Assembly: GCA_026710325.1 (NCBI GenBank)
Contig: JAPORH010000015.1
Coordinates: 1 to 55,567 of the forward strand
Direction of reading: 5' to 3'
Length of the DNA: 55,567 bases
From: Litoreibacter sp.
Lineage (GTDB): Bacteria; Pseudomonadota; Alphaproteobacteria; Rhodobacterales; Rhodobacteraceae
Part shown: positions 1 to 55,567 of the stretch, piece after piece
How positions within the stretch are numbered: the stretch's first letter is position 1
Layout: every line of letters starts with the position of its first letter
Notes under the pieces: model-generated
The model's input: the letters and a program-made list of their open reading frames with translations, nothing else
The model's database searches: none
What the model was told of the DNA's origin: nothing
Program-made: the position numbers and the translations under genes

Positions 1-2
1 CG

Positions 3-65
3 GGCGCTTTCAAGCCCAAAATCGAAGGCTATTTCGCCGTGAGTCGTGTACCGTGGGAATTTTGA
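3..65 (+). CDS. C-terminal end of a truncated gene, function not recognised
   Basis: An open frame enters from the left edge and runs 20 codons to a TGA at 63-65. The residues GAFKPKIEGYFAVSRVPWEF look like a natural protein C-terminus, mixed in composition with aromatic residues. Nothing identifies the family. About 100 nt without a gene separate it from the next gene on the same strand. It could also be a chance open frame, because only 63 nt are visible. Confidence 0.4.
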   Translation, partial: GAFKPKIEGYFAVSRVPWEF

Positions 66-168
66 CAAATTATCAACATATTTCGCCTTGCTTCAGCCTT
101 AGAATTGCCACGATCTCTGTTCGCAAAAGGCCTTGCGCGTGTGACATGGTGATGGTGAATGCTGACGC

Positions 169-813
169 ATGATGGATACCTACAACCCGCCCCAAGACCC
201 GCTTGACGTGCTGTATGAGGACGCTGAGCTATTGCTGGTGAATAAACCTTCCGGTTTGCTCTCGGTACCGGGCAAGGGGGAGCATCTGGCTGATTGCCTG
301 ATTGCGCGGGTGCAGGCAGCCTTCCCGACGGCGCTTCTGGTGCATCGGCTCGATCGTGACACGTCTGGCGTTATGGTCTTTGGCTTAACCAAATCCGCGC
401 AGCGTCACCTAGGCCTGCAATTCGAAAAACGGCATACAAAGAAAACCTATGCCGCGCTTGTGCATGGCGGGGTGGCCGAGAAATCGGGGGAGATTGACCT
501 GCCCCTGATCGTTGATTGGCCCAACCGCCCTCTGCAGCATGTGAATTTCGAGACAGGCAAGCCGGCCCTGACGGAGTGGCGCCGTGGCGCGGTCAAAGAT
601 GGGGTCACGCGTATGCGGCTCTACCCTAAAACCGGCCGCTCGCACCAGCTAAGGGTTCATATGAAAGAACTGGGCCACCCGATCGTGGGGGACCCGTTCT
701 ATTCGGAAAACTGGCAGGATTTTCCGCGTATGATGTTGCATGCCGAAAGCCTGAAACTGCGCCACCCGCAAGGCGGGCGGCACATGGAATTCAAGGCAAA
801 AACGCCCTTTTAG
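169..813 (+). CDS. rluA: RluA-family rRNA/tRNA pseudouridine synthase
   Basis: This 214-residue enzyme isomerises uridine to pseudouridine in RNA. The RluA-family signature HRLDRDTSG lies near residues 59-67 and contains the catalytic Asp. Further family blocks are KTYAALVHGG, GRSHQLRVHM and HPIVGDPFY. The length is close to E. coli RluA, which modifies 23S rRNA and a tRNA, so RluA is a better guess than the longer RluC/RluD, which carry an S4 domain; none is present here. Two ATGs are adjacent at 169 and 172 and the ribosome-binding site is weak, so the exact start is uncertain by one codon. The stop overlaps the stop of the convergent methyltransferase gene. Confidence 0.88.
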   Translation: MMDTYNPPQDPLDVLYEDAELLLVNKPSGLLSVPGKGEHLADCLIARVQAAFPTALLVHRLDRDTSGVMVFGLTKSAQRHLGLQFEKRHTKKTYAALVHGGVAEKSGEIDLPLIVDWPNRPLQHVNFETGKPALTEWRRGAVKDGVTRMRLYPKTGRSHQLRVHMKELGHPIVGDPFYSENWQDFPRMMLHAESLKLRHPQGGRHMEFKAKTPF

Positions 814-1430
814 AGCCTTTTTGCTACGACAAATCGGCTTGGCGGTTTGACCGGGTAAGAGCCTGTTTCGATGATTTCGAACCCGGCCTTGGCGATCGCG
901 TTTTCCAGCTGCTCGGTGGTGAAATAGCTGACCGTCGCCGGAGCTTTTCCGACGAGCTGCATGGCGGGGATAAGAACGCGAACCAATGGGTTGAATTGGC
1001 GAAGGCATGGCGTCTTTGAAATGAACAACCCACCCGGCTTCACCAGATTGGCGGCCTGTGCCAAGAAGACGTCCAGATCAGCGACAAGGTGCATCAGGTT
1101 AAACGCGGTGACCACGTCTGCTGCGCCCTGCAAGCCTTGCAGCGTTTCAGCGGTGGCCGTTTTGAAGGTCACGTTCTCCCCGCCTTTCAGCCGGGCTTCG
1201 GCCTGCGCGATCATGCCGGGGGAGATGTCCGTCGCGGTAACATGGGCGACATTTGGGCTCAAAAGCAGTGCAGTTGCGCCCGTGCCGCAACCAAGCTCGA
1301 GCACGTGGTCGCGCTCCGACAGGTGGCTGCGGACGCGTTCCAGCGATTGCTCATAGGCGTCCATATTCTTAATCGGGTCTTTGGCATATTTGGGTGCTAT
1401 TCTGTCCCAAAAGGCGGCGGTGTCGGTCAT
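810..1430 (-). CDS. Class I SAM-dependent methyltransferase
   Basis: The 206-residue product has the Rossmann SAM-binding motif VLELGCGTGATALLL near residues 42-56, an acidic motif II (VTATDISPGM) and a post-II motif containing NLMHLVADL. This is the UbiE/Methyltransf_11 type; the substrate cannot be inferred. I chose the ATG at 1430 because AAAGGAG lies 8 nt upstream and the family N-terminus (FWDRIAPKYA) follows directly; an in-frame extension to 1673 would add about 80 unrelated residues and run into the divergent LysR gene. The gene is divergent from that LysR regulator, the classical layout for a LysR target, so control by it is plausible (inference). Its stop overlaps the rluA stop (810-813). 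Confidence 0.85.
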   Translation of the reverse strand: MTDTAAFWDRIAPKYAKDPIKNMDAYEQSLERVRSHLSERDHVLELGCGTGATALLLSPNVAHVTATDISPGMIAQAEARLKGGENVTFKTATAETLQGLQGAADVVTAFNLMHLVADLDVFLAQAANLVKPGGLFISKTPCLRQFNPLVRVLIPAMQLVGKAPATVSYFTTEQLENAIAKAGFEIIETGSYPVKPPSRFVVAKRL

Positions 1431-1515
1431 TTCAAATCTCCTTTCCACCCTCAGATACCCATGCATTAGGCCTTTATAAATTGCCGAAATCTGGGGGTAT
1501 GATATACAAAAATGC

Positions 1516-2406
1516 ATGAACTGGCAGTCCATCACTTTTAACTGGAACCAGGCGCGCGCCTTTCTGGCAACCGCGGAGGAGGGGTCGCTCTCGGCTGCGG
1601 CACGCGCGCTTGGCATGACCCAACCCACCCTTGGACGACAGGTCTCCGCGTTGGAGGAGGAACTAGGTGTCACCCTGTTCGAGCGCGTAGGCCGCGCCTT
1701 GGTTCTGACCGATGCGGGCCACCAGCTGCTCGCCCATGTTCGGGCAATGGGGGAGGCCGCCAGTCATTTTTCCCTCACCGCGACAGGCCAGTCGCAGCAA
1801 GCCAGTGGGCATGTCGCAATCTCTGCGACTGATATTATGTCGGTCATGCATTTGCCGCAGATCCTAAGGCGGTTGCGCGACGCGGCGCCTGGGATCAGGG
1901 TCACTGTGGTGGCGCAGAACGAGATCAGTGATCTTCTCAGGCGTGAAGCGGATATAGCCATTCGCCACGCCCGTCCGACCGAGCCCGACCTCTTTGCGCG
2001 CAAAGTCGGGGAAACGACGGGCCATCTTTATGCGACAACCGAATACTTGCAGCGTGCAGGCTGGCCGCAAACCCCGGAAGAGCTCGCTCGGTGTACCTTC
2101 GTTGGCTATGATAATCATGCTGAATACGTGTCTATTATGGCCCAAAACGGCCTGCAGATCAGCGAAAGCAACATTCAATATGCTTCAGGACATGGACCTA
2201 CCGCTTGGGGGATGATCCGCGCGGGGCTTGGCATTGGACCGATGAGCCGCGACATTGCGCAGCTCTCCCCGGATATGCAAATCGTACTCCCAGAGCTCGT
2301 TATTCCAATTCCAGTCTGGCTCATTGCGCATCGCGAACTGCACACCGCAAAACGTATCCGGGTGGTGTTCGACTTGCTCGCTGAGGAACTCGCAAAGCTG
2401 GTTTAG
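1516..2406 (+). CDS. LysR-family transcriptional regulator
   Basis: The protein has 296 residues. An N-terminal winged helix-turn-helix (about residues 10-68, with FLATAEEGSLSAAARALGMT and the recognition helix QPTLGRQVSALEEELG) is followed by a periplasmic-binding-protein-like effector domain. The length is normal for LysR. The ATG at 1516 is used because the ATG at 1512 is in a frame that stops at once; the ribosome-binding site is poor. It is divergent from the methyltransferase gene, with 85 nt between starts, so auto-regulation and regulation of that neighbour are likely. The aldehyde dehydrogenase gene converges on it 13 nt downstream. The inducer is unknown. Confidence 0.9.
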   Translation: MNWQSITFNWNQARAFLATAEEGSLSAAARALGMTQPTLGRQVSALEEELGVTLFERVGRALVLTDAGHQLLAHVRAMGEAASHFSLTATGQSQQASGHVAISATDIMSVMHLPQILRRLRDAAPGIRVTVVAQNEISDLLRREADIAIRHARPTEPDLFARKVGETTGHLYATTEYLQRAGWPQTPEELARCTFVGYDNHAEYVSIMAQNGLQISESNIQYASGHGPTAWGMIRAGLGIGPMSRDIAQLSPDMQIVLPELVIPIPVWLIAHRELHTAKRIRVVFDLLAEELAKLV

Positions 2407-2419
2407 GTGGCGTGTTGAC

Positions 2420-3847
2420 TTAGCTGTCCCAGGCGCTGACGGCTTTGACCTCGAGGAACTCTTCTAGCCCGAATACACCGCCCTCGCGGCCGTTGCCGGA
2501 TTGCTTGTAGCCCCCGAATGGCGAGCCCTGCGCGAAGCCTGAGCCGTTGGTCTCCACCATGCCAGACCGGACCCGGCGCGCCACGCGGCGGCGCTTCTCC
2601 TGATCCTCGGTCTGGATGTAGTTGGTCAGCCCGTAAGGCGTGTCATTGGCCAGTTCAATCGCGTGCGCCTCATCCTCAAACGGCATGATCGACAGGACAG
2701 GGCCGAAAATCTCCTGTTTGTAGATTTCCATGTCTGGGGTCACATCCGCAAAAACCGTCGGGCGGCAATAGTAGCCGCGGTTCAGATTTTCTGGGCGGCC
2801 AACGCCACCAGCGACCAGCCGCGCACCTTCGTCGATGCCTTGCTGAATAAGCCCTTGGACCTTTTCAAACTGGGCCGCGCTGACGAGCGGGCCGATATGT
2901 TTGCCCTCTTCCGAGGCCGGCCCAACGACGGTTTTGTTCGCCATCTCGATCGCTTGCTCGACCGCCTGCTCATAGCGCGACGCCTCGACCAGCATCCGGG
3001 TGGGTGCGTTGCAGGATTGGCCCGTGTTGCGGAAGCAGCGGACGACCCCTTGGCTCACGGCTTTCTCGTTTGCATCGGCGAAGATGATATTTGCACCCTT
3101 GCCGCCCAGCTCAAGGCTCACGCGTTTCAGGGTTTCAGCCGCCGCGACGGAGATCAGCTTGCCTGCGCGTGACGACCCGGTGAAAGATACCATATCGACC
3201 TCCGGATGCGCGCTCAGTTGCGAGCCGACGCCTGGGCCATCCCCGTTCACCATGTTGAAGACACCCTTCGGAAAGCCTGCTTCATGGATGAAATCAGCAA
3301 ACAGAATGCCCGACAACGGCGCGATTTCGGACGGTTTCAACACGGCTGTACAGCCTGTTGCCAGTGCAGGAATGGCTTTCAGCACGATCTGGTTCATCGG
3401 CCAGTTCCAAGGTGTGATCAATGCGCAGACGCCAATCGGCTCATATAGCGTGGCCTCGGTCTTGGTGAACATGCGGTCGAACTCGAAGCTCTCCAACGCC
3501 TTCAGGAACCCGCCCAAATGCCACGAACCTGCGCCAACCTGCTGCGCCCGCGCCAGGTCCTGCGGCGCACCCATCTCAAGGCTGATCGCTTGGGCCATTT
3601 CTTCAGCGCGGTCGTTATAGACCTCGGACAAGGTCTTCAGCAGCGCGATCCGCTCCTCTTTCGAGGTTTGCGACCACTCGTCAAAGCTTGCTCGTGCCGC
3701 AGCGACAGCGGCATTCGTGTCTGCCTCCGACCCGAGTGAGATGGTTGCGCAGACCTCTTCGGTTGACGGATTAATCACGTCGAAATCACTGGGCGCGGAA
3801 GGCGCAACCCATGCGCCGTCGATGTAGAAATTCTTCTGGTTCTTCAT
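2420..3847 (-). CDS. NAD(P)-dependent aldehyde dehydrogenase
   Basis: This 475-residue ALDH-superfamily enzyme oxidises an aldehyde to an acid. Visible motifs are the cofactor-binding PWNWP block, FTGSSRAGK (NAD binding), the general-base Glu in SLELGGKGAN (about residue 250), the catalytic Cys in NTGQSCNAPTR (about residue 284) and EIFGPVLSI near the C-terminus. The start at 3847 is preceded by GGGAGG and begins MKNQKNFYIDGAWV, the usual ALDH N-terminus; an upstream in-frame ATG at 3991 would add 48 unrelated residues. Substrate specificity cannot be read from the sequence. The peroxiredoxin gene is divergent, with about 177 nt between starts. Confidence 0.92.
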   Translation of the reverse strand: MKNQKNFYIDGAWVAPSAPSDFDVINPSTEEVCATISLGSEADTNAAVAAARASFDEWSQTSKEERIALLKTLSEVYNDRAEEMAQAISLEMGAPQDLARAQQVGAGSWHLGGFLKALESFEFDRMFTKTEATLYEPIGVCALITPWNWPMNQIVLKAIPALATGCTAVLKPSEIAPLSGILFADFIHEAGFPKGVFNMVNGDGPGVGSQLSAHPEVDMVSFTGSSRAGKLISVAAAETLKRVSLELGGKGANIIFADANEKAVSQGVVRCFRNTGQSCNAPTRMLVEASRYEQAVEQAIEMANKTVVGPASEEGKHIGPLVSAAQFEKVQGLIQQGIDEGARLVAGGVGRPENLNRGYYCRPTVFADVTPDMEIYKQEIFGPVLSIMPFEDEAHAIELANDTPYGLTNYIQTEDQEKRRRVARRVRSGMVETNGSGFAQGSPFGGYKQSGNGREGGVFGLEEFLEVKAVSAWDS

Positions 3848-4024
3848 GGGGGGCCTCCCAAGGCAGTCCGATTTCTCGGCAACATGGGGGGACGCCAGTT
3901 CCAGCGCAACCACCAATTGCGACCGGCCTGAGCGCAAATCAGACAAAGCGCATGCAGGGGGATGCAAACCGGACGGCGCATGCTTATACATGGGTTAACC
4001 GATCTGCCAAAAAGGAGCTGCCAC

Positions 4025-4675
4025 ATGGCCCTTCGCATCAACGACACTATTCCAAATTTGTCTGTCACAACCGACCAAGGCGAGATTTCGCTGCATGACT
4101 GGGTTGGCGACAGCTGGGCGGTAATTTTCAGCCACCCGAAAGACTTTACCCCCGTCTGCACGACCGAGTTCGGCGCAGTCGCGCAGCTGGCGGATGAATG
4201 GGCCAAGCGCAACACCAAGGTGCTGGGCGTCTCCGTTGACGGGGTCGAGGATCACGTGAAGTGGAAAGCTGATATCGAGAAAGTGGCCGAAGCCAAGGCC
4301 GAGTTCGCCATCGTCGCCGATGACGGGCTGGAAATGGCGAAAGCCTTCGACATGTTGCCCTCCGAATACGTGCTGCCCGATGGCCGTACCCCTGCTGACA
4401 GCGCGACCGTCCGCTCCGTCTTCATCATCGGCCCCGACAAGCAGGTCAAACTGATGATGACCTACCCGATGACCGTTGGCCGCAACTTCGCGGAGATCAT
4501 CCGAGCGCTGGACGGCCTGCAAATGTCCGCCAAAGGCGTGGCAACCCCGGCTAACTGGGAAGTGGGCCAAGACGTGATCGTACCGCCCGCCGTCTCCACC
4601 GAGGACGCGGAAAGCAAGTTCGGCACAGTGACGACCGTGCTGCCTTACCTACGCACGGTCAAAGCCCCGGGCTAA
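4025..4675 (+). CDS. 1-Cys peroxiredoxin (Prx6/AhpC-TSA family)
   Basis: The 216-residue product is a thiol peroxidase that reduces hydrogen peroxide and organic peroxides. The peroxidatic Cys45 sits in FTPVCTTEFG, preceded by HPKDFTP. The long C-terminal arm (VGRNFAEIIRALDGLQ, then TPANWEVGQDVIVPP) is typical of the Prx6 subgroup, and no resolving Cys is visible at the usual 2-Cys position. AAAAGGAG lies 7 nt before the ATG at 4025. It is a single-gene unit with its own terminator downstream. The physiological reductant is not evident. Confidence 0.93.
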   Translation: MALRINDTIPNLSVTTDQGEISLHDWVGDSWAVIFSHPKDFTPVCTTEFGAVAQLADEWAKRNTKVLGVSVDGVEDHVKWKADIEKVAEAKAEFAIVADDGLEMAKAFDMLPSEYVLPDGRTPADSATVRSVFIIGPDKQVKLMMTYPMTVGRNFAEIIRALDGLQMSAKGVATPANWEVGQDVIVPPAVSTEDAESKFGTVTTVLPYLRTVKAPG

Positions 4676-4697
4676 GTCACGTTGATAACAGGATGAG

Positions 4698-4725
4698 GCC
4701 GGTCCTAGAGAGGGCCGGCTTTTTT
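4698..4725 (+). terminator. Rho-independent terminator of the peroxiredoxin gene
   Basis: The arms GCCGGTCC (4698-4705) and GGGCCGGC (4712-4719) pair over 8 bp with one G-T wobble. The loop has six bases and a run of six T follows at once (4720-4725). It lies 22 nt after the peroxiredoxin stop. Confidence 0.88.
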
Positions 4726-4944
4726 GTCCGCAGCTTGCTGATAGAGTGAGGTTATTCTGTACGACAGCGGTGATGAAGACTGCGCCGCTTCAAACCCTCG
4801 TTTTGTTACTCTGGCCCCAGTTAACATAATTCAAAAACTCTGGAGAGTGTCAAAGGTCGAGGCAAACCAGAGATTTCGTTGATGGTGATCCAAGAGGCCT
4901 TACAAACAAACTCTGTCATTTTTCTGACGTGCTATTGCTATCCC

Positions 4945-5316
4945 CTACGAAGAAAAACAAAAGCATCTTTGGCCGCCCTTCTTCGGGAGTGAAGACCATT
5001 CTTTGAGCGATACTGTCGCTGTCCGGGTCGGCCAAGTGTCGGGCATACGCTTTGTCCACTCCCCCACCAAGATCCAGAACTTCTCGCTCGTCTCGAAGAA
5101 AAAAATCCAGATATCGGCGTTTCTAAACGGCGACCATTCGCCCGGACTAATTATGTGACCAAACCTATCTAACTCGGAAATCGCTTCGAGAAAATCCGCG
5201 GGTGGCTGATAGAGCGAAATTGTGAAAGGGGGGTTGGAACTCAACGCGAACTTTGTATCCGCGAGAGTAGCGCTGGACAAAAATATAAAACATAAGGCAA
5301 GCAAAATTTTAGACAT
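4945..5316 (-). CDS. Small exported protein of unknown function
   Basis: The product has 123 residues. Starting at the ATG at 5316, the N-terminus MSKILLALCFIFLSSATLADT is a textbook Sec signal peptide with probable cleavage after LADT or ATLA. The mature part is aromatic-rich (WIFFFETSEKFWILVGEW) and shows no motif I recognise. The ribosome-binding site is only a weak GGGGA. The gene lies 75 nt downstream of nadE on the same strand and could be co-transcribed with it. The 219 nt between its stop and the peroxiredoxin terminator show no gene. Coding status rests mainly on the signal peptide. Confidence 0.55.
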   Translation of the reverse strand: MSKILLALCFIFLSSATLADTKFALSSNPPFTISLYQPPADFLEAISELDRFGHIISPGEWSPFRNADIWIFFFETSEKFWILVGEWTKRMPDTWPTRTATVSLKEWSSLPKKGGQRCFCFSS

Positions 5317-5391
5317 TTGCTCGGTCCCCGTATGACCGGACTTGCTGAGATTTTGGGTCCATGTGCCCATTTGCCTTCGCGACAAATACAA

Positions 5392-7050
5392 TCACCCCTC
5401 GTCCCGCCATCTGTTAACAATTGGATACCGCCGGTCCAGCCAGAAGGCGCGGTTGGTCAGCCTTGCGCCGGGGGCGGATTGGAAGCGTTTGTATTCGCTG
5501 ATGTAGATCAGGTGTTCGATCTTTTTGACGACCTCGCGCTCATGTCCGGCGGCGACCACTTCGGCCACGGATTGCTCCCGATCGACCAGGCGGTCGAGGA
5601 TGTCGTCCAGCACCTCATAGGGCGGCAGCGAGTCCTCGTCCTTTTGGTCCGGACGCAGCTCGGCTGAAGGGGGTTTGTCGATGATGCGCTGTGGGATGAC
5701 CTCCCCCGCCGGGCCCGCCATCCAGGGGCGGTGGTGGGCGTTGCGCCAGCGGCAGGTCTCGAACACCCGCATCTTGTAGAGGTCTTTGATCGGGTTATAG
5801 CCGCCCGACATATCGCCATAGATCGTGGCATAGCCGACCGCGACCTCGGATTTATTGCCCGTGGTCAGCAACATTTCGCCGAACTTGTTCGACAACGCCA
5901 TCAGCATCAGCCCGCGTAGGCGCGACTGGATGTTTTCCTCGGTCACGTCTGGTTTGGTGCCTTCCATCAGCGGCGCAAGCGCCTCGGTCACGGCTTCCCG
6001 CGGGCCTGCAATTGGCACCGTATCAATCCGCGCACCGAGCGCGTTGGCGCATTCTGACGCGTCTTCGAGCGAGTGCTCGGATGTGTATTCCGACGGTAGC
6101 ATGACGCAGCGCACGTTCTCTGAGCCAAGCGCGTCGCAGGCGATGGTGGCGACGAGTGCGGAATCGATGCCGCCAGACATACCCAGCAGCACCTTTTTGA
6201 ACCCGGTCTTGCCCATATAGTCGCGCAAGCTTTCGACCATCATGCGGTAGTCGAGCTCCCACTCATCGGGGTGCACGTGTTTTTCGCCCGGGAGTGCGCG
6301 CCAGCCGTCGGTGGTTTCCTCGAAATCGACATGGACGATGGCCTCGTCAAAGGCGGGTAGTTGAAGGGCAAGCTCGCCGCCCGGGTTCAACACGAAGGAG
6401 CATCCGTCAAACACCTGATCATCCTGCCCGCCGACCATGTTGAGATAGACAAGCGGCAGGCCCGTCTCGACCACGCGGGAGACCATGTGGCCTATGCGAA
6501 TATCGTGTTTGTTGCGGAAATAGGGGGAGCCGTTGGGCACGAGCAACATTTGCGCGCCGCTTTCTGCCAGCGTCTCGGATACGTCTTCGTGCCAGGCATC
6601 CTCACAAATCGGGGTGCCGATGCGCATTGGGTCGAGCGCGTAGGGGCCTTGGATCGGACCGCGCTCGTAGACGCGTTTTTCGTCGAATACATTAAAGTTG
6701 GGAAGCTCATGTTTGAGCACGCGGGTTGCAACCTTGCCGCCCTTCAGGATCGAATAGGCGTTATAGAGCTTGTCGCCCTGCATCAGCGGGTGGCCGATGC
6801 CGATGGCGGGGCCATCTGCGCAAGCCTGCGCCAGCTCATCGACCATACGCGTCGCATGTTCTGTGAAGGCGGGCTTCATCGCCAGGTCTTGCACCTGATA
6901 ACCCGTCATGAACATCTCGGGCAGCGCGAGCATTTGCGCGCCAGCCTCCGTCGCCCGGCCCCAGGCGTCGCGCGCTTTTGCAGCATTGCCCGCAAAATCA
7001 CCCACGGTCGGGTTCAACTGCGCAAGAGTGAGGCGAAATTTCTGGGTCAT
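5392..7050 (-). CDS. nadE: Glutamine-dependent NAD+ synthetase
   Basis: This 552-residue two-domain enzyme makes NAD from deamido-NAD, ATP and glutamine. Residues 1 to about 260 form the CN-hydrolase (glutaminase) domain, with its Glu in LALPEMFMTGY and the nucleophilic Cys in GTPICEDAWHE. The C-terminal synthetase domain carries the ATP pyrophosphatase P-loop VLLGMSGGIDSALVATIA and later GNKSEVAVGY and ATIYGDMSGGYNPIKDLYK. The length is normal for the long bacterial form. The start MTQKFRLTLAQLNPTVGD matches the beginning of the hydrolase fold. It is divergent from the MORN-repeat gene, with about 140 nt between them and no obvious operator. Confidence 0.95.
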   Translation of the reverse strand: MTQKFRLTLAQLNPTVGDFAGNAAKARDAWGRATEAGAQMLALPEMFMTGYQVQDLAMKPAFTEHATRMVDELAQACADGPAIGIGHPLMQGDKLYNAYSILKGGKVATRVLKHELPNFNVFDEKRVYERGPIQGPYALDPMRIGTPICEDAWHEDVSETLAESGAQMLLVPNGSPYFRNKHDIRIGHMVSRVVETGLPLVYLNMVGGQDDQVFDGCSFVLNPGGELALQLPAFDEAIVHVDFEETTDGWRALPGEKHVHPDEWELDYRMMVESLRDYMGKTGFKKVLLGMSGGIDSALVATIACDALGSENVRCVMLPSEYTSEHSLEDASECANALGARIDTVPIAGPREAVTEALAPLMEGTKPDVTEENIQSRLRGLMLMALSNKFGEMLLTTGNKSEVAVGYATIYGDMSGGYNPIKDLYKMRVFETCRWRNAHHRPWMAGPAGEVIPQRIIDKPPSAELRPDQKDEDSLPPYEVLDDILDRLVDREQSVAEVVAAGHEREVVKKIEHLIYISEYKRFQSAPGARLTNRAFWLDRRYPIVNRWRDEG

Positions 7051-7192
7051 ATGCGTCTTTCAAGCTCGTCAGTGCCACGTTCTAGCAGAGAGTGGCCGGA
7101 GGGAAAGGGGCGGCATTGCCGCTGCTTGTCACACCGGGCGAGTTCCATTAGGTTGCAGATATTAAAAATCGGGCAGGCCGAGGGACATTTCC

Positions 7193-8617
7193 GTGACGCT
7201 GAGAGTGACATTGACCGCCGCTATTTTGCTGGCCGCCGCCCCCGTTGTGGCGCAGGAGAGCGGCACCAAGCAATATGAAGACGGCGCGATCTATTCCGGC
7301 TCCTTCAAGGACGGCAAGCGCCATGGGCAAGGCACGTTCACCCTGCCAAGCGGGTATGAATATACCGGCAACTGGGTCGACGGGGAGATCAAAGGCCAAG
7401 GCACCGCCCGCTTCCCGAACGGCGCTCTCTATGAAGGGCAGTTTCTGGCGGGCAAACCCGACGGCTTCGGCAAGATCATCCTTGCTGATGGTGGCACCTA
7501 TGAAGGCGATTGGGCCGACGGGGAAATCAACGGCCGCGGCATCGCCAACCTGTCCAACGGCACGCGCTATGAGGGGGAGTTTCGCAACGGCCAATACCAC
7601 GGCACTGGATTGCTGATGAGCCCCAACGGCTACCGCTACGAGGGCCAATGGGTGGCTGGCGTCAAGGAAGGCAAAGGCAAGATCAGCTTCCCCGATGGCG
7701 GCACCTATGAGGGCGGCATGAAAGCCGGCAAACGCCACGGCGAGGGCGCGTTGGTCATGCCCGACGGGCTGACCTATGTCGGTGGCTGGGAAGATGACCA
7801 GAACCATGGCCAAGGCACGCTGACTCTGGCCAATGGCGATGTGTATGAAGGTGAATTTGTTGCGGGCGCCCGGCAAGGGCAAGGCAAGCGGACCTACGCG
7901 AATGGCGATGTTTACGAGGGTGGTTTTCTCGAAGATTTTCGCCATGGGGAGGGCACGCTGACCCGCGTGGACGGGTTCAGCTACTCGGGAACATGGACCG
8001 CGGGGCGCATTTCGGGCCAGGGCAAGATCACCTACCCTGATGGCACGGTTTATGAGGGGGCGTTGGAGAATGACGTTCCCAACGGTATGGGCAAGATGAC
8101 CTATACGGACGGCTCCACCTATGAAGGCGGCTGGGTCAATGGTGTCAATGAGGGCGAGGCTATCGCGCGCTTCGCTGGGGGCGCGGTCTATGAAGGGACC
8201 TTTGTGAATGCCAAGATCGACGGCCTCGGCACCATGACCTACCCCGACGGGTTCCGCTATGAGGGGGAGTGGCGCGCAGGACTGCAGCACGGGCAGGGCA
8301 AGGCAACCTATGGCGATGGCTCTGTCTATGAGGGTGGTTTTGTTGATGGGAAACGCGAGGGGCAAGGCAGCTTAATTCGGCCTACTGGGTACAGCTATGT
8401 CGGCGAGTGGAAGGCCGATCAGATCAATGGCACCGGCATCGAGACTTATGCCACCGGCGACGTCTACGAGGGCGAGCTGGTCAATGGCCAACGCTCCGGC
8501 CGGGGGGTGATGCGTTACGTAAGCGGTCCGGTGACGAGCGGCGGCTGGGAGCAAGGGCTTTTGACGCAGCCCGACCCCGAAGTCGAAGAAGAAACGGGCG
8601 AAGCCGCGACCGAGTAG
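7193..8617 (+). CDS. Periplasmic/secreted MORN-repeat protein
   Basis: The 474-residue protein is made almost wholly of MORN repeats. A signal peptide (MTLRVTLTAAILLAAAPVVAQ, first 21 residues) is followed by about 18 tandem 23-residue units of the form YEGxWxxGxxxGxGxxxxxDGxx running to about residue 450, then an acidic tail (PDPEVEEETGEAATE). The start codon is GTG at 7193 with GAGGGA upstream. MORN units form elongated beta-hairpin arrays that bind lipids or other proteins in known cases; the partner here is unknown. Nothing in the neighbourhood (nadE, photolyase) suggests a pathway. The long open frame on the opposite strand is a by-product of the repetitive coding sequence. Confidence 0.85.
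   Translation: MTLRVTLTAAILLAAAPVVAQESGTKQYEDGAIYSGSFKDGKRHGQGTFTLPSGYEYTGNWVDGEIKGQGTARFPNGALYEGQFLAGKPDGFGKIILADGGTYEGDWADGEINGRGIANLSNGTRYEGEFRNGQYHGTGLLMSPNGYRYEGQWVAGVKEGKGKISFPDGGTYEGGMKAGKRHGEGALVMPDGLTYVGGWEDDQNHGQGTLTLANGDVYEGEFVAGARQGQGKRTYANGDVYEGGFLEDFRHGEGTLTRVDGFSYSGTWTAGRISGQGKITYPDGTVYEGALENDVPNGMGKMTYTDGSTYEGGWVNGVNEGEAIARFAGGAVYEGTFVNAKIDGLGTMTYPDGFRYEGEWRAGLQHGQGKATYGDGSVYEGGFVDGKREGQGSLIRPTGYSYVGEWKADQINGTGIETYATGDVYEGELVNGQRSGRGVMRYVSGPVTSGGWEQGLLTQPDPEVEEETGEAATE
7270..8545 (+). repeat. 69-bp-period tandem repeat encoding MORN units
   Basis: The coding sequence repeats with a 69-bp period (23 codons) about 18 times. Each unit starts with a Tyr-Glu-Gly codon block (TATGAGGGN-like) and contains a GGC-CAA/CGC-GGC block. 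Units are diverged in nucleotide sequence, so this is an old array under protein-level selection rather than a recent expansion. Confidence 0.8.
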
Positions 8618-8620
8618 CGG

Positions 8621-10147
8621 CTAAACCGCCTCGCCCGCATCGAGCTTTTCGAGCCAAGCGGCGGCTTCCGTCAAAACCGTGTCCTTCCGCTCATCCCCCA
8701 TCCGGTCCCAGGTGCGGTACATATTCCCCATGCGTGGGTTCTTGGAAAACCGGTCGCGGTGACGGATCAGGAAATCCCAGTAGAGCAGGTTGAACGGACA
8801 GGCATTCTCGCCGGTTTTGTCCTTCACCTTATAGGCGCAGCTTTTGCAGTAATCCGACATGCGGTCGATATAGGCGCCGGAGCTGACATAAGGTTTCGAC
8901 CCCACAATCCCCCCATCTGCAAACTGGCTCATGCCAATGACATTGGGGGCCTCAACCCATTCATAGGCGTCGGCGTAAACGGCGAGATACCATTCATGCG
9001 CCTGATGCGGGTCTATCCCTGCCAGCAGCGCAAAGTTGCCGGTCACCATCAGACGCTGGATGTGGTGGGCGTAGGCCTCCTCCTGCGTTTGGCCGACGGA
9101 TTTGGAGATGCAATTCATCTTGGTCTCCGCGCCCCAGAAAGCGGCGGGCAGGGTGCGGGAATGCTCCAGCACGTTGCGGGAGGTATAGTCCGGCCCCTCA
9201 AGGAAGTAGATGCCACGCATATACTCCCGCCAACCGATGATCTGTCGGATGAACCCTTCGACCGCGTTAATCGGCGCGTGGTTGTCTTTGTAGGCCTGCT
9301 CCACCTGTTGGCAGACATCTAACGGATCAAGAAGCCCTGCATTGATGTAGAAGCTGATGGTCGAATGGTAGAGGAATTTCTCGTCATTCATCATTGCATC
9401 CTGGAAATCGCCAAAATGCGGCAGGGCGTAGGTGATCCAGCGGGTGAGCTGGCGCTGCGCCTGTTCGGCATCAGTGGCGAACCAGAAGGGGTGCAGGTCG
9501 CCGAAATTGTCGCTGAAACGGTCCTCGACGAGGGTTAGAACATTCTCAACGGTCTCGTCCGGGGTGAACTGCATCGGGCCGGTGTAGTTGATGGATTTCG
9601 GCGCGGCTTTGCGGTTGTCATGGTCGAAATTCCACTTCCCCTCGACCGGCTTGTCACCCTCCATCAAAAGCCCTGTTTTGCGGCGCATGTCGCGGTAGAA
9701 CCATTCCATCCGCAGCTCTTTGCGACCTTCGGCCCAGTCCTCGAACTCTTTGTGTGAGGCGATGAAGCGGGTGTCTTGCAGCTGGGTGATCGTCAGCGGG
9801 CAGTCGTTTAACGCCTCGATGAGCCGCCATTCGCCGGGCTCGGTTGCTAGGACCTCTTTCGCCCCATGTTCTTCCGCGCGGCGGATCAGCTCGCCGGTGA
9901 TCGAGCCGGTATTATTGGGATCGTCAAGCTTGGTATAGGCGACCTGCCAGCCGTCACTTTCCAGCTTGGCCGCGAATTTGCGCATGGCGGCGAAGATGAA
10001 GGCGATTTTCTTGGGATGGTGCGGCACGTAAGACGCCTCATCCGCGACTTCTGCCATGACAACGATGTTAGTGCCTTTGTCGGCTTCTGAAAGCGCAGGT
10101 AGGGTCGGAGTCAGCTGATCACCCAGCACCAAAACGAGTTTTACCAT
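8621..10147 (-). CDS. FeS-type bacterial cryptochrome/(6-4) photolyase (PhrB-like)
   Basis: The 508-residue product belongs to the deoxyribodipyrimidine photolyase-related family that repairs UV (6-4) photoproducts with light, FAD and a ribolumazine antenna. The N-terminus VKLVLVLGDQLTPTLPAL is the alpha/beta antenna domain. The C-terminal half has four Cys in the order expected for the [4Fe-4S] cluster: one in MNCISKSVGQ, two in DYCKSCAYK and one in ENACPFNLLYWDFL. The HHIQRLMVTGNF and YEWVEAPNVIGMSQFADGG blocks are family hallmarks. It overlaps the upstream SDR gene by 7 nt, so the two are probably translated together. Confidence 0.92.
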   Translation of the reverse strand: MVKLVLVLGDQLTPTLPALSEADKGTNIVVMAEVADEASYVPHHPKKIAFIFAAMRKFAAKLESDGWQVAYTKLDDPNNTGSITGELIRRAEEHGAKEVLATEPGEWRLIEALNDCPLTITQLQDTRFIASHKEFEDWAEGRKELRMEWFYRDMRRKTGLLMEGDKPVEGKWNFDHDNRKAAPKSINYTGPMQFTPDETVENVLTLVEDRFSDNFGDLHPFWFATDAEQAQRQLTRWITYALPHFGDFQDAMMNDEKFLYHSTISFYINAGLLDPLDVCQQVEQAYKDNHAPINAVEGFIRQIIGWREYMRGIYFLEGPDYTSRNVLEHSRTLPAAFWGAETKMNCISKSVGQTQEEAYAHHIQRLMVTGNFALLAGIDPHQAHEWYLAVYADAYEWVEAPNVIGMSQFADGGIVGSKPYVSSGAYIDRMSDYCKSCAYKVKDKTGENACPFNLLYWDFLIRHRDRFSKNPRMGNMYRTWDRMGDERKDTVLTEAAAWLEKLDAGEAV

Positions 10148-10794
10148 GGGATGGGCGTGCCTGCGTAATCAAAGAATTGTCCGGTTTGGTCCGTCGTCAG
10201 GCCATCCATGACCGCGATCAGGTTCTGCGCGGCTTGGGTGGCCGGGACGGTCTTGTGGTGGCCTGCATATTTGGCCGTGAACGGCGTCTCCACCGTGCCA
10301 GGGTGCAGCGCCACGCAGATCGCCTGTTTATGAGTACGCGCCAGCTCAATCGCCGCGCCATGGATCAACTGGTTGAGCGCCGCTTTCGAGGCGCGGTAGC
10401 TGTGCCAGCCGCCGATTTGGTTGTCGCCTATGGAGCCAACGCGTGCCGATAGAGCTGCAAACACAGCGCGCCGGTCGCGGGGTAGAAGCGGTATGCAGTG
10501 TTTCAGCACCAGTGCCGGGCCCATGGCGTTGACGGCAAATTGCTGCGCCAAAGTGACGGGTTTGAGCGCTTTGACGGTTTTCTCAGGTTCCCCGCCTGCA
10601 GTAAGCGATCCGGTCGCCACGAAAATCGTGTCGAATGTGCCGTCGAGCCGCGATAGGTGGTGTTCGATACTGGCCTCGTCGGTGACGTCTAGCCCGTCTT
10701 GGCGGCGCGACAGGGTCACGACCTCTCCGTCCAAAGCCTCCGCGATGGCGGAGCCTATGCCGCCCGAGGCGCCGATAATCAGATGTCTGCTCAT
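10141..10794 (-). CDS. Short-chain dehydrogenase/reductase, C-factor-like
   Basis: This 217-residue SDR oxidoreductase has the NAD(P)-binding motif GASGGIGSAIAEAL near residues 8-21, a catalytic Ser in ALSARVGSI and the catalytic YRASK. The C-terminal part contains LHPGTVETPF. It is short for a classical SDR and resembles CsgA/C-factor-type proteins. It is first in a two-gene operon with the photolyase, sharing a 7-nt overlap. SDR genes next to FeS-type photolyases occur in marine alphaproteobacteria as far as I recall, but a joint role is not established. Confidence 0.88.
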   Translation of the reverse strand: MSRHLIIGASGGIGSAIAEALDGEVVTLSRRQDGLDVTDEASIEHHLSRLDGTFDTIFVATGSLTAGGEPEKTVKALKPVTLAQQFAVNAMGPALVLKHCIPLLPRDRRAVFAALSARVGSIGDNQIGGWHSYRASKAALNQLIHGAAIELARTHKQAICVALHPGTVETPFTAKYAGHHKTVPATQAAQNLIAVMDGLTTDQTGQFFDYAGTPIPW

Positions 10795-10874
10795 CCCGGC
10801 CCAAATATGGCCGAAGCCACTCGGGTCAAATGAAAAGGCTTTTCTTTTGAGGCGCGCTTTGTAATATGCCGCGC

Positions 10875-10931
10875 ATGAATACGGTTCAGCATATTGCCCC
10901 TTTGGGCCTACTGCTTCTTAGCCTGCGCTGA
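10875..10931 (+). CDS. leuL: leuA leader peptide, leucine-rich
   Basis: A short frame of 18 codons encodes MNTVQHIAPLGLLLLSLR. Six of the 18 residues are Leu, including four in a row (CTA CTG CTT CTT). It ends 76 nt before leuA and its stop lies inside the first of two alternative hairpins. This is the layout of a ribosome-mediated attenuator in which stalling at Leu codons during leucine shortage selects the RNA fold. It is too short to be judged by coding statistics; the Leu run and position carry the call. Confidence 0.75.
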   Translation: MNTVQHIAPLGLLLLSLR

Positions 10932-10975
10932 GCGTGCCTTCCGGCGCGTGCCGCTCAGTGCAGACCAGCGCCGGA
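10926..10975 (+). promoter_or_regulatory. Leucine attenuator: two mutually exclusive hairpins before leuA
   Basis: Two inverted repeats interleave. Helix A pairs 10926-10934 with 10952-10960 (core CTGAGCG/CGCTCAG, with one G-T wobble in the extension). Helix B pairs 10940-10947 (TCCGGCGC) with 10968-10975 (GCGCCGGA), 8 bp perfect. B starts inside the loop of A, so both cannot form together as simple hairpins. The leader stop codon (10929-10931) lies in the 5' arm of A. No T-run follows either helix, so the mechanism is unlikely to be simple intrinsic termination. Confidence 0.65.
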
Positions 10976-11007
10976 CCAAATCAAAGACACGCTAAGAGAC
11001 TAGACCC

Positions 11008-12564
11008 ATGACAGATAAAAACCGCGTTGTGATTTTTGACACAACTTTGCGCGACGGCGAGCAATCTCCGGGCGCGACCATGAGCCACGAAGAGAAGCTG
11101 GAAATTGCCGGTCTTCTGGACGATATGGGCGTCGACATTATTGAAGCGGGTTTCCCGATTGCTTCCGAGGGCGATTTTGAAGCCGTTAGCGAGATTGCAA
11201 AAAACGCCCAAAGTTCCGTGATTTGCGGGCTGGCCCGCGCCAATTTCAAGGATATCGACCGCTGCTGGGAGGCTGTAAAGCACGCCAAAGCCCCCCGCAT
11301 ACACACTTTCATCGGCACCTCGCCCCTGCACCGCGCCATCCCGAACCTGACCAAGGATGAGATGGCCGACAAAATCCACGAGACCGTCTGCCACGCCCGC
11401 AACCTGTGCGACAATTTGCAGTGGTCACCCATGGATGCGACCCGGACGGAGTGGGAGTATCTTACCCGTGTGGTCGAGATCGCAATCAAGGCAGGGGCCA
11501 CGACGATCAATATCCCCGACACGGTTGGCTACACCGCGCCGAATGAGAGCGCGGATTTGATCCGCCGTCTGATCGCGGAGGTGCCGGGCGCCGAAGAGGT
11601 GGTGTTTGCTACGCATTGTCATAATGACCTTGGCATGGCCACGGCAAACTCGCTGGCCGCAGTGGAAGGCGGCGCGCGGCAGATCGAATGCACGATCAAC
11701 GGGCTGGGCGAGCGCGCGGGCAATACCGCGCTGGAAGAGGTGGTGATGGCTATGAAAGTGCGCCACGATATCATCCCGTTCACCACCGGCATCGATACGA
11801 CCAAGCTCATGAATATCTCCCGCCGGGTGGCGGCGGTTTCGGGTTTTGCCGTGCAGTTCAACAAGGCCATTGTCGGCAAGAACGCTTTCGCGCATGAGAG
11901 CGGCATCCATCAGGACGGCATGCTGAAAAATGCGGAAACATTCGAGATCATGCGCCCCGAGGATGTGGGCCTGACGGAAACCAATCTGGTTTTGGGTAAG
12001 CATTCCGGCCGTGCGGCACTACGCTCGAAATTGGCCGACCTGGGCTACGAGTTGGGGGACAATCAGCTGAAGGACGTCTTCGTGCGCTTCAAAGCGCTCG
12101 CTGACCAGAAGAAGGAGGTCTATGACGAGGACCTCATCGCGCTGATGCAAGTCGGCTCCGACGTCGAGGACCGCATCCAGTTGAAAGCCATGAAAGTCTC
12201 TTGCGGGATGGATTTGGAGAAACGCGCTGATATGACCCTCAGCATCGATGGCGAGGAGGTTTCGACATCGCAAACCGGCGACGGGCCGGTCGATGCGGCG
12301 TTTAACGCGGTCAAGGCGCTGTTCTCGCACCGCGCCCGGCTGCAGCTGTATCAAGTGAGCGCGGTCACCGAAGGCACAGACGCGCAGGCGACCGTGTCGG
12401 TGCGGCTAGAGGAAGACGGAAAGATCGCTACCGGCCAATCGGCGGATGTAGACACGGTAGTGGCGTCGGTGCGGGCTTATGTCGATGCGCTCAACCGGCT
12501 TCTGGTGCGCCGCGAGAAGACCGGCGGCGACACGCCGGAAGTGTCGTACAAGGACGCTGGCTAA
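11008..12564 (+). CDS. leuA: 2-isopropylmalate synthase
   Basis: The 518-residue enzyme condenses acetyl-CoA with 2-oxoisovalerate, the committed step of leucine biosynthesis. The N-terminal TIM-barrel starts IFDTTLRDGEQSPGATM and contains IPDTVGY, THCHNDLGMATANSLAAVEGGARQ-type metal ligands and GLGERAGN. The C-terminal regulatory LeuA dimer domain (about residues 390-500) is present, so feedback inhibition by leucine is likely. ATG at 11008 follows AGAGAC and gives the usual N-terminus. Expression is probably governed by the leader peptide and hairpins just upstream. The gene is followed by 85 nt containing an imperfect hairpin without a T-run. Confidence 0.96.
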   Translation: MTDKNRVVIFDTTLRDGEQSPGATMSHEEKLEIAGLLDDMGVDIIEAGFPIASEGDFEAVSEIAKNAQSSVICGLARANFKDIDRCWEAVKHAKAPRIHTFIGTSPLHRAIPNLTKDEMADKIHETVCHARNLCDNLQWSPMDATRTEWEYLTRVVEIAIKAGATTINIPDTVGYTAPNESADLIRRLIAEVPGAEEVVFATHCHNDLGMATANSLAAVEGGARQIECTINGLGERAGNTALEEVVMAMKVRHDIIPFTTGIDTTKLMNISRRVAAVSGFAVQFNKAIVGKNAFAHESGIHQDGMLKNAETFEIMRPEDVGLTETNLVLGKHSGRAALRSKLADLGYELGDNQLKDVFVRFKALADQKKEVYDEDLIALMQVGSDVEDRIQLKAMKVSCGMDLEKRADMTLSIDGEEVSTSQTGDGPVDAAFNAVKALFSHRARLQLYQVSAVTEGTDAQATVSVRLEEDGKIATGQSADVDTVVASVRAYVDALNRLLVRREKTGGDTPEVSYKDAG

Positions 12565-12649
12565 GTCTATTTTAAAATTGGGAAGCGCTTGAAAAATCAG
12601 CGCGTCCCGTTGCATGGTTACTTTATTGTTAACAAGGGATAAGTGAACC

Positions 12650-13330
12650 ATGACCAAACGACTTCTCACTTTTTTTATTGTTTTGATGTTTGCCTCTGCC
12701 GCGCAGGCGGCGACGGTCATTTACGACGATGGTAATTTTGGCGGCAGCTTTGATGGCGACGATCTGGGCGTTTTGCAAAACGGGTTAAGTCTTGTGCGTG
12801 GATCGAATGACGGTACATGCCTTGCCGACCCATCTGGGAGCGTTTCTTGCGAAGAAACCGTGCCAACAGACAACCTACAATCGCTATTCCATTTCTCGAC
12901 GCTCGCGGGAAGCCGTATCCGCTCTATCACGATTTCCGCTGGTGGTTTCGGGCCATCGACGCTCGGCACGAGCTATTTCTTTGAACTGCCATCGGTTCCG
13001 ATTTTTAACGCCGCTGGCGATCAAATTACCGATGATACCCCGTTCTTCAGCGACGGGCTTTTCATTGGGGAAAGCGATGAGTTGTTGCAGCAAGCAAATA
13101 AGCGGTTCCTCTTTCCTGAAAGTGAGCCGGAGATACCTTTCGTCGGCCCCGGACCGTTCAGCTTCTTTGTTTTCCAAGGAAGTTCAGAAGATGCGGGGCG
13201 GTTTGGCGTGCAATGGCAAGTCTTGATTGATGTTGCGCCGGCGCCCGTCCCTCTGCCTGCGGGTATGCCGCTTCTGGTCGCGGCATTAGGCGTTCTGGGG
13301 TTTGCGAGAAGGTTCCGCAGGCTGTCTTGA
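12650..13330 (+). CDS. VPLPA-CTERM sorting-domain protein (exported, surface-bound)
   Basis: The 226-residue protein has an N-terminal signal peptide (MTKRLLTFFIVLMFASAAQA) and a C-terminal tripartite tail: VPLPAGMP, then the transmembrane stretch LLVAALGVLGFA, then the basic RRFRR. This is the VPLPA form of PEP-CTERM sorting signals, which in Rhodobacteraceae are handled by an exosortase-like transpeptidase. The body between carries no domain I recognise; two Cys (CLADPSGSVSC) could form a disulphide. No sortase gene is visible in this window. A strong terminator follows directly, so it is a single-gene unit. Confidence 0.82.
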   Translation: MTKRLLTFFIVLMFASAAQAATVIYDDGNFGGSFDGDDLGVLQNGLSLVRGSNDGTCLADPSGSVSCEETVPTDNLQSLFHFSTLAGSRIRSITISAGGFGPSTLGTSYFFELPSVPIFNAAGDQITDDTPFFSDGLFIGESDELLQQANKRFLFPESEPEIPFVGPGPFSFFVFQGSSEDAGRFGVQWQVLIDVAPAPVPLPAGMPLLVAALGVLGFARRFRRLS

Positions 13331-13339
13331 TCCAAAGGA

Positions 13340-13364
13340 GCGCGCGTTCCGCGCGCACTTTTTT
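13340..13364 (+). terminator. Rho-independent terminator
   Basis: The perfect 7-bp arms GCGCGCG (13340-13346) and CGCGCGC (13350-13356) enclose a TTC loop, and six T follow at 13359-13364. It lies 10 nt after the VPLPA-CTERM gene. Confidence 0.9.
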
Positions 13365-13463
13365 CTATGGGCGCTTTTGGATGATGTGAGCCACTCATTC
13401 ATCTGTTACGCCTATGGACCTGTCACGCGGCCTCCGGCGGGGATATTTGTAAAGCAATGAAGC

Positions 13464-14234
13464 CTAGGCGAAGACTGCTGAGAGGTTTCGTGCGGCCTCG
13501 GCTGTGCTGTAAGGCGCGTTCACGATGAACATTCCTGATCCGACCATACGGTGGCCTTCGCGCACGGGCGGGAATTTGACCTCATGGCGCAGCGTGCCCG
13601 GCAGGCCCGCGCTTTCGAGCTTGCCCAGCATTGGCACATGCGCCCCGCCTGTCAGGATCGGGTACCAAAGTCCGATGACGCCCACATTCCATTTGCGGTG
13701 CAGTTTCAGGATTTGTGTCGGGATGGTTTCGTAGTCCGATTTTACCTCATAACTGGGGTCTATGAGCAAAAGGCCTCGGCGCGGCTCTGGCGGGGCGACT
13801 TTGTGGGCCATCGCGAAACCGTCTTCGTGGTGGCATTTGGCTTTATGCGCCATGACCTCGGACAAGGCTTTGAACTCCTGCGGGTGAAGCTCTGCCAAAT
13901 GGAGGCGGTCGCCTTTTCTAAGCAAGGTTGACGCAAGGAGGGGTGAGCCTGGGTAGGCAGTTGGTCCATGAACCTCCCGGATCTTGGCCAGCGCACGCAG
14001 GTAGGGGTGCTCGGCCGGCAATTTGGCCTCGTATCGCTCAATCCCGGCTGCGGCCTCGCCTGTTTTGAGCGCCTCGGCCGTGTCGAGATGGTAGAGCCCG
14101 CGCCCGGAATGCGTCTCGAGGTAGCTGAGCGGTTTGTCCTTCTGCGTCAGGTAGTCAAGCATCGAGGCCAAAAGTGCGTGTTTGTGCACATCCGCTGGGT
14201 TCGCGGCATGGAAGATATGTTGGTATGACAGCAT
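13464..14234 (-). CDS. rlmJ: 23S rRNA (adenine-2030-N6)-methyltransferase
   Basis: The 256-residue product matches RlmJ, which methylates A2030 of 23S rRNA. It begins MLSYQHIFHAANPADVHKHALL, the diagnostic N-terminus, and continues with YLETHSGRGLYHL and the catalytic DPSYE (the N6-adenine methyltransferase DPPY-type motif) near residues 160-164. The ATG at 14234 is preferred over the GTG two codons upstream because it reproduces the E. coli start. The gene is divergent from mreB. The 133 nt between its stop and the previous gene hold only the terminator. Confidence 0.92.
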   Translation of the reverse strand: MLSYQHIFHAANPADVHKHALLASMLDYLTQKDKPLSYLETHSGRGLYHLDTAEALKTGEAAAGIERYEAKLPAEHPYLRALAKIREVHGPTAYPGSPLLASTLLRKGDRLHLAELHPQEFKALSEVMAHKAKCHHEDGFAMAHKVAPPEPRRGLLLIDPSYEVKSDYETIPTQILKLHRKWNVGVIGLWYPILTGGAHVPMLGKLESAGLPGTLRHEVKFPPVREGHRMVGSGMFIVNAPYSTAEAARNLSAVFA

Positions 14235-14373
14235 ACACACTGATGTAGCCTAGTGACCTTGCGCGGAATAGCGCCTTTTTCCCTGCCATGATCCCTTTAT
14301 ACTTGGCATTTAGGCTCTTATAACGTCTGCCAAGATTGGGGGCGGCTTGAGTCGCCGGGGCACATAATCATAA

Positions 14374-15429
<1,056 letters not shown>

Positions 15430-15501
15430 TGGCGCGGGCCCTTCGCGCGAAGGGCGTCATGGGCTAGACTTGCGCCCGGCAGAGGCTGAGGGTTCGGCGT
15501 T

Positions 15502-16413
15502 TTGGCAAGAGACAGGCAATCTCAGGAAGAATACACCCGCCCGGTCAGGCGCATCCTGATCGGTATGACGGTATTCGTCCTGTTTGCGATTTTCGCGCTT
15601 TGGCGCATCGACAACCCGCGGGTCGAGCGCTTCCGCGCGGCGATTGTAGACCAGGTTGTTCCTTCTTTTGACTGGGCTTTGGTGCCTGTGACCCGCTTTA
15701 CGCGCATGATCGAGGATTTCCAGTCTTACGCCCGGATTTATGAGCAAAATCAGGAGCTTAGACGCGAGCTTCAGCAGATGAAAAGCTGGCAGGAGGCCGC
15801 GATCCAACTGGGGCAGGAGAACGCGCGGCTTTTGGACCTCAATAAGGTGCGGCTGAACGCGCAGCTGACCTTTGTCACGGGCGTGGTGCTAACGGATAAC
15901 GGCTCGCCCTTCCGTCGCTCGGTTTTGCTCAATGTCGGCGCGCGGGACGGCATAAAGGATGGCTGGGCCACGATGGACGGGCTGGGTCTGGTGGGTCGTA
16001 TCTCTGGCGTAGGCGAACAAACCTCGCGCGTGATCCTTTTAACAGATACGAACAGCCGTGTGCCGGTGACGATTCAGCCGTCGGGGCAGAAAGCGTTGCT
16101 GATTGGGGACAATACGCTCGCCCCGCCAGTTGATATTGCTGACAACCTGGAAGACGTGCGCCCCGGTGACCGGGTGGTCACCAGCGGTGACGGCAAGGTT
16201 TTTCCGGCCGATATTCTTGTGGGCCAGATCGCGCAAGGCCCAGGCGGGCGGCTGCGAGTGAAGCTTGCGGCTGACTACGGGCGGTTGGAGTTTTTGAGGG
16301 TCTTGCGGACACCGGTTGCGCCAGAGATTACCACAACAGGGGGCTTGATCGCGGCAGACGAGCCTCTGGCCCTGCCGGCCGAAGAACTGAGTGCGGAGGG
16401 CAGCGATGGTTGA
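15502..16413 (+). CDS. mreC: Rod shape-determining protein MreC
   Basis: The protein has 303 residues. A short cytosolic tail is followed by one membrane segment (ILIGMTVFVLFAIFALWRI, about residues 18-36), then a coiled coil (YEQNQELRRELQQMKSWQE, about residues 76-95) and the beta-barrel periplasmic domain (VTGVVLTDNGSPFRRSVLLN, GLVGRISGVG). MreC links MreB filaments to PBP2 and RodA. The start codon is TTG, with GAGGG about 9 nt upstream. The last 8 nt overlap mreD. Confidence 0.93.
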   Translation: MARDRQSQEEYTRPVRRILIGMTVFVLFAIFALWRIDNPRVERFRAAIVDQVVPSFDWALVPVTRFTRMIEDFQSYARIYEQNQELRRELQQMKSWQEAAIQLGQENARLLDLNKVRLNAQLTFVTGVVLTDNGSPFRRSVLLNVGARDGIKDGWATMDGLGLVGRISGVGEQTSRVILLTDTNSRVPVTIQPSGQKALLIGDNTLAPPVDIADNLEDVRPGDRVVTSGDGKVFPADILVGQIAQGPGGRLRVKLAADYGRLEFLRVLRTPVAPEITTTGGLIAADEPLALPAEELSAEGSDG

Positions 16414-16942
16414 TCCGATTACCCTACGCCGTTACCTGTATCGCGCGCTCTTTCTGTTTATCTGCGCCGTTTTGATCTTTCTCAAATTGCTGCCGCTTAC
16501 GACCGAGCCACGCAGCATTCCAGGCCCGGACCTTTTGTTTTGCCTAACCGCAGTCTGGATTATGCGGCGTCCCCGCTGGGCACCTGTTGGATTGATTGTG
16601 CTGGTGCATCTGCTCGCGGATTTGTTGTTCATGCGCCCGGTCGGGCTGTGGCCCGCATTGGCGCTTTTGGGATATGAATTCATGCGCAGGCAAGCCGAAG
16701 GGTCGACCGAGCTGTCACCACTTGCCGAAATTGCACTTGCGGGCATCGCCTTTACCGCGATTGTGACAGCCAACGCGCTGTTTTTGACGATTGTCGGAGT
16801 GCAACATCCCGGTGTTTTTGCAGCGGTTTTGCATGTTTTGGTCACGCTTTTGGCCTATCCTTTTGTCATGGCATTTTGCGTTTTCGTGCTGCGGGTGCGC
16901 AGGCGAAGGCCGAGTGAGCTGGATGGGAGCGTGGTAGCATGA
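16406..16942 (+). CDS. mreD: Rod shape-determining protein MreD
   Basis: This 178-residue polytopic inner-membrane protein of the elongasome has hydrophobic segments around ALFLFICAVLIFLKLLPL, PVGLIVLVHLLADLLFM, LAEIALAGIAFTAIVTANALFLTIVG and VLVTLLAYPFVMAFCVFVL. Sequence conservation in MreD is low, so membership rests on size, hydrophobicity and position between mreC and mrdA. The ATG at 16406 with GGAGGG 5 nt upstream is preferred over a GTG at 16391. It overlaps mreC by 8 nt and mrdA by the ATGA at 16939-16942. Confidence 0.9.
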   Translation: MVDPITLRRYLYRALFLFICAVLIFLKLLPLTTEPRSIPGPDLLFCLTAVWIMRRPRWAPVGLIVLVHLLADLLFMRPVGLWPALALLGYEFMRRQAEGSTELSPLAEIALAGIAFTAIVTANALFLTIVGVQHPGVFAAVLHVLVTLLAYPFVMAFCVFVLRVRRRRPSELDGSVVA

Positions 16943-18882
16943 GGCGTTCGCCCAAGGATTCAGAAGAAAGTCTCGGCGTTGTCAGCCGCCGTGGATTGAT
17001 CGTGGGGGTCGGCATGGCGACCTTTGCGACGTTGCTTGCAGGCCGCATGCGCCAGCTGCAGGTGAAAGAAGCCGACCAGTTCCGTCTTCTTGCAGAGGAA
17101 AACCGGATCAATATCCGATTGCTCCCCCCTGCACGCGGGCAGATCTTTGACCGAAACGGGCTGCTGATCGCTGGCAATGAGCAGAATTATCGCGTGACCA
17201 TCGTGCGCGACGAGGTGGACGACCCGGAAGCGACGCTGATGAAGCTGAGCCGGCTTATTCCACTGACGCGTGAGGATATCGACGAGATCCTGGAGGAGAT
17301 GTCGAAGCGCTCCCGCCTCGTGCCGATCACGGTCGCCGACCGTTTGAGCTGGGAAGATGTGAGCCAAGTGGCTGTGAACGCGCCAGCGCTTCCGGGCATT
17401 ACACCGGAATTTGGCCTGAGCCGGTTCTATCCCCGCAGCGACGACTATGCGCATATCGTGGGCTACGTGGGGCCCGTGTCTGACTACGACCTGAGCAAGT
17501 TGGAAAACCCTAACCCGCTGCTTCAAATTCCGCGTTTTCAGCTCGGTAAGACAGGCGTTGAGACGAAGTTGGAGGACGCGCTGCGCGGCAAGGCAGGCAC
17601 CAAACGGATCGAGGTGAATGCCTCGGGCCGCGTCATGCGGGAGCTTGGCCGGGACGAGGCGACAAAGGGTGAGACGGTGCGGCTCACCGTGGATACAAGG
17701 CTGCAGAATTTCGTTCAGGCCCGGTTGGCGGGCGAAAGCGCTGCGGCGGTTGTAATGGACGTGACCAATGGCGATCTGATGTCGATCGGCTCTGCTCCCG
17801 CCTTTGACCCCAATAAATTCGTGCGCGGCATCTCGGTTGCCGACTATCGGGAATTGACAGAGAACAAGTACCGCCCGCTGGCCAACAAGGCAGTGCAAGG
17901 GACCTACCCGCCGGGGTCCACCTTCAAGATGGTGGTTGCACTCGCGGCGCTAGAAGGTGGTTTCATCTCTCCCACCGAAACCGTGTACTGCCCCGGCCAT
18001 ATGACTGTTTCTGGACGGAGGTTCCATTGCTGGAAGCGTGGCGGGCATGGTCATATGGACCTGCGCAATTCGCTCAAACAATCCTGCGACGTCTATTACT
18101 ACGAACTCGCACAGCGCGTCGGCGTTGACCGCATTTCCGAGATGGCGCGCAAGCTGGGTCTTGGCGAAAGGCATCCGATCCCAATGTCCGCTGTCGCTGG
18201 CGGCTTGATGCCAACCCGGGCTTGGAAAGCGGCAAACCGGGGCGAGGATTGGTTGATCGGCGACAGTTTGAACGCCTCAATCGGGCAGGGCTTTGTGCTG
18301 GCTTCACCGTTGCAGCTTGCGGTGATGACCGCCCGGCTGGCGACGGGGCGGTCGGTGACGCCGCGCTTGATTCGGGCCGTCAATGATGTCGAAACACCAA
18401 GCCAAGGCGGGGAGCCTTTGGGGATCGCGACCTCGTCGATGAACCTCATCCGTGACGCGATGTTCTCGGTCAGCAATGAGCAGCGCGGGACGGCCTTTGG
18501 CACACGCATCGCAGACAAAACGCAACGCATGGCGGGCAAAACAGGTACCAGCCAAGTGCGCAACATCACGGCCGCTGAACGGCGCGCAGGCGTGTTTCGC
18601 AATGAAGACTTGCCATGGGAGCGGCGCGACCATGCGCTTTATGTGGGCTACGCGCCGCATGACAAGCCGAAATATGCGATCTCGGTCGTGGTAGAGCATG
18701 GCGGAGGCGGGTCGCGCGCCGCCGCGCCGATTGCCCGCGATATCATCCTGGCTGCGCAAAATGACGGCATGCCGCCGTTGAGCGCCTACCCCGAGGCGCA
18801 GCGCGCACGCATCCAATCCGCGCTGGAAGAACTGCCGATCAGTGACCCCGATGACGGGCCAAAAGTGGTGTCCGAGGCATGA
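16939..18882 (+). CDS. mrdA: Penicillin-binding protein 2 (elongasome transpeptidase)
   Basis: The 647-residue class B PBP is a D,D-transpeptidase that cross-links peptidoglycan during elongation. The N-terminal membrane anchor is RGLIVGVGMATFATLLAGR (about residues 18-36). The dimerisation/pedestal domain contains LLPPARGQIFDRNG. The transpeptidase domain has the acyl-serine motif YPPGSTFKMVVAL, the second motif SCDVYYYELAQ (SxD as usual in PBP2) and the KTGTSQ motif. Length and order are normal. ATGA overlaps at both ends couple it to mreD and rodA. Confidence 0.95.
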   Translation: MRRSPKDSEESLGVVSRRGLIVGVGMATFATLLAGRMRQLQVKEADQFRLLAEENRINIRLLPPARGQIFDRNGLLIAGNEQNYRVTIVRDEVDDPEATLMKLSRLIPLTREDIDEILEEMSKRSRLVPITVADRLSWEDVSQVAVNAPALPGITPEFGLSRFYPRSDDYAHIVGYVGPVSDYDLSKLENPNPLLQIPRFQLGKTGVETKLEDALRGKAGTKRIEVNASGRVMRELGRDEATKGETVRLTVDTRLQNFVQARLAGESAAAVVMDVTNGDLMSIGSAPAFDPNKFVRGISVADYRELTENKYRPLANKAVQGTYPPGSTFKMVVALAALEGGFISPTETVYCPGHMTVSGRRFHCWKRGGHGHMDLRNSLKQSCDVYYYELAQRVGVDRISEMARKLGLGERHPIPMSAVAGGLMPTRAWKAANRGEDWLIGDSLNASIGQGFVLASPLQLAVMTARLATGRSVTPRLIRAVNDVETPSQGGEPLGIATSSMNLIRDAMFSVSNEQRGTAFGTRIADKTQRMAGKTGTSQVRNITAAERRAGVFRNEDLPWERRDHALYVGYAPHDKPKYAISVVVEHGGGGSRAAAPIARDIILAAQNDGMPPLSAYPEAQRARIQSALEELPISDPDDGPKVVSEA

Positions 18883-20018
18883 GCTATCTCGCCTATAACC
18901 ACCAAACGGTGCCGACCGGGCCGTCGAAGCTTTTGTATTTGAACTGGCCGGTTGTGCTGCTTTTGACGGCAATCGCGAGTGTTGGGTTCCTGATGCTTTA
19001 CTCCGTCGCCGGCGGCTCGATGAGCCCTTGGGCAGAGCCGCAGATGAAGCGCTTTGGGCTAGGTCTTGCTGTCATGTTCATCGTGGCCATGATGCCGATT
19101 TGGTTTTTGCGCAACATGGCGGGGCTCGCCTATGCGGTCTCGGTCCTGCTGTTGGTGATGGTTGAGTTTTTTGGCGTCACCGGTATGGGGGCGCAGCGGT
19201 GGATTGATTTGGGGTTTATGCGGCTGCAACCGTCGGAGCTGACCAAAATCACCTTGGTGGCCTTTCTGGCGGCCTATTACGACTGGCTCGACGTCAAGAA
19301 AGTTTCCCGCCCGATCTGGGTCATCATTCCGGTGCTGATCATCCTGGTGCCGACCTATCTGACCTTGCGCCAGCCGGACCTGGGAACCGCGTTGTTGCTG
19401 CTTTTCGGCGGAGCAGGCGTGATGTTTTTCGCAGGTGTCAGCTGGCTCTACTTTGGCGCGGTGATTGCGGCAGGTGTCGGGCTTGTGGCCAGCGTGTTTC
19501 AATCGCGGGGGACCGAGTGGCAATTGTTGAAAGACTATCAATACCGACGGATTGACACGTTTCTGGACCCATCCACCGATCCTTTGGGCGCGGGCTATCA
19601 CATCACGCAATCCAAGATCGCGCTCGGCTCAGGTGGCTGGACGGGCCGCGGCTATATGCAAGGCACGCAGTCGAGGCTGAACTTCCTGCCGGAGAAGCAC
19701 ACTGATTTCATCTTTACGACGCTGGCCGAAGAGTTTGGCTTCCTGGGCGGGCTGTCTTTGCTGGCGCTTTACATGCTGGTGATCGTGTTCTGCGTGGCCT
19801 CCGCACTGACGAACAAGGATCGGTTTGCCTCGCTCCTGACGCTTGGCATCGCACTCACCTTTTTCCTGTTCTTCGCTGTCAACATGTCCATGGTGATGGG
19901 GCTCGCCCCGGTCGTAGGCGTCCCGTTGCCGCTGGTCAGCTATGGCGGCTCCGCTATGTTGGTTTTGATGCTTGGATTTGGCCTGATGCAATCGGCCCAC
20001 GTTCACCGCCCAAGATAA
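18879..20018 (+). CDS. rodA: SEDS peptidoglycan glycosyltransferase RodA
   Basis: This 379-residue multi-pass SEDS-family glycan polymerase is the partner of PBP2. Hallmarks are FLMLYSVAGG in the first segments, GAQRWIDLGFMRLQPSELTKI, RQPDLGTALLLLFGGAGVMFFAG, FLPEKHTDFIFTTLAEEFG (with the functional Asp in HTDF) and PLPLVSYGGSAMLVLMLGFG near the end. It starts in the ATGA shared with mrdA. The next gene begins 9 nt after its stop, so the dehydrogenase may be transcribed with the cluster. Confidence 0.96.
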   Translation: MSYLAYNHQTVPTGPSKLLYLNWPVVLLLTAIASVGFLMLYSVAGGSMSPWAEPQMKRFGLGLAVMFIVAMMPIWFLRNMAGLAYAVSVLLLVMVEFFGVTGMGAQRWIDLGFMRLQPSELTKITLVAFLAAYYDWLDVKKVSRPIWVIIPVLIILVPTYLTLRQPDLGTALLLLFGGAGVMFFAGVSWLYFGAVIAAGVGLVASVFQSRGTEWQLLKDYQYRRIDTFLDPSTDPLGAGYHITQSKIALGSGGWTGRGYMQGTQSRLNFLPEKHTDFIFTTLAEEFGFLGGLSLLALYMLVIVFCVASALTNKDRFASLLTLGIALTFFLFFAVNMSMVMGLAPVVGVPLPLVSYGGSAMLVLMLGFGLMQSAHVHRPR

Positions 20019-20027
20019 GGTTCCCCC

Positions 20028-20954
20028 ATGATCAATGTGTTGTTTTCCGCCAATGAGGGTTGGGAAGAATATGGTCCAGCGTTACGCATAGCTTTTGCCA
20101 AGGCCGGTTTGGACTGCGATTTGCGGCAAGAGTTTCCGCCAGACGTGGTGGATTACATTGTATTCACCCCCAACGGGCCGGTGACCGATCTGCGCCCCTA
20201 TACGAAAACCAAAGCGGTGCTGGGGCTATGGGCGGGTGTCGAAGCGATCGTTGGCAATCAGACCCTGACCCAGCCGCTTTGCCGTATGGTCGATCATGGG
20301 CTGACCGAAGGGATGGTGGAATGGGTGACGGGCCATGTGCTGCGTCATCATTTGGGGATGGACGCCCATATTCATGGGCAAGACGGGGTCTGGCGCAAAG
20401 GCGCGCCGCCCTTGGCGCGGGAGCGCAAGGTTTGCGTTCTTGGTTTGGGCGCCTTGGGACAGGCTTGCGCGGCGCAGCTGGCATCCCTGAATTTTGAGGT
20501 TCATGGCTGGGCGCGGAGCTTGAAATCGGTCGCGGGAGTGACGTGCCATGCAGGTGAAGCGGGGTTTGATGATGCGCTGAGCGGCGCGGATATGGTGGTA
20601 CTTTTGCTGCCACAAACGCCTGCGACCACGGATATCCTGAACGCACGCACGCTTGGTCTTTTGGCGCCCGGTGCTGCGGTGATCAACCCCGGGCGCGGGC
20701 CGCTGATTGACGACAATGCGCTGTTGGCCGCGCTCGACAGTGGGCAGATTGGTCACGCGACTTTGGATGTGTTCCGGGTTGAGCCATTGCCTGCGGAGCA
20801 TCCTTTTTGGGCGCATCCCAAGGTGACGGTGACCCCTCATATTGCCTCTGAAACGCGGGCCGTGACTGCGGCCGAAGTGATTGGAGAGAATATCCGGCGC
20901 GGCGAGGCTGGGGAGCCGTTCCTTCACTTGGTCGATCGCGACGCAGGTTACTGA
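20028..20954 (+). CDS. D-2-hydroxyacid dehydrogenase, GhrA-like glyoxylate/hydroxypyruvate reductase
   Basis: The 308-residue product is an NAD(P)-dependent D-2-hydroxyacid dehydrogenase. The nucleotide fold reads KVCVLGLGALGQACAAQLA (about residues 135-153), substrate Arg and Glu lie in INPGRGPLIDD and VFRVEPLP, and the catalytic His in VTPHIASET. The short N-terminal catalytic part and LWAGVEAI resemble E. coli GhrA. It lies 9 nt after rodA; the association looks positional rather than functional. Substrate preference among glyoxylate, hydroxypyruvate and others is not determined. Confidence 0.88.
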   Translation: MINVLFSANEGWEEYGPALRIAFAKAGLDCDLRQEFPPDVVDYIVFTPNGPVTDLRPYTKTKAVLGLWAGVEAIVGNQTLTQPLCRMVDHGLTEGMVEWVTGHVLRHHLGMDAHIHGQDGVWRKGAPPLARERKVCVLGLGALGQACAAQLASLNFEVHGWARSLKSVAGVTCHAGEAGFDDALSGADMVVLLLPQTPATTDILNARTLGLLAPGAAVINPGRGPLIDDNALLAALDSGQIGHATLDVFRVEPLPAEHPFWAHPKVTVTPHIASETRAVTAAEVIGENIRRGEAGEPFLHLVDRDAGY

Positions 20955-20958
20955 CCGG

Positions 20959-21720
20959 CTAGAGTCTTGGTGGTTTTTCGGGATCCATACCTGGGGCTGA
21001 TGGGGCATTTGGTTTTTCGGGCTCCGGAAGGTCGAAACGCAACCCTGCTTTTGCAAGCTTTGCGGCCATCGGGTTGGAGGCTGCGAAGAAGGCGACATCG
21101 AGCGCGCCTGCTTCAACACCACTGAACACCAGCGCTTCGTTCACAGCGCGGGCGAGCGCAGGCTCGGCCCCCGGCAATGGGTTGATGAAAGCCAGCATAT
21201 GGCTTTGTGCGCCACCTTCGTAGCGGACAGCGCAAAGGTAAGCGCTGCGCGCGAGGCCGGTCGCCAAAGCGAGTTTGGTGTCCAGGGCTGTGAGCAGAGG
21301 TTCGGGGATGTCTGTTGGCGAAAAGAGCTCTTCCGGTTTGGCTTCGACGTCTTTTGGGCCGTGTCCCAGGGTGTTGTTGAGCCATGTGATCGCAGAACCC
21401 GGAAGGATGATCGAGGACGGCGCGACTTCAAGATTGAGGCCGAGGCCGAGCCCTTCATCGCTGAGCATCTGTGCCAAAGCCCGACCCGACAACGCGGCAT
21501 AGGGGGCGCCGCCCGCGAATTCTGCCAAACGCTCCTCCCGATCAAAGGCGAGGACCAGAGTGCCGTCTTCAAGCGGGAACAGCTTCGGGCTGATTTGCGC
21601 GTCCGCAGGCTCCGTTTCGAGCAGCAAAAACAGCTCCGCATCAGCGAGCCGTTCATAAAAACGCAGGCGCGCCTCATCTGATTTGTCCATGTCCGCATGG
21701 GCGTGATCGAGCGGGGTCAT
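20959..21720 (-). CDS. SseB-family protein
   Basis: The 253-residue protein resembles the SseB N-terminal domain family: AELFLLLETEPADAQ, PLEDGTLVLAFDREERLAEF and AALSGRALAQMLS are typical blocks in the first 100 residues. SseB-like proteins have no settled biochemical role outside the Salmonella type III chaperone that gave the name, and no secretion system is visible here. Its start overlaps the stop of the upstream glycosylase-like gene by 1 nt (TAATG at about 21718-21722), so they form one unit. Confidence 0.75.
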   Translation of the reverse strand: MTPLDHAHADMDKSDEARLRFYERLADAELFLLLETEPADAQISPKLFPLEDGTLVLAFDREERLAEFAGGAPYAALSGRALAQMLSDEGLGLGLNLEVAPSSIILPGSAITWLNNTLGHGPKDVEAKPEELFSPTDIPEPLLTALDTKLALATGLARSAYLCAVRYEGGAQSHMLAFINPLPGAEPALARAVNEALVFSGVEAGALDVAFFAASNPMAAKLAKAGLRFDLPEPEKPNAPSAPGMDPEKPPRL

Positions 21721-22313
21721 TATCTTCCAAGCGTTTTTTGAACGGCGGCTTTGAGGGCGGGTAGGGTTTCCGCCTCAAACCACGGATTGCGTCTCATCCA
21801 TGCGGTATTGCGCCAGGAGGGGTGAGGCAAGGGAAAGACACGTGGCGCGTGGTCGCGCCAACCCGCGACTGTTTCGGTGACCGGGGCCTTCCGGCCAAGG
21901 TGCCAATTTTGCGCATACCCGCCAATTAGCAGGGTGAGTTCGATCTCGAGCAATTGCTCCATGATCTGCGCGCGCCACGTTTTGGCGCAGATCGCGGGCG
22001 GTGGCAGGTCAGCGCCTTCGGCATTGTAGCCCGGAAAGCAAAAGCCCATGGGAATGATCGCCAGTTTGGAGCGGTCATAAAACGTCGCTTCGTCCATCCC
22101 CAACCAGTCGCGAAGCCGATCGCCCGAAGGGTCAGTGAATGGCTTTCCGCTTTCATGCACACGCGCCCCGGGCGCTTGGCCGGCTATGAGGATGCGTGCG
22201 CCTTTGGCGAACCAGACGACAGGGCGCGGGGTGTGTGCAGTTTCGGTTGCGGCGAACCGGTCGGCACACAGAGTGCAGCGCGACAGATCAGAAATAAGAG
22301 TATCGAGGCCCAT
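21720..22313 (-). CDS. Uracil-DNA glycosylase superfamily protein
   Basis: The 197-residue protein belongs to the UDG superfamily. Residues near 45 read ILIAGQAPGARVHESGKPF (superfamily motif 1, GQAPG) and the C-terminal motif is PLPHPSWRNTAWMRRNPWF (motif 2, HPS). Two early Cys (CTLCA) occur, but the full four-Cys FeS set of family 4/5 enzymes is not obvious. The activating Asp of classical UDG is replaced in motif 1, so activity on uracil is not assured. The start is ambiguous between 22322 and 22313 (MGHMGLD); neither has a good ribosome-binding site. It is divergent from arsR. Confidence 0.8.
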   Translation of the reverse strand: MGLDTLISDLSRCTLCADRFAATETAHTPRPVVWFAKGARILIAGQAPGARVHESGKPFTDPSGDRLRDWLGMDEATFYDRSKLAIIPMGFCFPGYNAEGADLPPPAICAKTWRAQIMEQLLEIELTLLIGGYAQNWHLGRKAPVTETVAGWRDHAPRVFPLPHPSWRNTAWMRRNPWFEAETLPALKAAVQKTLGR

Positions 22314-22377
22314 ATGGCCCAAGCTAGCGGATTGGGCCGCGGAGGGAAGAAAATGCTTGCATCAGTTTTATATTTTT

Positions 22378-22393
22378 ATATTTGTAGAAATAT
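22378..22393 (+). promoter_or_regulatory. Perfect AT-rich dyad at the arsR start, candidate ArsR operator
   Basis: ATATTT (22378-22383), GTAG, AAATAT (22388-22393) is a perfect 6-bp inverted repeat. It covers the first bases of the ATG at 22392. A TTGCAT hexamer at 22357-22362 lies about 16-17 nt from a TATTTG-like -10 at 22379-22384, which would place transcription initiation at or next to the ATG. A bound repressor would then cover the -10 and the start point. Operators of this size and AT content are common for ArsR proteins. Confidence 0.5.
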
Positions 22394-22721
22394 GAAAAAG
22401 TTTGATGATCAAGAAATCTCCCTTGTCGAAGCCGCGAGCGCCTATGCCGCGCTTGGATCAGAGCAACGCTTGGCGCTGCTCCGGCAGCTGACGCGTGCGG
22501 GCGAGCAAGGCAGCACTATCGGGGCTTTGGGCGAAGCCACCGGGCTGAGTGGCGCGAACTTGACGCATCATTTGAAGATCCTCGCACAGGCTGGCTTGAT
22601 CGTTCAAACGCGCCAAGGGCGCTCGACCATTTGTGCTGCTGCCGACTATGCGACCTTCAAACGATTGAATGATTTCCTGATGGCAGAATGCTGCGCTGAT
22701 TTGGAGCAAGACCATGGCTGA
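22392..22721 (+). CDS. arsR: ArsR-family metalloregulator of arsP
   Basis: The 109-residue winged-helix repressor reads AYAALGSEQRLALLRQL, then the recognition region IGALGEATGLSGANLTHHLKILAQAGLI and the wing VQTRQGRSTICAAA. Cys residues lie in STICAAA and in MAECCADLEQ near the C-terminus, candidates for arsenic(III) ligands. The start is not settled. ATG 22392 gives a standard N-terminus but lacks a ribosome-binding site and sits in a dyad; ATG 22353 has GGAGGGAAGAAA before it and would add 13 hydrophobic residues. The last 8 nt overlap the permease gene, so both are one unit and the permease is the likely target. Confidence 0.82.
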   Translation: MKKFDDQEISLVEAASAYAALGSEQRLALLRQLTRAGEQGSTIGALGEATGLSGANLTHHLKILAQAGLIVQTRQGRSTICAAADYATFKRLNDFLMAECCADLEQDHG

Positions 22722-23742
22722 CCTGACCCAATCTCCGTCTGTTGCGGCCCGCCTGCGAGACCTGCCAAAGGTCTGGCTGCTGATCGTGATGATCCCGGTC
22801 CTGCTTTTGATCTTCGATCCGGGCCAGCTTTGGCCGACACTCGAATTCACCGCCAAAGCCTTTGGGCACACGGCGATCTTCATAACATTCGCGGTTTTGG
22901 CGATCGGCTACCTGAAAGCCACTGGCGCAGAGGCGGTCGTGGCCAAGGCGTTTCAAGGGCGTGAGACGCGGATGATCTTTCTGGCGGCGGTGCTTGGGGG
23001 GATGTCGCCCTTCTGCTCCTGCGAGGTCATCCCATTCATCGCCGCACTTCTCGCTGCGGGCGCGCCACTATCAGCGGTAATGGCCTTCTGGCTGGCCTCG
23101 CCCTTGATGGACCCGGCGATGTTCTTGATCACCTCGGGCACTCTTGGGATTGAGTTTGCGATTGCCAAGACGGTCGCCGCGATCAGCCTTGGGTTATTCG
23201 GTGGGTTTGTTGTGAAAAGCTTCGCGGGCTCGGCCTTGTTTGCTGAGCCGTTGCGCGCAGTTTCTCAGGGCGGCTGCTGTGGATGCGGCTCGCCGTTCAA
23301 AGGGACACCCGTTTGGGCTTTCTGGGGGGAGTCAGATCGGCGCGAGGTCTTCCGCGACACGGTGTTGGAGAACGCGCTTTTCCTCGGGAAATGGCTGCTT
23401 CTGGCCTATATGATTGAAAGCCTGATGCTGACCTATGTGCCGGCGGAATGGGTCGCCACAGTGCTGGGCGGTACCGGGTTTGGCCCGATCCTGCTGGGTG
23501 CTTTGGTGGGCGCGCCTGCCTATATGAACGGCTATGCCGCTGTGCCGCTGGTAGATGCGCTTTTGGCGCAAGGGATGAGCAATGGTGCCGCGATGTCCTT
23601 CATGATCGCGGGCGGCGTCAGTTCGATCCCGGCCGCAATTGCCGTATGGGCATTGGTCAAGCCAAGGGTGTTTGGGGCCTATCTGGGGCTTGCCCTGGTC
23701 GGGGCAGTCGCAGCCGGTTTGGCATGGAACCTTATTGCCTGA
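22714..23742 (+). CDS. arsP: ArsP-type permease (organoarsenical efflux, DUF318 family)
   Basis: The 342-residue inner-membrane permease has about eight hydrophobic segments. The signature GGMSPFCSCEVIPFIAALLAAGAPL matches ArsP, where the FCSC cysteines bind trivalent organoarsenicals. A second Cys cluster (GGCCGCGSPF, near residue 190) lies in a central loop. ArsP proteins export methylarsenite and aromatic arsenicals; broader DUF318 members are uncharacterised, so the substrate is inferred from the ArsR partner. It overlaps arsR by 8 nt. No arsC, arsB or arsM is present in this window. Confidence 0.85.
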   Translation: MADLTQSPSVAARLRDLPKVWLLIVMIPVLLLIFDPGQLWPTLEFTAKAFGHTAIFITFAVLAIGYLKATGAEAVVAKAFQGRETRMIFLAAVLGGMSPFCSCEVIPFIAALLAAGAPLSAVMAFWLASPLMDPAMFLITSGTLGIEFAIAKTVAAISLGLFGGFVVKSFAGSALFAEPLRAVSQGGCCGCGSPFKGTPVWAFWGESDRREVFRDTVLENALFLGKWLLLAYMIESLMLTYVPAEWVATVLGGTGFGPILLGALVGAPAYMNGYAAVPLVDALLAQGMSNGAAMSFMIAGGVSSIPAAIAVWALVKPRVFGAYLGLALVGAVAAGLAWNLIA

Positions 23743-23826
23743 GGCGAAATTGCGCGCATTTCTCGTGAAAACGGCTCTGTATCAGCTAGATTTGATTGAT
23801 AAGTGGTCCCGACGCGGGCCATAAGG

Positions 23827-23904
23827 ATGTCAGCTTCTCCCGTAGACCAAGCAAAAAAGCACAAAACGGGTGGTGAGCAGGACAGGAACAGGCATACCGG
23901 ATGA
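23827..23904 (+). CDS. Possible 25-codon upstream frame coupled to kpsT
   Basis: ATG at 23827 (ATAAGG before it) opens a 25-residue hydrophilic frame (MSASPVDQAKKHKTGGEQDR and on) that ends in a TGA overlapping the kpsT ATG as ATGA. It could be a leader that couples translation, a degraded remnant, or chance. Nothing supports it beyond the overlap. Confidence 0.2.
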   Translation: MSASPVDQAKKHKTGGEQDRNRHTG

Positions 23905-24560
23905 TCGAGTTCAGAGAGGTCAGCAAGTCCTTTTGGACGGGCACGCAGCGCAAGGTGATCCTTGACCGCGCCTCTTTCCGGGTGGAGCTCGGACACTCGA
24001 TCGGAATACTGGCGCCGAATGGCACCGGCAAAACCACCGTGATCAATATGATGGCAGGGCTTGAGAAGCCGGATGAAGGGGAAATCATCCGCACCTCCCG
24101 CATTTCCTTTCCGCTAGGGTTCATGGGTGGGGTCGTCCCAAAACACACTGCGACTGAGAATTGCCGCTACATCGCGCGGCTTTATTCGCTGGACCCTGAT
24201 TACATCGAAGCGTTTTGCCGTCACTTGTGCGGCCTTAATGAATATTTTGACATGCCCGTCGGCACATATTCGCAAGGTATGCGTGCGCGCTTTACCTTCG
24301 CATTGATGCTGGCGCTGGAATTTGACATCTACCTGATCGACGAAGGGATGCCGTCGACCACGGATGTTGAATTCAATCGCAAGGCCGGCAGCATCCTGCG
24401 CGAAAGGCTGAAAACAGCGACACTGGTCGTGGTCAGCCACCAAGCGGAAACGCTGGAAAAATTCTGTCGCTCGGCAGGTGTGCTCCTTGGGGGCAAGCTG
24501 CATATGTTCGACACATTGGAAGAGGCGAAGAGGCTCTATGAGTACGAAACCCAAGGCTAG
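23901..24560 (+). CDS. kpsT: ABC transporter ATPase for capsular polysaccharide export (KpsT-like)
   Basis: The 219-residue nucleotide-binding subunit shows Walker A SIGILAPNGTGKTTVI (about residues 34-49), signature YSQGMRARFTFALMLALEFD and Walker B IYLIDEG followed by MPSTTD. The YSQGMRAR signature and short length are typical of the KpsT/CtrD/RkpT group that energises capsule export. It overlaps the next gene by 23 nt. The partner permease KpsM, normally adjacent, is not in this window, so this ATPase must pair with one encoded elsewhere. Confidence 0.88.
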   Translation: MIEFREVSKSFWTGTQRKVILDRASFRVELGHSIGILAPNGTGKTTVINMMAGLEKPDEGEIIRTSRISFPLGFMGGVVPKHTATENCRYIARLYSLDPDYIEAFCRHLCGLNEYFDMPVGTYSQGMRARFTFALMLALEFDIYLIDEGMPSTTDVEFNRKAGSILRERLKTATLVVVSHQAETLEKFCRSAGVLLGGKLHMFDTLEEAKRLYEYETQG

Positions 24561-26199
24561 AAAGTTCCGCATCAAGCGCGACGGCACCGCAGCGGCCCTG
24601 GCGCCCGATCCAAATACGACCGCCGAACCACAGGACCAAGAGGTCGAGAGCCTGTTTACTCCGCCGACCGATGATGGGTTCGGGGCCCAGACTTTCCCGT
24701 CTCGTGAGAGAAAGGCCCAGCCTTCCGAAAAAGCGCCCGCCGACGAGCTGGAAGCTATTAAGCGCGAAGGGCTGACGGGGCGGCAGCTCCGGATGGCGCG
24801 GCGCGTGGCGCAGCGACAAGGGCTAACGCCAAGTTCCGATTTCGACGCCGTGCGGCAGCTGCGGGCCAAAGGGATTGACCCGTTCAAGCGTGCCAACATG
24901 CTCGAACTTGTCCTGACAGACACCCAACCAGATACAACTGCAAAGGCGCCCGGCGCCGCAGCGCCTGCGCCCGCACCTGCCCCGGGGCGCGCGCTGTCAC
25001 CTGCGGTGCAGAAACCTCAGCTCCCTTCGACAGAAATCAACACCGCCTCCGATCAAGCGATGGAGGTGATGAAAATTCAGCGCGACATCGCCAAGCGCCG
25101 CCGCAAGCGGGCGATGCTGCTGGCCGCACGCCTGTTTGTATTCGTGCTGCTGCCGACCTTTGTGGCGGGCTACTATTTCTACAAGGTTGCAACGCCGATG
25201 TATGCGACCAATTCCGAATTCGTGATCCAGGCTGCTGATAGCCAAGGTGGCGGCGGTGGGTTAGGTGGTGGGCTCCTCTCCGGATCGCCCCTGTCCAGCA
25301 GCCAGGATTCAATCACAGTGCAAGGGTATCTACAGTCTCGCGACGCCATGTTGCGGCTGGATGCAGATGAGGGGTTCCGTGCCCATTTCAGCCAGGACCA
25401 TATCGACCCAATCCAAAGGCTGGACGCAGACGCGACGCAGGAAGCAGCCTATAAGAAATTCGCCAACAGCGTGAAGATTGGCTACGATCCGACTGAAGGC
25501 ATCATCAAGATGGAGGTGATTGCCGCCGATCCCGCGACCAGCGCGCAATTCTCCAAACAGCTCATCCAATATGCTGAAGAGCAGGTCGACCAACTGACAG
25601 CGCGCAAACGTGGCGATCAGATGGAAGGCGCGGATCAAAGCCGCAAAGAGGCCGAACAAAAAATGATCGACGCGCAGGTGCGCATTGTCGAGCTGCAGGA
25701 AAAGCTTGGCGTGTTGAGCCCTGAAAGCGAGGTTGAGGCCGTCTTTGGGCAGATCACGCAGCTGGAATCTGAATTGCTGACCGAACGCATTTCTTTGCAG
25801 CAATTCCTCGCAAACCAGCGCCCGAATGAGGCGAAGGTTTCGGCCTCCGAGAACAAGATCGCCGAGCTCGAAAAGCTCATTGATGAAAAGCGCGCGCAGT
25901 TGACCGAAAGCAATTCAAACTCCGGCTCGCTGGCGCGTATATCCGGGGAGCTTTTGGTGGCCGAGGCCGATCTGGAAGTCCGCCAAGGTCTATTGGCTCA
26001 GGCGGAAGCTGCTTTTGAGGCGGCAAGTCTCGAAGCCAACCGTCAGGTACGATACTTGTCGGTTGCCGTCAGTCCTGTTGCGCCGGATGAGCCGACCTAT
26101 CCGCGCTCTTTCGAGAACACGATCCTCGCCTTTTTCATTTTTGCGGGCGTCTATCTGATGGTCTCGCTCACCTCCTCCATCCTTCGCGAACAGGTTTAA
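24538..26199 (+). CDS. kpsE: Capsule export inner-membrane protein (KpsE/Wzz-type polysaccharide co-polymerase) with long cytosolic N-terminus
   Basis: The protein has 553 residues. The first about 180 are cytosolic, Ala/Pro-rich and charged, with a conserved-looking helical block LTGRQLRMARRVAQRQGLTP and KGIDPFKRANMLEL. A membrane segment (AARLFVFVLLPTFVAGYYFY, about residues 198-217) is followed by a Gly-rich patch, a Wzz/KpsE periplasmic domain with coiled coil (about residues 370-500) and a second membrane segment AFFIFAGVYLMVSLTSSIL at the end. KpsE links the ABC transporter to the outer-membrane channel. E. coli KpsE is about 380 residues, so the N-terminal part is an extension. ATG at 24538 lies inside the end of kpsT. 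Confidence 0.82.
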   Translation: MSTKPKARKFRIKRDGTAAALAPDPNTTAEPQDQEVESLFTPPTDDGFGAQTFPSRERKAQPSEKAPADELEAIKREGLTGRQLRMARRVAQRQGLTPSSDFDAVRQLRAKGIDPFKRANMLELVLTDTQPDTTAKAPGAAAPAPAPAPGRALSPAVQKPQLPSTEINTASDQAMEVMKIQRDIAKRRRKRAMLLAARLFVFVLLPTFVAGYYFYKVATPMYATNSEFVIQAADSQGGGGGLGGGLLSGSPLSSSQDSITVQGYLQSRDAMLRLDADEGFRAHFSQDHIDPIQRLDADATQEAAYKKFANSVKIGYDPTEGIIKMEVIAADPATSAQFSKQLIQYAEEQVDQLTARKRGDQMEGADQSRKEAEQKMIDAQVRIVELQEKLGVLSPESEVEAVFGQITQLESELLTERISLQQFLANQRPNEAKVSASENKIAELEKLIDEKRAQLTESNSNSGSLARISGELLVAEADLEVRQGLLAQAEAAFEAASLEANRQVRYLSVAVSPVAPDEPTYPRSFENTILAFFIFAGVYLMVSLTSSILREQV

Positions 26200-26205
26200 G
26201 CGCTA

Positions 26206-27039
26206 ATGAAAACTGTAAGCTTTGGGTCGGTGCAGGCCTCCAACGACCTGCCCCTGACCGTGATCGCTGGCCCCTGCCAGCTGGAAAGCCGCGACCACGC
26301 GCTGATGATTGCCGAAGCCATGGCGAGAGCCTGCGCCGATGCGGGAGCGGGCTACGTGTTTAAGGCGAGCTACGACAAGGCCAACCGCACATCTGTTTCT
26401 GGCAAGCGCGGCCTTGGAATCGAGGAGGGGTTGCGCGTTTTGGCCGACGTCAAGGCGAAGCTGGGTTGCCCGGTGTTGACCGATGTCCATGCGCCTGAGC
26501 AATGCGCGTCCGTGGCCGAGGCTGTGGACGTGATGCAAATTCCTGCCTTCTTGTCGCGCCAAACCGATCTTTTGCTGGCAGCCGGCGAAACCGGTGCGGT
26601 GATCAATATCAAGAAGGGCCAGTTTCTGGCGCCATGGGACATGCCCAATGTGATCGCCAAGGTGGAGAGCACCGGCAATGAGCGCATCTTGTTGACCGAG
26701 CGCGGGGCCTCTTTTGGCTACAACACGCTGGTGGCGGATATGCGGTCGCTGCCGACCATGGCCAAGACCGGCTACCCGGTAATCATGGACGCCACTCATT
26801 CGGTGCAGCAGCCGGGCGGTCAGGGTGGATCGTCCGGCGGGCAGCGTGAATTCGCGCCCGTCATGGCTCGTGCGGCGGTCTCGCTTGGCATTGCCGGTGT
26901 GTTTATCGAGACGCATGAAGACCCGGACAACGCACCCTCAGACGGTCCGAACATGATCCCGCTGGATCAAATGCCAGCGCTCGTGGCGTCGCTCATGCAG
27001 TTTGACGCGTTGGCGAAGGAAAACCCCTGCCGGGTCTAG
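26206..27039 (+). CDS. kdsA: 3-deoxy-D-manno-octulosonate 8-phosphate synthase
   Basis: The 277-residue TIM-barrel enzyme condenses phosphoenolpyruvate with arabinose 5-phosphate to make Kdo-8-phosphate. Diagnostic blocks are VIAGPCQLESRDHA, FKASYDKANRTS, PVLTDVHAPEQC, IPAFLSRQTDLL, INIKKGQFLAPWDM and VIMDATHSVQQPGG. The Cys in AGPCQLES and other ligands point to the metal-dependent class. It starts 6 nt after kpsE. Kdo is both a lipopolysaccharide sugar and the linker of ABC-exported capsules, which explains the placement. The stop overlaps that of the convergent gene (27036-27039). Confidence 0.95.
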   Translation: MKTVSFGSVQASNDLPLTVIAGPCQLESRDHALMIAEAMARACADAGAGYVFKASYDKANRTSVSGKRGLGIEEGLRVLADVKAKLGCPVLTDVHAPEQCASVAEAVDVMQIPAFLSRQTDLLLAAGETGAVINIKKGQFLAPWDMPNVIAKVESTGNERILLTERGASFGYNTLVADMRSLPTMAKTGYPVIMDATHSVQQPGGQGGSSGGQREFAPVMARAAVSLGIAGVFIETHEDPDNAPSDGPNMIPLDQMPALVASLMQFDALAKENPCRV

Positions 27040-27419
27040 CGCGCGGCGAAGGAAGAGCGGACCTTGGCGGCCCATTTGCCATTTTCGCTGGTGATCACCC
27101 ATAGCGAGCGGAACCGGGCGATTTCCTTGGAACTCGCGTCATAGCGCACCACGGCAAGGTCGAAATGAACCTTGTCATCGGATGCGTCCACGACACGGAT
27201 ATCTTCGAATGCGGAATGGCTCCACTCGCCGCCCGCCCGCGCGCGGAAATCGGCGAAGTAGCTGTCAGGGGTCTCCCATGTTTTCAGGGTGACGCCGCTC
27301 AAGCGGAAATGCGGGAAATGTAACGTCGCAGAGATTGCCTTCGCGTCGCGCGCGTTCAGCGCGGTGATATGCGCGTCTAGAACGGCACGCGCCTCTACGA
27401 TTTTTTGATCAAGCGTCAT
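27036..27419 (-). CDS. NTF2-like/SnoaL-fold protein of unknown function
   Basis: The product has 127 residues. The sequence (ARAVLDAHITALNARDAKAI at the start, FRSLWVITSENGKWAAKVRS at the end) fits the NTF2-like fold, a small cone-shaped barrel used by many isomerases and hydratases. Catalytic residues cannot be assigned. The ATG at 27419 overlaps the end of the upstream amidohydrolase gene (27409-27411 stop), so it is the last gene of a three-gene unit with that hydrolase and the CoA-transferase. An in-frame upstream start at 27440 is less likely because it lies deeper in the hydrolase gene. Confidence 0.7.
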   Translation of the reverse strand: MTLDQKIVEARAVLDAHITALNARDAKAISATLHFPHFRLSGVTLKTWETPDSYFADFRARAGGEWSHSAFEDIRVVDASDDKVHFDLAVVRYDASSKEIARFRSLWVITSENGKWAAKVRSSFAAR

Positions 27420-28284
27420 TTTCAAGGTCCCACGGTTCAAACCCGTAAAGTTGTTCAGGGTTTGTTACCAGAATTTGGTTTGAAAGCTCTGGCCCTGCCC
27501 AGTCAAACAGCAGATCGGCCAACGCGCCATCATCGGGCACATCACCCGGGAGCGCCGGATGGGGCCAGTCGGTGCCCCAAACGAGGCGCTCCGGGTTTGC
27601 TTCGATCAATGCACGAGCCATGGGAGAGGCTTGTGTCCAGTCGTCGGGGGCTACGCGGTATGCGCCGGACAGCTTCACCCAAACTTTGTCACGCTCCAGA
27701 AGCTTCAGCAGGGTCTTGAACCTGGGTTCACTCAAGGCGGCGCCCGCAGGAACGTGGCCCATATGGTCGAAGACGACCGGAACGGGGAGGCGGTTGATCA
27801 GGTTTTCGAGATCCGGAAGCCGGGCGACATCAGCCAGCACTTGAAGGTGCCAGCCAAGATCGGCGAAATGCCGGGTCAGGCGGTCAAGATCTTCGACTTC
27901 TGCGCCGCTTGAGAAGAGCAGGTTCGCCCGCGCGCCGACCGCGCCGAGTTTGGCCATCCTTTGCAGCTCTGATACCGGCGTGCCCGCATCGACCACCACC
28001 ACGGCCCTCATGTTCGGATCGCCGACTTGCGCCTCCAGCATCGTTCGGTTGTCGGTGCCATATACGCTAGGCTGCACGATGACGCTTCGGCTGAGACCGA
28101 GGGTTGTTTGCAGTGCGCGGTAGGCTGAAAGCGGGGCCGGAGCGGCGGTGTAGCTGCGCCCGGGCACTTGGCCGGAGGGCGGCGCGAAGACGTGGAAGTG
28201 ACAGTCGCAGGCGCCTGCTGGCAAGGCGTTCTTTGGCGCCGAGCATGCGGGCAAAGGCGGTGCGCAGAGCGGCGGCTCAGTCAT
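27409..28284 (-). CDS. Amidohydrolase-2 family metal-dependent hydrolase, LigI-like
   Basis: The 291-residue TIM-barrel hydrolase shows GACDCHFHVFAP (the HxH metal pair, about residues 24-35), VFDHMGHVP, VWVKLSGAYR and the conserved RLVWGTDWPHP (catalytic Asp). The pattern matches the 2-pyrone-4,6-dicarboxylate lactonase/LigI branch, which opens lactones of aromatic-derived tricarboxylates. The true substrate is unknown. The ATG at 28284 shares ATGACTGA with the CoA-transferase stop (28277-28284). Context with a CoA-transferase and a TctABC transporter points to carboxylic-acid catabolism. Confidence 0.85.
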   Translation of the reverse strand: MTEPPLCAPPLPACSAPKNALPAGACDCHFHVFAPPSGQVPGRSYTAAPAPLSAYRALQTTLGLSRSVIVQPSVYGTDNRTMLEAQVGDPNMRAVVVVDAGTPVSELQRMAKLGAVGARANLLFSSGAEVEDLDRLTRHFADLGWHLQVLADVARLPDLENLINRLPVPVVFDHMGHVPAGAALSEPRFKTLLKLLERDKVWVKLSGAYRVAPDDWTQASPMARALIEANPERLVWGTDWPHPALPGDVPDDGALADLLFDWAGPELSNQILVTNPEQLYGFEPWDLENDA

Positions 28285-29434
28285 TGGCGAGAGAGGCGAG
28301 CATGGCCAGAACCTCCGCCCGCTGCGCATCAATTGCAGGGGCATCGCTGGAAGGCGGATAGGACGGCGTGCCGTTCAGGCGGAACGGAAGGGTGGGGACG
28401 TGTGTCCCGTCCGGCAGCTGCTGGACGAAGCCGCGTGCGGTGATGTGCTCTGACGCAAGCGCTTCGGGCAGGCTGCGCAAGCGCGCGCAAGGTACGCCCG
28501 CCTTTTGCAGGATGGGTTCCCAGTTTTCCGCGCTGTTTTTCATCAGCTCGACCTGTAGTTCTTTGGCAAATGCTTCGGCATTGGCGTTCCGGGCCGGGCG
28601 TGTGGTGAAGCGGGGATCGGTCAGCCAGTCTTTCCGGCCAAGTGCTGCGGCGAGGTTGTGAAAATGCGACTCCTCATTCACGCCCAAAGACATCACGCCT
28701 GATTTGCACGGAAAGCTCCCCGCACCGGGAGAGCGGCTATTAGCCAGATTTCCCCGACGCTGCGGCGCGTTTCCGGTGCGCAGGTAATCGGTGACCGTCG
28801 AGCTCATCAGCGCGAGCCCGGTCTCCAACATCGAGACGTCGACGAAGCCGCCCTTTCCTGTTTTGCTGCGTTCAAACAACGCCGCTGAAATGGCGAAGCT
28901 CGCGGCCATCGCGGTGCCATAATCGAGCACGGGGGCACCGACGCGGATGGGGCCGCTCTCAACGGTGCCTGTCGCCTCCATCAAGCCGCAGCTCGCTTGG
29001 ATGTTGACGTCATAGGCGGCGGTGTTTTCTTGTGGGCCGCCGCGTCCGTAGCCCGTCATGGCGCAATGGATCAGATGTGGGTGCTGGGCGCGCAGCGTGT
29101 CCTCGTCAAGCTTCAGCCGTCGCATCGTTTCGGGGATATGGTTCTCGACCAGTATGTCCGAAGCACTCAGAAGTTGGTGGAATATTGCATGATCGCCTTC
29201 ATCCTCCAGATCGAGCGCGATGGACATCTTCCCCGCGCCCTGGGTCATGTAGGAGGTACTCATGCCATTCGCAGCGGCGTCCTTATCCGTGCCACCACGA
29301 TGGCGGATTGCATCGCCGCGTGACGTTTCGACCTTGATCACCTCAGCGCCCAACAGCCCGAGGTAGTAGCTGCAGGCAGGACCTGCCAGCACATGGGTGA
29401 AGTCGATAACGCGCAGACCGTCGAAGGGTTTCAT
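28277..29434 (-). CDS. Class III (CaiB/BaiF) CoA-transferase
   Basis: The 385-residue enzyme moves CoA between carboxylic acids. The N-terminus MKPFDGLRVIDFTHVLAGPACSYYLG and EVIKVETSRGD are standard for family III, and the conserved Asp used as the acyl carrier lies in AAYDVNIQASCGLM (about residue 165). It is first of a three-gene unit and divergent from a LysR gene 100 nt away. Neither donor nor acceptor can be named; a dicarboxylate or unsaturated acid would fit the neighbours. Confidence 0.92.
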   Translation of the reverse strand: MKPFDGLRVIDFTHVLAGPACSYYLGLLGAEVIKVETSRGDAIRHRGGTDKDAAANGMSTSYMTQGAGKMSIALDLEDEGDHAIFHQLLSASDILVENHIPETMRRLKLDEDTLRAQHPHLIHCAMTGYGRGGPQENTAAYDVNIQASCGLMEATGTVESGPIRVGAPVLDYGTAMAASFAISAALFERSKTGKGGFVDVSMLETGLALMSSTVTDYLRTGNAPQRRGNLANSRSPGAGSFPCKSGVMSLGVNEESHFHNLAAALGRKDWLTDPRFTTRPARNANAEAFAKELQVELMKNSAENWEPILQKAGVPCARLRSLPEALASEHITARGFVQQLPDGTHVPTLPFRLNGTPSYPPSSDAPAIDAQRAEVLAMLASLAND

Positions 29435-29534
29435 CCTATGTTCTCAGCTCGCTCCCGGGTGTCTCCAAAAGAAGCTATTGCAGGGCCTGGCATAAAGAAA
29501 CCAAAATGAAACGGCTAGCTTATAAGGATTTTGT

Positions 29535-30431
29535 ATGCCTTCAATCAAATCGCTCCGCGTGTTTGTGCTGACCATGGAGCAGGGGTCGTTGACACTTGCG
29601 GCGCAATCCATGCATATCAGTCAGCCTGCTGCGACCCGACTTCTTATGCAGTTGGAGGAAGAGTTTGGCGCGCAGCTGTTTTTTCGAGACCGAAAGACGC
29701 TTACCCCAAGTCGGGAAGCAGAGATGTTCTACCCCGAAGCCTCCCGCATCTTGTCGTCCTACGAGGAGCTGCCTGCGATCTTAGCCGCCCTTAAAAATGA
29801 CGACACGGTTCCATTGAAAGTTGTCGGGCAAACCCGGTGCAGTTTGGGTTTGGTGACGCCAGCCATTACGCAGTTGAGCCAGGAGAATCCGCAGATTGAG
29901 ATCCATCTCGACGTCCATAAACGAAGGGAGCTTCGTTTGCGAAAAATCTGGGACCGGTTCGATGTTGGCGTTTTCGCAACCCCGCTTCACGTAAGCTTTG
30001 CCGAGATACGTTATTCTAGGAAAGTGGCGTGTGAGGTCGTGGTTCACAAAAGCCACCCTCTTGCAAAGAAAGAGTTATTATCGCCGGGTGACCTGAAGAC
30101 CGGCGACTACATAACAGTAAAGCACGCGCAGCAGGGGCGCTCCGTTGCGGGAGAAACAGTCGCGGGATCAGACCTGGATATCCCCGTAAAACATGAGGTT
30201 TCAAACGCGTTCGCCGCTGTGAGCCTTGTAAGGCAAAGGGTCGGGTTTACGATTACAGATCGTTTCGCGGTTGACCCTTCGCATGTTGAAGAACTTGCGT
30301 TCATACCGTTGAATCCCGCACCTACTGTCGAATACGCCGTTTGTGTATCGGAGGACACTCGAGAACATCCAATGACCGAACGCCTAATCGAAAAACTGGT
30401 CTCTATTATGGAAACCGTTCCAAAGGCATAG
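29535..30431 (+). CDS. LysR-family transcriptional regulator of the carboxylate block
   Basis: The 298-residue product has an N-terminal wHTH (FVLTMEQGSLTLAAQSMHIS, then QPAATRLLMQLEEEFGAQLF) and an effector-binding domain. It sits between the divergent CoA-transferase unit and the TctCBA operon and so is well placed to control both (inference). The 100-nt divergent gap is AT-richer than the surroundings. Codon use is less GC-rich than in neighbouring genes. Confidence 0.9.
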   Translation: MPSIKSLRVFVLTMEQGSLTLAAQSMHISQPAATRLLMQLEEEFGAQLFFRDRKTLTPSREAEMFYPEASRILSSYEELPAILAALKNDDTVPLKVVGQTRCSLGLVTPAITQLSQENPQIEIHLDVHKRRELRLRKIWDRFDVGVFATPLHVSFAEIRYSRKVACEVVVHKSHPLAKKELLSPGDLKTGDYITVKHAQQGRSVAGETVAGSDLDIPVKHEVSNAFAAVSLVRQRVGFTITDRFAVDPSHVEELAFIPLNPAPTVEYAVCVSEDTREHPMTERLIEKLVSIMETVPKA

Positions 30432-30488
30432 CTTCATAACTTTTTTGCATGTGAAATTCCGAATAATAAATTGGACAAATGTTTTTGG

Positions 30489-30510
30489 ACTCGGCAGGTT
30501 ACTCGGCAGG
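30489..30510 (+). repeat. Two direct copies of a 10-mer upstream of tctC
   Basis: ACTCGGCAGG occurs at 30489-30498 and again at 30501-30510, a 12-bp period with a TT spacer. It lies 75 nt before the tctC start and about 58 nt after the LysR stop. Same-face tandem sites of this kind can bind a regulator; no activity is shown. Confidence 0.6.
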
Positions 30511-30584
30511 GTACGCTCCAACGCAAGAAAGTCGGCATAGACTGACGGCGGGAGAGCTCAACAGTAGCCCGTAGGGAGAAAGAA

Positions 30585-31559
30585 ATGAAACTGAAGAACG
30601 CAATCGCGGGCGGCGTGGCCGCTCTCGCAATGGTTGCTGCTGGTGCAGCAGTCGCAGAATATCCAAGCAAACCCATCAAAATCATGGTTGGCTTCTCAGC
30701 CGGCGGCGGCACAGACACGACCGCGCGCGGCTTTGCATCCTACATGCACGAAGCGCCATCCATGAACGGTTTGCCTGCCTACATCGTGAACCTGCCAGGT
30801 GCATCCGGCCAGAAGGCTGCATCTGCCGTGCTGGACGAAGAGCGCGACGGCCACACGCTGTACATGATCAACATCGGTACTTTCATCGCAGGCGAGCTCG
30901 CCAAAGGTGAAGAGCGTCCGTACCACATCCCAGAAGACTTCGTGAACCTGGGCTGCGCCTCGCAGCTGGTGACATCCTTGCAGGTGCACACGTCCAACCC
31001 GGCTCAAACCGCGGAAGAGTTCATCGCGAACGCGAAAGCCTCCGGCGAAGAGATCACTTGGGGTACCTCCGGCGCAGCAACCATGCACGCCACCATCGGT
31101 CACGTCTTCTTTGACGCCCATGGCATCAAGCATAAGAAAGTGCCGTTCAAAGGCGGTTCCAACGCGCGCGCAGCGCTTGTGTCCCAGTCGGTTGACGCTG
31201 TGTTCGGTGGTGTGAACACGATCCCTGGTTTTGAAGCAGACATCCGCCCACTGGCCTCCGCCGGCGCTGAGCGCGACCCAACTGCGCCTGACCTGCCAAC
31301 CTTTGGCGAAACCGGCACCGACGGTTTGGGCTTCACCGGCCTGATGTGCCTGTTTGCTGCGAACGGTGTTCCTGACGAAGTTAAGGAAGACATCGGCGCG
31401 GCCATCGAGCACATCGCAGGTGTAAAAGGCTATCAGCGTTACATGGGCAAGAACTCCATGGGTGCGTTCTACACCAGCGGCGACGACGCCACTGCTGCAC
31501 AGAACGTGATGTATGACGTGATGGGCCCAGTGGTCGCGAACATCATCGCGAACCAGTAA
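30585..31559 (+). CDS. tctC: TctC-type (Bug family) solute-binding protein of a tripartite tricarboxylate transporter
   Basis: The protein has 324 residues. The signal peptide MKLKNAIAGGVAALAMVAAG (cleavage near AVA-EYP) is followed by the TctC start PSKPIKIMVGFSAGGGTDTTARGF and later TWGTSGAATMHA and VPFKGGSNARAALVSQSVDAVFGGV. It is a periplasmic receptor for a di- or tricarboxylate or related acid. GGGAGAAAGAA gives a strong ribosome-binding site. A hairpin after the gene probably lowers read-through into the membrane genes, as abundant binding proteins need. Confidence 0.93.
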   Translation: MKLKNAIAGGVAALAMVAAGAAVAEYPSKPIKIMVGFSAGGGTDTTARGFASYMHEAPSMNGLPAYIVNLPGASGQKAASAVLDEERDGHTLYMINIGTFIAGELAKGEERPYHIPEDFVNLGCASQLVTSLQVHTSNPAQTAEEFIANAKASGEEITWGTSGAATMHATIGHVFFDAHGIKHKKVPFKGGSNARAALVSQSVDAVFGGVNTIPGFEADIRPLASAGAERDPTAPDLPTFGETGTDGLGFTGLMCLFAANGVPDEVKEDIGAAIEHIAGVKGYQRYMGKNSMGAFYTSGDDATAAQNVMYDVMGPVVANIIANQ

Positions 31560-31576
31560 AGCTGTGATCTAACGTG

Positions 31577-31610
31577 GGGGCGAGCGCATCTTGTCGCTTG
31601 CCCCTTCTTT
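31577..31610 (+). terminator. Hairpin between tctC and tctB, probable partial terminator
   Basis: GGGGCGAGCG (31577-31586) pairs with CGCTTGCCCC (31595-31604), 10 bp with one wobble, and TTCTTT follows. It sits 18 nt after the tctC stop and inside the transporter operon, so it may attenuate rather than end transcription and may protect the tctC message end. Confidence 0.75.
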
Positions 31611-31673
31611 ATTCGGGCTTTTTTCGCGACGGGCCTGAATACAAAAATCCAAGCATGTCGACAGGGGGGCAGC

Positions 31674-32183
31674 ATGGGCGACCATGACTACAAGATCAAA
31701 GTGGAATATGGCGTCAGTGCCGTCGTTTTGTTGATCGGCTTTTTCTTTCTTTACCAGTCTTTCACCATCCAGACCTCTAGCGAGTCGGTCGGGCCACGGA
31801 CAATGCCCTTGATCCTCGCACTTGCTACGATTTGCTCGGGTGCATACCTCGCGTTCCGCGCATTCACCGGCAAGACAGGCGATTTGAAAGACGGGTATGG
31901 TTTCCTTGAAAGCGACGTGACCCGCATTTTCCTGGTGGTCGGATGCGGCGCGCTCTTCGTCGTTTTGTTCTGGGCATTTGGTTATTTCACCGCCTTGGTG
32001 TTCACCTTCATCGCCATGCTGTTCACCTTCGGGGTGCGCAACTGGCTCATCATGATCCCCGGTTCGATCATTCTGGCCATCGGGTTTCAGGCGGTCTTCA
32101 TGGGCATCATGCTGCTCAATGACCCGAAGGGGGCGCTGGTTGATATGCGCCCATACACCAACTGGATCACTGGCGCGCAGTAG
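31674..32183 (+). CDS. tctB: TctB-type small membrane subunit
   Basis: This 169-residue protein has four hydrophobic segments: VSAVVLLIGFFFLYQSF, MPLILALATICSGAYLAF, IFLVVGCGALFVVLFWAFGY and WLIMIPGSIILAIGFQAVFM. Size, topology and place between tctC and tctA identify it as the poorly conserved TctB subunit. The motif ESVGPRTMPLILA is typical. It ends 12 nt before tctA. Confidence 0.9.
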   Translation: MGDHDYKIKVEYGVSAVVLLIGFFFLYQSFTIQTSSESVGPRTMPLILALATICSGAYLAFRAFTGKTGDLKDGYGFLESDVTRIFLVVGCGALFVVLFWAFGYFTALVFTFIAMLFTFGVRNWLIMIPGSIILAIGFQAVFMGIMLLNDPKGALVDMRPYTNWITGAQ

Positions 32184-32195
32184 GAGGGCACGGAT

Positions 32196-33848
32196 ATGAC
32201 ACAGCACAACAACCTCTGCGCCGGACTCGAGGCGTTCTTTGCGGACCTTGGCTTCCTGGCGATCTTTTTCGACATTTCCTGCGGCTTCGTGATTCTATTC
32301 AGCGACCCGTTTGCAATCTTCTTCGTGGTTCTCGCCGCCTTTATCGGCATCGTCTTCGGCGCGCTGCCGGGTCTCACCGCAGCCGCTGCCATCGCGATGA
32401 TGCTACCCATCCTGATTGCCTACAATGACCAAATTGGTGCTCTGGCCGGGTTGGTGTTCCTCTATATCGTTGGCAAGTCCGGTCGCTATGGCGGCTCGAT
32501 TGCAGCGATCCTGTTCAATACGCCCGGCACCGCCGCTTCGGCTGCTACGATGCAAGATGGCTACCCGATGACCCAGCAGGGTAAAGCGGGCAAGGCGTTG
32601 AAAACGGCGACCATTGCGTCAGCCTATGGCGACTATTTCGGGGAAATCGTGCTGATTTTCGGTGCGGTGGCGATTGCGACCTTCACTCGCAAATTTGGCC
32701 CGCCCGAAAATTTCGCGATCTACCTGATGGCCTTTGTGGTGATCGGCTCTGTGGTGAGCGATTCCGTGATCAAAGGTATTGTTTCGACACTGTTCGGCGG
32801 TCTTGTGGGTCTCATTGGCGAAGACGTCATCACCGGCCAGTTCAAGATGACAATGGGCATCGAAGAGCTGGAATCCGGTATGGCGCTTGTGCCGCTTTTG
32901 ATCGGCGTTTTCGTGATCTCGGAGGTGATCATACAGGCTGAAAAGGCCGCCAAGGTGAAAATGGTAGCGATGGATGAGGACGGTGCGCTCGATCCGACCG
33001 CGCATTACTTCACCTTCGCTGAATTCAAACGCTGCATCCCGCTGATGTTCCGATCTTCGATCTACGGATCGCTGATTGGGATGATGCCGGGGCTGGGCTC
33101 TTCGGTTGCGTGTTTCGTGGCTTATGGCGAAGAGAAGCGCAAAGCCAAGAACAAGGACGAATGGGGCACCGGCATCGTCGAAGGGATCGCTGCGCCGGAA
33201 TCGGCCAACAACGCGGTCTCGGGCCCGTCCATGATCCCGCTGCTGACGCTTGGCATCCCGGGCTCAACCATTGCGGCGGTTCTAATCGGCATGTTCCTGG
33301 TCAACGGGCTGCAGCCTGGGCCGACGATCTTCTCCGAAGACACAACGGTTCAGTACTTCATCCCCTCGACCATGGATTTCTTCGAGATCACGTCGCGCGA
33401 ATACATCTTTGCGGTGTTTGCGGCGGGGCTTTTGGGGATCGCGGCCTATGCGCTTATCGGCTACTTCGCGGCGCCATTCATCGGGAAGGCGATTGCTATT
33501 CTGCCGACGAAATACCTGTACCCGTTCATCTTCATGACGGCGCTCGCGGCGAGCTATTCTTCGCGCGCGTCGATCTGGGATGTGGCTTTCGCACTTCTGT
33601 TCGGGGTGATCGGCTACGGGATGTGGCGCACCAATTTTTCGGCGGCTGCGTTCATCATCGCCTTTGTTCTGACCTCGAGCATGGAGGAGGCCTTCCGGCA
33701 ATCCATGATCATCTCGGACAATGGGGCATGGGTGTTTTTGAACTTCGAGTATCAAGGCAAGTTCTCCTACGCGCCGATCTTCCTGATCATTGGGGCCGCG
33801 GTGGTCGTGTTCCGGTCCTGGTCCGCCTACCGGTCGAACGCGTCGTAG
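32196..33848 (+). CDS. tctA: TctA-type large membrane subunit
   Basis: The 550-residue permease subunit has about 11-12 hydrophobic segments. It contains the family repeat motifs FGALPGLTAAAAIAMMLP and GMMPGLGSSVACFVAYGEEK, the block GRYGGSIAAILFNTPGTAAS and its counterpart APESANNAVSGPSMIPLLTLGIPGS (each quoted in part). It moves the solute delivered by TctC using an ion gradient. The N-terminal about 30 residues are longer than in many TctA proteins. ATG 32196 has GGAGGG upstream. Length and motifs are intact. Confidence 0.94.
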   Translation: MTQHNNLCAGLEAFFADLGFLAIFFDISCGFVILFSDPFAIFFVVLAAFIGIVFGALPGLTAAAAIAMMLPILIAYNDQIGALAGLVFLYIVGKSGRYGGSIAAILFNTPGTAASAATMQDGYPMTQQGKAGKALKTATIASAYGDYFGEIVLIFGAVAIATFTRKFGPPENFAIYLMAFVVIGSVVSDSVIKGIVSTLFGGLVGLIGEDVITGQFKMTMGIEELESGMALVPLLIGVFVISEVIIQAEKAAKVKMVAMDEDGALDPTAHYFTFAEFKRCIPLMFRSSIYGSLIGMMPGLGSSVACFVAYGEEKRKAKNKDEWGTGIVEGIAAPESANNAVSGPSMIPLLTLGIPGSTIAAVLIGMFLVNGLQPGPTIFSEDTTVQYFIPSTMDFFEITSREYIFAVFAAGLLGIAAYALIGYFAAPFIGKAIAILPTKYLYPFIFMTALAASYSSRASIWDVAFALLFGVIGYGMWRTNFSAAAFIIAFVLTSSMEEAFRQSMIISDNGAWVFLNFEYQGKFSYAPIFLIIGAAVVVFRSWSAYRSNAS

Positions 33849-33873
33849 GCCAGAAAAGGGACACTGTGCCGGG

Positions 33874-34929
33874 ATGGATCCTCGCCTAGGCTTCCACTTT
33901 CTCTTCGGAGCCATAGGCGGGACCGCCGCTTACTTTGTGGGCCTGCCGATGCCGTTCCTTTTGGGCGGGATTGTCGGGACCGCAAGCTTCGTGCTCGCCT
34001 ATGAGCGGGATGGACGGGAGCTTCCTAAACTTTCCCGCTGGGTTCGGCTTTGTTTCGCCGCGGTGATCGGGGCCATGATCGGCTCGCGCTTCCTGCCCGA
34101 GCATGTTCCCCTTTTGCTGAAATTCTGGGTCTCGGGGCCCGCGATTATCGCCTTCATTTTGGTGGCACTTGGCGGCAACTACGCAATCATGCGCGGCCTC
34201 GGGGGGTATGCTAAGAAGGACGCGTTTTTCGCAGGGCTCCCGGGTGGCATTATTGACTCCGTGATACTTGCCGAGAAAGCCGGCGCAGATGTGCGCGTGG
34301 TTACTGCGCAGCATTTCATCCGGATCATTCTGGTCGTCGGGTCGGTGCCCCTGCTCTTTTGGGCTGTTGAGGGCGATGTGGTCGGCTCGGTCGCGGGGGA
34401 AACGCTGGCGCAGGGCCAATATGATGTCTCGGACGTTGCCTCGATTGTCTTGATTGCCGCGGCTGGTCTGTTTCTTGGCCGGCTTTTGCGCCTGCCGGTT
34501 GCGCACCTAATGGGGCCGCTTTTGCTCGCACTAGCGCTCTCGCTGGCCGGGGTGATCCGGATCGATATCCCTGTTTGGTTGCAACATGTGGCGCAGTTCA
34601 TGTTGGGCGTGTCGTTGGGCGCGCAATTCTCAGGCCTGTCGCGTAAGATGCTGCTACGTGGGCTTTGGATCGGCCTTTTATCGGGCGCTTTCATGCTGGG
34701 GCTCGCAGCGGTGATCGCAATTCTATTGGGCTATGTGACGCCCGCGGGCTTCGGCGCGCTTTTCATAAGTTTTGCAGCTGGCGGGTTGGCCGAAATGAGC
34801 TTGATCGCACTGTCGCTGGATTTCAATCCGGTGGTGGTGGCGTTGCACCATTTGGCGCGGATTTTCCTGACCATCTGGATCGGCAGTTTCCTTTGGCGCT
34901 GGCTGGCGTCGAGGGAGGGGAAGAGTTGA
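33874..34929 (+). CDS. AbrB-family integral membrane protein, copy 1
   Basis: The 351-residue polytopic protein belongs to the AbrB family of membrane proteins (PF05145, unrelated to the Bacillus DNA-binding AbrB). It has two similar halves: PMPFLLGGIVGTASFV with FAGLPGGIIDSVILAEKAGA in the first and LPVAHLMGPLLLALALSLAG with ISFAAGGLAEMSLIALSLD in the second. Function in the family is unknown; members are often next to tripartite transporters. ATG at 33874 lies 25 nt after tctA. The end overlaps the second copy. Confidence 0.82.
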   Translation: MDPRLGFHFLFGAIGGTAAYFVGLPMPFLLGGIVGTASFVLAYERDGRELPKLSRWVRLCFAAVIGAMIGSRFLPEHVPLLLKFWVSGPAIIAFILVALGGNYAIMRGLGGYAKKDAFFAGLPGGIIDSVILAEKAGADVRVVTAQHFIRIILVVGSVPLLFWAVEGDVVGSVAGETLAQGQYDVSDVASIVLIAAAGLFLGRLLRLPVAHLMGPLLLALALSLAGVIRIDIPVWLQHVAQFMLGVSLGAQFSGLSRKMLLRGLWIGLLSGAFMLGLAAVIAILLGYVTPAGFGALFISFAAGGLAEMSLIALSLDFNPVVVALHHLARIFLTIWIGSFLWRWLASREGKS

Positions 34930-35960
34930 GCGCCTGGTCCGCATATCGTGGTTTCGCGATTACGCTTGTTCCTGCCATTTTGGGTGGAGCCGCCTGGTCT
35001 AGTCTTGAGTTGCCATTGGCGTGGCTCATGGGTGCCGCCGTTGTTACAGGCTTTATCAGTTTCTATGGCGTGAATATTGAATTGCCAAAGCTGCTCTACC
35101 GCCCCTCGCTCGCGGTGATCGGGGCGGGCGTCGGGCTTACGATCACTCCCAGCGTTGCGGTTGAGATTGCGCGTTGGTTCCCGTTGATGGCGGCGATGGG
35201 TTTTGCGGGTGTTGTTTTGGCTGCGCTCTTGACGCCGTGGGTGGCGCGTCACGGACAGATAGAGGCATCTAGTGCTTTTTTCTCCCTCATGCCCGGCGGC
35301 GTCATTGAAATGGCCAATATTGGCGAGCCTCACGGTGCAGATCGCACAACCATTGCGACCTTGCATGCAATCCGGGTGGGGCTGGTCGTGGGTATCCTGC
35401 CACTAAGCCTTTACGCGCTGTTCCCAAGTACAGGCGTGGCGGGGGAGATCACGGTGCTGGGCCTATTACCTTTGCTTTTGGTTTTCGCGGTGGCCTTGGC
35501 GGGGGGCTGGTTTGGAGCATTGGTCAAGCTGCCCGCCTCATGGCTTTTAGGGGCGCTGATCGCGGTGGCAGCCTTGACGGCCAGTGGTGCGGTCGCAGGC
35601 GAGATTCCCTATGTGGTCATGGCGGCGGCACAAATGATTGTCGGCATCTCCCTAGGGTCAAAGTTCAAGCGTGAACGCATGCGCCGTCTGCCGCGCGCGA
35701 TGGCCTTCGGCACGTTCGCATTGTTCTGCATCATCGTGATCATGGCATTTATCGGGATCGCCTTTAGCCGCGTTCTACCAATGGATGCGCCCACGATGGT
35801 GCTGGCCTTCTCTATCGGCGGGCTTGCCGAGATGGTCCTGACCGCCCGTTACCTTGAGCTCAACATGGCGATTGTCGCGGCGTTCCAGGCCGTACGCGCC
35901 GTCCTCGTAAACAGCCTTGCCGGTGCAATCTGGAACCGGCTTTCGAAACGTCTCACCTGA
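34926..35960 (+). CDS. AbrB-family integral membrane protein, copy 2
   Basis: This 344-residue protein is a second PF05145-type protein with the same two-half design: LPLAWLMGAAVVTGFISFYG, FFSLMPGGVIEMANIGEPHG, then LPASWLLGALIAVAALTASG and LAFSIGGLAEMVLTARYLEL. It is clearly paralogous to the gene before it. The start is TTG at 34926, overlapping the TGA of copy 1 as TTGA; an upstream in-frame ATG at 34665 is inside copy 1 and improbable. Tandem copies suggest a heteromeric unit or a recent duplication under divergence (inference). Confidence 0.8.
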   Translation: MSAWSAYRGFAITLVPAILGGAAWSSLELPLAWLMGAAVVTGFISFYGVNIELPKLLYRPSLAVIGAGVGLTITPSVAVEIARWFPLMAAMGFAGVVLAALLTPWVARHGQIEASSAFFSLMPGGVIEMANIGEPHGADRTTIATLHAIRVGLVVGILPLSLYALFPSTGVAGEITVLGLLPLLLVFAVALAGGWFGALVKLPASWLLGALIAVAALTASGAVAGEIPYVVMAAAQMIVGISLGSKFKRERMRRLPRAMAFGTFALFCIIVIMAFIGIAFSRVLPMDAPTMVLAFSIGGLAEMVLTARYLELNMAIVAAFQAVRAVLVNSLAGAIWNRLSKRLT

Positions 35961-35973
35961 AAGGAGCGACCTC

Positions 35974-37407
35974 ATGTCCGTGACCCTGAACGCCTTCGCC
36001 AATATGCCTGAGGGCACAACCATTACCGAGCAAGCCGCCCAATTTGTAGAAACAGTGCGCTTTGAGGATATACCCAAGGACGCGCTGCATATTGGCAAAC
36101 GCTGTATTGTTGATGGTTTGGGTCTCTATGTCGCCGGTGCGGAGGAGCACTCCCTCGAAATTCTAATAGCCGAGGCACAAGCCATGGGCGGGCGAGAGGA
36201 CGCAAACCTGATCAGCACGTCCGACAAGGTTCCGGCACCCATGGCCGCGCGCGTATTGGGCACGGCCGGTCACGCGCATGACTGGGATGACAGCCAGGTC
36301 AGCATCGATCCCGCGCATATTTACGGGCTGCTCACCCATCCAACGATCCCGCCGCTGACGGCCTCGATCATAATGGCGCAGGCGCGTGGGCCTGTTGCGG
36401 GCAAGGACTTCATGCTGGCGTTTCAGACCGGGTTCGAAGTGGAGTGCAAAATCTCAGAATGGATGCTGCCGCAGCACTACATGTCGGGCATGCATTCATC
36501 CGGCACGGTGGGCACTCTTGGCGCTTTTGCGTCTGCCGCCAAGACCATGGGGCTTTCCGGTGATAAGCTGCGTGCCGGATTTGGCATTGCTGCGAGCCTC
36601 GCAGCAGGCATCCGCTGCAACTTCGGTACTATGACCAAGCCGCTTCATGTTGGCCGCGCTGCTGAGAACGGGATCACGGCAGCTTTGCTTGCGGAGCGTG
36701 GCTTCACCGCCGACCCGCAAGCGCTGGACGGGCCATGGGGCTTCATGGCCGTACAAGGCGGTGGCTGCAGCGAGGAAAAGCTGGGCCAAGGCTTTGGTAA
36801 GACCTGGACCATCATCGAGCCGGGTGTGTCGATCAAACCCTACCCTTGTGGGGTTCTGACTCACCCGACCATTGACCTGATGCTGCGTTTGGTGACGGAG
36901 GCCGACATTCAGGCCGATGACATCGAGACGGTCACCGTGCATGCGGGAACCAACATCCTGAAACCTATCCGCTATCCGATTGCCGCCAACCATTTGCAAG
37001 CGAAGTTCTCGCTTCCAGCCGCTTTGTCTATGATCGCGCTCGCACGGCAGGCCGGCAAGGTGGAATTCTCCGACGCGTTTGTTGGCTCGGATGCGATGCA
37101 GGCCATGCAGCGTCGGATGCGCACTGAGCTTGACCCAGAGATCGAAGCGCAAGGCTTTGATAAGATGCGCTCGCGTATCACGATCACATTGAAAGATGGC
37201 AAAGAAGTCGCGGGCTGGGCCGATGAGCGCTACCGGGGCGGCCCAGAGAACCCGCTGACGGATGAGGAGGTCGAGGCCAAGGCCCGCTCCTGCTGCGCCG
37301 GTGTCTTGAGTGATGCCGAGCAAAGTACATTGCTTAAGACCGCATGGGGTGTGCTGGACTTAGAGGATGCTGGCACAGCCTTCTCTGGCTGCCTCAACGC
37401 GTCCTAA
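35974..37407 (+). CDS. MmgE/PrpD family protein
   Basis: The 477-residue member of the 2-methylcitrate dehydratase/cis-aconitate decarboxylase superfamily shows blocks TAGHAHDWDDSQVSIDP (active-site HDWDD-like), MHSSGTVGTLGAFASAAK, GTMTKPLHVGRAAENGITAA and KPYPCGVLTHPTIDLML. ATG at 35974 has AAAGGAG 8 nt upstream. It closes the TctCBA-AbrB-AbrB operon, so the imported solute is probably a branched or unsaturated di/tricarboxylate that needs hydration, dehydration or decarboxylation. The stop overlaps that of the convergent GST gene (37404-37407). Confidence 0.9.
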   Translation: MSVTLNAFANMPEGTTITEQAAQFVETVRFEDIPKDALHIGKRCIVDGLGLYVAGAEEHSLEILIAEAQAMGGREDANLISTSDKVPAPMAARVLGTAGHAHDWDDSQVSIDPAHIYGLLTHPTIPPLTASIIMAQARGPVAGKDFMLAFQTGFEVECKISEWMLPQHYMSGMHSSGTVGTLGAFASAAKTMGLSGDKLRAGFGIAASLAAGIRCNFGTMTKPLHVGRAAENGITAALLAERGFTADPQALDGPWGFMAVQGGGCSEEKLGQGFGKTWTIIEPGVSIKPYPCGVLTHPTIDLMLRLVTEADIQADDIETVTVHAGTNILKPIRYPIAANHLQAKFSLPAALSMIALARQAGKVEFSDAFVGSDAMQAMQRRMRTELDPEIEAQGFDKMRSRITITLKDGKEVAGWADERYRGGPENPLTDEEVEAKARSCCAGVLSDAEQSTLLKTAWGVLDLEDAGTAFSGCLNAS

Positions 37408-38048
37408 GCACCCGCAACACGCAGGCTTTCAAATGACACCATCGCATGCTTGGCATAGGCCGGGCGTGCGGTGAGCTTGGCGTAATACTCCGCCACCGCA
37501 GGCAAGTCAGACCGCTCGAAAGGGACCTCATAGTAACGGTAAAGCAAAGTGCCGAAGGCGATATCTGCCAAGGTCATCTCGGGTCCGGCGAGCCAGCCAT
37601 GCCGGGCAATTTGCTTTTCAGCGATGGCCATAAGCGTCTTGAGGTCGTCAACACCTTTGGCGATTAGCGCATGGTCGCGGTCAGCCGCGCAGGTGCGGAT
37701 CATTTGCCAAAATACCTTGTATATCACGGCTGGTGCGACATTGACCTTGGACCATTCCATCCATTGATCCACCGGCGCGCGCGCTGCAGGGCTGTCGGGC
37801 CAAAGCCCGCCACTGCCATACTTGGCGGCAAGATAGCGCATGATGGCTTGGCTTTCGAACATGGTGAGCGCGCCGTCCTGCAAAACAGGAACCCGGCCCA
37901 TTGGGTTCATAGCCAAAAACTCTTCGGTCTGGGTGCCGCCAAAGCTTCCGCCAAAATCGAGCCGCTCATGCTCTATTCGGAGCTCTCCGACCAGCCACAT
38001 CACGGCTTGCACGTTGCTCGACGTATCGCGGCCCAAGATTTTTATCAT
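37404..38048 (-). CDS. Glutathione S-transferase family protein
   Basis: The 214-residue protein has an N-terminal thioredoxin-like domain (IKILGRDTSSNVQAVMWLV with a Ser/Thr pair for glutathione activation, GRVPVLQDGALTMFESQAIM for the gamma-glutamyl site) and a helical C-terminal domain (MTLADIAFGTLLYRYYEVPF). Substrate unknown. It is the second gene after the BaiN-like oxidoreductase on the same strand, 28 nt apart, and so may be in the same transcript. Confidence 0.9.
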   Translation of the reverse strand: MIKILGRDTSSNVQAVMWLVGELRIEHERLDFGGSFGGTQTEEFLAMNPMGRVPVLQDGALTMFESQAIMRYLAAKYGSGGLWPDSPAARAPVDQWMEWSKVNVAPAVIYKVFWQMIRTCAADRDHALIAKGVDDLKTLMAIAEKQIARHGWLAGPEMTLADIAFGTLLYRYYEVPFERSDLPAVAEYYAKLTARPAYAKHAMVSFESLRVAGA

Positions 38049-38076
38049 GCCTGTCCTCCCGAGGTCTGCGTGTAGC

Positions 38077-39252
38077 TTAGCACACCTGTCCTGCCGCCCA
38101 ACCCGAAGACCAAGCCCATTGAAAGTTGTAGCCGCCCAGCCACCCGGTGACGTCGACGACCTCGCCTATGAAATAAAGGCCAGCTTGGGACTTCGTCTCC
38201 ATGGTTTTGGCGTCCAGTGCATCGGTGCTCACACCCCCTAGAGTGACTTCTGCTGTGCGATACCCTTCGGATCCCGTTGGTTTGACCGACCAACGGTGGA
38301 CGGTGTCTGCAATGGCGGCCAGCGCTGTTTTGCTCTGATCTGCAAGATTTCCACTGACCCCGGCTTCAGACACAAGCAGCGATGCCAGTTTCTCAGGCAA
38401 GTGCCGCGCGAGTGCGTTCTTGATCGAAAGCTTGCCGTAGCTCTGCCGGTCCGCATGAAGTGTCGCGCCAATGTCCTGGCTCGGGGCCAGGTTCAAGGCA
38501 AGGGCGCCACCTTCTTTCCAGTAGGAAGAGATTTGCAAAATCGAAGGACCAGATAGCCCACGATGCGTGAACAACATGCCCTCTTTGAACATGGCGTTAC
38601 CTGAACTTATTTCCGCCTCCGCCGAGACGCCAGGAAGCGCTTTGGTCTTGGCCAAAAAGTGCGGATCAAAGGTAAGCGGAACCAAGCCTGCGCGTGTCTC
38701 TTCAATGGCCAGCCCGAACTGTTCTGCAATGCGGTAGCCAAAGCCCGTCGCGCCCATTTTCGGTATAGATTTGCCGCCCGTCGCAACGACGAGCGACTTG
38801 CAGTGCAAGGCGCCCTCGCTCGTGTCCAATTGGTAGCCATCAGCTTGTGCTTTGACACCATTCACCTCGGTCTCAAGTCGGAGCTTTGCGCCCGCCTCCG
38901 CCATCTCTCGCAGCAGCATGTCGATGATTTGCTGTGCGGACCCGTCACAAAAAAGCTGCCCAAGCGTTTTTTCGTGCCAGGCAATGCCCGCTGCGTCTAC
39001 CCGTGCGATAAAATCCCATTGAGTATAGCGCTTGAGCGCTGACAGCGCGAAACGCGGATTTTGCGACAGAAATTTTTCTGGGGCGATTTGAAGATTGGTG
39101 AAATTGCACCGCCCACCGCCCGAGATGCGAATCTTCTCACCAGGCTTGCGCGCGTGGTCGAGCACCAACGCCTGACGCCCGCGCCGCGCGGCCTCGATGG
39201 CGCAAAACATGCCTGCCGCACCCGCGCCAATGATGATTACATCGTAGCTCAT
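38077..39252 (-). CDS. BaiN/HI0933-family FAD-dependent oxidoreductase
   Basis: The 391-residue flavoprotein shows the dinucleotide fold YDVIIIGAGAAGMFCAIEAA at residues 3-22, then KIRISGGGRCNFTN, LVVATGGKSIPKMGATGFGY and, near the end, GLYFIGEVVDVTGWLGGYNF. The HI0933-like family is widespread and poorly characterised; BaiN of gut clostridia acts on bile acids, but this gene need not. ATG at 39252 gives the exact family start and an upstream extension to 39288 adds no homologous sequence. It is upstream of tRNA-Gln on the opposite strand. Confidence 0.9.
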   Translation of the reverse strand: MSYDVIIIGAGAAGMFCAIEAARRGRQALVLDHARKPGEKIRISGGGRCNFTNLQIAPEKFLSQNPRFALSALKRYTQWDFIARVDAAGIAWHEKTLGQLFCDGSAQQIIDMLLREMAEAGAKLRLETEVNGVKAQADGYQLDTSEGALHCKSLVVATGGKSIPKMGATGFGYRIAEQFGLAIEETRAGLVPLTFDPHFLAKTKALPGVSAEAEISSGNAMFKEGMLFTHRGLSGPSILQISSYWKEGGALALNLAPSQDIGATLHADRQSYGKLSIKNALARHLPEKLASLLVSEAGVSGNLADQSKTALAAIADTVHRWSVKPTGSEGYRTAEVTLGGVSTDALDAKTMETKSQAGLYFIGEVVDVTGWLGGYNFQWAWSSGWAAGQVC

Positions 39253-39344
39253 GCGTGATGGCGTAAACCCGGGCGTTCCGCCTCGCAAGCCGTGATTTTA
39301 GGCTTGAAGTGGCGCGGCGGTGGCATTACATCACCCCTCACTGT

Positions 39345-39419
39345 TGGGATGTAGCCAAGTGGTAAGGCAACTGTTTTTGGTACAGTGTACCGTAGGTTCG
39401 AATCCTACCATCCCAGCCA
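39345..39419 (+). tRNA. tRNA-Gln (anticodon TTG)
   Basis: The 75-nt gene folds as a full cloverleaf. Acceptor arms TGGGATG (39345-39351) and CATCCCA (39409-39415) pair perfectly. The anticodon arm has stem CTGT/ACAG with loop TTTTGGT (anticodon TTG), and the T arm contains GGTTCGAATCC. The CCA end is encoded (39417-39419). A serine-recombinase island begins about 175 nt downstream. Confidence 0.95.
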
Positions 39420-39523
39420 AGCACTCCCCCGTCTCAGGCGGAGCACCATGTTCTTCGAATTAGTGGCACTATGTCCGTTGGTTATCACTGCGTTCTTCCA
39501 GCGGAGACCGCGTGATCGCGGAG

Positions 39524-39537
39524 ATTTGCCTGCAAAT
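39524..39537. repeat. Short perfect dyad between tRNA-Gln and the recombinase
   Basis: ATTTGC (39524-39529), CT, GCAAAT (39532-39537) is an inverted repeat with 6-bp arms and a two-base centre. A two-base centre between inverted half-sites is what serine recombinase attachment cores look like, but at 14 bp this can also be chance. A second, GC-rich dyad (CCGCG TGAT CGCGG, 39508-39521) lies next to it. Confidence 0.35.
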
Positions 39538-39593
39538 TGCGGAGCAGTCTCCGTTCGGGAATCCGGCGGTACGAGTTTGCAGTTTGTGAGGGG

Positions 39594-41225
39594 TTAGAGT
39601 GCACCGAATTGGGCGCGCTGTTCTGACCAGACAGCGGAGAACCGGTTCTTGATCAGATAGTCGGTTGTGAGGGCCGACGCGTTTTCTCCAGACAAGATGG
39701 CCTTGATTACCGAAGGAGCAAGCAAGGCTAAATTCGTAACATCCTGGATGCGCCGTTTGGAGACGCCCTCGGCTTCGGCGATCTCAGAGAAGGTTCTTCC
39801 CGCGAAGATTTGGGAGAGGTATTGCCGCGCCTTGACGATGTTCTGCACCAATGTGCGGTCGATCTCGGGCGGCGCTTTTCCGAGACAAAGTTTCAACTCC
39901 ACGCCGCGGCGACGCATCTGGAACGGCACATCGATGCTAAGTGCTGCCGTGTCCATTTCCTCGATACAGCAGCCCAGAGCCGTTGATACAGCTGCCGTGT
40001 CCAAAGTGATCTGCAAAGATCCTCTCTGAAGATCAACGCGTTCAATCAGGTTCAGCAGCGTGGGCTTGGTGCAGCGCTTCTGCAGCTTCTCCGAGACGCG
40101 TTGTACCTGCCCGGCTTCCAAGCCAGTCGTCATCTCCAGCGCTGCGCCGGGCCTACTCAGCATCGTCGACAGCACATCCACAAGCACCTGCTCGATTTGA
40201 TCTGCAAGAAGGCGCCAGGCATCAGGGTTCTGTCCGCTGCGCTCTTTGACCAGCCGTCGAGAGATGTAATAGCGCAGCCGCTTCCCGTTCTTGCGGCTGT
40301 GACTTGGGGTCAGACGATCCCCTGTTTCATCAAAGAGCTTTCCGGCTAGCGTTGATGCATGTTTAGTGTGTCTGGTCCCTCGCTTCACGGCGGCCCCATC
40401 CTTAAGCATCGCTTGGACCTGCTCCCACATCTCTGGATCAATGATCCCGTTATGCTGGCCCTCGTGCACATGTCCTTTGTGGCGAATGCGACCCGCGTAA
40501 ACCGGGTTGCTCAAAAGGTGCTGGATTTGGCCTCGGTCGAGAAGCTTGCCACCGGATGTTCGACCGCTCGGGCTTTGGCGGAGTTTCGATCTTAGACCTT
40601 CATGCTCAGCCTGCTCTTTCACCTCCCTAAGCGTACCGCGCTCCAGGTAGAGCTCGTAGAGGCGACGAACGGTCAGGGCTTCAGTCTCATCATTGATCTT
40701 AAGCGTCCGCCCATCCGGGTCGTATCCAAGAGGCACATTGCCTCCCATCCACATCCCCTTGCGCTTCGAGGCAGCAATTTTGTCTCGGATGCGCTCAGCA
40801 GTCACCTCTCGCTCGAACTGAGCAAAGGACAGCAGCATGTTCAGTGTTAGCCGTCCTATGCTGGTCGCGGTGTTGAACGATTGGGTCACTGAGACGAATG
40901 ACATCTCTGCAGCATCCAATCGATCAACTAATTTGGCGAAGTCGGCCAGTGAACGCGTCAAACAGTCGATCTTGTAGACGACGATCTGATCGACTTGTTT
41001 TGCATCTACAGCTTCCATCAAGCGCTGCAGTGCAGGCCTTTCGAGATGCCCACCGGAGATACCACCGTCGTCATAGTGGTCTGGCAGCAGTTTCCACCCT
41101 TCGTGCCGCTGGCTTGCGATATAGGCTTCACAGGCATCCCGTTGGGCATCCAAGGAATTGAAGTCCTGCTCGAGACCATCCTCTGAGCTTTTGCGTGTAT
41201 AGATCGCGCAGCGGACCCGGCGCAT
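39594..41225 (-). CDS. Large serine recombinase/integrase
   Basis: The 543-residue recombinase has an N-terminal resolvase domain (residues 1 to about 150) beginning MRRVRCAIYTRKSSEDGLEQ, with the nucleophilic Ser in YTRKSS, and containing IVVYKIDCLTRSLADFAKL and the helix AQFEREVTAERIRDKIAASK. The recombinase domain and a zinc-ribbon-like part follow (about residues 160-330). The C-terminus has an HTH-like block TFSEIAEAEGVSKRRIQDVT. The start at 41225 overlaps the DUF2924 stop (TAATG), arguing against the longer frame from 41258. It looks intact, so integration/excision activity is possible. Confidence 0.92.
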   Translation of the reverse strand: MRRVRCAIYTRKSSEDGLEQDFNSLDAQRDACEAYIASQRHEGWKLLPDHYDDGGISGGHLERPALQRLMEAVDAKQVDQIVVYKIDCLTRSLADFAKLVDRLDAAEMSFVSVTQSFNTATSIGRLTLNMLLSFAQFEREVTAERIRDKIAASKRKGMWMGGNVPLGYDPDGRTLKINDETEALTVRRLYELYLERGTLREVKEQAEHEGLRSKLRQSPSGRTSGGKLLDRGQIQHLLSNPVYAGRIRHKGHVHEGQHNGIIDPEMWEQVQAMLKDGAAVKRGTRHTKHASTLAGKLFDETGDRLTPSHSRKNGKRLRYYISRRLVKERSGQNPDAWRLLADQIEQVLVDVLSTMLSRPGAALEMTTGLEAGQVQRVSEKLQKRCTKPTLLNLIERVDLQRGSLQITLDTAAVSTALGCCIEEMDTAALSIDVPFQMRRRGVELKLCLGKAPPEIDRTLVQNIVKARQYLSQIFAGRTFSEIAEAEGVSKRRIQDVTNLALLAPSVIKAILSGENASALTTDYLIKNRFSAVWSEQRAQFGAL

Positions 41226-41635
41226 TACTGAACTCCGAAGAAGCGCGGCCCAGACCACCGGGCACCGGTAATGTGCCGCGCGATGGCCGACAGAGATCGC
41301 CAGCTCTTGCCGTCCATGACGTAGCCGCCGTCAACGACCTCTACTTGATAGGTACGACCGTTCCACTCTCGGACCAACCTGGTCCCGGCCTTCGCTCTTG
41401 GCGTGGCTGATGCCCGCAAAGACGCTTTCTTCAAACGCTGCTCGATCGATTGCGACAGGCCGCCCAGAGCCCTGGCTTGAGTTTCGTATATCAGGACCCT
41501 CCGCATGAACTGCGGTGATAGATACTTGGGCGGCGGCCGGCCAAACATCTCCCGCCAGCGATTCAGGCAGCCGTTACGGTCTAACGTGTCGATCACGGCA
41601 AGGCGCTCGTGCAGTTCTTTGCACTCGGCTGACAT
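41225..41635 (-). CDS. DUF2924 domain protein
   Basis: The 136-residue basic protein belongs to DUF2924, whose signature here is PKYLSPQFMRRVLIYETQAR followed by RLVREWNGRTYQVEVVDGGY and WRSLSAIARHITGARWSGPR. It regularly accompanies this type of serine recombinase, and its charge and the ARHITG segment suggest DNA binding or a recombination directionality role; no experimental function is known to me. ATG at 41635 is chosen; a TTG at 41653 would add six residues. Stop and recombinase start overlap. Confidence 0.8.
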   Translation of the reverse strand: MSAECKELHERLAVIDTLDRNGCLNRWREMFGRPPPKYLSPQFMRRVLIYETQARALGGLSQSIEQRLKKASLRASATPRAKAGTRLVREWNGRTYQVEVVDGGYVMDGKSWRSLSAIARHITGARWSGPRFFGVQ

Positions 41636-41639
41636 CAGC

Positions 41640-41894
41640 TCATTCCCGCCCAACGGAAATTCGATAAACCGATCCTTTCTCGGTTATCGTCCGCTTAACC
41701 GGCGCACCTGACTTCCGCAAAGTTGAAATCGCGGCGCGCGCTGGATGAGGCTGCCATCCGAAGGCCTTTTGGATTTGGGCGACAGAAGCTCCCGATTTTC
41801 GGCAAAGTAGTTTGGTGAGCTGATCCTGCCGCGTTCCTTTGTTCCGCCTATTGGCTGTGGTGTTTGACGTTGTTTGATTGGTCTCGGTTGTCAT
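41640..41894 (-). CDS. DUF3489 domain protein (small winged-helix-like)
   Basis: The 84-residue protein has a Thr/Asn-rich start (MTTETNQTTSNTTANRRNK) followed by the DUF3489 core TRQDQLTKLLCRKSGASVAQ, FGWQPHPARAAISTLRKSG and TITEKGSVYRIS. The core resembles a winged helix, so DNA binding is plausible. ATG at 41894 is preceded by GTGGAG 6 nt upstream; an upstream in-frame start would place coding sequence through a strong hairpin. First gene of the cassette. Confidence 0.8.
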   Translation of the reverse strand: MTTETNQTTSNTTANRRNKGTRQDQLTKLLCRKSGASVAQIQKAFGWQPHPARAAISTLRKSGAPVKRTITEKGSVYRISVGRE

Positions 41895-41900
41895 TTTAAT

Positions 41901-41962
41901 CTCCACTCGGTTCGGTGGGGCCATCCCGGCCCCGGTACTGAGTGGAGCCCGGTCGGACCGGG
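41901..41962 (-). promoter_or_regulatory. Structured leader of the DUF3489 gene: RBS-sequestering hairpin plus palindrome
   Basis: Just before the ATG at 41894, 41901-41911 pairs with 41937-41947 (11 bp, one wobble). Inside it GGGGCC (41917-41922) pairs with GGCCCC (41928-41933) around a 5-nt loop. On the mRNA the GGAG ribosome-binding site lies in the 3' arm of the outer stem, so translation should be blocked when the hairpin is formed. Directly upstream, CCCGGTC G GACCGGG (41948-41962) is a perfect palindrome that could be an operator. Confidence 0.6.
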
Positions 41963-42469
41963 CATTCGCAACACGACACACTACCGCTCGTAGACGCTTC
42001 GAAGTCCAGTCATTTGTCTGAGAGGGGCGGAAAGCAGACCTTCGCTGCGGTTGCGACGCGTTCTAGAGGGTTTGGCCAAAGCAGACGTTCGACGTGGGCA
42101 GGTTAAACTTGGACTATGGGGATAAACTGTCTTTTTGCAGGTACGGCTATTGCTAGCGCAGCATTTCCTCGCACATGCCGCCTAGCTGCCAACGTTATGC
42201 GGCCAACTTCGCCGCATCCGCCATTTGTATGTATCGGTTTCGTCAGAACCGAGTCCGTGGATTTGCTGCTGCCCATTCGAAGCAGAAAAGGCGGAGACAA
42301 GCCGAACCTAGACTTTGGCGCTTCGCCTATGCGATTTTCGTTTGTGTCGGCGGTACATTAAGAGCATTGCTATGCGATCTTCGGCTTGAAATAACGCCGT
42401 CATACTTGATGCCCATTCAATCCAATCGATCAGCCCGATTTCAGCAATAACTAAGAAGGAACGAATGCC
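41963..42469. other. Stretch without a recognisable gene
   Basis: About 500 nt between the recombinase cassette and the MetE-like gene. Open frames on both strands are short, overlapping and low in plausible protein character. It contains a 14-mer repeated with one change (42031-42044 and 42078-42091) and another (42327-42340 and 42370-42383). It is probably decayed island sequence plus the promoter of the downstream gene; GAAGGAA lies 8 nt before the ATG at 42470. Confidence 0.6.
42031..42091 (+). repeat. Degenerate intergenic 14-mer pair
   Basis: AAAGCAGACCTTCG (42031-42044) and AAAGCAGACGTTCG (42078-42091) differ in one base. Both sit in non-coding sequence. From memory, similar AAAGCGGAC-ATTCG words are frequent between genes in Rhodobacteraceae. 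Confidence 0.5.
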
Positions 42470-43603
42470 ATGCCAGTTCTCACCACGCACGTTGGATCAC
42501 TGCCACGCACTCAAGAAGTTGTGGATTTCTTGTTCGCCCGAGAGCGTGACGAGGCCTATGATCAAGCGCAGTTTGATGAGACAATGACCAAAGCGGTTGA
42601 CGAGAATGTGCGCCGCCAAGTCGAGGCTGGCGTCGACATTGTCAGCGACGGCGAAGCTTCGAAGATCTCGTACTCAACCTACGTCAAAGATCGATACACA
42701 GGGTTTTCCGGGGACAGCCCGCGTAACGCCCCAGCTGATCTGAAGCTTTTCCCAAGCTACATGGAGCGCCTTTCAAAGAGCGGTGGTACGGCCAACTATT
42801 CTCGCCCGCAATGCACAGGTGAGATCATGTCTATGGGGAATAACGACCTGAATAAGGACATCGCAAACCTCAAGGCTGCCATGAAGAAACATGGCGTTAA
42901 GCGTGGGTTCATGAATGCGGCTTCTCCTGGCGTGGTTGCACTGTTTTTGCCCAACCAACATTACCCGTCTCGCGAGGCGTATCTCGAAGCTTTGGCCGAC
43001 GCTTTGAAAGCCGAATACGAAACGATCGTGGCCGCAGGATTGGAGGTCCAACTGGATTGCCCGGACCTTGCTCTCTCCAGGCAGATGCTCTTCTCGGAGC
43101 TCTCCGATGATGAATTCATCAAGATTGCCGAGGTGAACGTCGAGGTGATGAACCACGCGTTGCGCGATGTCCCACGCGAAAAGGTCCGTGTGCACGCATG
43201 CTGGGGAAACTATGAAGGCCCGCATGTGTTGGATCTTCCTATGGACAAAGTGTTCAGCACGTTGATGTCCATCGACGCCAAATACCTCTCGTTTGAGAAT
43301 GCCAATCCGCGCCATGGTCACGAGTGGAAGGTTTTCCGTGCCCGCAAGGACGAGATACCAGAGGACAAAGTGCTGTTGCCGGGCGTCATTGATACGACTA
43401 CAAACTTCGTCGAGCACCCTGAACTCGTGGCAGATCGGCTCGCACGGTTCACGGACATTGTCGGAGAGGAGCGTGTCATTGCATGCAGTGATTGCGGTTT
43501 CGGAACCTTCGCCGGATATGGCTCAGTGGATCCTGAGATCGCTTATGCGAAGCTCGGCGCGATGGCGGAAGGTGCATCATTGCAGCTTGCTGAGACGGTT
43601 TGA
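42470..43603 (+). CDS. MetE C-terminal-domain-like (cobalamin-independent methionine synthase II family) protein
   Basis: The 377-residue TIM-barrel protein resembles the catalytic C-terminal half of MetE and related stand-alone methyltransferases. It begins VLTTHVGSLPRTQEVVDFLF and contains VDIVSDGEASK, the zinc ligands His and Cys in VRVHACWGNYEGPH, and the last zinc Cys in VIACSDCGFGTFAGYG. There is no N-terminal MetE domain, so the methyl donor may not be methyltetrahydrofolate; the group also includes epoxyalkane-CoM transferase-like enzymes. The next gene (Fe-ADH) lies 157 nt downstream. Confidence 0.88.
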   Translation: MPVLTTHVGSLPRTQEVVDFLFARERDEAYDQAQFDETMTKAVDENVRRQVEAGVDIVSDGEASKISYSTYVKDRYTGFSGDSPRNAPADLKLFPSYMERLSKSGGTANYSRPQCTGEIMSMGNNDLNKDIANLKAAMKKHGVKRGFMNAASPGVVALFLPNQHYPSREAYLEALADALKAEYETIVAAGLEVQLDCPDLALSRQMLFSELSDDEFIKIAEVNVEVMNHALRDVPREKVRVHACWGNYEGPHVLDLPMDKVFSTLMSIDAKYLSFENANPRHGHEWKVFRARKDEIPEDKVLLPGVIDTTTNFVEHPELVADRLARFTDIVGEERVIACSDCGFGTFAGYGSVDPEIAYAKLGAMAEGASLQLAETV

Positions 43604-43760
43604 TCCGAGCATCCGCAAAAATTTTGCTAAGACCAGTATGCTTTTTTGCAACTGGGATAGACGAGGTCGTATTTGGACTGCAGAGACTGTGAACTCTGTG
43701 GGATAGACGGATGGTCTGTAGGCAAACTCGAGCCAGAAATTTTATCGGAAGAGGTCTGGA

Positions 43761-44927
43761 ATGCATCAGTTCAATATGGGACGCGTCCCACCGGTCACCT
43801 TCGGCTTGGGGCGCCTCTCCAAGGTGCCTGCGCTCGCGAGAGAGTTGGCCGAGGGGCCCGTTTTTGTAATTGCAGATGCTGCTCTTGCTGAACTCGGCGC
43901 AACGGACCACCTGACATTGATGCTGCGGGAAAACGGCATACCTTTCGAGTTGGCGGCAACGGTCTCTGGAGAACCTAAAGAAGCCCTTGTCGATGAACTA
44001 TGTTTGCAGGCTCGGGAGTCGAAAGCGGCTGTCATCGTCGGGATGGGCGGCGGAGCCGCGATGGACGCGAGCAAACTCGCCGCAGCTGTCGCGCGGTCTG
44101 GTCAACGCGTCGAGGATTTTGCGCTTGCGGCGCAACCGCTTCCATCTGAATGTATTCCCGCGATAGCCATTCCAACGACAGCTGGCACCGGCTCGGAGGT
44201 CACGCGGACCTCAGTGATTTCAAAGGCCGATGGATCAAAGATCTGGTTCTGGGGCGAAGAGTTGATGTTCACTCAGGCTGTGCTGGACCCGGAACTGACC
44301 GTGAGCCTGCCGCCGCATATCACGGCTTGGACGGGGATTGATGCGGTTGCGCACGCCTTGGAGGGTAGCACCTCGAAAAACACGAGCCCCGCGGGTCAGA
44401 TTTATGGCTTGGAGGCCCTGCGTCTTCTCGCAGAGTTCCTCCCGAAAGCCGTTGAGGATGGCCAAGATCTTGAAGCCCGTGGGCGTGTCCTGTGGGCCAG
44501 CCTCGTCGCGGGTTTGGCTCTCCACAATTGCAACACGCACATGGGGCATAACATCAGCCACGCCTTGGGGTCGCTGGTGCGCATTCACCATGGTTTGGCA
44601 ACGGGACTCGCCCTGGAGGCCAGCCTTCCGGTCCTCACCTCACGGTCGGAAGGGGCCGAAAACTATGCGAAAGCTGCAACTGCACTTGGCGCGCCCGCGA
44701 AAGCCGCGGCTCTTCCGGAAGCGCTTTCCCAATTGATGCGCGCGTGCGGCATTAATCATGAGCTTCCGGTGGAGTGCGCTGATGTCAGGCGAGAGGCGCT
44801 GACCCATGAGATGAAGAACACAGCCAATATTGGCATGGCCCAAAACTCGGCCTGCGCTCTCAGTGATGCTGACTTGGATGATCTGGCGGGGCGCATGTTA
44901 CAAATCCCGGTGGCGACTGCAGCTTAG
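43761..44927 (+). CDS. Iron-containing (group III) alcohol dehydrogenase
   Basis: The 388-residue enzyme has an NAD-binding N-terminal domain (AAVIVGMGGGAAMDASKLAA, PTTAGTGSEVTRTSVIS) and a helical metal domain with ITAWTGIDAVAHALEGSTSK and THMGHNISHALGSLVRIHHG, which hold the Asp/His iron ligands. It oxidises an alcohol or reduces an aldehyde; the substrate is unknown. An AGAGGTCTGGA ribosome-binding site precedes the ATG. A proximity link to the MetE-like gene is possible. Downstream, 109 nt without genes lie before the small Cys-rich gene on the other strand. Confidence 0.92.
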   Translation: MHQFNMGRVPPVTFGLGRLSKVPALARELAEGPVFVIADAALAELGATDHLTLMLRENGIPFELAATVSGEPKEALVDELCLQARESKAAVIVGMGGGAAMDASKLAAAVARSGQRVEDFALAAQPLPSECIPAIAIPTTAGTGSEVTRTSVISKADGSKIWFWGEELMFTQAVLDPELTVSLPPHITAWTGIDAVAHALEGSTSKNTSPAGQIYGLEALRLLAEFLPKAVEDGQDLEARGRVLWASLVAGLALHNCNTHMGHNISHALGSLVRIHHGLATGLALEASLPVLTSRSEGAENYAKAATALGAPAKAAALPEALSQLMRACGINHELPVECADVRREALTHEMKNTANIGMAQNSACALSDADLDDLAGRMLQIPVATAA

Positions 44928-45036
44928 AGCGCGCGTGGTAGATGTCATTTCCTAGCAGACACACGTTTGTGCAAAACGGCAGCTCTGCACTTTTGTTCCG
45001 TCGCTTAAGAACCCCCCTCCTGCCTTATGGAGGCCG

Positions 45037-45288
45037 CTAGAAGATGTTAGCGACATCGCTGCGCGCAACTTCCGGCGCAGATTTGTGTATCACTGCCCGA
45101 ATCTCCTGAAAGCCCAAGGTGACGATCCTAATTTCGGTTGCCGGCCCCTCACATCCCGGATCGGTACATACCGTCTCGCACACCGACAACAAACACTGAA
45201 CGCCACCGCCCAACTGCTCGCGCACCAATCGCTTAACCCTTTGCGTGTGCCAAAAGCCTTGGGCCTTGTGCTTTAGCGCCTTCTGCAT
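45037..45288 (-). CDS. Small Cys-rich protein with CTDPGCEGP motif, unknown function
   Basis: The 83-residue protein has four Cys (32, 37, 41, 46), three of them in CETVCTDPGC. The rest (EIRIVTLGFQEIRAVIHKSA, then PEVARSDVANIF) is a short alpha/beta sequence. From memory, roughly 90-residue proteins with C-x-(D/E)PGC-P motifs and an IHKP-like tail lie beside CobW/COG0523 genes in other bacteria; I know no assigned function. Its ATG is 2 nt after the stop of the RibD-like gene, so it is the third gene of the hisI-ribD unit under the Zur-type site. The Cys set suggests metal binding. Confidence 0.7.
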   Translation of the reverse strand: MQKALKHKAQGFWHTQRVKRLVREQLGGGVQCLLSVCETVCTDPGCEGPATEIRIVTLGFQEIRAVIHKSAPEVARSDVANIF

Positions 45289-45290
45289 AG

Positions 45291-46034
45291 CTAGGTGCCA
45301 ACTTCATCGAGAGGGAATACCATCTGCGATTTACTATTGCGCTCGTGGGCCTCCACATAGGACTGGAAATCGCCCCAAAACTCATCGAGTTTAGGGATTG
45401 CCACCGTGGTGAGGCCAAGGTTCCCCATCCATCTGAGCAGATGATGCGGGTTTTTGGGTTCGCTCTCCATGGTTCCGGAACGGGTTGTGAGAACCACCTC
45501 AGTCTCGCCCGATACCAAAACACCGTCTGTCCCGTCGGGGATCGCGTCTCCGCTTTCCAACGAAACAACTAACTCTGGCACGCCAAAATGAACGCGGTGG
45601 AAAAAGCCGGACATCATTGCCTCAGCGTCTGCACCACAAACTCCAACCACAACATCAATTCCAGCCTCCTGGAGCGTAGCAAATCCGCCGCCATTTACGC
45701 GTGGATCGGGATCTTGAACGGCGCAAACCACACGCGAAATGCCTACATCGATGATCGCGTCTGTACACGGTGGCGTTTCACCCCAATGGCAGCACGGTTC
45801 CAGCGTCACAAAGAGTGTGGCTCCGTCTGCTACTTTACCGGCTTGTTCAATCGCCTTGCGCTCTGCATGGGGACGACCGCCGGGATGTGTGGCCGCTTCC
45901 GAGACGACTGCGCCGTGTTTTACAATCAAGCAGCCCACAGGTGGGTTAGGCCAAACGTGACCTCGCACCTCACGCGCCAAGCCCAAAGCGCGTTCCATCC
46001 AAGCTTGATCAGAGTTGGGTTGGGTTTGGGACAT
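45291..46034 (-). CDS. RibD-like pyrimidine deaminase with degenerate C-terminal half
   Basis: The 247-residue protein carries an N-terminal zinc deaminase domain that matches Rib[24 protein letters not shown] at 56-58 and [16 protein letters not shown] with Cys81 and Cys90. RibD acts in riboflavin synthesis. The C-terminal part (residues about 150-247) only faintly echoes the RibD reductase domain and is about half its length, lacking a convincing NADPH site. ATG at 46034 lies inside the end of hisI (26-nt overlap). It is either a deaminase-only paralogue or a protein with another role in the zinc response. Confidence 0.82.
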
Positions 46035-46482
46035 CGCCATAGACTTCCATGGGATCAAAGGTCTTGTCGCTTTCGACAAATTGAAGCGGTTGCCCTGCGT
46101 GTTCAGCTGTTGGCACAGCGCGGTAGAAGCAAGACATGTACCCTACGTGGCACGATGCGCCGGACCCGGCGACCTCTACCTTGAGCCAGACGGCATCTTG
46201 GTCATCATCAATTCGCGCCTCAACGACCTTCTGCACCAAACCAGACGTTGCGCCTTTGTGCCAAAGCACTTGACGTGCACGGCTGAAGTAGTGCGCTTCC
46301 CCAGTTTCAATCGTGAGCTTCAGGGCTTTCTCATTCATCCACCCTAGCATCAGTACATCACCACTTTCCGCGTCAGTGGTAATGCATGGCAACAACCCAT
46401 GCTCATCAAACCTAGGCGCGAAGTCGGTGCTTTCCTCAACCTGTTCGACCGAAGTGCGGAGTTGAAATTCGATTTTGCTCAT
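46009..46482 (-). CDS. hisI: Phosphoribosyl-AMP cyclohydrolase paralogue (HisI-like)
   Basis: The 157-residue protein resembles HisI, the zinc enzyme of the third histidine step: [38 protein letters not shown], then [12 protein letters not shown] and [14 protein letters not shown]. Cys111 and Cys118 (C-x6-C spacing) match the zinc Cys pair; the acidic motif reads DDDQDA where DCDxDA is the form I recall. It is not in a his operon but divergent from a COG0523 gene with a Zur-like site 17 nt before its ATG, so it is best read as a zinc-responsive second copy. AAGGTGAG precedes the start. Confidence 0.87.
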
Positions 46483-46498
46483 GGGCTCACCTTGTGGA

Positions 46499-46515
46499 AT
46501 GTTACTTTATAACAT
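46499..46515. promoter_or_regulatory. Zur-box-like dyad in the hisI/COG0523 divergent promoter
   Basis: ATGTTA (46499-46504), CTTTA, TAACAT (46510-46515) is a perfect 6-bp inverted repeat, and the wider sequence GGAATGTTACTTTATAACAT aligns well with the proteobacterial Zur consensus GAAATGTTATANTATAACAT. TATAAC and, on the other strand, TATAAA inside the dyad are good -10 hexamers, so one bound repressor could shut both arms. It lies 17 nt before the hisI start and 50 nt before the COG0523 start. Confidence 0.78.
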
Positions 46516-46564
46516 AAAGCTACTTGCGCAGGAACGCAGGATTGTAAAGAGGACGAACACTCCC

Positions 46565-47665
46565 ATGGACACAATTGATGAGCGTATCCCGGTAACCTTG
46601 CTGACTGGGTTTCTAGGAGCGGGGAAAACGACGTTATTGAACCACTTGATCAATGATCCAGAAGCAGGCCAGATCGCTGTGATCATGAACGAATTTGGTG
46701 CGGCTGGCCTTGACCATGACTTGATCGAGGCATCGACCGAAGAAACGATCCTGATGCAATCGGGTTGCCTGTGCTGCACGTTCCGGGGCGACATTGCCAA
46801 GACGCTCGGGAAACTCATGGCACGCAAGCAGAGCGGTGAGCTTGCATTTGACCGCATCGTCATTGAGACGACGGGCATCGCGGAACCAGCCCCCATTATT
46901 CATACCTTGGTTGTTGACCAGCTTATGCCGCACTACTACCGCATGGACGGGGTTGTGACCGTTGCCGATGCAGCAACTGGGTCGGGCACACTGAAGTCGC
47001 AGACGGAAGCCGTCAACCAGATCGCCCTTGCAGACTTAATCGTCGTCACCAAAACGGATTTGGTATCCGAAGCCGAACTTGCGTCCTACGAGGCGCAGGT
47101 GAGCACGATCAACGACTCCGCGCAACGCATCCACGCCGACCACGGTAAAGTGCCGATAGGCGCTTTGTTCGGATTGTCGGCTCTACGGGAAGACGCGGCC
47201 ACCGAAGATATCGAAGCATGGGTAGGTAAGTCGGAAAAGCCTCAATCACACAACCACGGAGGCCATGATCACCACCACGGACATGACCACGATAGCCACC
47301 ACGGCAACCAAATTCGATCAGCGTCGATCGCGTTATCCGATCCTATCCCGGCCAGCGTTTTTGATTTCTGGCTCGACATGCTGATTGCAATAAAGGGTCC
47401 CGATCTCTTGCGGATCAAAGGAATTATACATGTTGAGGGGATGGACTGGCCCTTTGTCTTCCACGGTGTCCAACACATCTTTGACGCCCCTGTGCCTTTG
47501 AAGGCCTGGAGCGGACAAGATGCGATAAGCCGGGTCGTTGTGATTGCTCGAAACATGAGCCAGGACGACCTTGACGCCAGCCTGAACATGCTCCGTATGA
47601 AGCCAAAGGAAGTCGAAACAACCACCGACGGCATGGTGCACGAAACCGTCGAGATGCCGTTCTGA
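46565..47665 (+). CDS. COG0523 (CobW/ZigA-type) GTPase, putative zinc metallochaperone
   Basis: The 366-residue G3E-family GTPase has Walker A GFLGAGKTTL (residues 15-24), the CxCC metal motif GCLCC (67-71, Cys68, Cys70, Cys71), the base-recognition TKTD, a His-rich loop (SHNHGGHDHHHGHDHDSHHG, about residues 236-255) and a CobW C-terminal domain (LRIKGIIHVEGMDWPFVFHG). The His loop and Zur-like promoter place it in the zinc-starvation subgroup, thought to hand zinc to client enzymes. ATG at 46565 follows AGAGGA; upstream in-frame codons would cover the operator. It ends 3 nt before cysS. Confidence 0.92.
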   Translation: MDTIDERIPVTLLTGFLGAGKTTLLNHLINDPEAGQIAVIMNEFGAAGLDHDLIEASTEETILMQSGCLCCTFRGDIAKTLGKLMARKQSGELAFDRIVIETTGIAEPAPIIHTLVVDQLMPHYYRMDGVVTVADAATGSGTLKSQTEAVNQIALADLIVVTKTDLVSEAELASYEAQVSTINDSAQRIHADHGKVPIGALFGLSALREDAATEDIEAWVGKSEKPQSHNHGGHDHHHGHDHDSHHGNQIRSASIALSDPIPASVFDFWLDMLIAIKGPDLLRIKGIIHVEGMDWPFVFHGVQHIFDAPVPLKAWSGQDAISRVVVIARNMSQDDLDASLNMLRMKPKEVETTTDGMVHETVEMPF

Positions 47666-47668
47666 TCG

Positions 47669-49009
47669 ATGCTGCATCTCTTCAATTCCATGGGCCGCAA
47701 GGTCGAACCTTTTGTTCCAAGTGATCCGGCTCACGCGCGCATGTATGTTTGCGGCCCGACCGTGTATTCCTACGCCCATATCGGGAACGCACGACCGGCG
47801 GTCGTTTTCGACGTTCTAGCGAGGGTGCTTCGCGCGCAGGTGCCAAAGCTGACTTATGCTCGAAACATCACGGATGTGGATGACAAGATCATCGCCGCAG
47901 CGGCAGCGAGAGCGGTGAGTTGCGACGCAATCTCAGCCGAATTCACCAAAGCCTATCACGAAGACCTTGCCGCACTGGGTGTTGCCCCGCCGGATATTGA
48001 GCCGCATGCGACGGCGCATATTGGGCCGATGATCGAGATGATCGAAGGGCTGATTGCCTCGGGAGAAGCCTACGCAGCAGAAGGCCATGTGCTCTATCAC
48101 ATTCCCGCTTTCCCGGAATACGGCAAACTTTCAGGCGCGAACCCGGATGAGATGCTTGCAGGTGCCCGGGTAGAGGTTGCGCCTTGGAAGCGTGATCCGC
48201 GCGACTTCGTGCTTTGGAAGCCGTCGGGAGCAGATCAGCCCGGCTGGGATAGCCCGTGGGGCTTTGGACGACCCGGCTGGCATATCGAATGTTCTGCCAT
48301 GATCCGCGCGCATCTGGGCGCGCAGATCGACATTCACGGCGGCGGTATCGATCTGCGCTTCCCCCATCATGAAAATGAGATTGCACAAGGCACCAAGGCA
48401 AGGTTCTGGGTCCACAATGGCCACGTGACCGTGTCTGGAGCCAAGATGTCCAAATCGCTGGGCAATGTTCTCTTGGTGCGGGACCTGCTGAAGGAAGCAC
48501 CAGGCGAGGCGATCCGCTACGCACTCTTATCCGCGCACTACCGCCAACCTCTCGATTGGACGCCTGAGACCCCCAAGGCTGCGCGCTCGGCGCTGGACCG
48601 GCTGTACGGCGCGCTGCGTGACCAGCCCGCATCTGAACCCTCATTGGATGACATGGTTCCGGTTTTGGACGCGCTCAACGATGACCTGAACACACCCGCC
48701 GCCTTTGCCGCTCTGCATGCGCTTGCGGCACTAATCCATTCTGAAGCTGACCCAGGCCGACGGGCCGAGATCGCGGCCAGTCTACGTAAGGCAGGCAGTT
48801 TCCTCGGTCTGCTTCAGCAAGACCCAGTTGCGTGGGCCCAGGCAGGGGCTGGAGCGGCCGATCGAATCGAGGCACTCGTTGCCGAACGTGCACGAGCACG
48901 CCTTGATCGCGATTGGTCACGAGCCGACGCATTACGCGATGAACTCTTGGAGATGGGCATAGAAGTTGAAGATTCTGGCGGTGAGAGCCGTTGGCGAAAG
49001 CGCGCATGA
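47669..49009 (+). CDS. cysS: Cysteinyl-tRNA synthetase, probably a second, zinc-locus copy
   Basis: The 446-residue class I synthetase has HIGH-type motif [15 protein letters not shown] (His37), KMSKS in [14 protein letters not shown], and all zinc ligands of E. coli CysRS: Cys28 in [10 protein letters not shown], Cys in WHIECSAM, and His and Glu in [11 protein letters not shown]. The length is normal. Because it keeps the zinc site it is not a zinc-free substitute. A second cysS cannot be checked here, but placement between a COG0523 gene and yidD-zur matches published COG0523 neighbourhoods with duplicate cysS. Its stop overlaps yidD (ATGA). Confidence 0.94.
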
Positions 49010-49251
49010 GAGCACTCTTCGTCTGGCTTTTGATCCTACCAATCCGTTGCTATCGGCTGTTCCTGTCGCCGTGGCTTGGTCATTCTTGCCGCTTCCAGCC
49101 AAGCTGCTCGGTCTATGCCATGGAAGCCCTTGAGACCCACGGTCCTCTTCGCGGGCTATGGCTCACGGCTTATAGACTGGCGCGATGCAATCCTTGGGGC
49201 GGGTCTGGGTTTGATCCCGTGCCGCCTGCAAAAAGCTCGCAAATCAAATGA
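49006..49251 (+). CDS. yidD: YidD membrane-protein insertion efficiency factor
   Basis: The 81-residue protein carries the full YidD signature: [20 protein letters not shown], then [20 protein letters not shown] and [16 protein letters not shown]. YidD assists YidC-dependent insertion and normally lies in the rpmH-rnpA-yidD-yidC cluster. Here it sits between cysS and zur, so it is probably an extra copy. The conserved Cys set (CRFQPSC, ARCNPW) raises the chance of metal binding. It begins in the ATGA shared with cysS and ends 13 nt before zur. Confidence 0.9.
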
Positions 49252-49264
49252 AGTTAGGTGTTCC

Positions 49265-49657
49265 ATGACCAAACGCGGTGAGCAAATACGGGCTGAAATC
49301 CTCATTGTGCTGCGAGAGGCTGATGGTGCTATGTCCGCCTACGACGTGCTGCATCGGTTGCAGGCGTCACATCCAAAAATCGCGCCACCGACAGTTTACA
49401 ATGCGCTTGCAGCTTTGAACAAGTCCGGTCGGGTTCACCGGGTCGAGTCCCTCAAGGCTTACATCGCTTGCCAATGCGATGGCACGCACAAATCGGCTGT
49501 GCTGTCGATCTGTGACGAATTCGGAACTGTCGAAGAACGCACCGCCCCGCGCCTTGTCGAGAACCTCTCTGGTTTCGTTGAAGAAACAGGATTCCTGCCG
49601 CAGCGCCATGTCATTGAGGTGCATGGTCTGTGCTCTTCCTGTAGCTCAACTGCCTAA
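49265..49657 (+). CDS. zur: Fur-family regulator, Zur-like, with an incomplete cysteine set
   Basis: The 130-residue product has an N-terminal winged helix (SAYDVLHRLQASHPKIAPPT, then VYNALAALNKSGRVHRVESL) and a short dimerisation domain. Metal-type residues are Cys69, Cys71, His75, Cys83, His115, His120 and the C-terminal pair Cys123/Cys126. The central motif reads CDEFG; in most Zur/Fur proteins it is CxxCG, so one structural-zinc Cys is replaced by Phe86. ATG at 49265 follows AGTTAGGTG. The operon and the upstream dyad make it the obvious candidate to bind 46499-46515 and repress its own operon. Confidence 0.86.
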   Translation: MTKRGEQIRAEILIVLREADGAMSAYDVLHRLQASHPKIAPPTVYNALAALNKSGRVHRVESLKAYIACQCDGTHKSAVLSICDEFGTVEERTAPRLVENLSGFVEETGFLPQRHVIEVHGLCSSCSSTA

Positions 49658-49676
49658 AATTCGGATCCAACAACAC

Positions 49677-51005
49677 ATGAATAGCTTTGATACGATCTTT
49701 CGACGCGGAACTGTCGTCAACCATCACGGCGTCCAAGAGACAGATGTCGGCGTAGAAAACGGGCGGGTTACCGCTTTGGGTAACTTGTCGGGCGCAGCAT
49801 CGAAAGCCGTGATCGATTGCAAGGGCCTGCACATTCTTCCGGGCGTTGTCGATACCCAGGTCCATTTTCGAGAGCCGGGTTTGACGCACAAAGAAGACCT
49901 TGAAAGCGGATCGCGCGGGGCGGTCTTGGGCGGTGTCACAGGCGTGTTTGAGATGCCCAACACCAACCCGCTGACAACGACCCGCGAGACATTCGAAGAA
50001 AAGATCGCCGCAGCAACGAACCGCATGCATTGCGATTTTGCTTTCTATGTGGGTGGAACTCACTCGAACGTCGCGGAGCTCCCTATCCTCGAAAGACTGC
50101 CGGGTTGTGCGGGAGTAAAGGTCTTCATGGGATCGTCGACAGGGTCACTTTTGGTCCAAGACGATGACGGAGTGGAAGCGATCTTGAACGCGATCTCCCG
50201 CCGTGCTGCGTTTCACAGCGAAGACGAATACATGTTGGAAAAGCGCAAGGACCTTCGCGTCCCAGGCGATCCCTCAAGCCATCCTGTCTGGCGGTCGCCT
50301 GAGGTCGCGCTGAATTGCACAAAGCGTCTTGTCGCATTGGCACACAAGACCGGTAAGCGAATTCACGTGTTGCACATTTCAACTGGGGAAGAGATCGCCT
50401 TTCTTGCGGACCATAAAGACGTCGCCAGCGTCGAAGTCACGCCCCATCACCTAACCCTAGATGATACTGCCTACGCGCGTCTTGGGACCTATGCCCAAAT
50501 GAACCCGCCCGTACGCGACAAGTCACACCAGGATCAGATTTGGGCAGGTGTGGCGAATGGCGTCGCGGATATCCTGGGGTCCGATCACGCACCGCACACC
50601 CGCGAGGAAAAAGAACATGCCTATCCAGACAGTCATTCTGGCATGACGGGTGTTCAGACCCTCGTGCCGACCATGTTGAACCACGTGAATGAAGGCAGGC
50701 TGAGCTTGGAAAGATTTGTCGATATGACAAGTCATGGACCCAACCGCCTGTTTGGGATTGTTGGAAAGGGCCGCATTGCGGTTGGCTACGATGCTGATCT
50801 CACAATTGTGGACATGAAGCGGCGCGAGACCATTACCAATGATTGGATTGCATCCCGCGCGGGGTGGACGCCTTACGATGGCGTGACAGTTACCGGTTGG
50901 CCAGTAGGAACGATTTTGCGGGGCCAGAAGGTGATGTGGGACGGCGAGATTGCGACGCCGAGTATTGGACAACCCATGCGTTTTGCCGAAGCTCTTCCGC
51001 ATTGA
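49677..51005 (+). CDS. pyrC: Dihydroorotase-like amidohydrolase (PyrC/AllB type), probable paralogue
   Basis: The 442-residue cyclic amidohydrolase shows PGVVDTQVHFREPGLTHKED, where the metal HxH reads Q61-V-H63; the carboxylated-Lys position is K148 in AGVKVFMGSSTGS. HSEDEY, HVLHISTGEE and ILGSDHAPHT supply other ligands. The first His of HxH is therefore Gln, which I recall in a subgroup of proteobacterial dihydroorotases. Dihydroorotase forms dihydroorotate in pyrimidine synthesis. Second pyrC copies are known companions of COG0523 genes. The ATG at 49677 is 19 nt after zur, so it closes the operon. Confidence 0.86.
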   Translation: MNSFDTIFRRGTVVNHHGVQETDVGVENGRVTALGNLSGAASKAVIDCKGLHILPGVVDTQVHFREPGLTHKEDLESGSRGAVLGGVTGVFEMPNTNPLTTTRETFEEKIAAATNRMHCDFAFYVGGTHSNVAELPILERLPGCAGVKVFMGSSTGSLLVQDDDGVEAILNAISRRAAFHSEDEYMLEKRKDLRVPGDPSSHPVWRSPEVALNCTKRLVALAHKTGKRIHVLHISTGEEIAFLADHKDVASVEVTPHHLTLDDTAYARLGTYAQMNPPVRDKSHQDQIWAGVANGVADILGSDHAPHTREEKEHAYPDSHSGMTGVQTLVPTMLNHVNEGRLSLERFVDMTSHGPNRLFGIVGKGRIAVGYDADLTIVDMKRRETITNDWIASRAGWTPYDGVTVTGWPVGTILRGQKVMWDGEIATPSIGQPMRFAEALPH

Positions 51006-51115
51006 AACCACCGAGCTGACAAACCAGGGCCCTACCGAGTAACTCTGTCACGCAGCAAGCTCCTTACCCTTCTTCGAAATTTAACTAAGATTTACGAACA
51101 AAGAAGGAGCGTGAC

Positions 51116-51595
51116 ATGTCGAATCCACACCATCTGACCGCCAAACAGATCGATTCATTGCCCAGTGCGCTTAACGTCCACCCCGTAAATTCTGAAGCGC
51201 GCCGAACTATCTCATCACCAGGCGACACAACAGGGCTTACCACGCTCGGAGTGAATGTATTCGTGATCGCTCCGGGGGACAAAAGCACCGAGTTTCACGT
51301 CCATGCCTGCGAGGATGAAGCCGTGTATGTGCTGAGTGGGATTGGTACTGCGCGCACCGGCAACGACACGCATCACGTCAGCCCTGGAGACTTCATTGGC
51401 TACCCGAAAGGAGGACCCGCCCACGAAATTCGCAACACCGGCGATGAACCGTTGAGGTTGATTGTGATTGGGCAACGGCTTTCTGAAGACGTCATCGACT
51501 ACCCTGATCAAACGAAACGTCTTTATCGTTGTTCTGGGCACACAAACGATCTGGTCGACATCACTCAGATTACGCCGTTCGACCCGGCCGATTGA
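51116..51595 (+). CDS. Cupin-domain protein
   Basis: The 159-residue single-domain cupin shows motif 1 STEFHVHACEDEAVYVLSGI (metal His pair and Glu) and motif 2 VSPGDFIGYPKGGPAHEIRN (second His). Cupins use Fe, Zn or Mn for isomerase, dioxygenase or sugar-binding roles; none can be chosen. AAGGAG is 7 nt before the ATG and can pair with GCTCCTT at 51059-51065, a weak possible RBS mask. It lies 110 nt after the dihydroorotase gene with no Zur-like dyad, so membership of the zinc regulon is unproven. Confidence 0.88.
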   Translation: MSNPHHLTAKQIDSLPSALNVHPVNSEARRTISSPGDTTGLTTLGVNVFVIAPGDKSTEFHVHACEDEAVYVLSGIGTARTGNDTHHVSPGDFIGYPKGGPAHEIRNTGDEPLRLIVIGQRLSEDVIDYPDQTKRLYRCSGHTNDLVDITQITPFDPAD

Positions 51596-51732
51596 TCTGA
51601 CGCTGATCGCACCTTGCCATCTCTGTGACCTTTGCCTGAGTGCCAGCCTAATAAACTTGTTGAGAATAATGAATTTGGCACACGATGCATTTTGTGTGAC
51701 TTGGCTAATTCACAGTTATCAGGGGTAAAACG

Positions 51733-52590
51733 ATGATCACAATCCTCGACGGCGGTATGGGCCAAGAGCTCGTTGCCCGCAGCACAGGTGAGCCGACCCC
51801 ACTTTGGGCAACAAAGGTCCTTTTGGAAGAGCCAGAACTGGTGCGGGCAGTACACGATGATTTCTTTGCTGCCGGTGCCATGGTTGCGACCACCAACAGC
51901 TATGCCATCCATCATGATAGGCTGATAGCTGCCGGACTTGATCATCAATTCGAGCCCCTTCACCGGGCCGCTTGTGAGATAGCCTGTGCGTCGCGTGACG
52001 CCGCTGGCGGCGGGAATGTTGCCGGAGCAATTGGCCCTTTGATCGGATCTTACCAGACCGGCCCACTTCCGCAGGATGCTATCGATCGCTTTGCCGAAGT
52101 GTGTCGCATCCAAGTGCCATATGTGGATCACTTTCTTATCGAGACCGTTTCTGCTTTGGATCACGTGCGTGCAACGCTCGAAGGAGCATGCGGTCACGGA
52201 AAACCAGTTTGGCTCAGTGTGTCCGTCGACGACTATGACGGAACCAAGCTGCGGTCAGGTGAACCTTTGGAAGATTTGATGAACTGCATCGACAGCGCGG
52301 ACGCGCTACTGGTGAACTGCGCGACACCAGAAGCGGTCACTATGGCTGTGAATGTCATCAAGGTTTGTGACAAACCGTTCGGGGCCTACGCAAACGGGTT
52401 CACTGAGATTACCCAGAGCTTTGTTCAAGTGGGGGCGACCGTCAGAGAGCTATCCGCGCGCACCGACCTAACCCCGGATGCCTATGCCGATTTCGCAGAA
52501 GACTGGGCTGAGATGGGTGCCACCATCATCGGTGGATGTTGTGAGGTGGGCCCCGCGCATATCGCGGAAATCGTACGCAGACTGACCTAA
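51733..52590 (+). CDS. Homocysteine S-methyltransferase family protein (BHMT-like)
   Basis: The 285-residue TIM-barrel enzyme begins ITILDGGMGQELVARSTGEP and has the zinc ligands in LLVNCATPEAV and GATIIGGCCEVGPAHI. Family members move a methyl group from betaine, S-methylmethionine or SAM to homocysteine without cobalamin. The upstream 137 nt hold no gene. The nearby Rieske demethylase pair under a B12 riboswitch suggests a link to methylated-amine or betaine metabolism, but this is conjecture. The cytidine deaminase gene converges 4 nt downstream. Confidence 0.88.
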   Translation: MITILDGGMGQELVARSTGEPTPLWATKVLLEEPELVRAVHDDFFAAGAMVATTNSYAIHHDRLIAAGLDHQFEPLHRAACEIACASRDAAGGGNVAGAIGPLIGSYQTGPLPQDAIDRFAEVCRIQVPYVDHFLIETVSALDHVRATLEGACGHGKPVWLSVSVDDYDGTKLRSGEPLEDLMNCIDSADALLVNCATPEAVTMAVNVIKVCDKPFGAYANGFTEITQSFVQVGATVRELSARTDLTPDAYADFAEDWAEMGATIIGGCCEVGPAHIAEIVRRLT

Positions 52591-52594
52591 ACCC

Positions 52595-53008
52595 TCAGCT
52601 GCGTGCCATATAGCCCGCATCAAACGCTCCGGGTAAAAGTTCACCAATTGTCGTGGCTTCCTCTTTGCCGTCCGTGGTGCCCATCCAAACAGTGACGTCG
52701 TCCTTGCCAAACTCCTTCAAGCGCTGCCTGCAGGCACCACATGGTGGAACAGGTTCCGGCGAGTCCGCAATGACATACGCTTCAATGACTTCCGTCTCCC
52801 CAGCAACGACCATTGCGGCCAGCGCCGCTTCCTCGGCGCAGGTGCCAACGGGGTAAGACACATTCTCGACGTTCGCGCCGATATAGATCGTGCCTGAAAC
52901 CGCGCGCATGGCTGCGCCAACCTTGAAATTCGAATACGGTGCATAGGCATTTTCGCGAGCAGCAATTGCGGCTTCACGAAGGTCGGGCGCGGAATTGGGC
53001 ATTAGCAT
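52595..53008 (-). CDS. cdd: Cytidine deaminase
   Basis: This 137-residue homotetramer-type enzyme is a zinc hydrolase of pyrimidine salvage. Zinc ligands and base are Cys57, Glu59, Cys90 and Cys93 in VGTCAEEAALAAM and VPPCGACRQRLKEF. The segment YAPYSNFKVGAAM is the substrate block. ATG at 53008 has GGAG 7 nt upstream; a second ATG two codons on is possible. It is convergent with the methyltransferase and divergent from the riboswitch unit. Confidence 0.94.
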   Translation of the reverse strand: MLMPNSAPDLREAAIAARENAYAPYSNFKVGAAMRAVSGTIYIGANVENVSYPVGTCAEEAALAAMVVAGETEVIEAYVIADSPEPVPPCGACRQRLKEFGKDDVTVWMGTTDGKEEATTIGELLPGAFDAGYMARS

Positions 53009-53141
53009 TTGTTCGGCTCCGTTTTGTAGAATATCCAGGCATTACTTTAGCACGTTCATCACTAACAATCCTTGTCCATTTTATTCCTCCACGTGTCGCA
53101 AACTGTGGATCGGGAATCGCTCTACGCCGTACTGTCATCCC

Positions 53142-53318
53142 ACAAGGTGCCGTCCTGTGGGCGGAGAATTGGGAAGCCGGTGCAAGACCGGCACTGCCCC
53201 CGCAACGGTAACGGTGTTGCAGCGGGCGCGACGAAGACCACTGGAGTGGAGGAGCTCTGGGAAGGTGTCGCGCCTTGTGTCCGTAGGGACAGAACCGAAG
53301 TCCGGAAACCAGCCTTGT
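53142..53318 (+). promoter_or_regulatory. Cobalamin riboswitch
   Basis: The aptamer core is clear: GGGAAGCCGGTGCAAGACCG (53171-53190) followed by GGCACTGCCCCCGCAACGGTAA up to 53211, and the B12 box AAGTCCGGAAACCAGCC near 53298-53314. The closing helix P1 pairs ACAAGG (53142-53147) with CCTTGT (53313-53318). Orientation is plus, so the regulated gene is the Rieske oxygenase 127 nt further on. Cobalamin normally turns expression off. Confidence 0.93.
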
Positions 53319-53388
53319 ATATACGTCAAACCGCGGGTGGCGGTGTGGGCTTCTTGTTGGTGCGGTCCCTCTTTAGCCTGTGCCGTAA

Positions 53389-54675
<1,287 letters not shown>

Positions 54676-54679
54676 GCCA

Positions 54680-55471
54680 ATGAACGAAATGTCTGCGATC
54701 CCCAGCCGCGCCACTTGGTCCGACGATGAGATGCTGGAATGTGTATCTGTTATTCCGGAGATTCCGAACACCGCGACGTTCACATTCCGCGCGCCGTCAG
54801 GAGCCCTTTTTGATTTTCTGCCCGGACAGTTTCTGACGCTCGAAATCCCTGCGCCGACGGGCACCGTACATAGAACATATACGATATCATCTTCGCCATC
54901 GCGACCGCGTTCGATATCCATTACGGCCAAGGCCCAATACGACAGTGTTGGAACGCGTTGGATGCTCGACAATCTGGCCCCTGGTGTTCGCATCAAGGCG
55001 ATTGGTCCCGCAGGGCTCTTCTCGCATTTGAACAATCATGCGGAAAAATACCTCTTCATCTCCGCCGGGTCTGGCATCACGCCCATGATGTCGATGACGA
55101 CCTTCATGTTCGACCTTGGCAGTGAGCCAGACATAGTTTTCGTAAACTGCGCGCGCAGACCAGGTGAAGTGATTTTTCGAGAACGTCTGGAGCATATGGC
55201 GTCTCGCGTGCCAGGGATCGATTTGAAATGGGTTGTTGAAACACCAGACCGTTACAGCCCGTGGACGGGGTTCCAGGGGCAATTCAACCAGTTGATGCTT
55301 GGCCTAATGGCACCTGACTACCTCGAACGCGAGGTGTTTTGCTGCGGCCCGGAGCCGTTCATGCGGGCCGTCCGCGAGGCCCTGCAAGGACTGGGTTACG
55401 ACATGGATCGCTATCATCAGGAGAGCTTCCATGCCCCCGTCGAAACAGAAGCGGAAGTTCCTAAACTGTAG
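54680..55471 (+). CDS. Ferredoxin-NAD(P) reductase module, GbcB-like but lacking a C-terminal 2Fe-2S domain
   Basis: The 263-residue flavoprotein has an FAD site in HRTYTISSSPSRP, NAD(P)-binding ISAGSGITPMMSMTTF and the C-terminal CCGPEPFMRAVREALQ. GbcB-type partners are about 350-370 residues, with a plant-type ferredoxin domain after the linker. Here the frame stops at TAG (55469-55471) after HQESFHAPVETEAEVPKL, that is, inside the linker. The following 96 nt encode no ferredoxin in any frame. Either a separate ferredoxin serves the oxygenase, or the gene is truncated. ATG at 54680 is chosen over 54662. Confidence 0.82.
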   Translation: MNEMSAIPSRATWSDDEMLECVSVIPEIPNTATFTFRAPSGALFDFLPGQFLTLEIPAPTGTVHRTYTISSSPSRPRSISITAKAQYDSVGTRWMLDNLAPGVRIKAIGPAGLFSHLNNHAEKYLFISAGSGITPMMSMTTFMFDLGSEPDIVFVNCARRPGEVIFRERLEHMASRVPGIDLKWVVETPDRYSPWTGFQGQFNQLMLGLMAPDYLEREVFCCGPEPFMRAVREALQGLGYDMDRYHQESFHAPVETEAEVPKL

Positions 55472-55567
55472 AGTCAGGGAGAGGCGCGCCCTGCTGTAGG
55501 TGCGGGGAGTTGCTGTTTTCCGGTGGCTTTCGCCCTTTACCGGTGCCTCAATCCTCACCTTGGCCAC

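Follow-up and report, generated by a model that had tools for sequence, protein, structure and literature searches.

A probable Zur-controlled zinc-starvation locus in Litoreibacter that seems to mix zinc-sparing and zinc-keeping spare enzymes

The DNA analyzed in the present study (the window, 55.6 kb of a Litoreibacter genome) contains a block of eight genes, all of which were found as open frames where an earlier note on this DNA had placed them (45037-51005), and six of which show a family match along most of the protein. The exceptions are a Cys protein, which matches no family, and the gene called RibD, in which only the deaminase domain was recognized. Start positions were revised for the COG0523 GTPase, YidD, the Zur-like gene, PyrC and the RibD-like gene, in the last case to about 46040 (Table 1). 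The genes form two divergent arms, with hisI2, the RibD-like gene and the Cys gene on the left and the COG0523 GTPase, cysS2, yidD2, a Fur/Zur paralogue and pyrC2, in this order, on the right. Between them lies a 15-bp palindrome, so that the supposed single Zur-like site shared by both arms was recovered as well.

Table 1: Positions of genes and promoter palindrome in the window, with the evidence for each.
Feature	Position	Strand	Evidence
83-aa Cys protein (C-x-D-x2-C-x-G), unnamed family, last gene of left arm	45037..45288	-	Sequence, homologue searches, AlphaFold2 model
RibD-like, zinc-dependent deaminase domain only	45291..46040	-	PF00383 64.1 bits; TIGR00326 partial; alignment with own full-length RibD
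hisI2, phosphoribosyl-AMP cyclohydrolase paralogue, Cys-to-Asp at one zinc ligand	46009..46482	-	NF000768 150.9 bits; PF01502 102 bits
Zur-type palindrome TGTTACTTTATAACA, divergent promoter region	46500..46514	.	Sequence and motif scoring
COG0523/G3E GTPase, CLCC motif, His-rich stretch	46565..47665	+	PF02492 173.5 bits; PF07683 64.9 bits; sequence
cysS2, second cysteinyl-tRNA synthetase, zinc-site Cys/His/Glu kept	47669..49009	+	TIGR00435 455.8 bits
yidD2, second YidD, ATGA overlap with cysS2 stop	49006..49251	+	TIGR00278 78.7 bits
Zur2, Fur/Zur-family regulator paralogue	49265..49657	+	PF01475 38.3 bits; nearest solved chain 4mtd
pyrC2, dihydroorotase of PRK09060 type, QxH replacing HxH	49677..51005	+	NF006559 777.3 bits

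CysS2 matches TIGR00435 over its full length (cut-off 340 bits) and keeps the Cys, Cys, His and Glu aligned with the solved CysRS 1li5, presumably the E. coli enzyme with these residues as its zinc site. YidD2 exceeds the TIGR00278 cut-off of 40 bits and keeps three Cys in common with the copy on contig C185. In the RibD-like protein the zinc motif of the deaminase domain is present, with HAE and both Cys of the PCC...PPC stretch. Its TIGR00326 score lies above the cut-off (167.5 over 156.35 bits), yet only model positions 1-141 of 343 were matched, and the RibD_C reductase domain, for which the full-length RibD of the same genome scores 152 bits, gave no match; a tail of about 90 aa stands where the reductase would be and does not align to it. 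The protein is likewise short in four aligned relatives, which argues against fresh damage, and it is telling that what the gene set retains of a two-domain enzyme is the zinc-dependent half alone.

The COG0523 GTPase possesses the CobW and CobW_C domains as well as the CxCC motif in the form CLCC and is probably a zinc metallochaperone; an assignment to ZigA (NF038288) failed with 132.7 against a cut-off of 600 bits. The chain nearest to Zur2 among solved structures is a zinc uptake regulation protein, and the shortfall of Zur2 against the Zur model NF008646 (100.9 bits, cut-off 167) is not telling, since the znu-linked Zur1, in a piece of 122 aa, reaches 99.9. Of the two Cys pairs, CSSC and ICDxC, which we take to be the structural zinc site of the Zur/Fur family, the former is kept and the latter reads ICDEF, with Phe for one Cys. 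This replacement was seen in the genome under study and not in L061, L062, L063 and G139, so that Zur2, without a cysteine kept by its relatives, may not work normally. PyrC2 is a Dihydroorotase PRK09060 equivalog (NF006559 cut-off 482 bits) with Gln at the first His of the HxH motif, and is perhaps zinc-sparing. QxH also occurs in L051-L053, where no zinc genes were seen adjoining; it is a trait of the PyrC2 subfamily, and its reading as a trait of zinc loci was rejected. Matches to PyrC2 at E <= 1e-60 were found in ten out of 198 genomes of the family, its own included, hence PyrC2 does not represent the dihydroorotase usual in the family.

The earlier note had regarded the block as refutable by a lack of second copies elsewhere, an objection that was dismissed, because the genome encodes elsewhere, for each of seven named genes, a further copy or an enzyme with equivalent function: cysS (C11, 51%), hisI (C86, 43%), ribD (C240, 48%, full length including the reductase), yidD (C185 and C52), zur (the znu-linked Zur1 on C219, 30%) and COG0523 (two on C219, in addition to a true CobW on C130). 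The counterparts of pyrC belong to other classes of enzyme, namely a class-II dihydroorotase on C6 (420.9 bits, cut-off 292.95) and a pyrB-linked homologue on C207 that lacks the HxH motif; a match on C54 was rejected as a further pyrC, being a dihydropyrimidinase (599 bits, cut-off 393.25). The cluster thus holds second copies of zinc-protein genes, for pyrC by way of an enzyme of another class and for yidD with a putative status as zinc protein.

The palindrome lies 17 bp from the start codon of hisI2 and 50 bp from that of the COG0523 gene. Scored with a matrix made from only the five sites published for Paracoccus denitrificans Zur, which themselves reach 15.8-16.9 bits under it, the site is the top match of the window with 15.9 bits (runner-up 9.1), and the promoter region thereby shows the Zur-type palindrome expected of a Zur-regulated zinc-starvation cluster. 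The sequence TGTTAYNNTATAACA has one exact match in the 4.19-Mb genome, which is this palindrome, and two sites with one mismatch, one of them between znuA and zur-znuC-znuB on C219; the palindrome hence resembles the znuA-zur site of its own genome. Allowing up to two mismatches, no excess of the motif was detected across the whole genome (10+14 matches versus 31+25 in the reversed-pattern control), and the case therefore depends on the exact match, on where it lies and on its conservation. In 20 of 26 loci of other genomes with a gene of the Cys family, the 1.5 kb 5' of that gene include a site scoring at least about 13 bits, which no more than 1% of 200 shuffles per locus attained. The other six, two of which are cut by contig ends (L068, L082) and four uncut (L069, L070, L071, L073), gave nothing close to 13 bits 5' of the Cys gene. 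As the position is conserved, the reading as a chance motif was rejected.

HisI2 is a PRA-CH domain protein (NF000768 cut-off 126 bits) in which Asp replaces one of the three Cys ligands of the catalytic zinc, while the other two are kept (ligand identity from the available part of PMC8102479). The same Asp is present in all 17 readable HisI2 relatives at such loci. In a comparison of 15 plasmid regions of our own choice, a COG0523 neighbour accompanied each of the eight Asp-type hisI copies and none of the seven Cys-type copies. Copies of hisI were also observed in or beside mercury-resistance genes; these keep the Cys and have no COG0523 gene in the fetched flanks. With one ligand Cys changed, HisI2 looks zinc-sparing; two Cys and the Asp positions remain, so that its zinc binding is probably altered but not necessarily lost. 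The Asp-for-Cys change may serve as a one-residue marker by which zinc-starvation HisI can be told apart within this group.

Conservation extends to gene order: cysS2-yidD2-zur2-pyrC2 is repeated in L061, L062 and G139, and in L063 with yidD2 missing, genes of the locus adjoin znuA-zur-znuC-znuB in L072, L080, L081 and L082, and a related cluster is carried by a conjugative Phaeobacter plasmid. The Cys gene itself is patchily distributed, with eight carriers among 394 genomes of the family, its own included, and the only further genome of its genus in that set lacks it. When the Cys protein and its distant relatives were compared with Pfam, NCBIfam and PDB sequences, matches were absent or at chance level, and the AlphaFold2 model (mean pLDDT 90.7) had no Foldseek match in the PDB at E <= 0.001 (627 at E <= 10). 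As to gene neighbourhood, the 26 loci, not all independent as L080 and L081 are near-copies, have COG0523 nearby in 20 cases, hisI2 in 19 and either of them in 24, and COG0523 or WD40 genes were found near 16 of 17 distant relatives.

Taken together, the block is probably an accessory locus for zinc starvation under the control of Zur. As long as zinc is plentiful, Zur on the single palindrome would repress both arms, the repressor most likely being Zur1 from the znu locus and perhaps Zur2 of the block as well; with falling zinc both arms would be switched on together. The right arm would then supply the GTPase, and the left arm hisI2, the zinc-dependent half of RibD and the small Cys protein, a putative metal-binding partner or adaptor of the GTPase, so that spare enzyme forms could serve histidine, riboflavin, pyrimidine and Cys-tRNA synthesis. 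HisI2, by its altered ligand, and perhaps PyrC2 would be zinc-sparing, and CysS2, the RibD deaminase and, if it binds zinc at all, perhaps YidD2 would keep zinc as priority clients of the GTPase. The gene set therefore seems to mix both kinds of spares. The earlier description of duplicate zinc enzymes together with their loading chaperone was not supported as written, considering the lost ligand of HisI2, the QxH of PyrC2 and a Cys protein that duplicates no gene found, but may fit CysS2, the RibD half and YidD2, which keep the Cys and His residues examined.

Were all spares still zinc enzymes, to which the GTPase hands scarce zinc, as in the view of the earlier note, the extra copies would raise the amount of apo-enzyme able to win the metal. 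A higher protein copy number is indeed named as an alternative in the available text of Haas 2009 (PMC2770081), and the four residues of CysS2 aligned with 1li5, the HAE and two Cys of the RibD half and the three Cys of YidD2 agree with such loading; the invariant Asp of the readable HisI2 relatives and its linkage to COG0523 in the chosen plasmid regions do not, and we consider the loading of every spare rather unlikely. The genes could also have been transferred in and be decaying as an island, with Zur2 already damaged and expression constitutive or governed by Zur1 alone. The patchy occurrence of the Cys gene and the PyrC2 type, the Phe of Zur2 not found in L061, L062, L063 and G139, and the conjugative Phaeobacter plasmid would suit this, but eight open frames, six with a family match over most of their length, a perfect palindrome, and a RibD half which is short in the window and four relatives alike make it improbable. 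Least credible is a cluster that responds not to zinc but to a different metal (iron, cadmium, mercury) or stress, with the palindrome as another kind of Fur-like site: the hisI copies in or beside mercury-resistance genes mean that hisI linkage alone is no proof of zinc, but those copies keep their Cys and lack COG0523 in the fetched flanks, the palindrome matches published Zur sites, and genes of L072, L080, L081 and L082 adjoin the znu genes, so that we give this explanation very little weight.

To our knowledge, the bacterial clients of COG0523 zinc GTPases are largely unsettled. The zinc-starvation locus favoured here ties one GTPase to defined enzymes, a small conserved partner and an altered-site HisI, all of which are candidates for direct tests. 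More tentatively, and with doubt outweighing confidence, the Cys protein may found a new family whose members, across Alphaproteobacteria, bind metal as small partners of zinc COG0523 GTPases (with one copy on a cyanobacterial plasmid), which would take zinc from the GTPase or dock it to clients such as HisI2, the latter forming a distinct clade with a Cys2-Asp metal site and sustaining histidine synthesis on a non-zinc metal.

The theme of a Zur/COG0523 cluster with spare zinc enzymes is already known (Haas 2009, PMC2770081). Clusters in the available text of that work share with the present one the Zur-type site, the COG0523 GTPase and the clustered paralogues of HisI, CysRS and PyrC, in agreement with the earlier note, which named such paralogues as known from comparative genomics. 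YidD and RibD are absent from that text by word-search counts, and no mention of the small Cys protein was found in its available part, in line with the expectation of the earlier note that these three would extend the set. In titles and abstract openings of open-licence literature, no report tied YidD, RibD or PRA-CH to Zur, a Zur regulon or COG0523 among the matches listed, and neither the HisI2 additions nor a combination of COG0523, WD40 and a small protein was reported. The neighbourhoods of COG0523 subfamily 5 (WD40, znu; Haas 2009) are likened to ours by the distant Cys-protein relatives near COG0523 and WD40 genes, although the Cys protein goes unmentioned in the part of that account available, and the present cluster, in contrast, has spare enzymes and no WD40 gene. 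In the Zur regulon of P. denitrificans, as far as the available text of PMC5387054 goes, a similar palindrome occurs, gel shifts were reported for the promoters of zur/znuA, aztA and pden1341, and zinc depletion raised a COG0523 gene carrying this kind of site 13.2-fold; the induced COG0523 operon there, pden1338-1344, contains two hypothetical genes and, unlike the locus described here, encodes a cluster C ABC transporter but lacks spare enzymes. Pseudomonas protegens pyrC2 and hisI2 are tabled as zinc-limitation genes in the part available of a review (PMC6103462), a likeness in gene names. Whereas zinc ligands are conserved in the HisI paralogues examined by Haas 2009 (PMC2770081), according to its available text, HisI2 has lost one, and with this Cys-to-Asp change, the unmodelled Cys-protein family, and the half-RibD and YidD, the Litoreibacter locus goes further than the known theme.

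The genes that the earlier note had placed in the two divergent arms were all found as open frames in the window, which is the entire contig C43 of a genome of 4.19 Mb (240 contigs, completeness estimate 99.75%). The Cys protein of 83 amino acids had no match in the family libraries used for the neighbouring genes (Pfam, NCBIfam). Its gene is present in eight of 394 family genomes, our own included, and absent from the sole other genome of the genus among them, and the order cysS2-yidD2-zur2-pyrC2 was found again in G139, another family genome, and in the loci L061 and L062. The zinc locus is accessory. Methionine synthases of the MetE type are zinc enzymes; a gene with such a domain lies outside the left arm, and the stretch past ribD in Thioclava holds mesX and a gene for a methionine synthase. 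A cytidine deaminase zinc-binding domain gene is located 1.6 kb past the right arm.

Features of the locus, copies in the same genome and related regions
Feature	Location	Family match or identity
HisI2	window, left arm	NF000768, 150.9 bits
RibD-like protein	window, left arm	deaminase domain PF00383, 64.1 bits
Palindrome	window, 46500-46514
COG0523 GTPase	window, right arm	PF02492, 173.5 bits
CysS2	window, right arm	TIGR00435, 455.8 bits
YidD2	window, right arm	TIGR00278, 78.7 bits
Fur/Zur-family regulator Zur2	window, 49265-49657	FUR PF01475, 38.3 bits
Dihydroorotase PyrC2	window, right arm	NF006559, 777.3 bits
MetE-type domain gene	window, 42470-43603
Cytidine deaminase domain gene	window, 52595-53008
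cysS copy	C11	51% identity
hisI copy (HisI1)	C86	43% identity
COG0523 copies	C219, two near znu
True CobW	C130	516.5 bits (cut-off 332.1)
ribD copy, full length, RibD_C present	C240	48% across deaminase part
yidD copies	C185 and C52
zur copy (Zur1)	C219, inside znu operon	30% identity
Dihydroorotase class II	C6	420.9 bits (cut-off 292.95)
Weaker Zur-like site	C219 (L030), 11166-11180	12.7 bits, own matrix
mesX and methionine synthase gene, Thioclava	L127, 8263-10623
yidD 3' remnant	L067, 6131-6196
yidD grouping, Sinorhizobium meliloti pSymB	L140, 1-4402
'Nitrate reductase' H43	L132, 5941-6228

A single Zur-like site had been proposed between the arms, and it was recovered as the palindrome TGTTACTTTATAACA, which ranks first among all window positions (15.9 bits, the next 9.1) under a matrix built solely from five sites published for Paracoccus denitrificans Zur in Table 7 of PMC5387054, which themselves score 15.8-16.9 bits. 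According to that table's source these sites came from a motif search, with gel shifts for several promoters (PMC5387054). A second matrix, trained on this site family, agrees and is not independent, since the window palindrome is in its training set. In the whole genome TGTTAYNNTATAACA matches exactly at the window site only, and one of the two single-mismatch sites separates znuA from zur-znuC-znuB on contig C219, where the znuA product matched ZnuA (PF01297, 164.5 bits) and the neighbours had ZnuC, ZnuB and Zur as top NCBIfam matches, each below its strict cut-off. Against this stands the count of matches with at most two mismatches, 24 in the genome versus 56 for the reversed pattern, hence fewer than in the control. 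The weaker C219 site is upstream of the second COG0523 gene, next to znuA.

The best solved relative of Zur2 was 4mtd, a zinc uptake regulation protein (85.9 bits). In Zur2 of the window the stretch ICDEFG has Phe where the ICDxC pair would have its second Cys, a residue that is present in L061, L062, L063 and G139. The NCBIfam Zur cut-off of 167 decides nothing on Zur2 (100.9), because the znu-linked Zur1 piece also falls below it (99.9). Zur1 is the safer guess for the Zur acting at the palindrome.

As the reading of the locus as a set of second copies implied, cysS, hisI, ribD, yidD, zur and COG0523 have further copies elsewhere in the genome, with a class II dihydroorotase as counterpart of pyrC. 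A dihydroorotase homologue on C207 is pyrB-linked and lacks the HxH motif; a match on C54 was ruled out as a dihydropyrimidinase. CysS2 keeps the residues aligned to the CysRS zinc site. The QxH of PyrC2 also occurs in relatives beside which no zinc gene was seen and thus gives no special zinc argument. The RibD-like protein retains HAE and the Cys stretch and has lost the reductase. With 167.5 bits it nevertheless exceeds the curated cut-off (156.35) for bifunctional RibD, so that anyone relying on this score would give it the wrong name. Relatives with the deaminase part only are found at hisI2 in Phaeobacter, in Thioclava and in the Shimia loci L061 and L062, and an unannotated stretch in Paracoccus sp. 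MA matches them. YidD2 and the C185 copy keep three Cys in common. The yidD grouping on pSymB also includes thrS, folE, a gene for an iron-sulfur scaffold and a stretch of hisI that is not annotated, so that yidD has zinc-enzyme genes as neighbours even where a COG0523 gene is absent; in L067 the remnant between COG0523 and thrS (TIGR00418, 683.6 bits) may be what is left of a lost yidD.

For plant HISN2 a zinc site of Cys126, Cys142 and Cys149 and a neighbouring metal site of Asp125, Asp127 and Asp129 are described in PMC8102479. In the alignment HisI2 reads DDDQD, versus DCDRD in HisI1 and DCDGD in the solved 1zps, and the remaining two zinc-site Cys are retained. Asp occupies the zinc-ligand position in 17 of 17 relatives covering the site (18 aligned, from the 26 Cys-family loci described below). 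Among 15 plasmid regions with 16 hisI copies, hand-picked among 40 listed of 588 HisI-matching plasmid records, COG0523 was found with the eight Asp-form copies in 8/8 regions (flanks of 4-7 kb each side) and with the eight Cys-form copies in 0/7 (4-5 kb), which is an association and not a count of independent events, since the copies are related and hand-picked; the Asp copies also resemble the query more closely (61-76% identity, versus 45-58% for the Cys copies). Ligands are given as conserved in the HisI paralogues of Haas 2009 (PMC2770081), and the Asp form is therefore no general trait. Cys-form hisI lies within or beside mercury-resistance genes in L131, L139 and L141 (merT, merA, plus merB in L141, which holds two copies); these may be spares for when mercury poisons the Cys-zinc site.

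Scanning the genome collection with an eight-row alignment yielded 26 Cys-family loci, L080 and L081 being near-copies. COG0523 is nearby in 20, hisI2 in 19 (partial only in L070, L082, L086) and either in 24, the exceptions being L073 and L068, whose contig extends 550 bp 5' from the Cys gene. Within 1.5 kb 5' of this gene 20 of the 26 have a published-matrix site of at least about 13 bits, a line chosen after the scores were seen, and for each of them no more than 1% of 200 shuffles scored as high; the best in the others (L068, L069, L070, L071, L073, L082) is 8.2 bits. Invariant in a 24-row alignment omitting L082 and L085 (truncated or odd) are W13, R17, R23, C41, C46, G48, T51, I53 and H68; in a Phaeobacter copy outside it Tyr replaces the second Cys. 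The AlphaFold2 model is confident (mean pLDDT 90.7) and shows a small fold of one helix, three strands and a second helix, with the Cys loop (41-48) between strands 1 and 2 and His68 right after strand 3; judged by strand order, not coordinates, both would lie at the same edge of an antiparallel sheet.

When 398 genomes from the phylum were searched with a profile, 15 had a match at E <= 0.01, our own included. The 17 other loci (14 genomes; flanks roughly 6 kb) have COG0523 in 11 and a WD40-type gene in eight, its identity checked for two; one or the other occurs in 16, and neither in L115. His68 is missing in many distant copies, which leaves only the Cys pair as the wider signature. The plasmid relatives H43 and H44 are annotated 'nitrate reductase', a label for which no family support was found in such relatives; the Phyllobacterium copy so named adjoins aztABC, a Fur-family gene and two GTP-binding proteins, and a Sinorhizobium copy lies downstream of aztABC and a GTP-binding protein. 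Among the annotated neighbours of a Calothrix plasmid copy COG0523 was not found.

Zinc loss would derepress the divergent promoter, and the locus would then supply the GTPase together with spare enzymes, of which some would presumably spare zinc and others keep it. Both the idea of this regulation and several of the genes have been known since 2009; relative to the consulted parts of PMC2770081, PMC6103462, PMC5387054, PMC12183173 and PMC8102479, the new elements are the Cys family, YidD, the RibD half and HisI2 in its Asp form.
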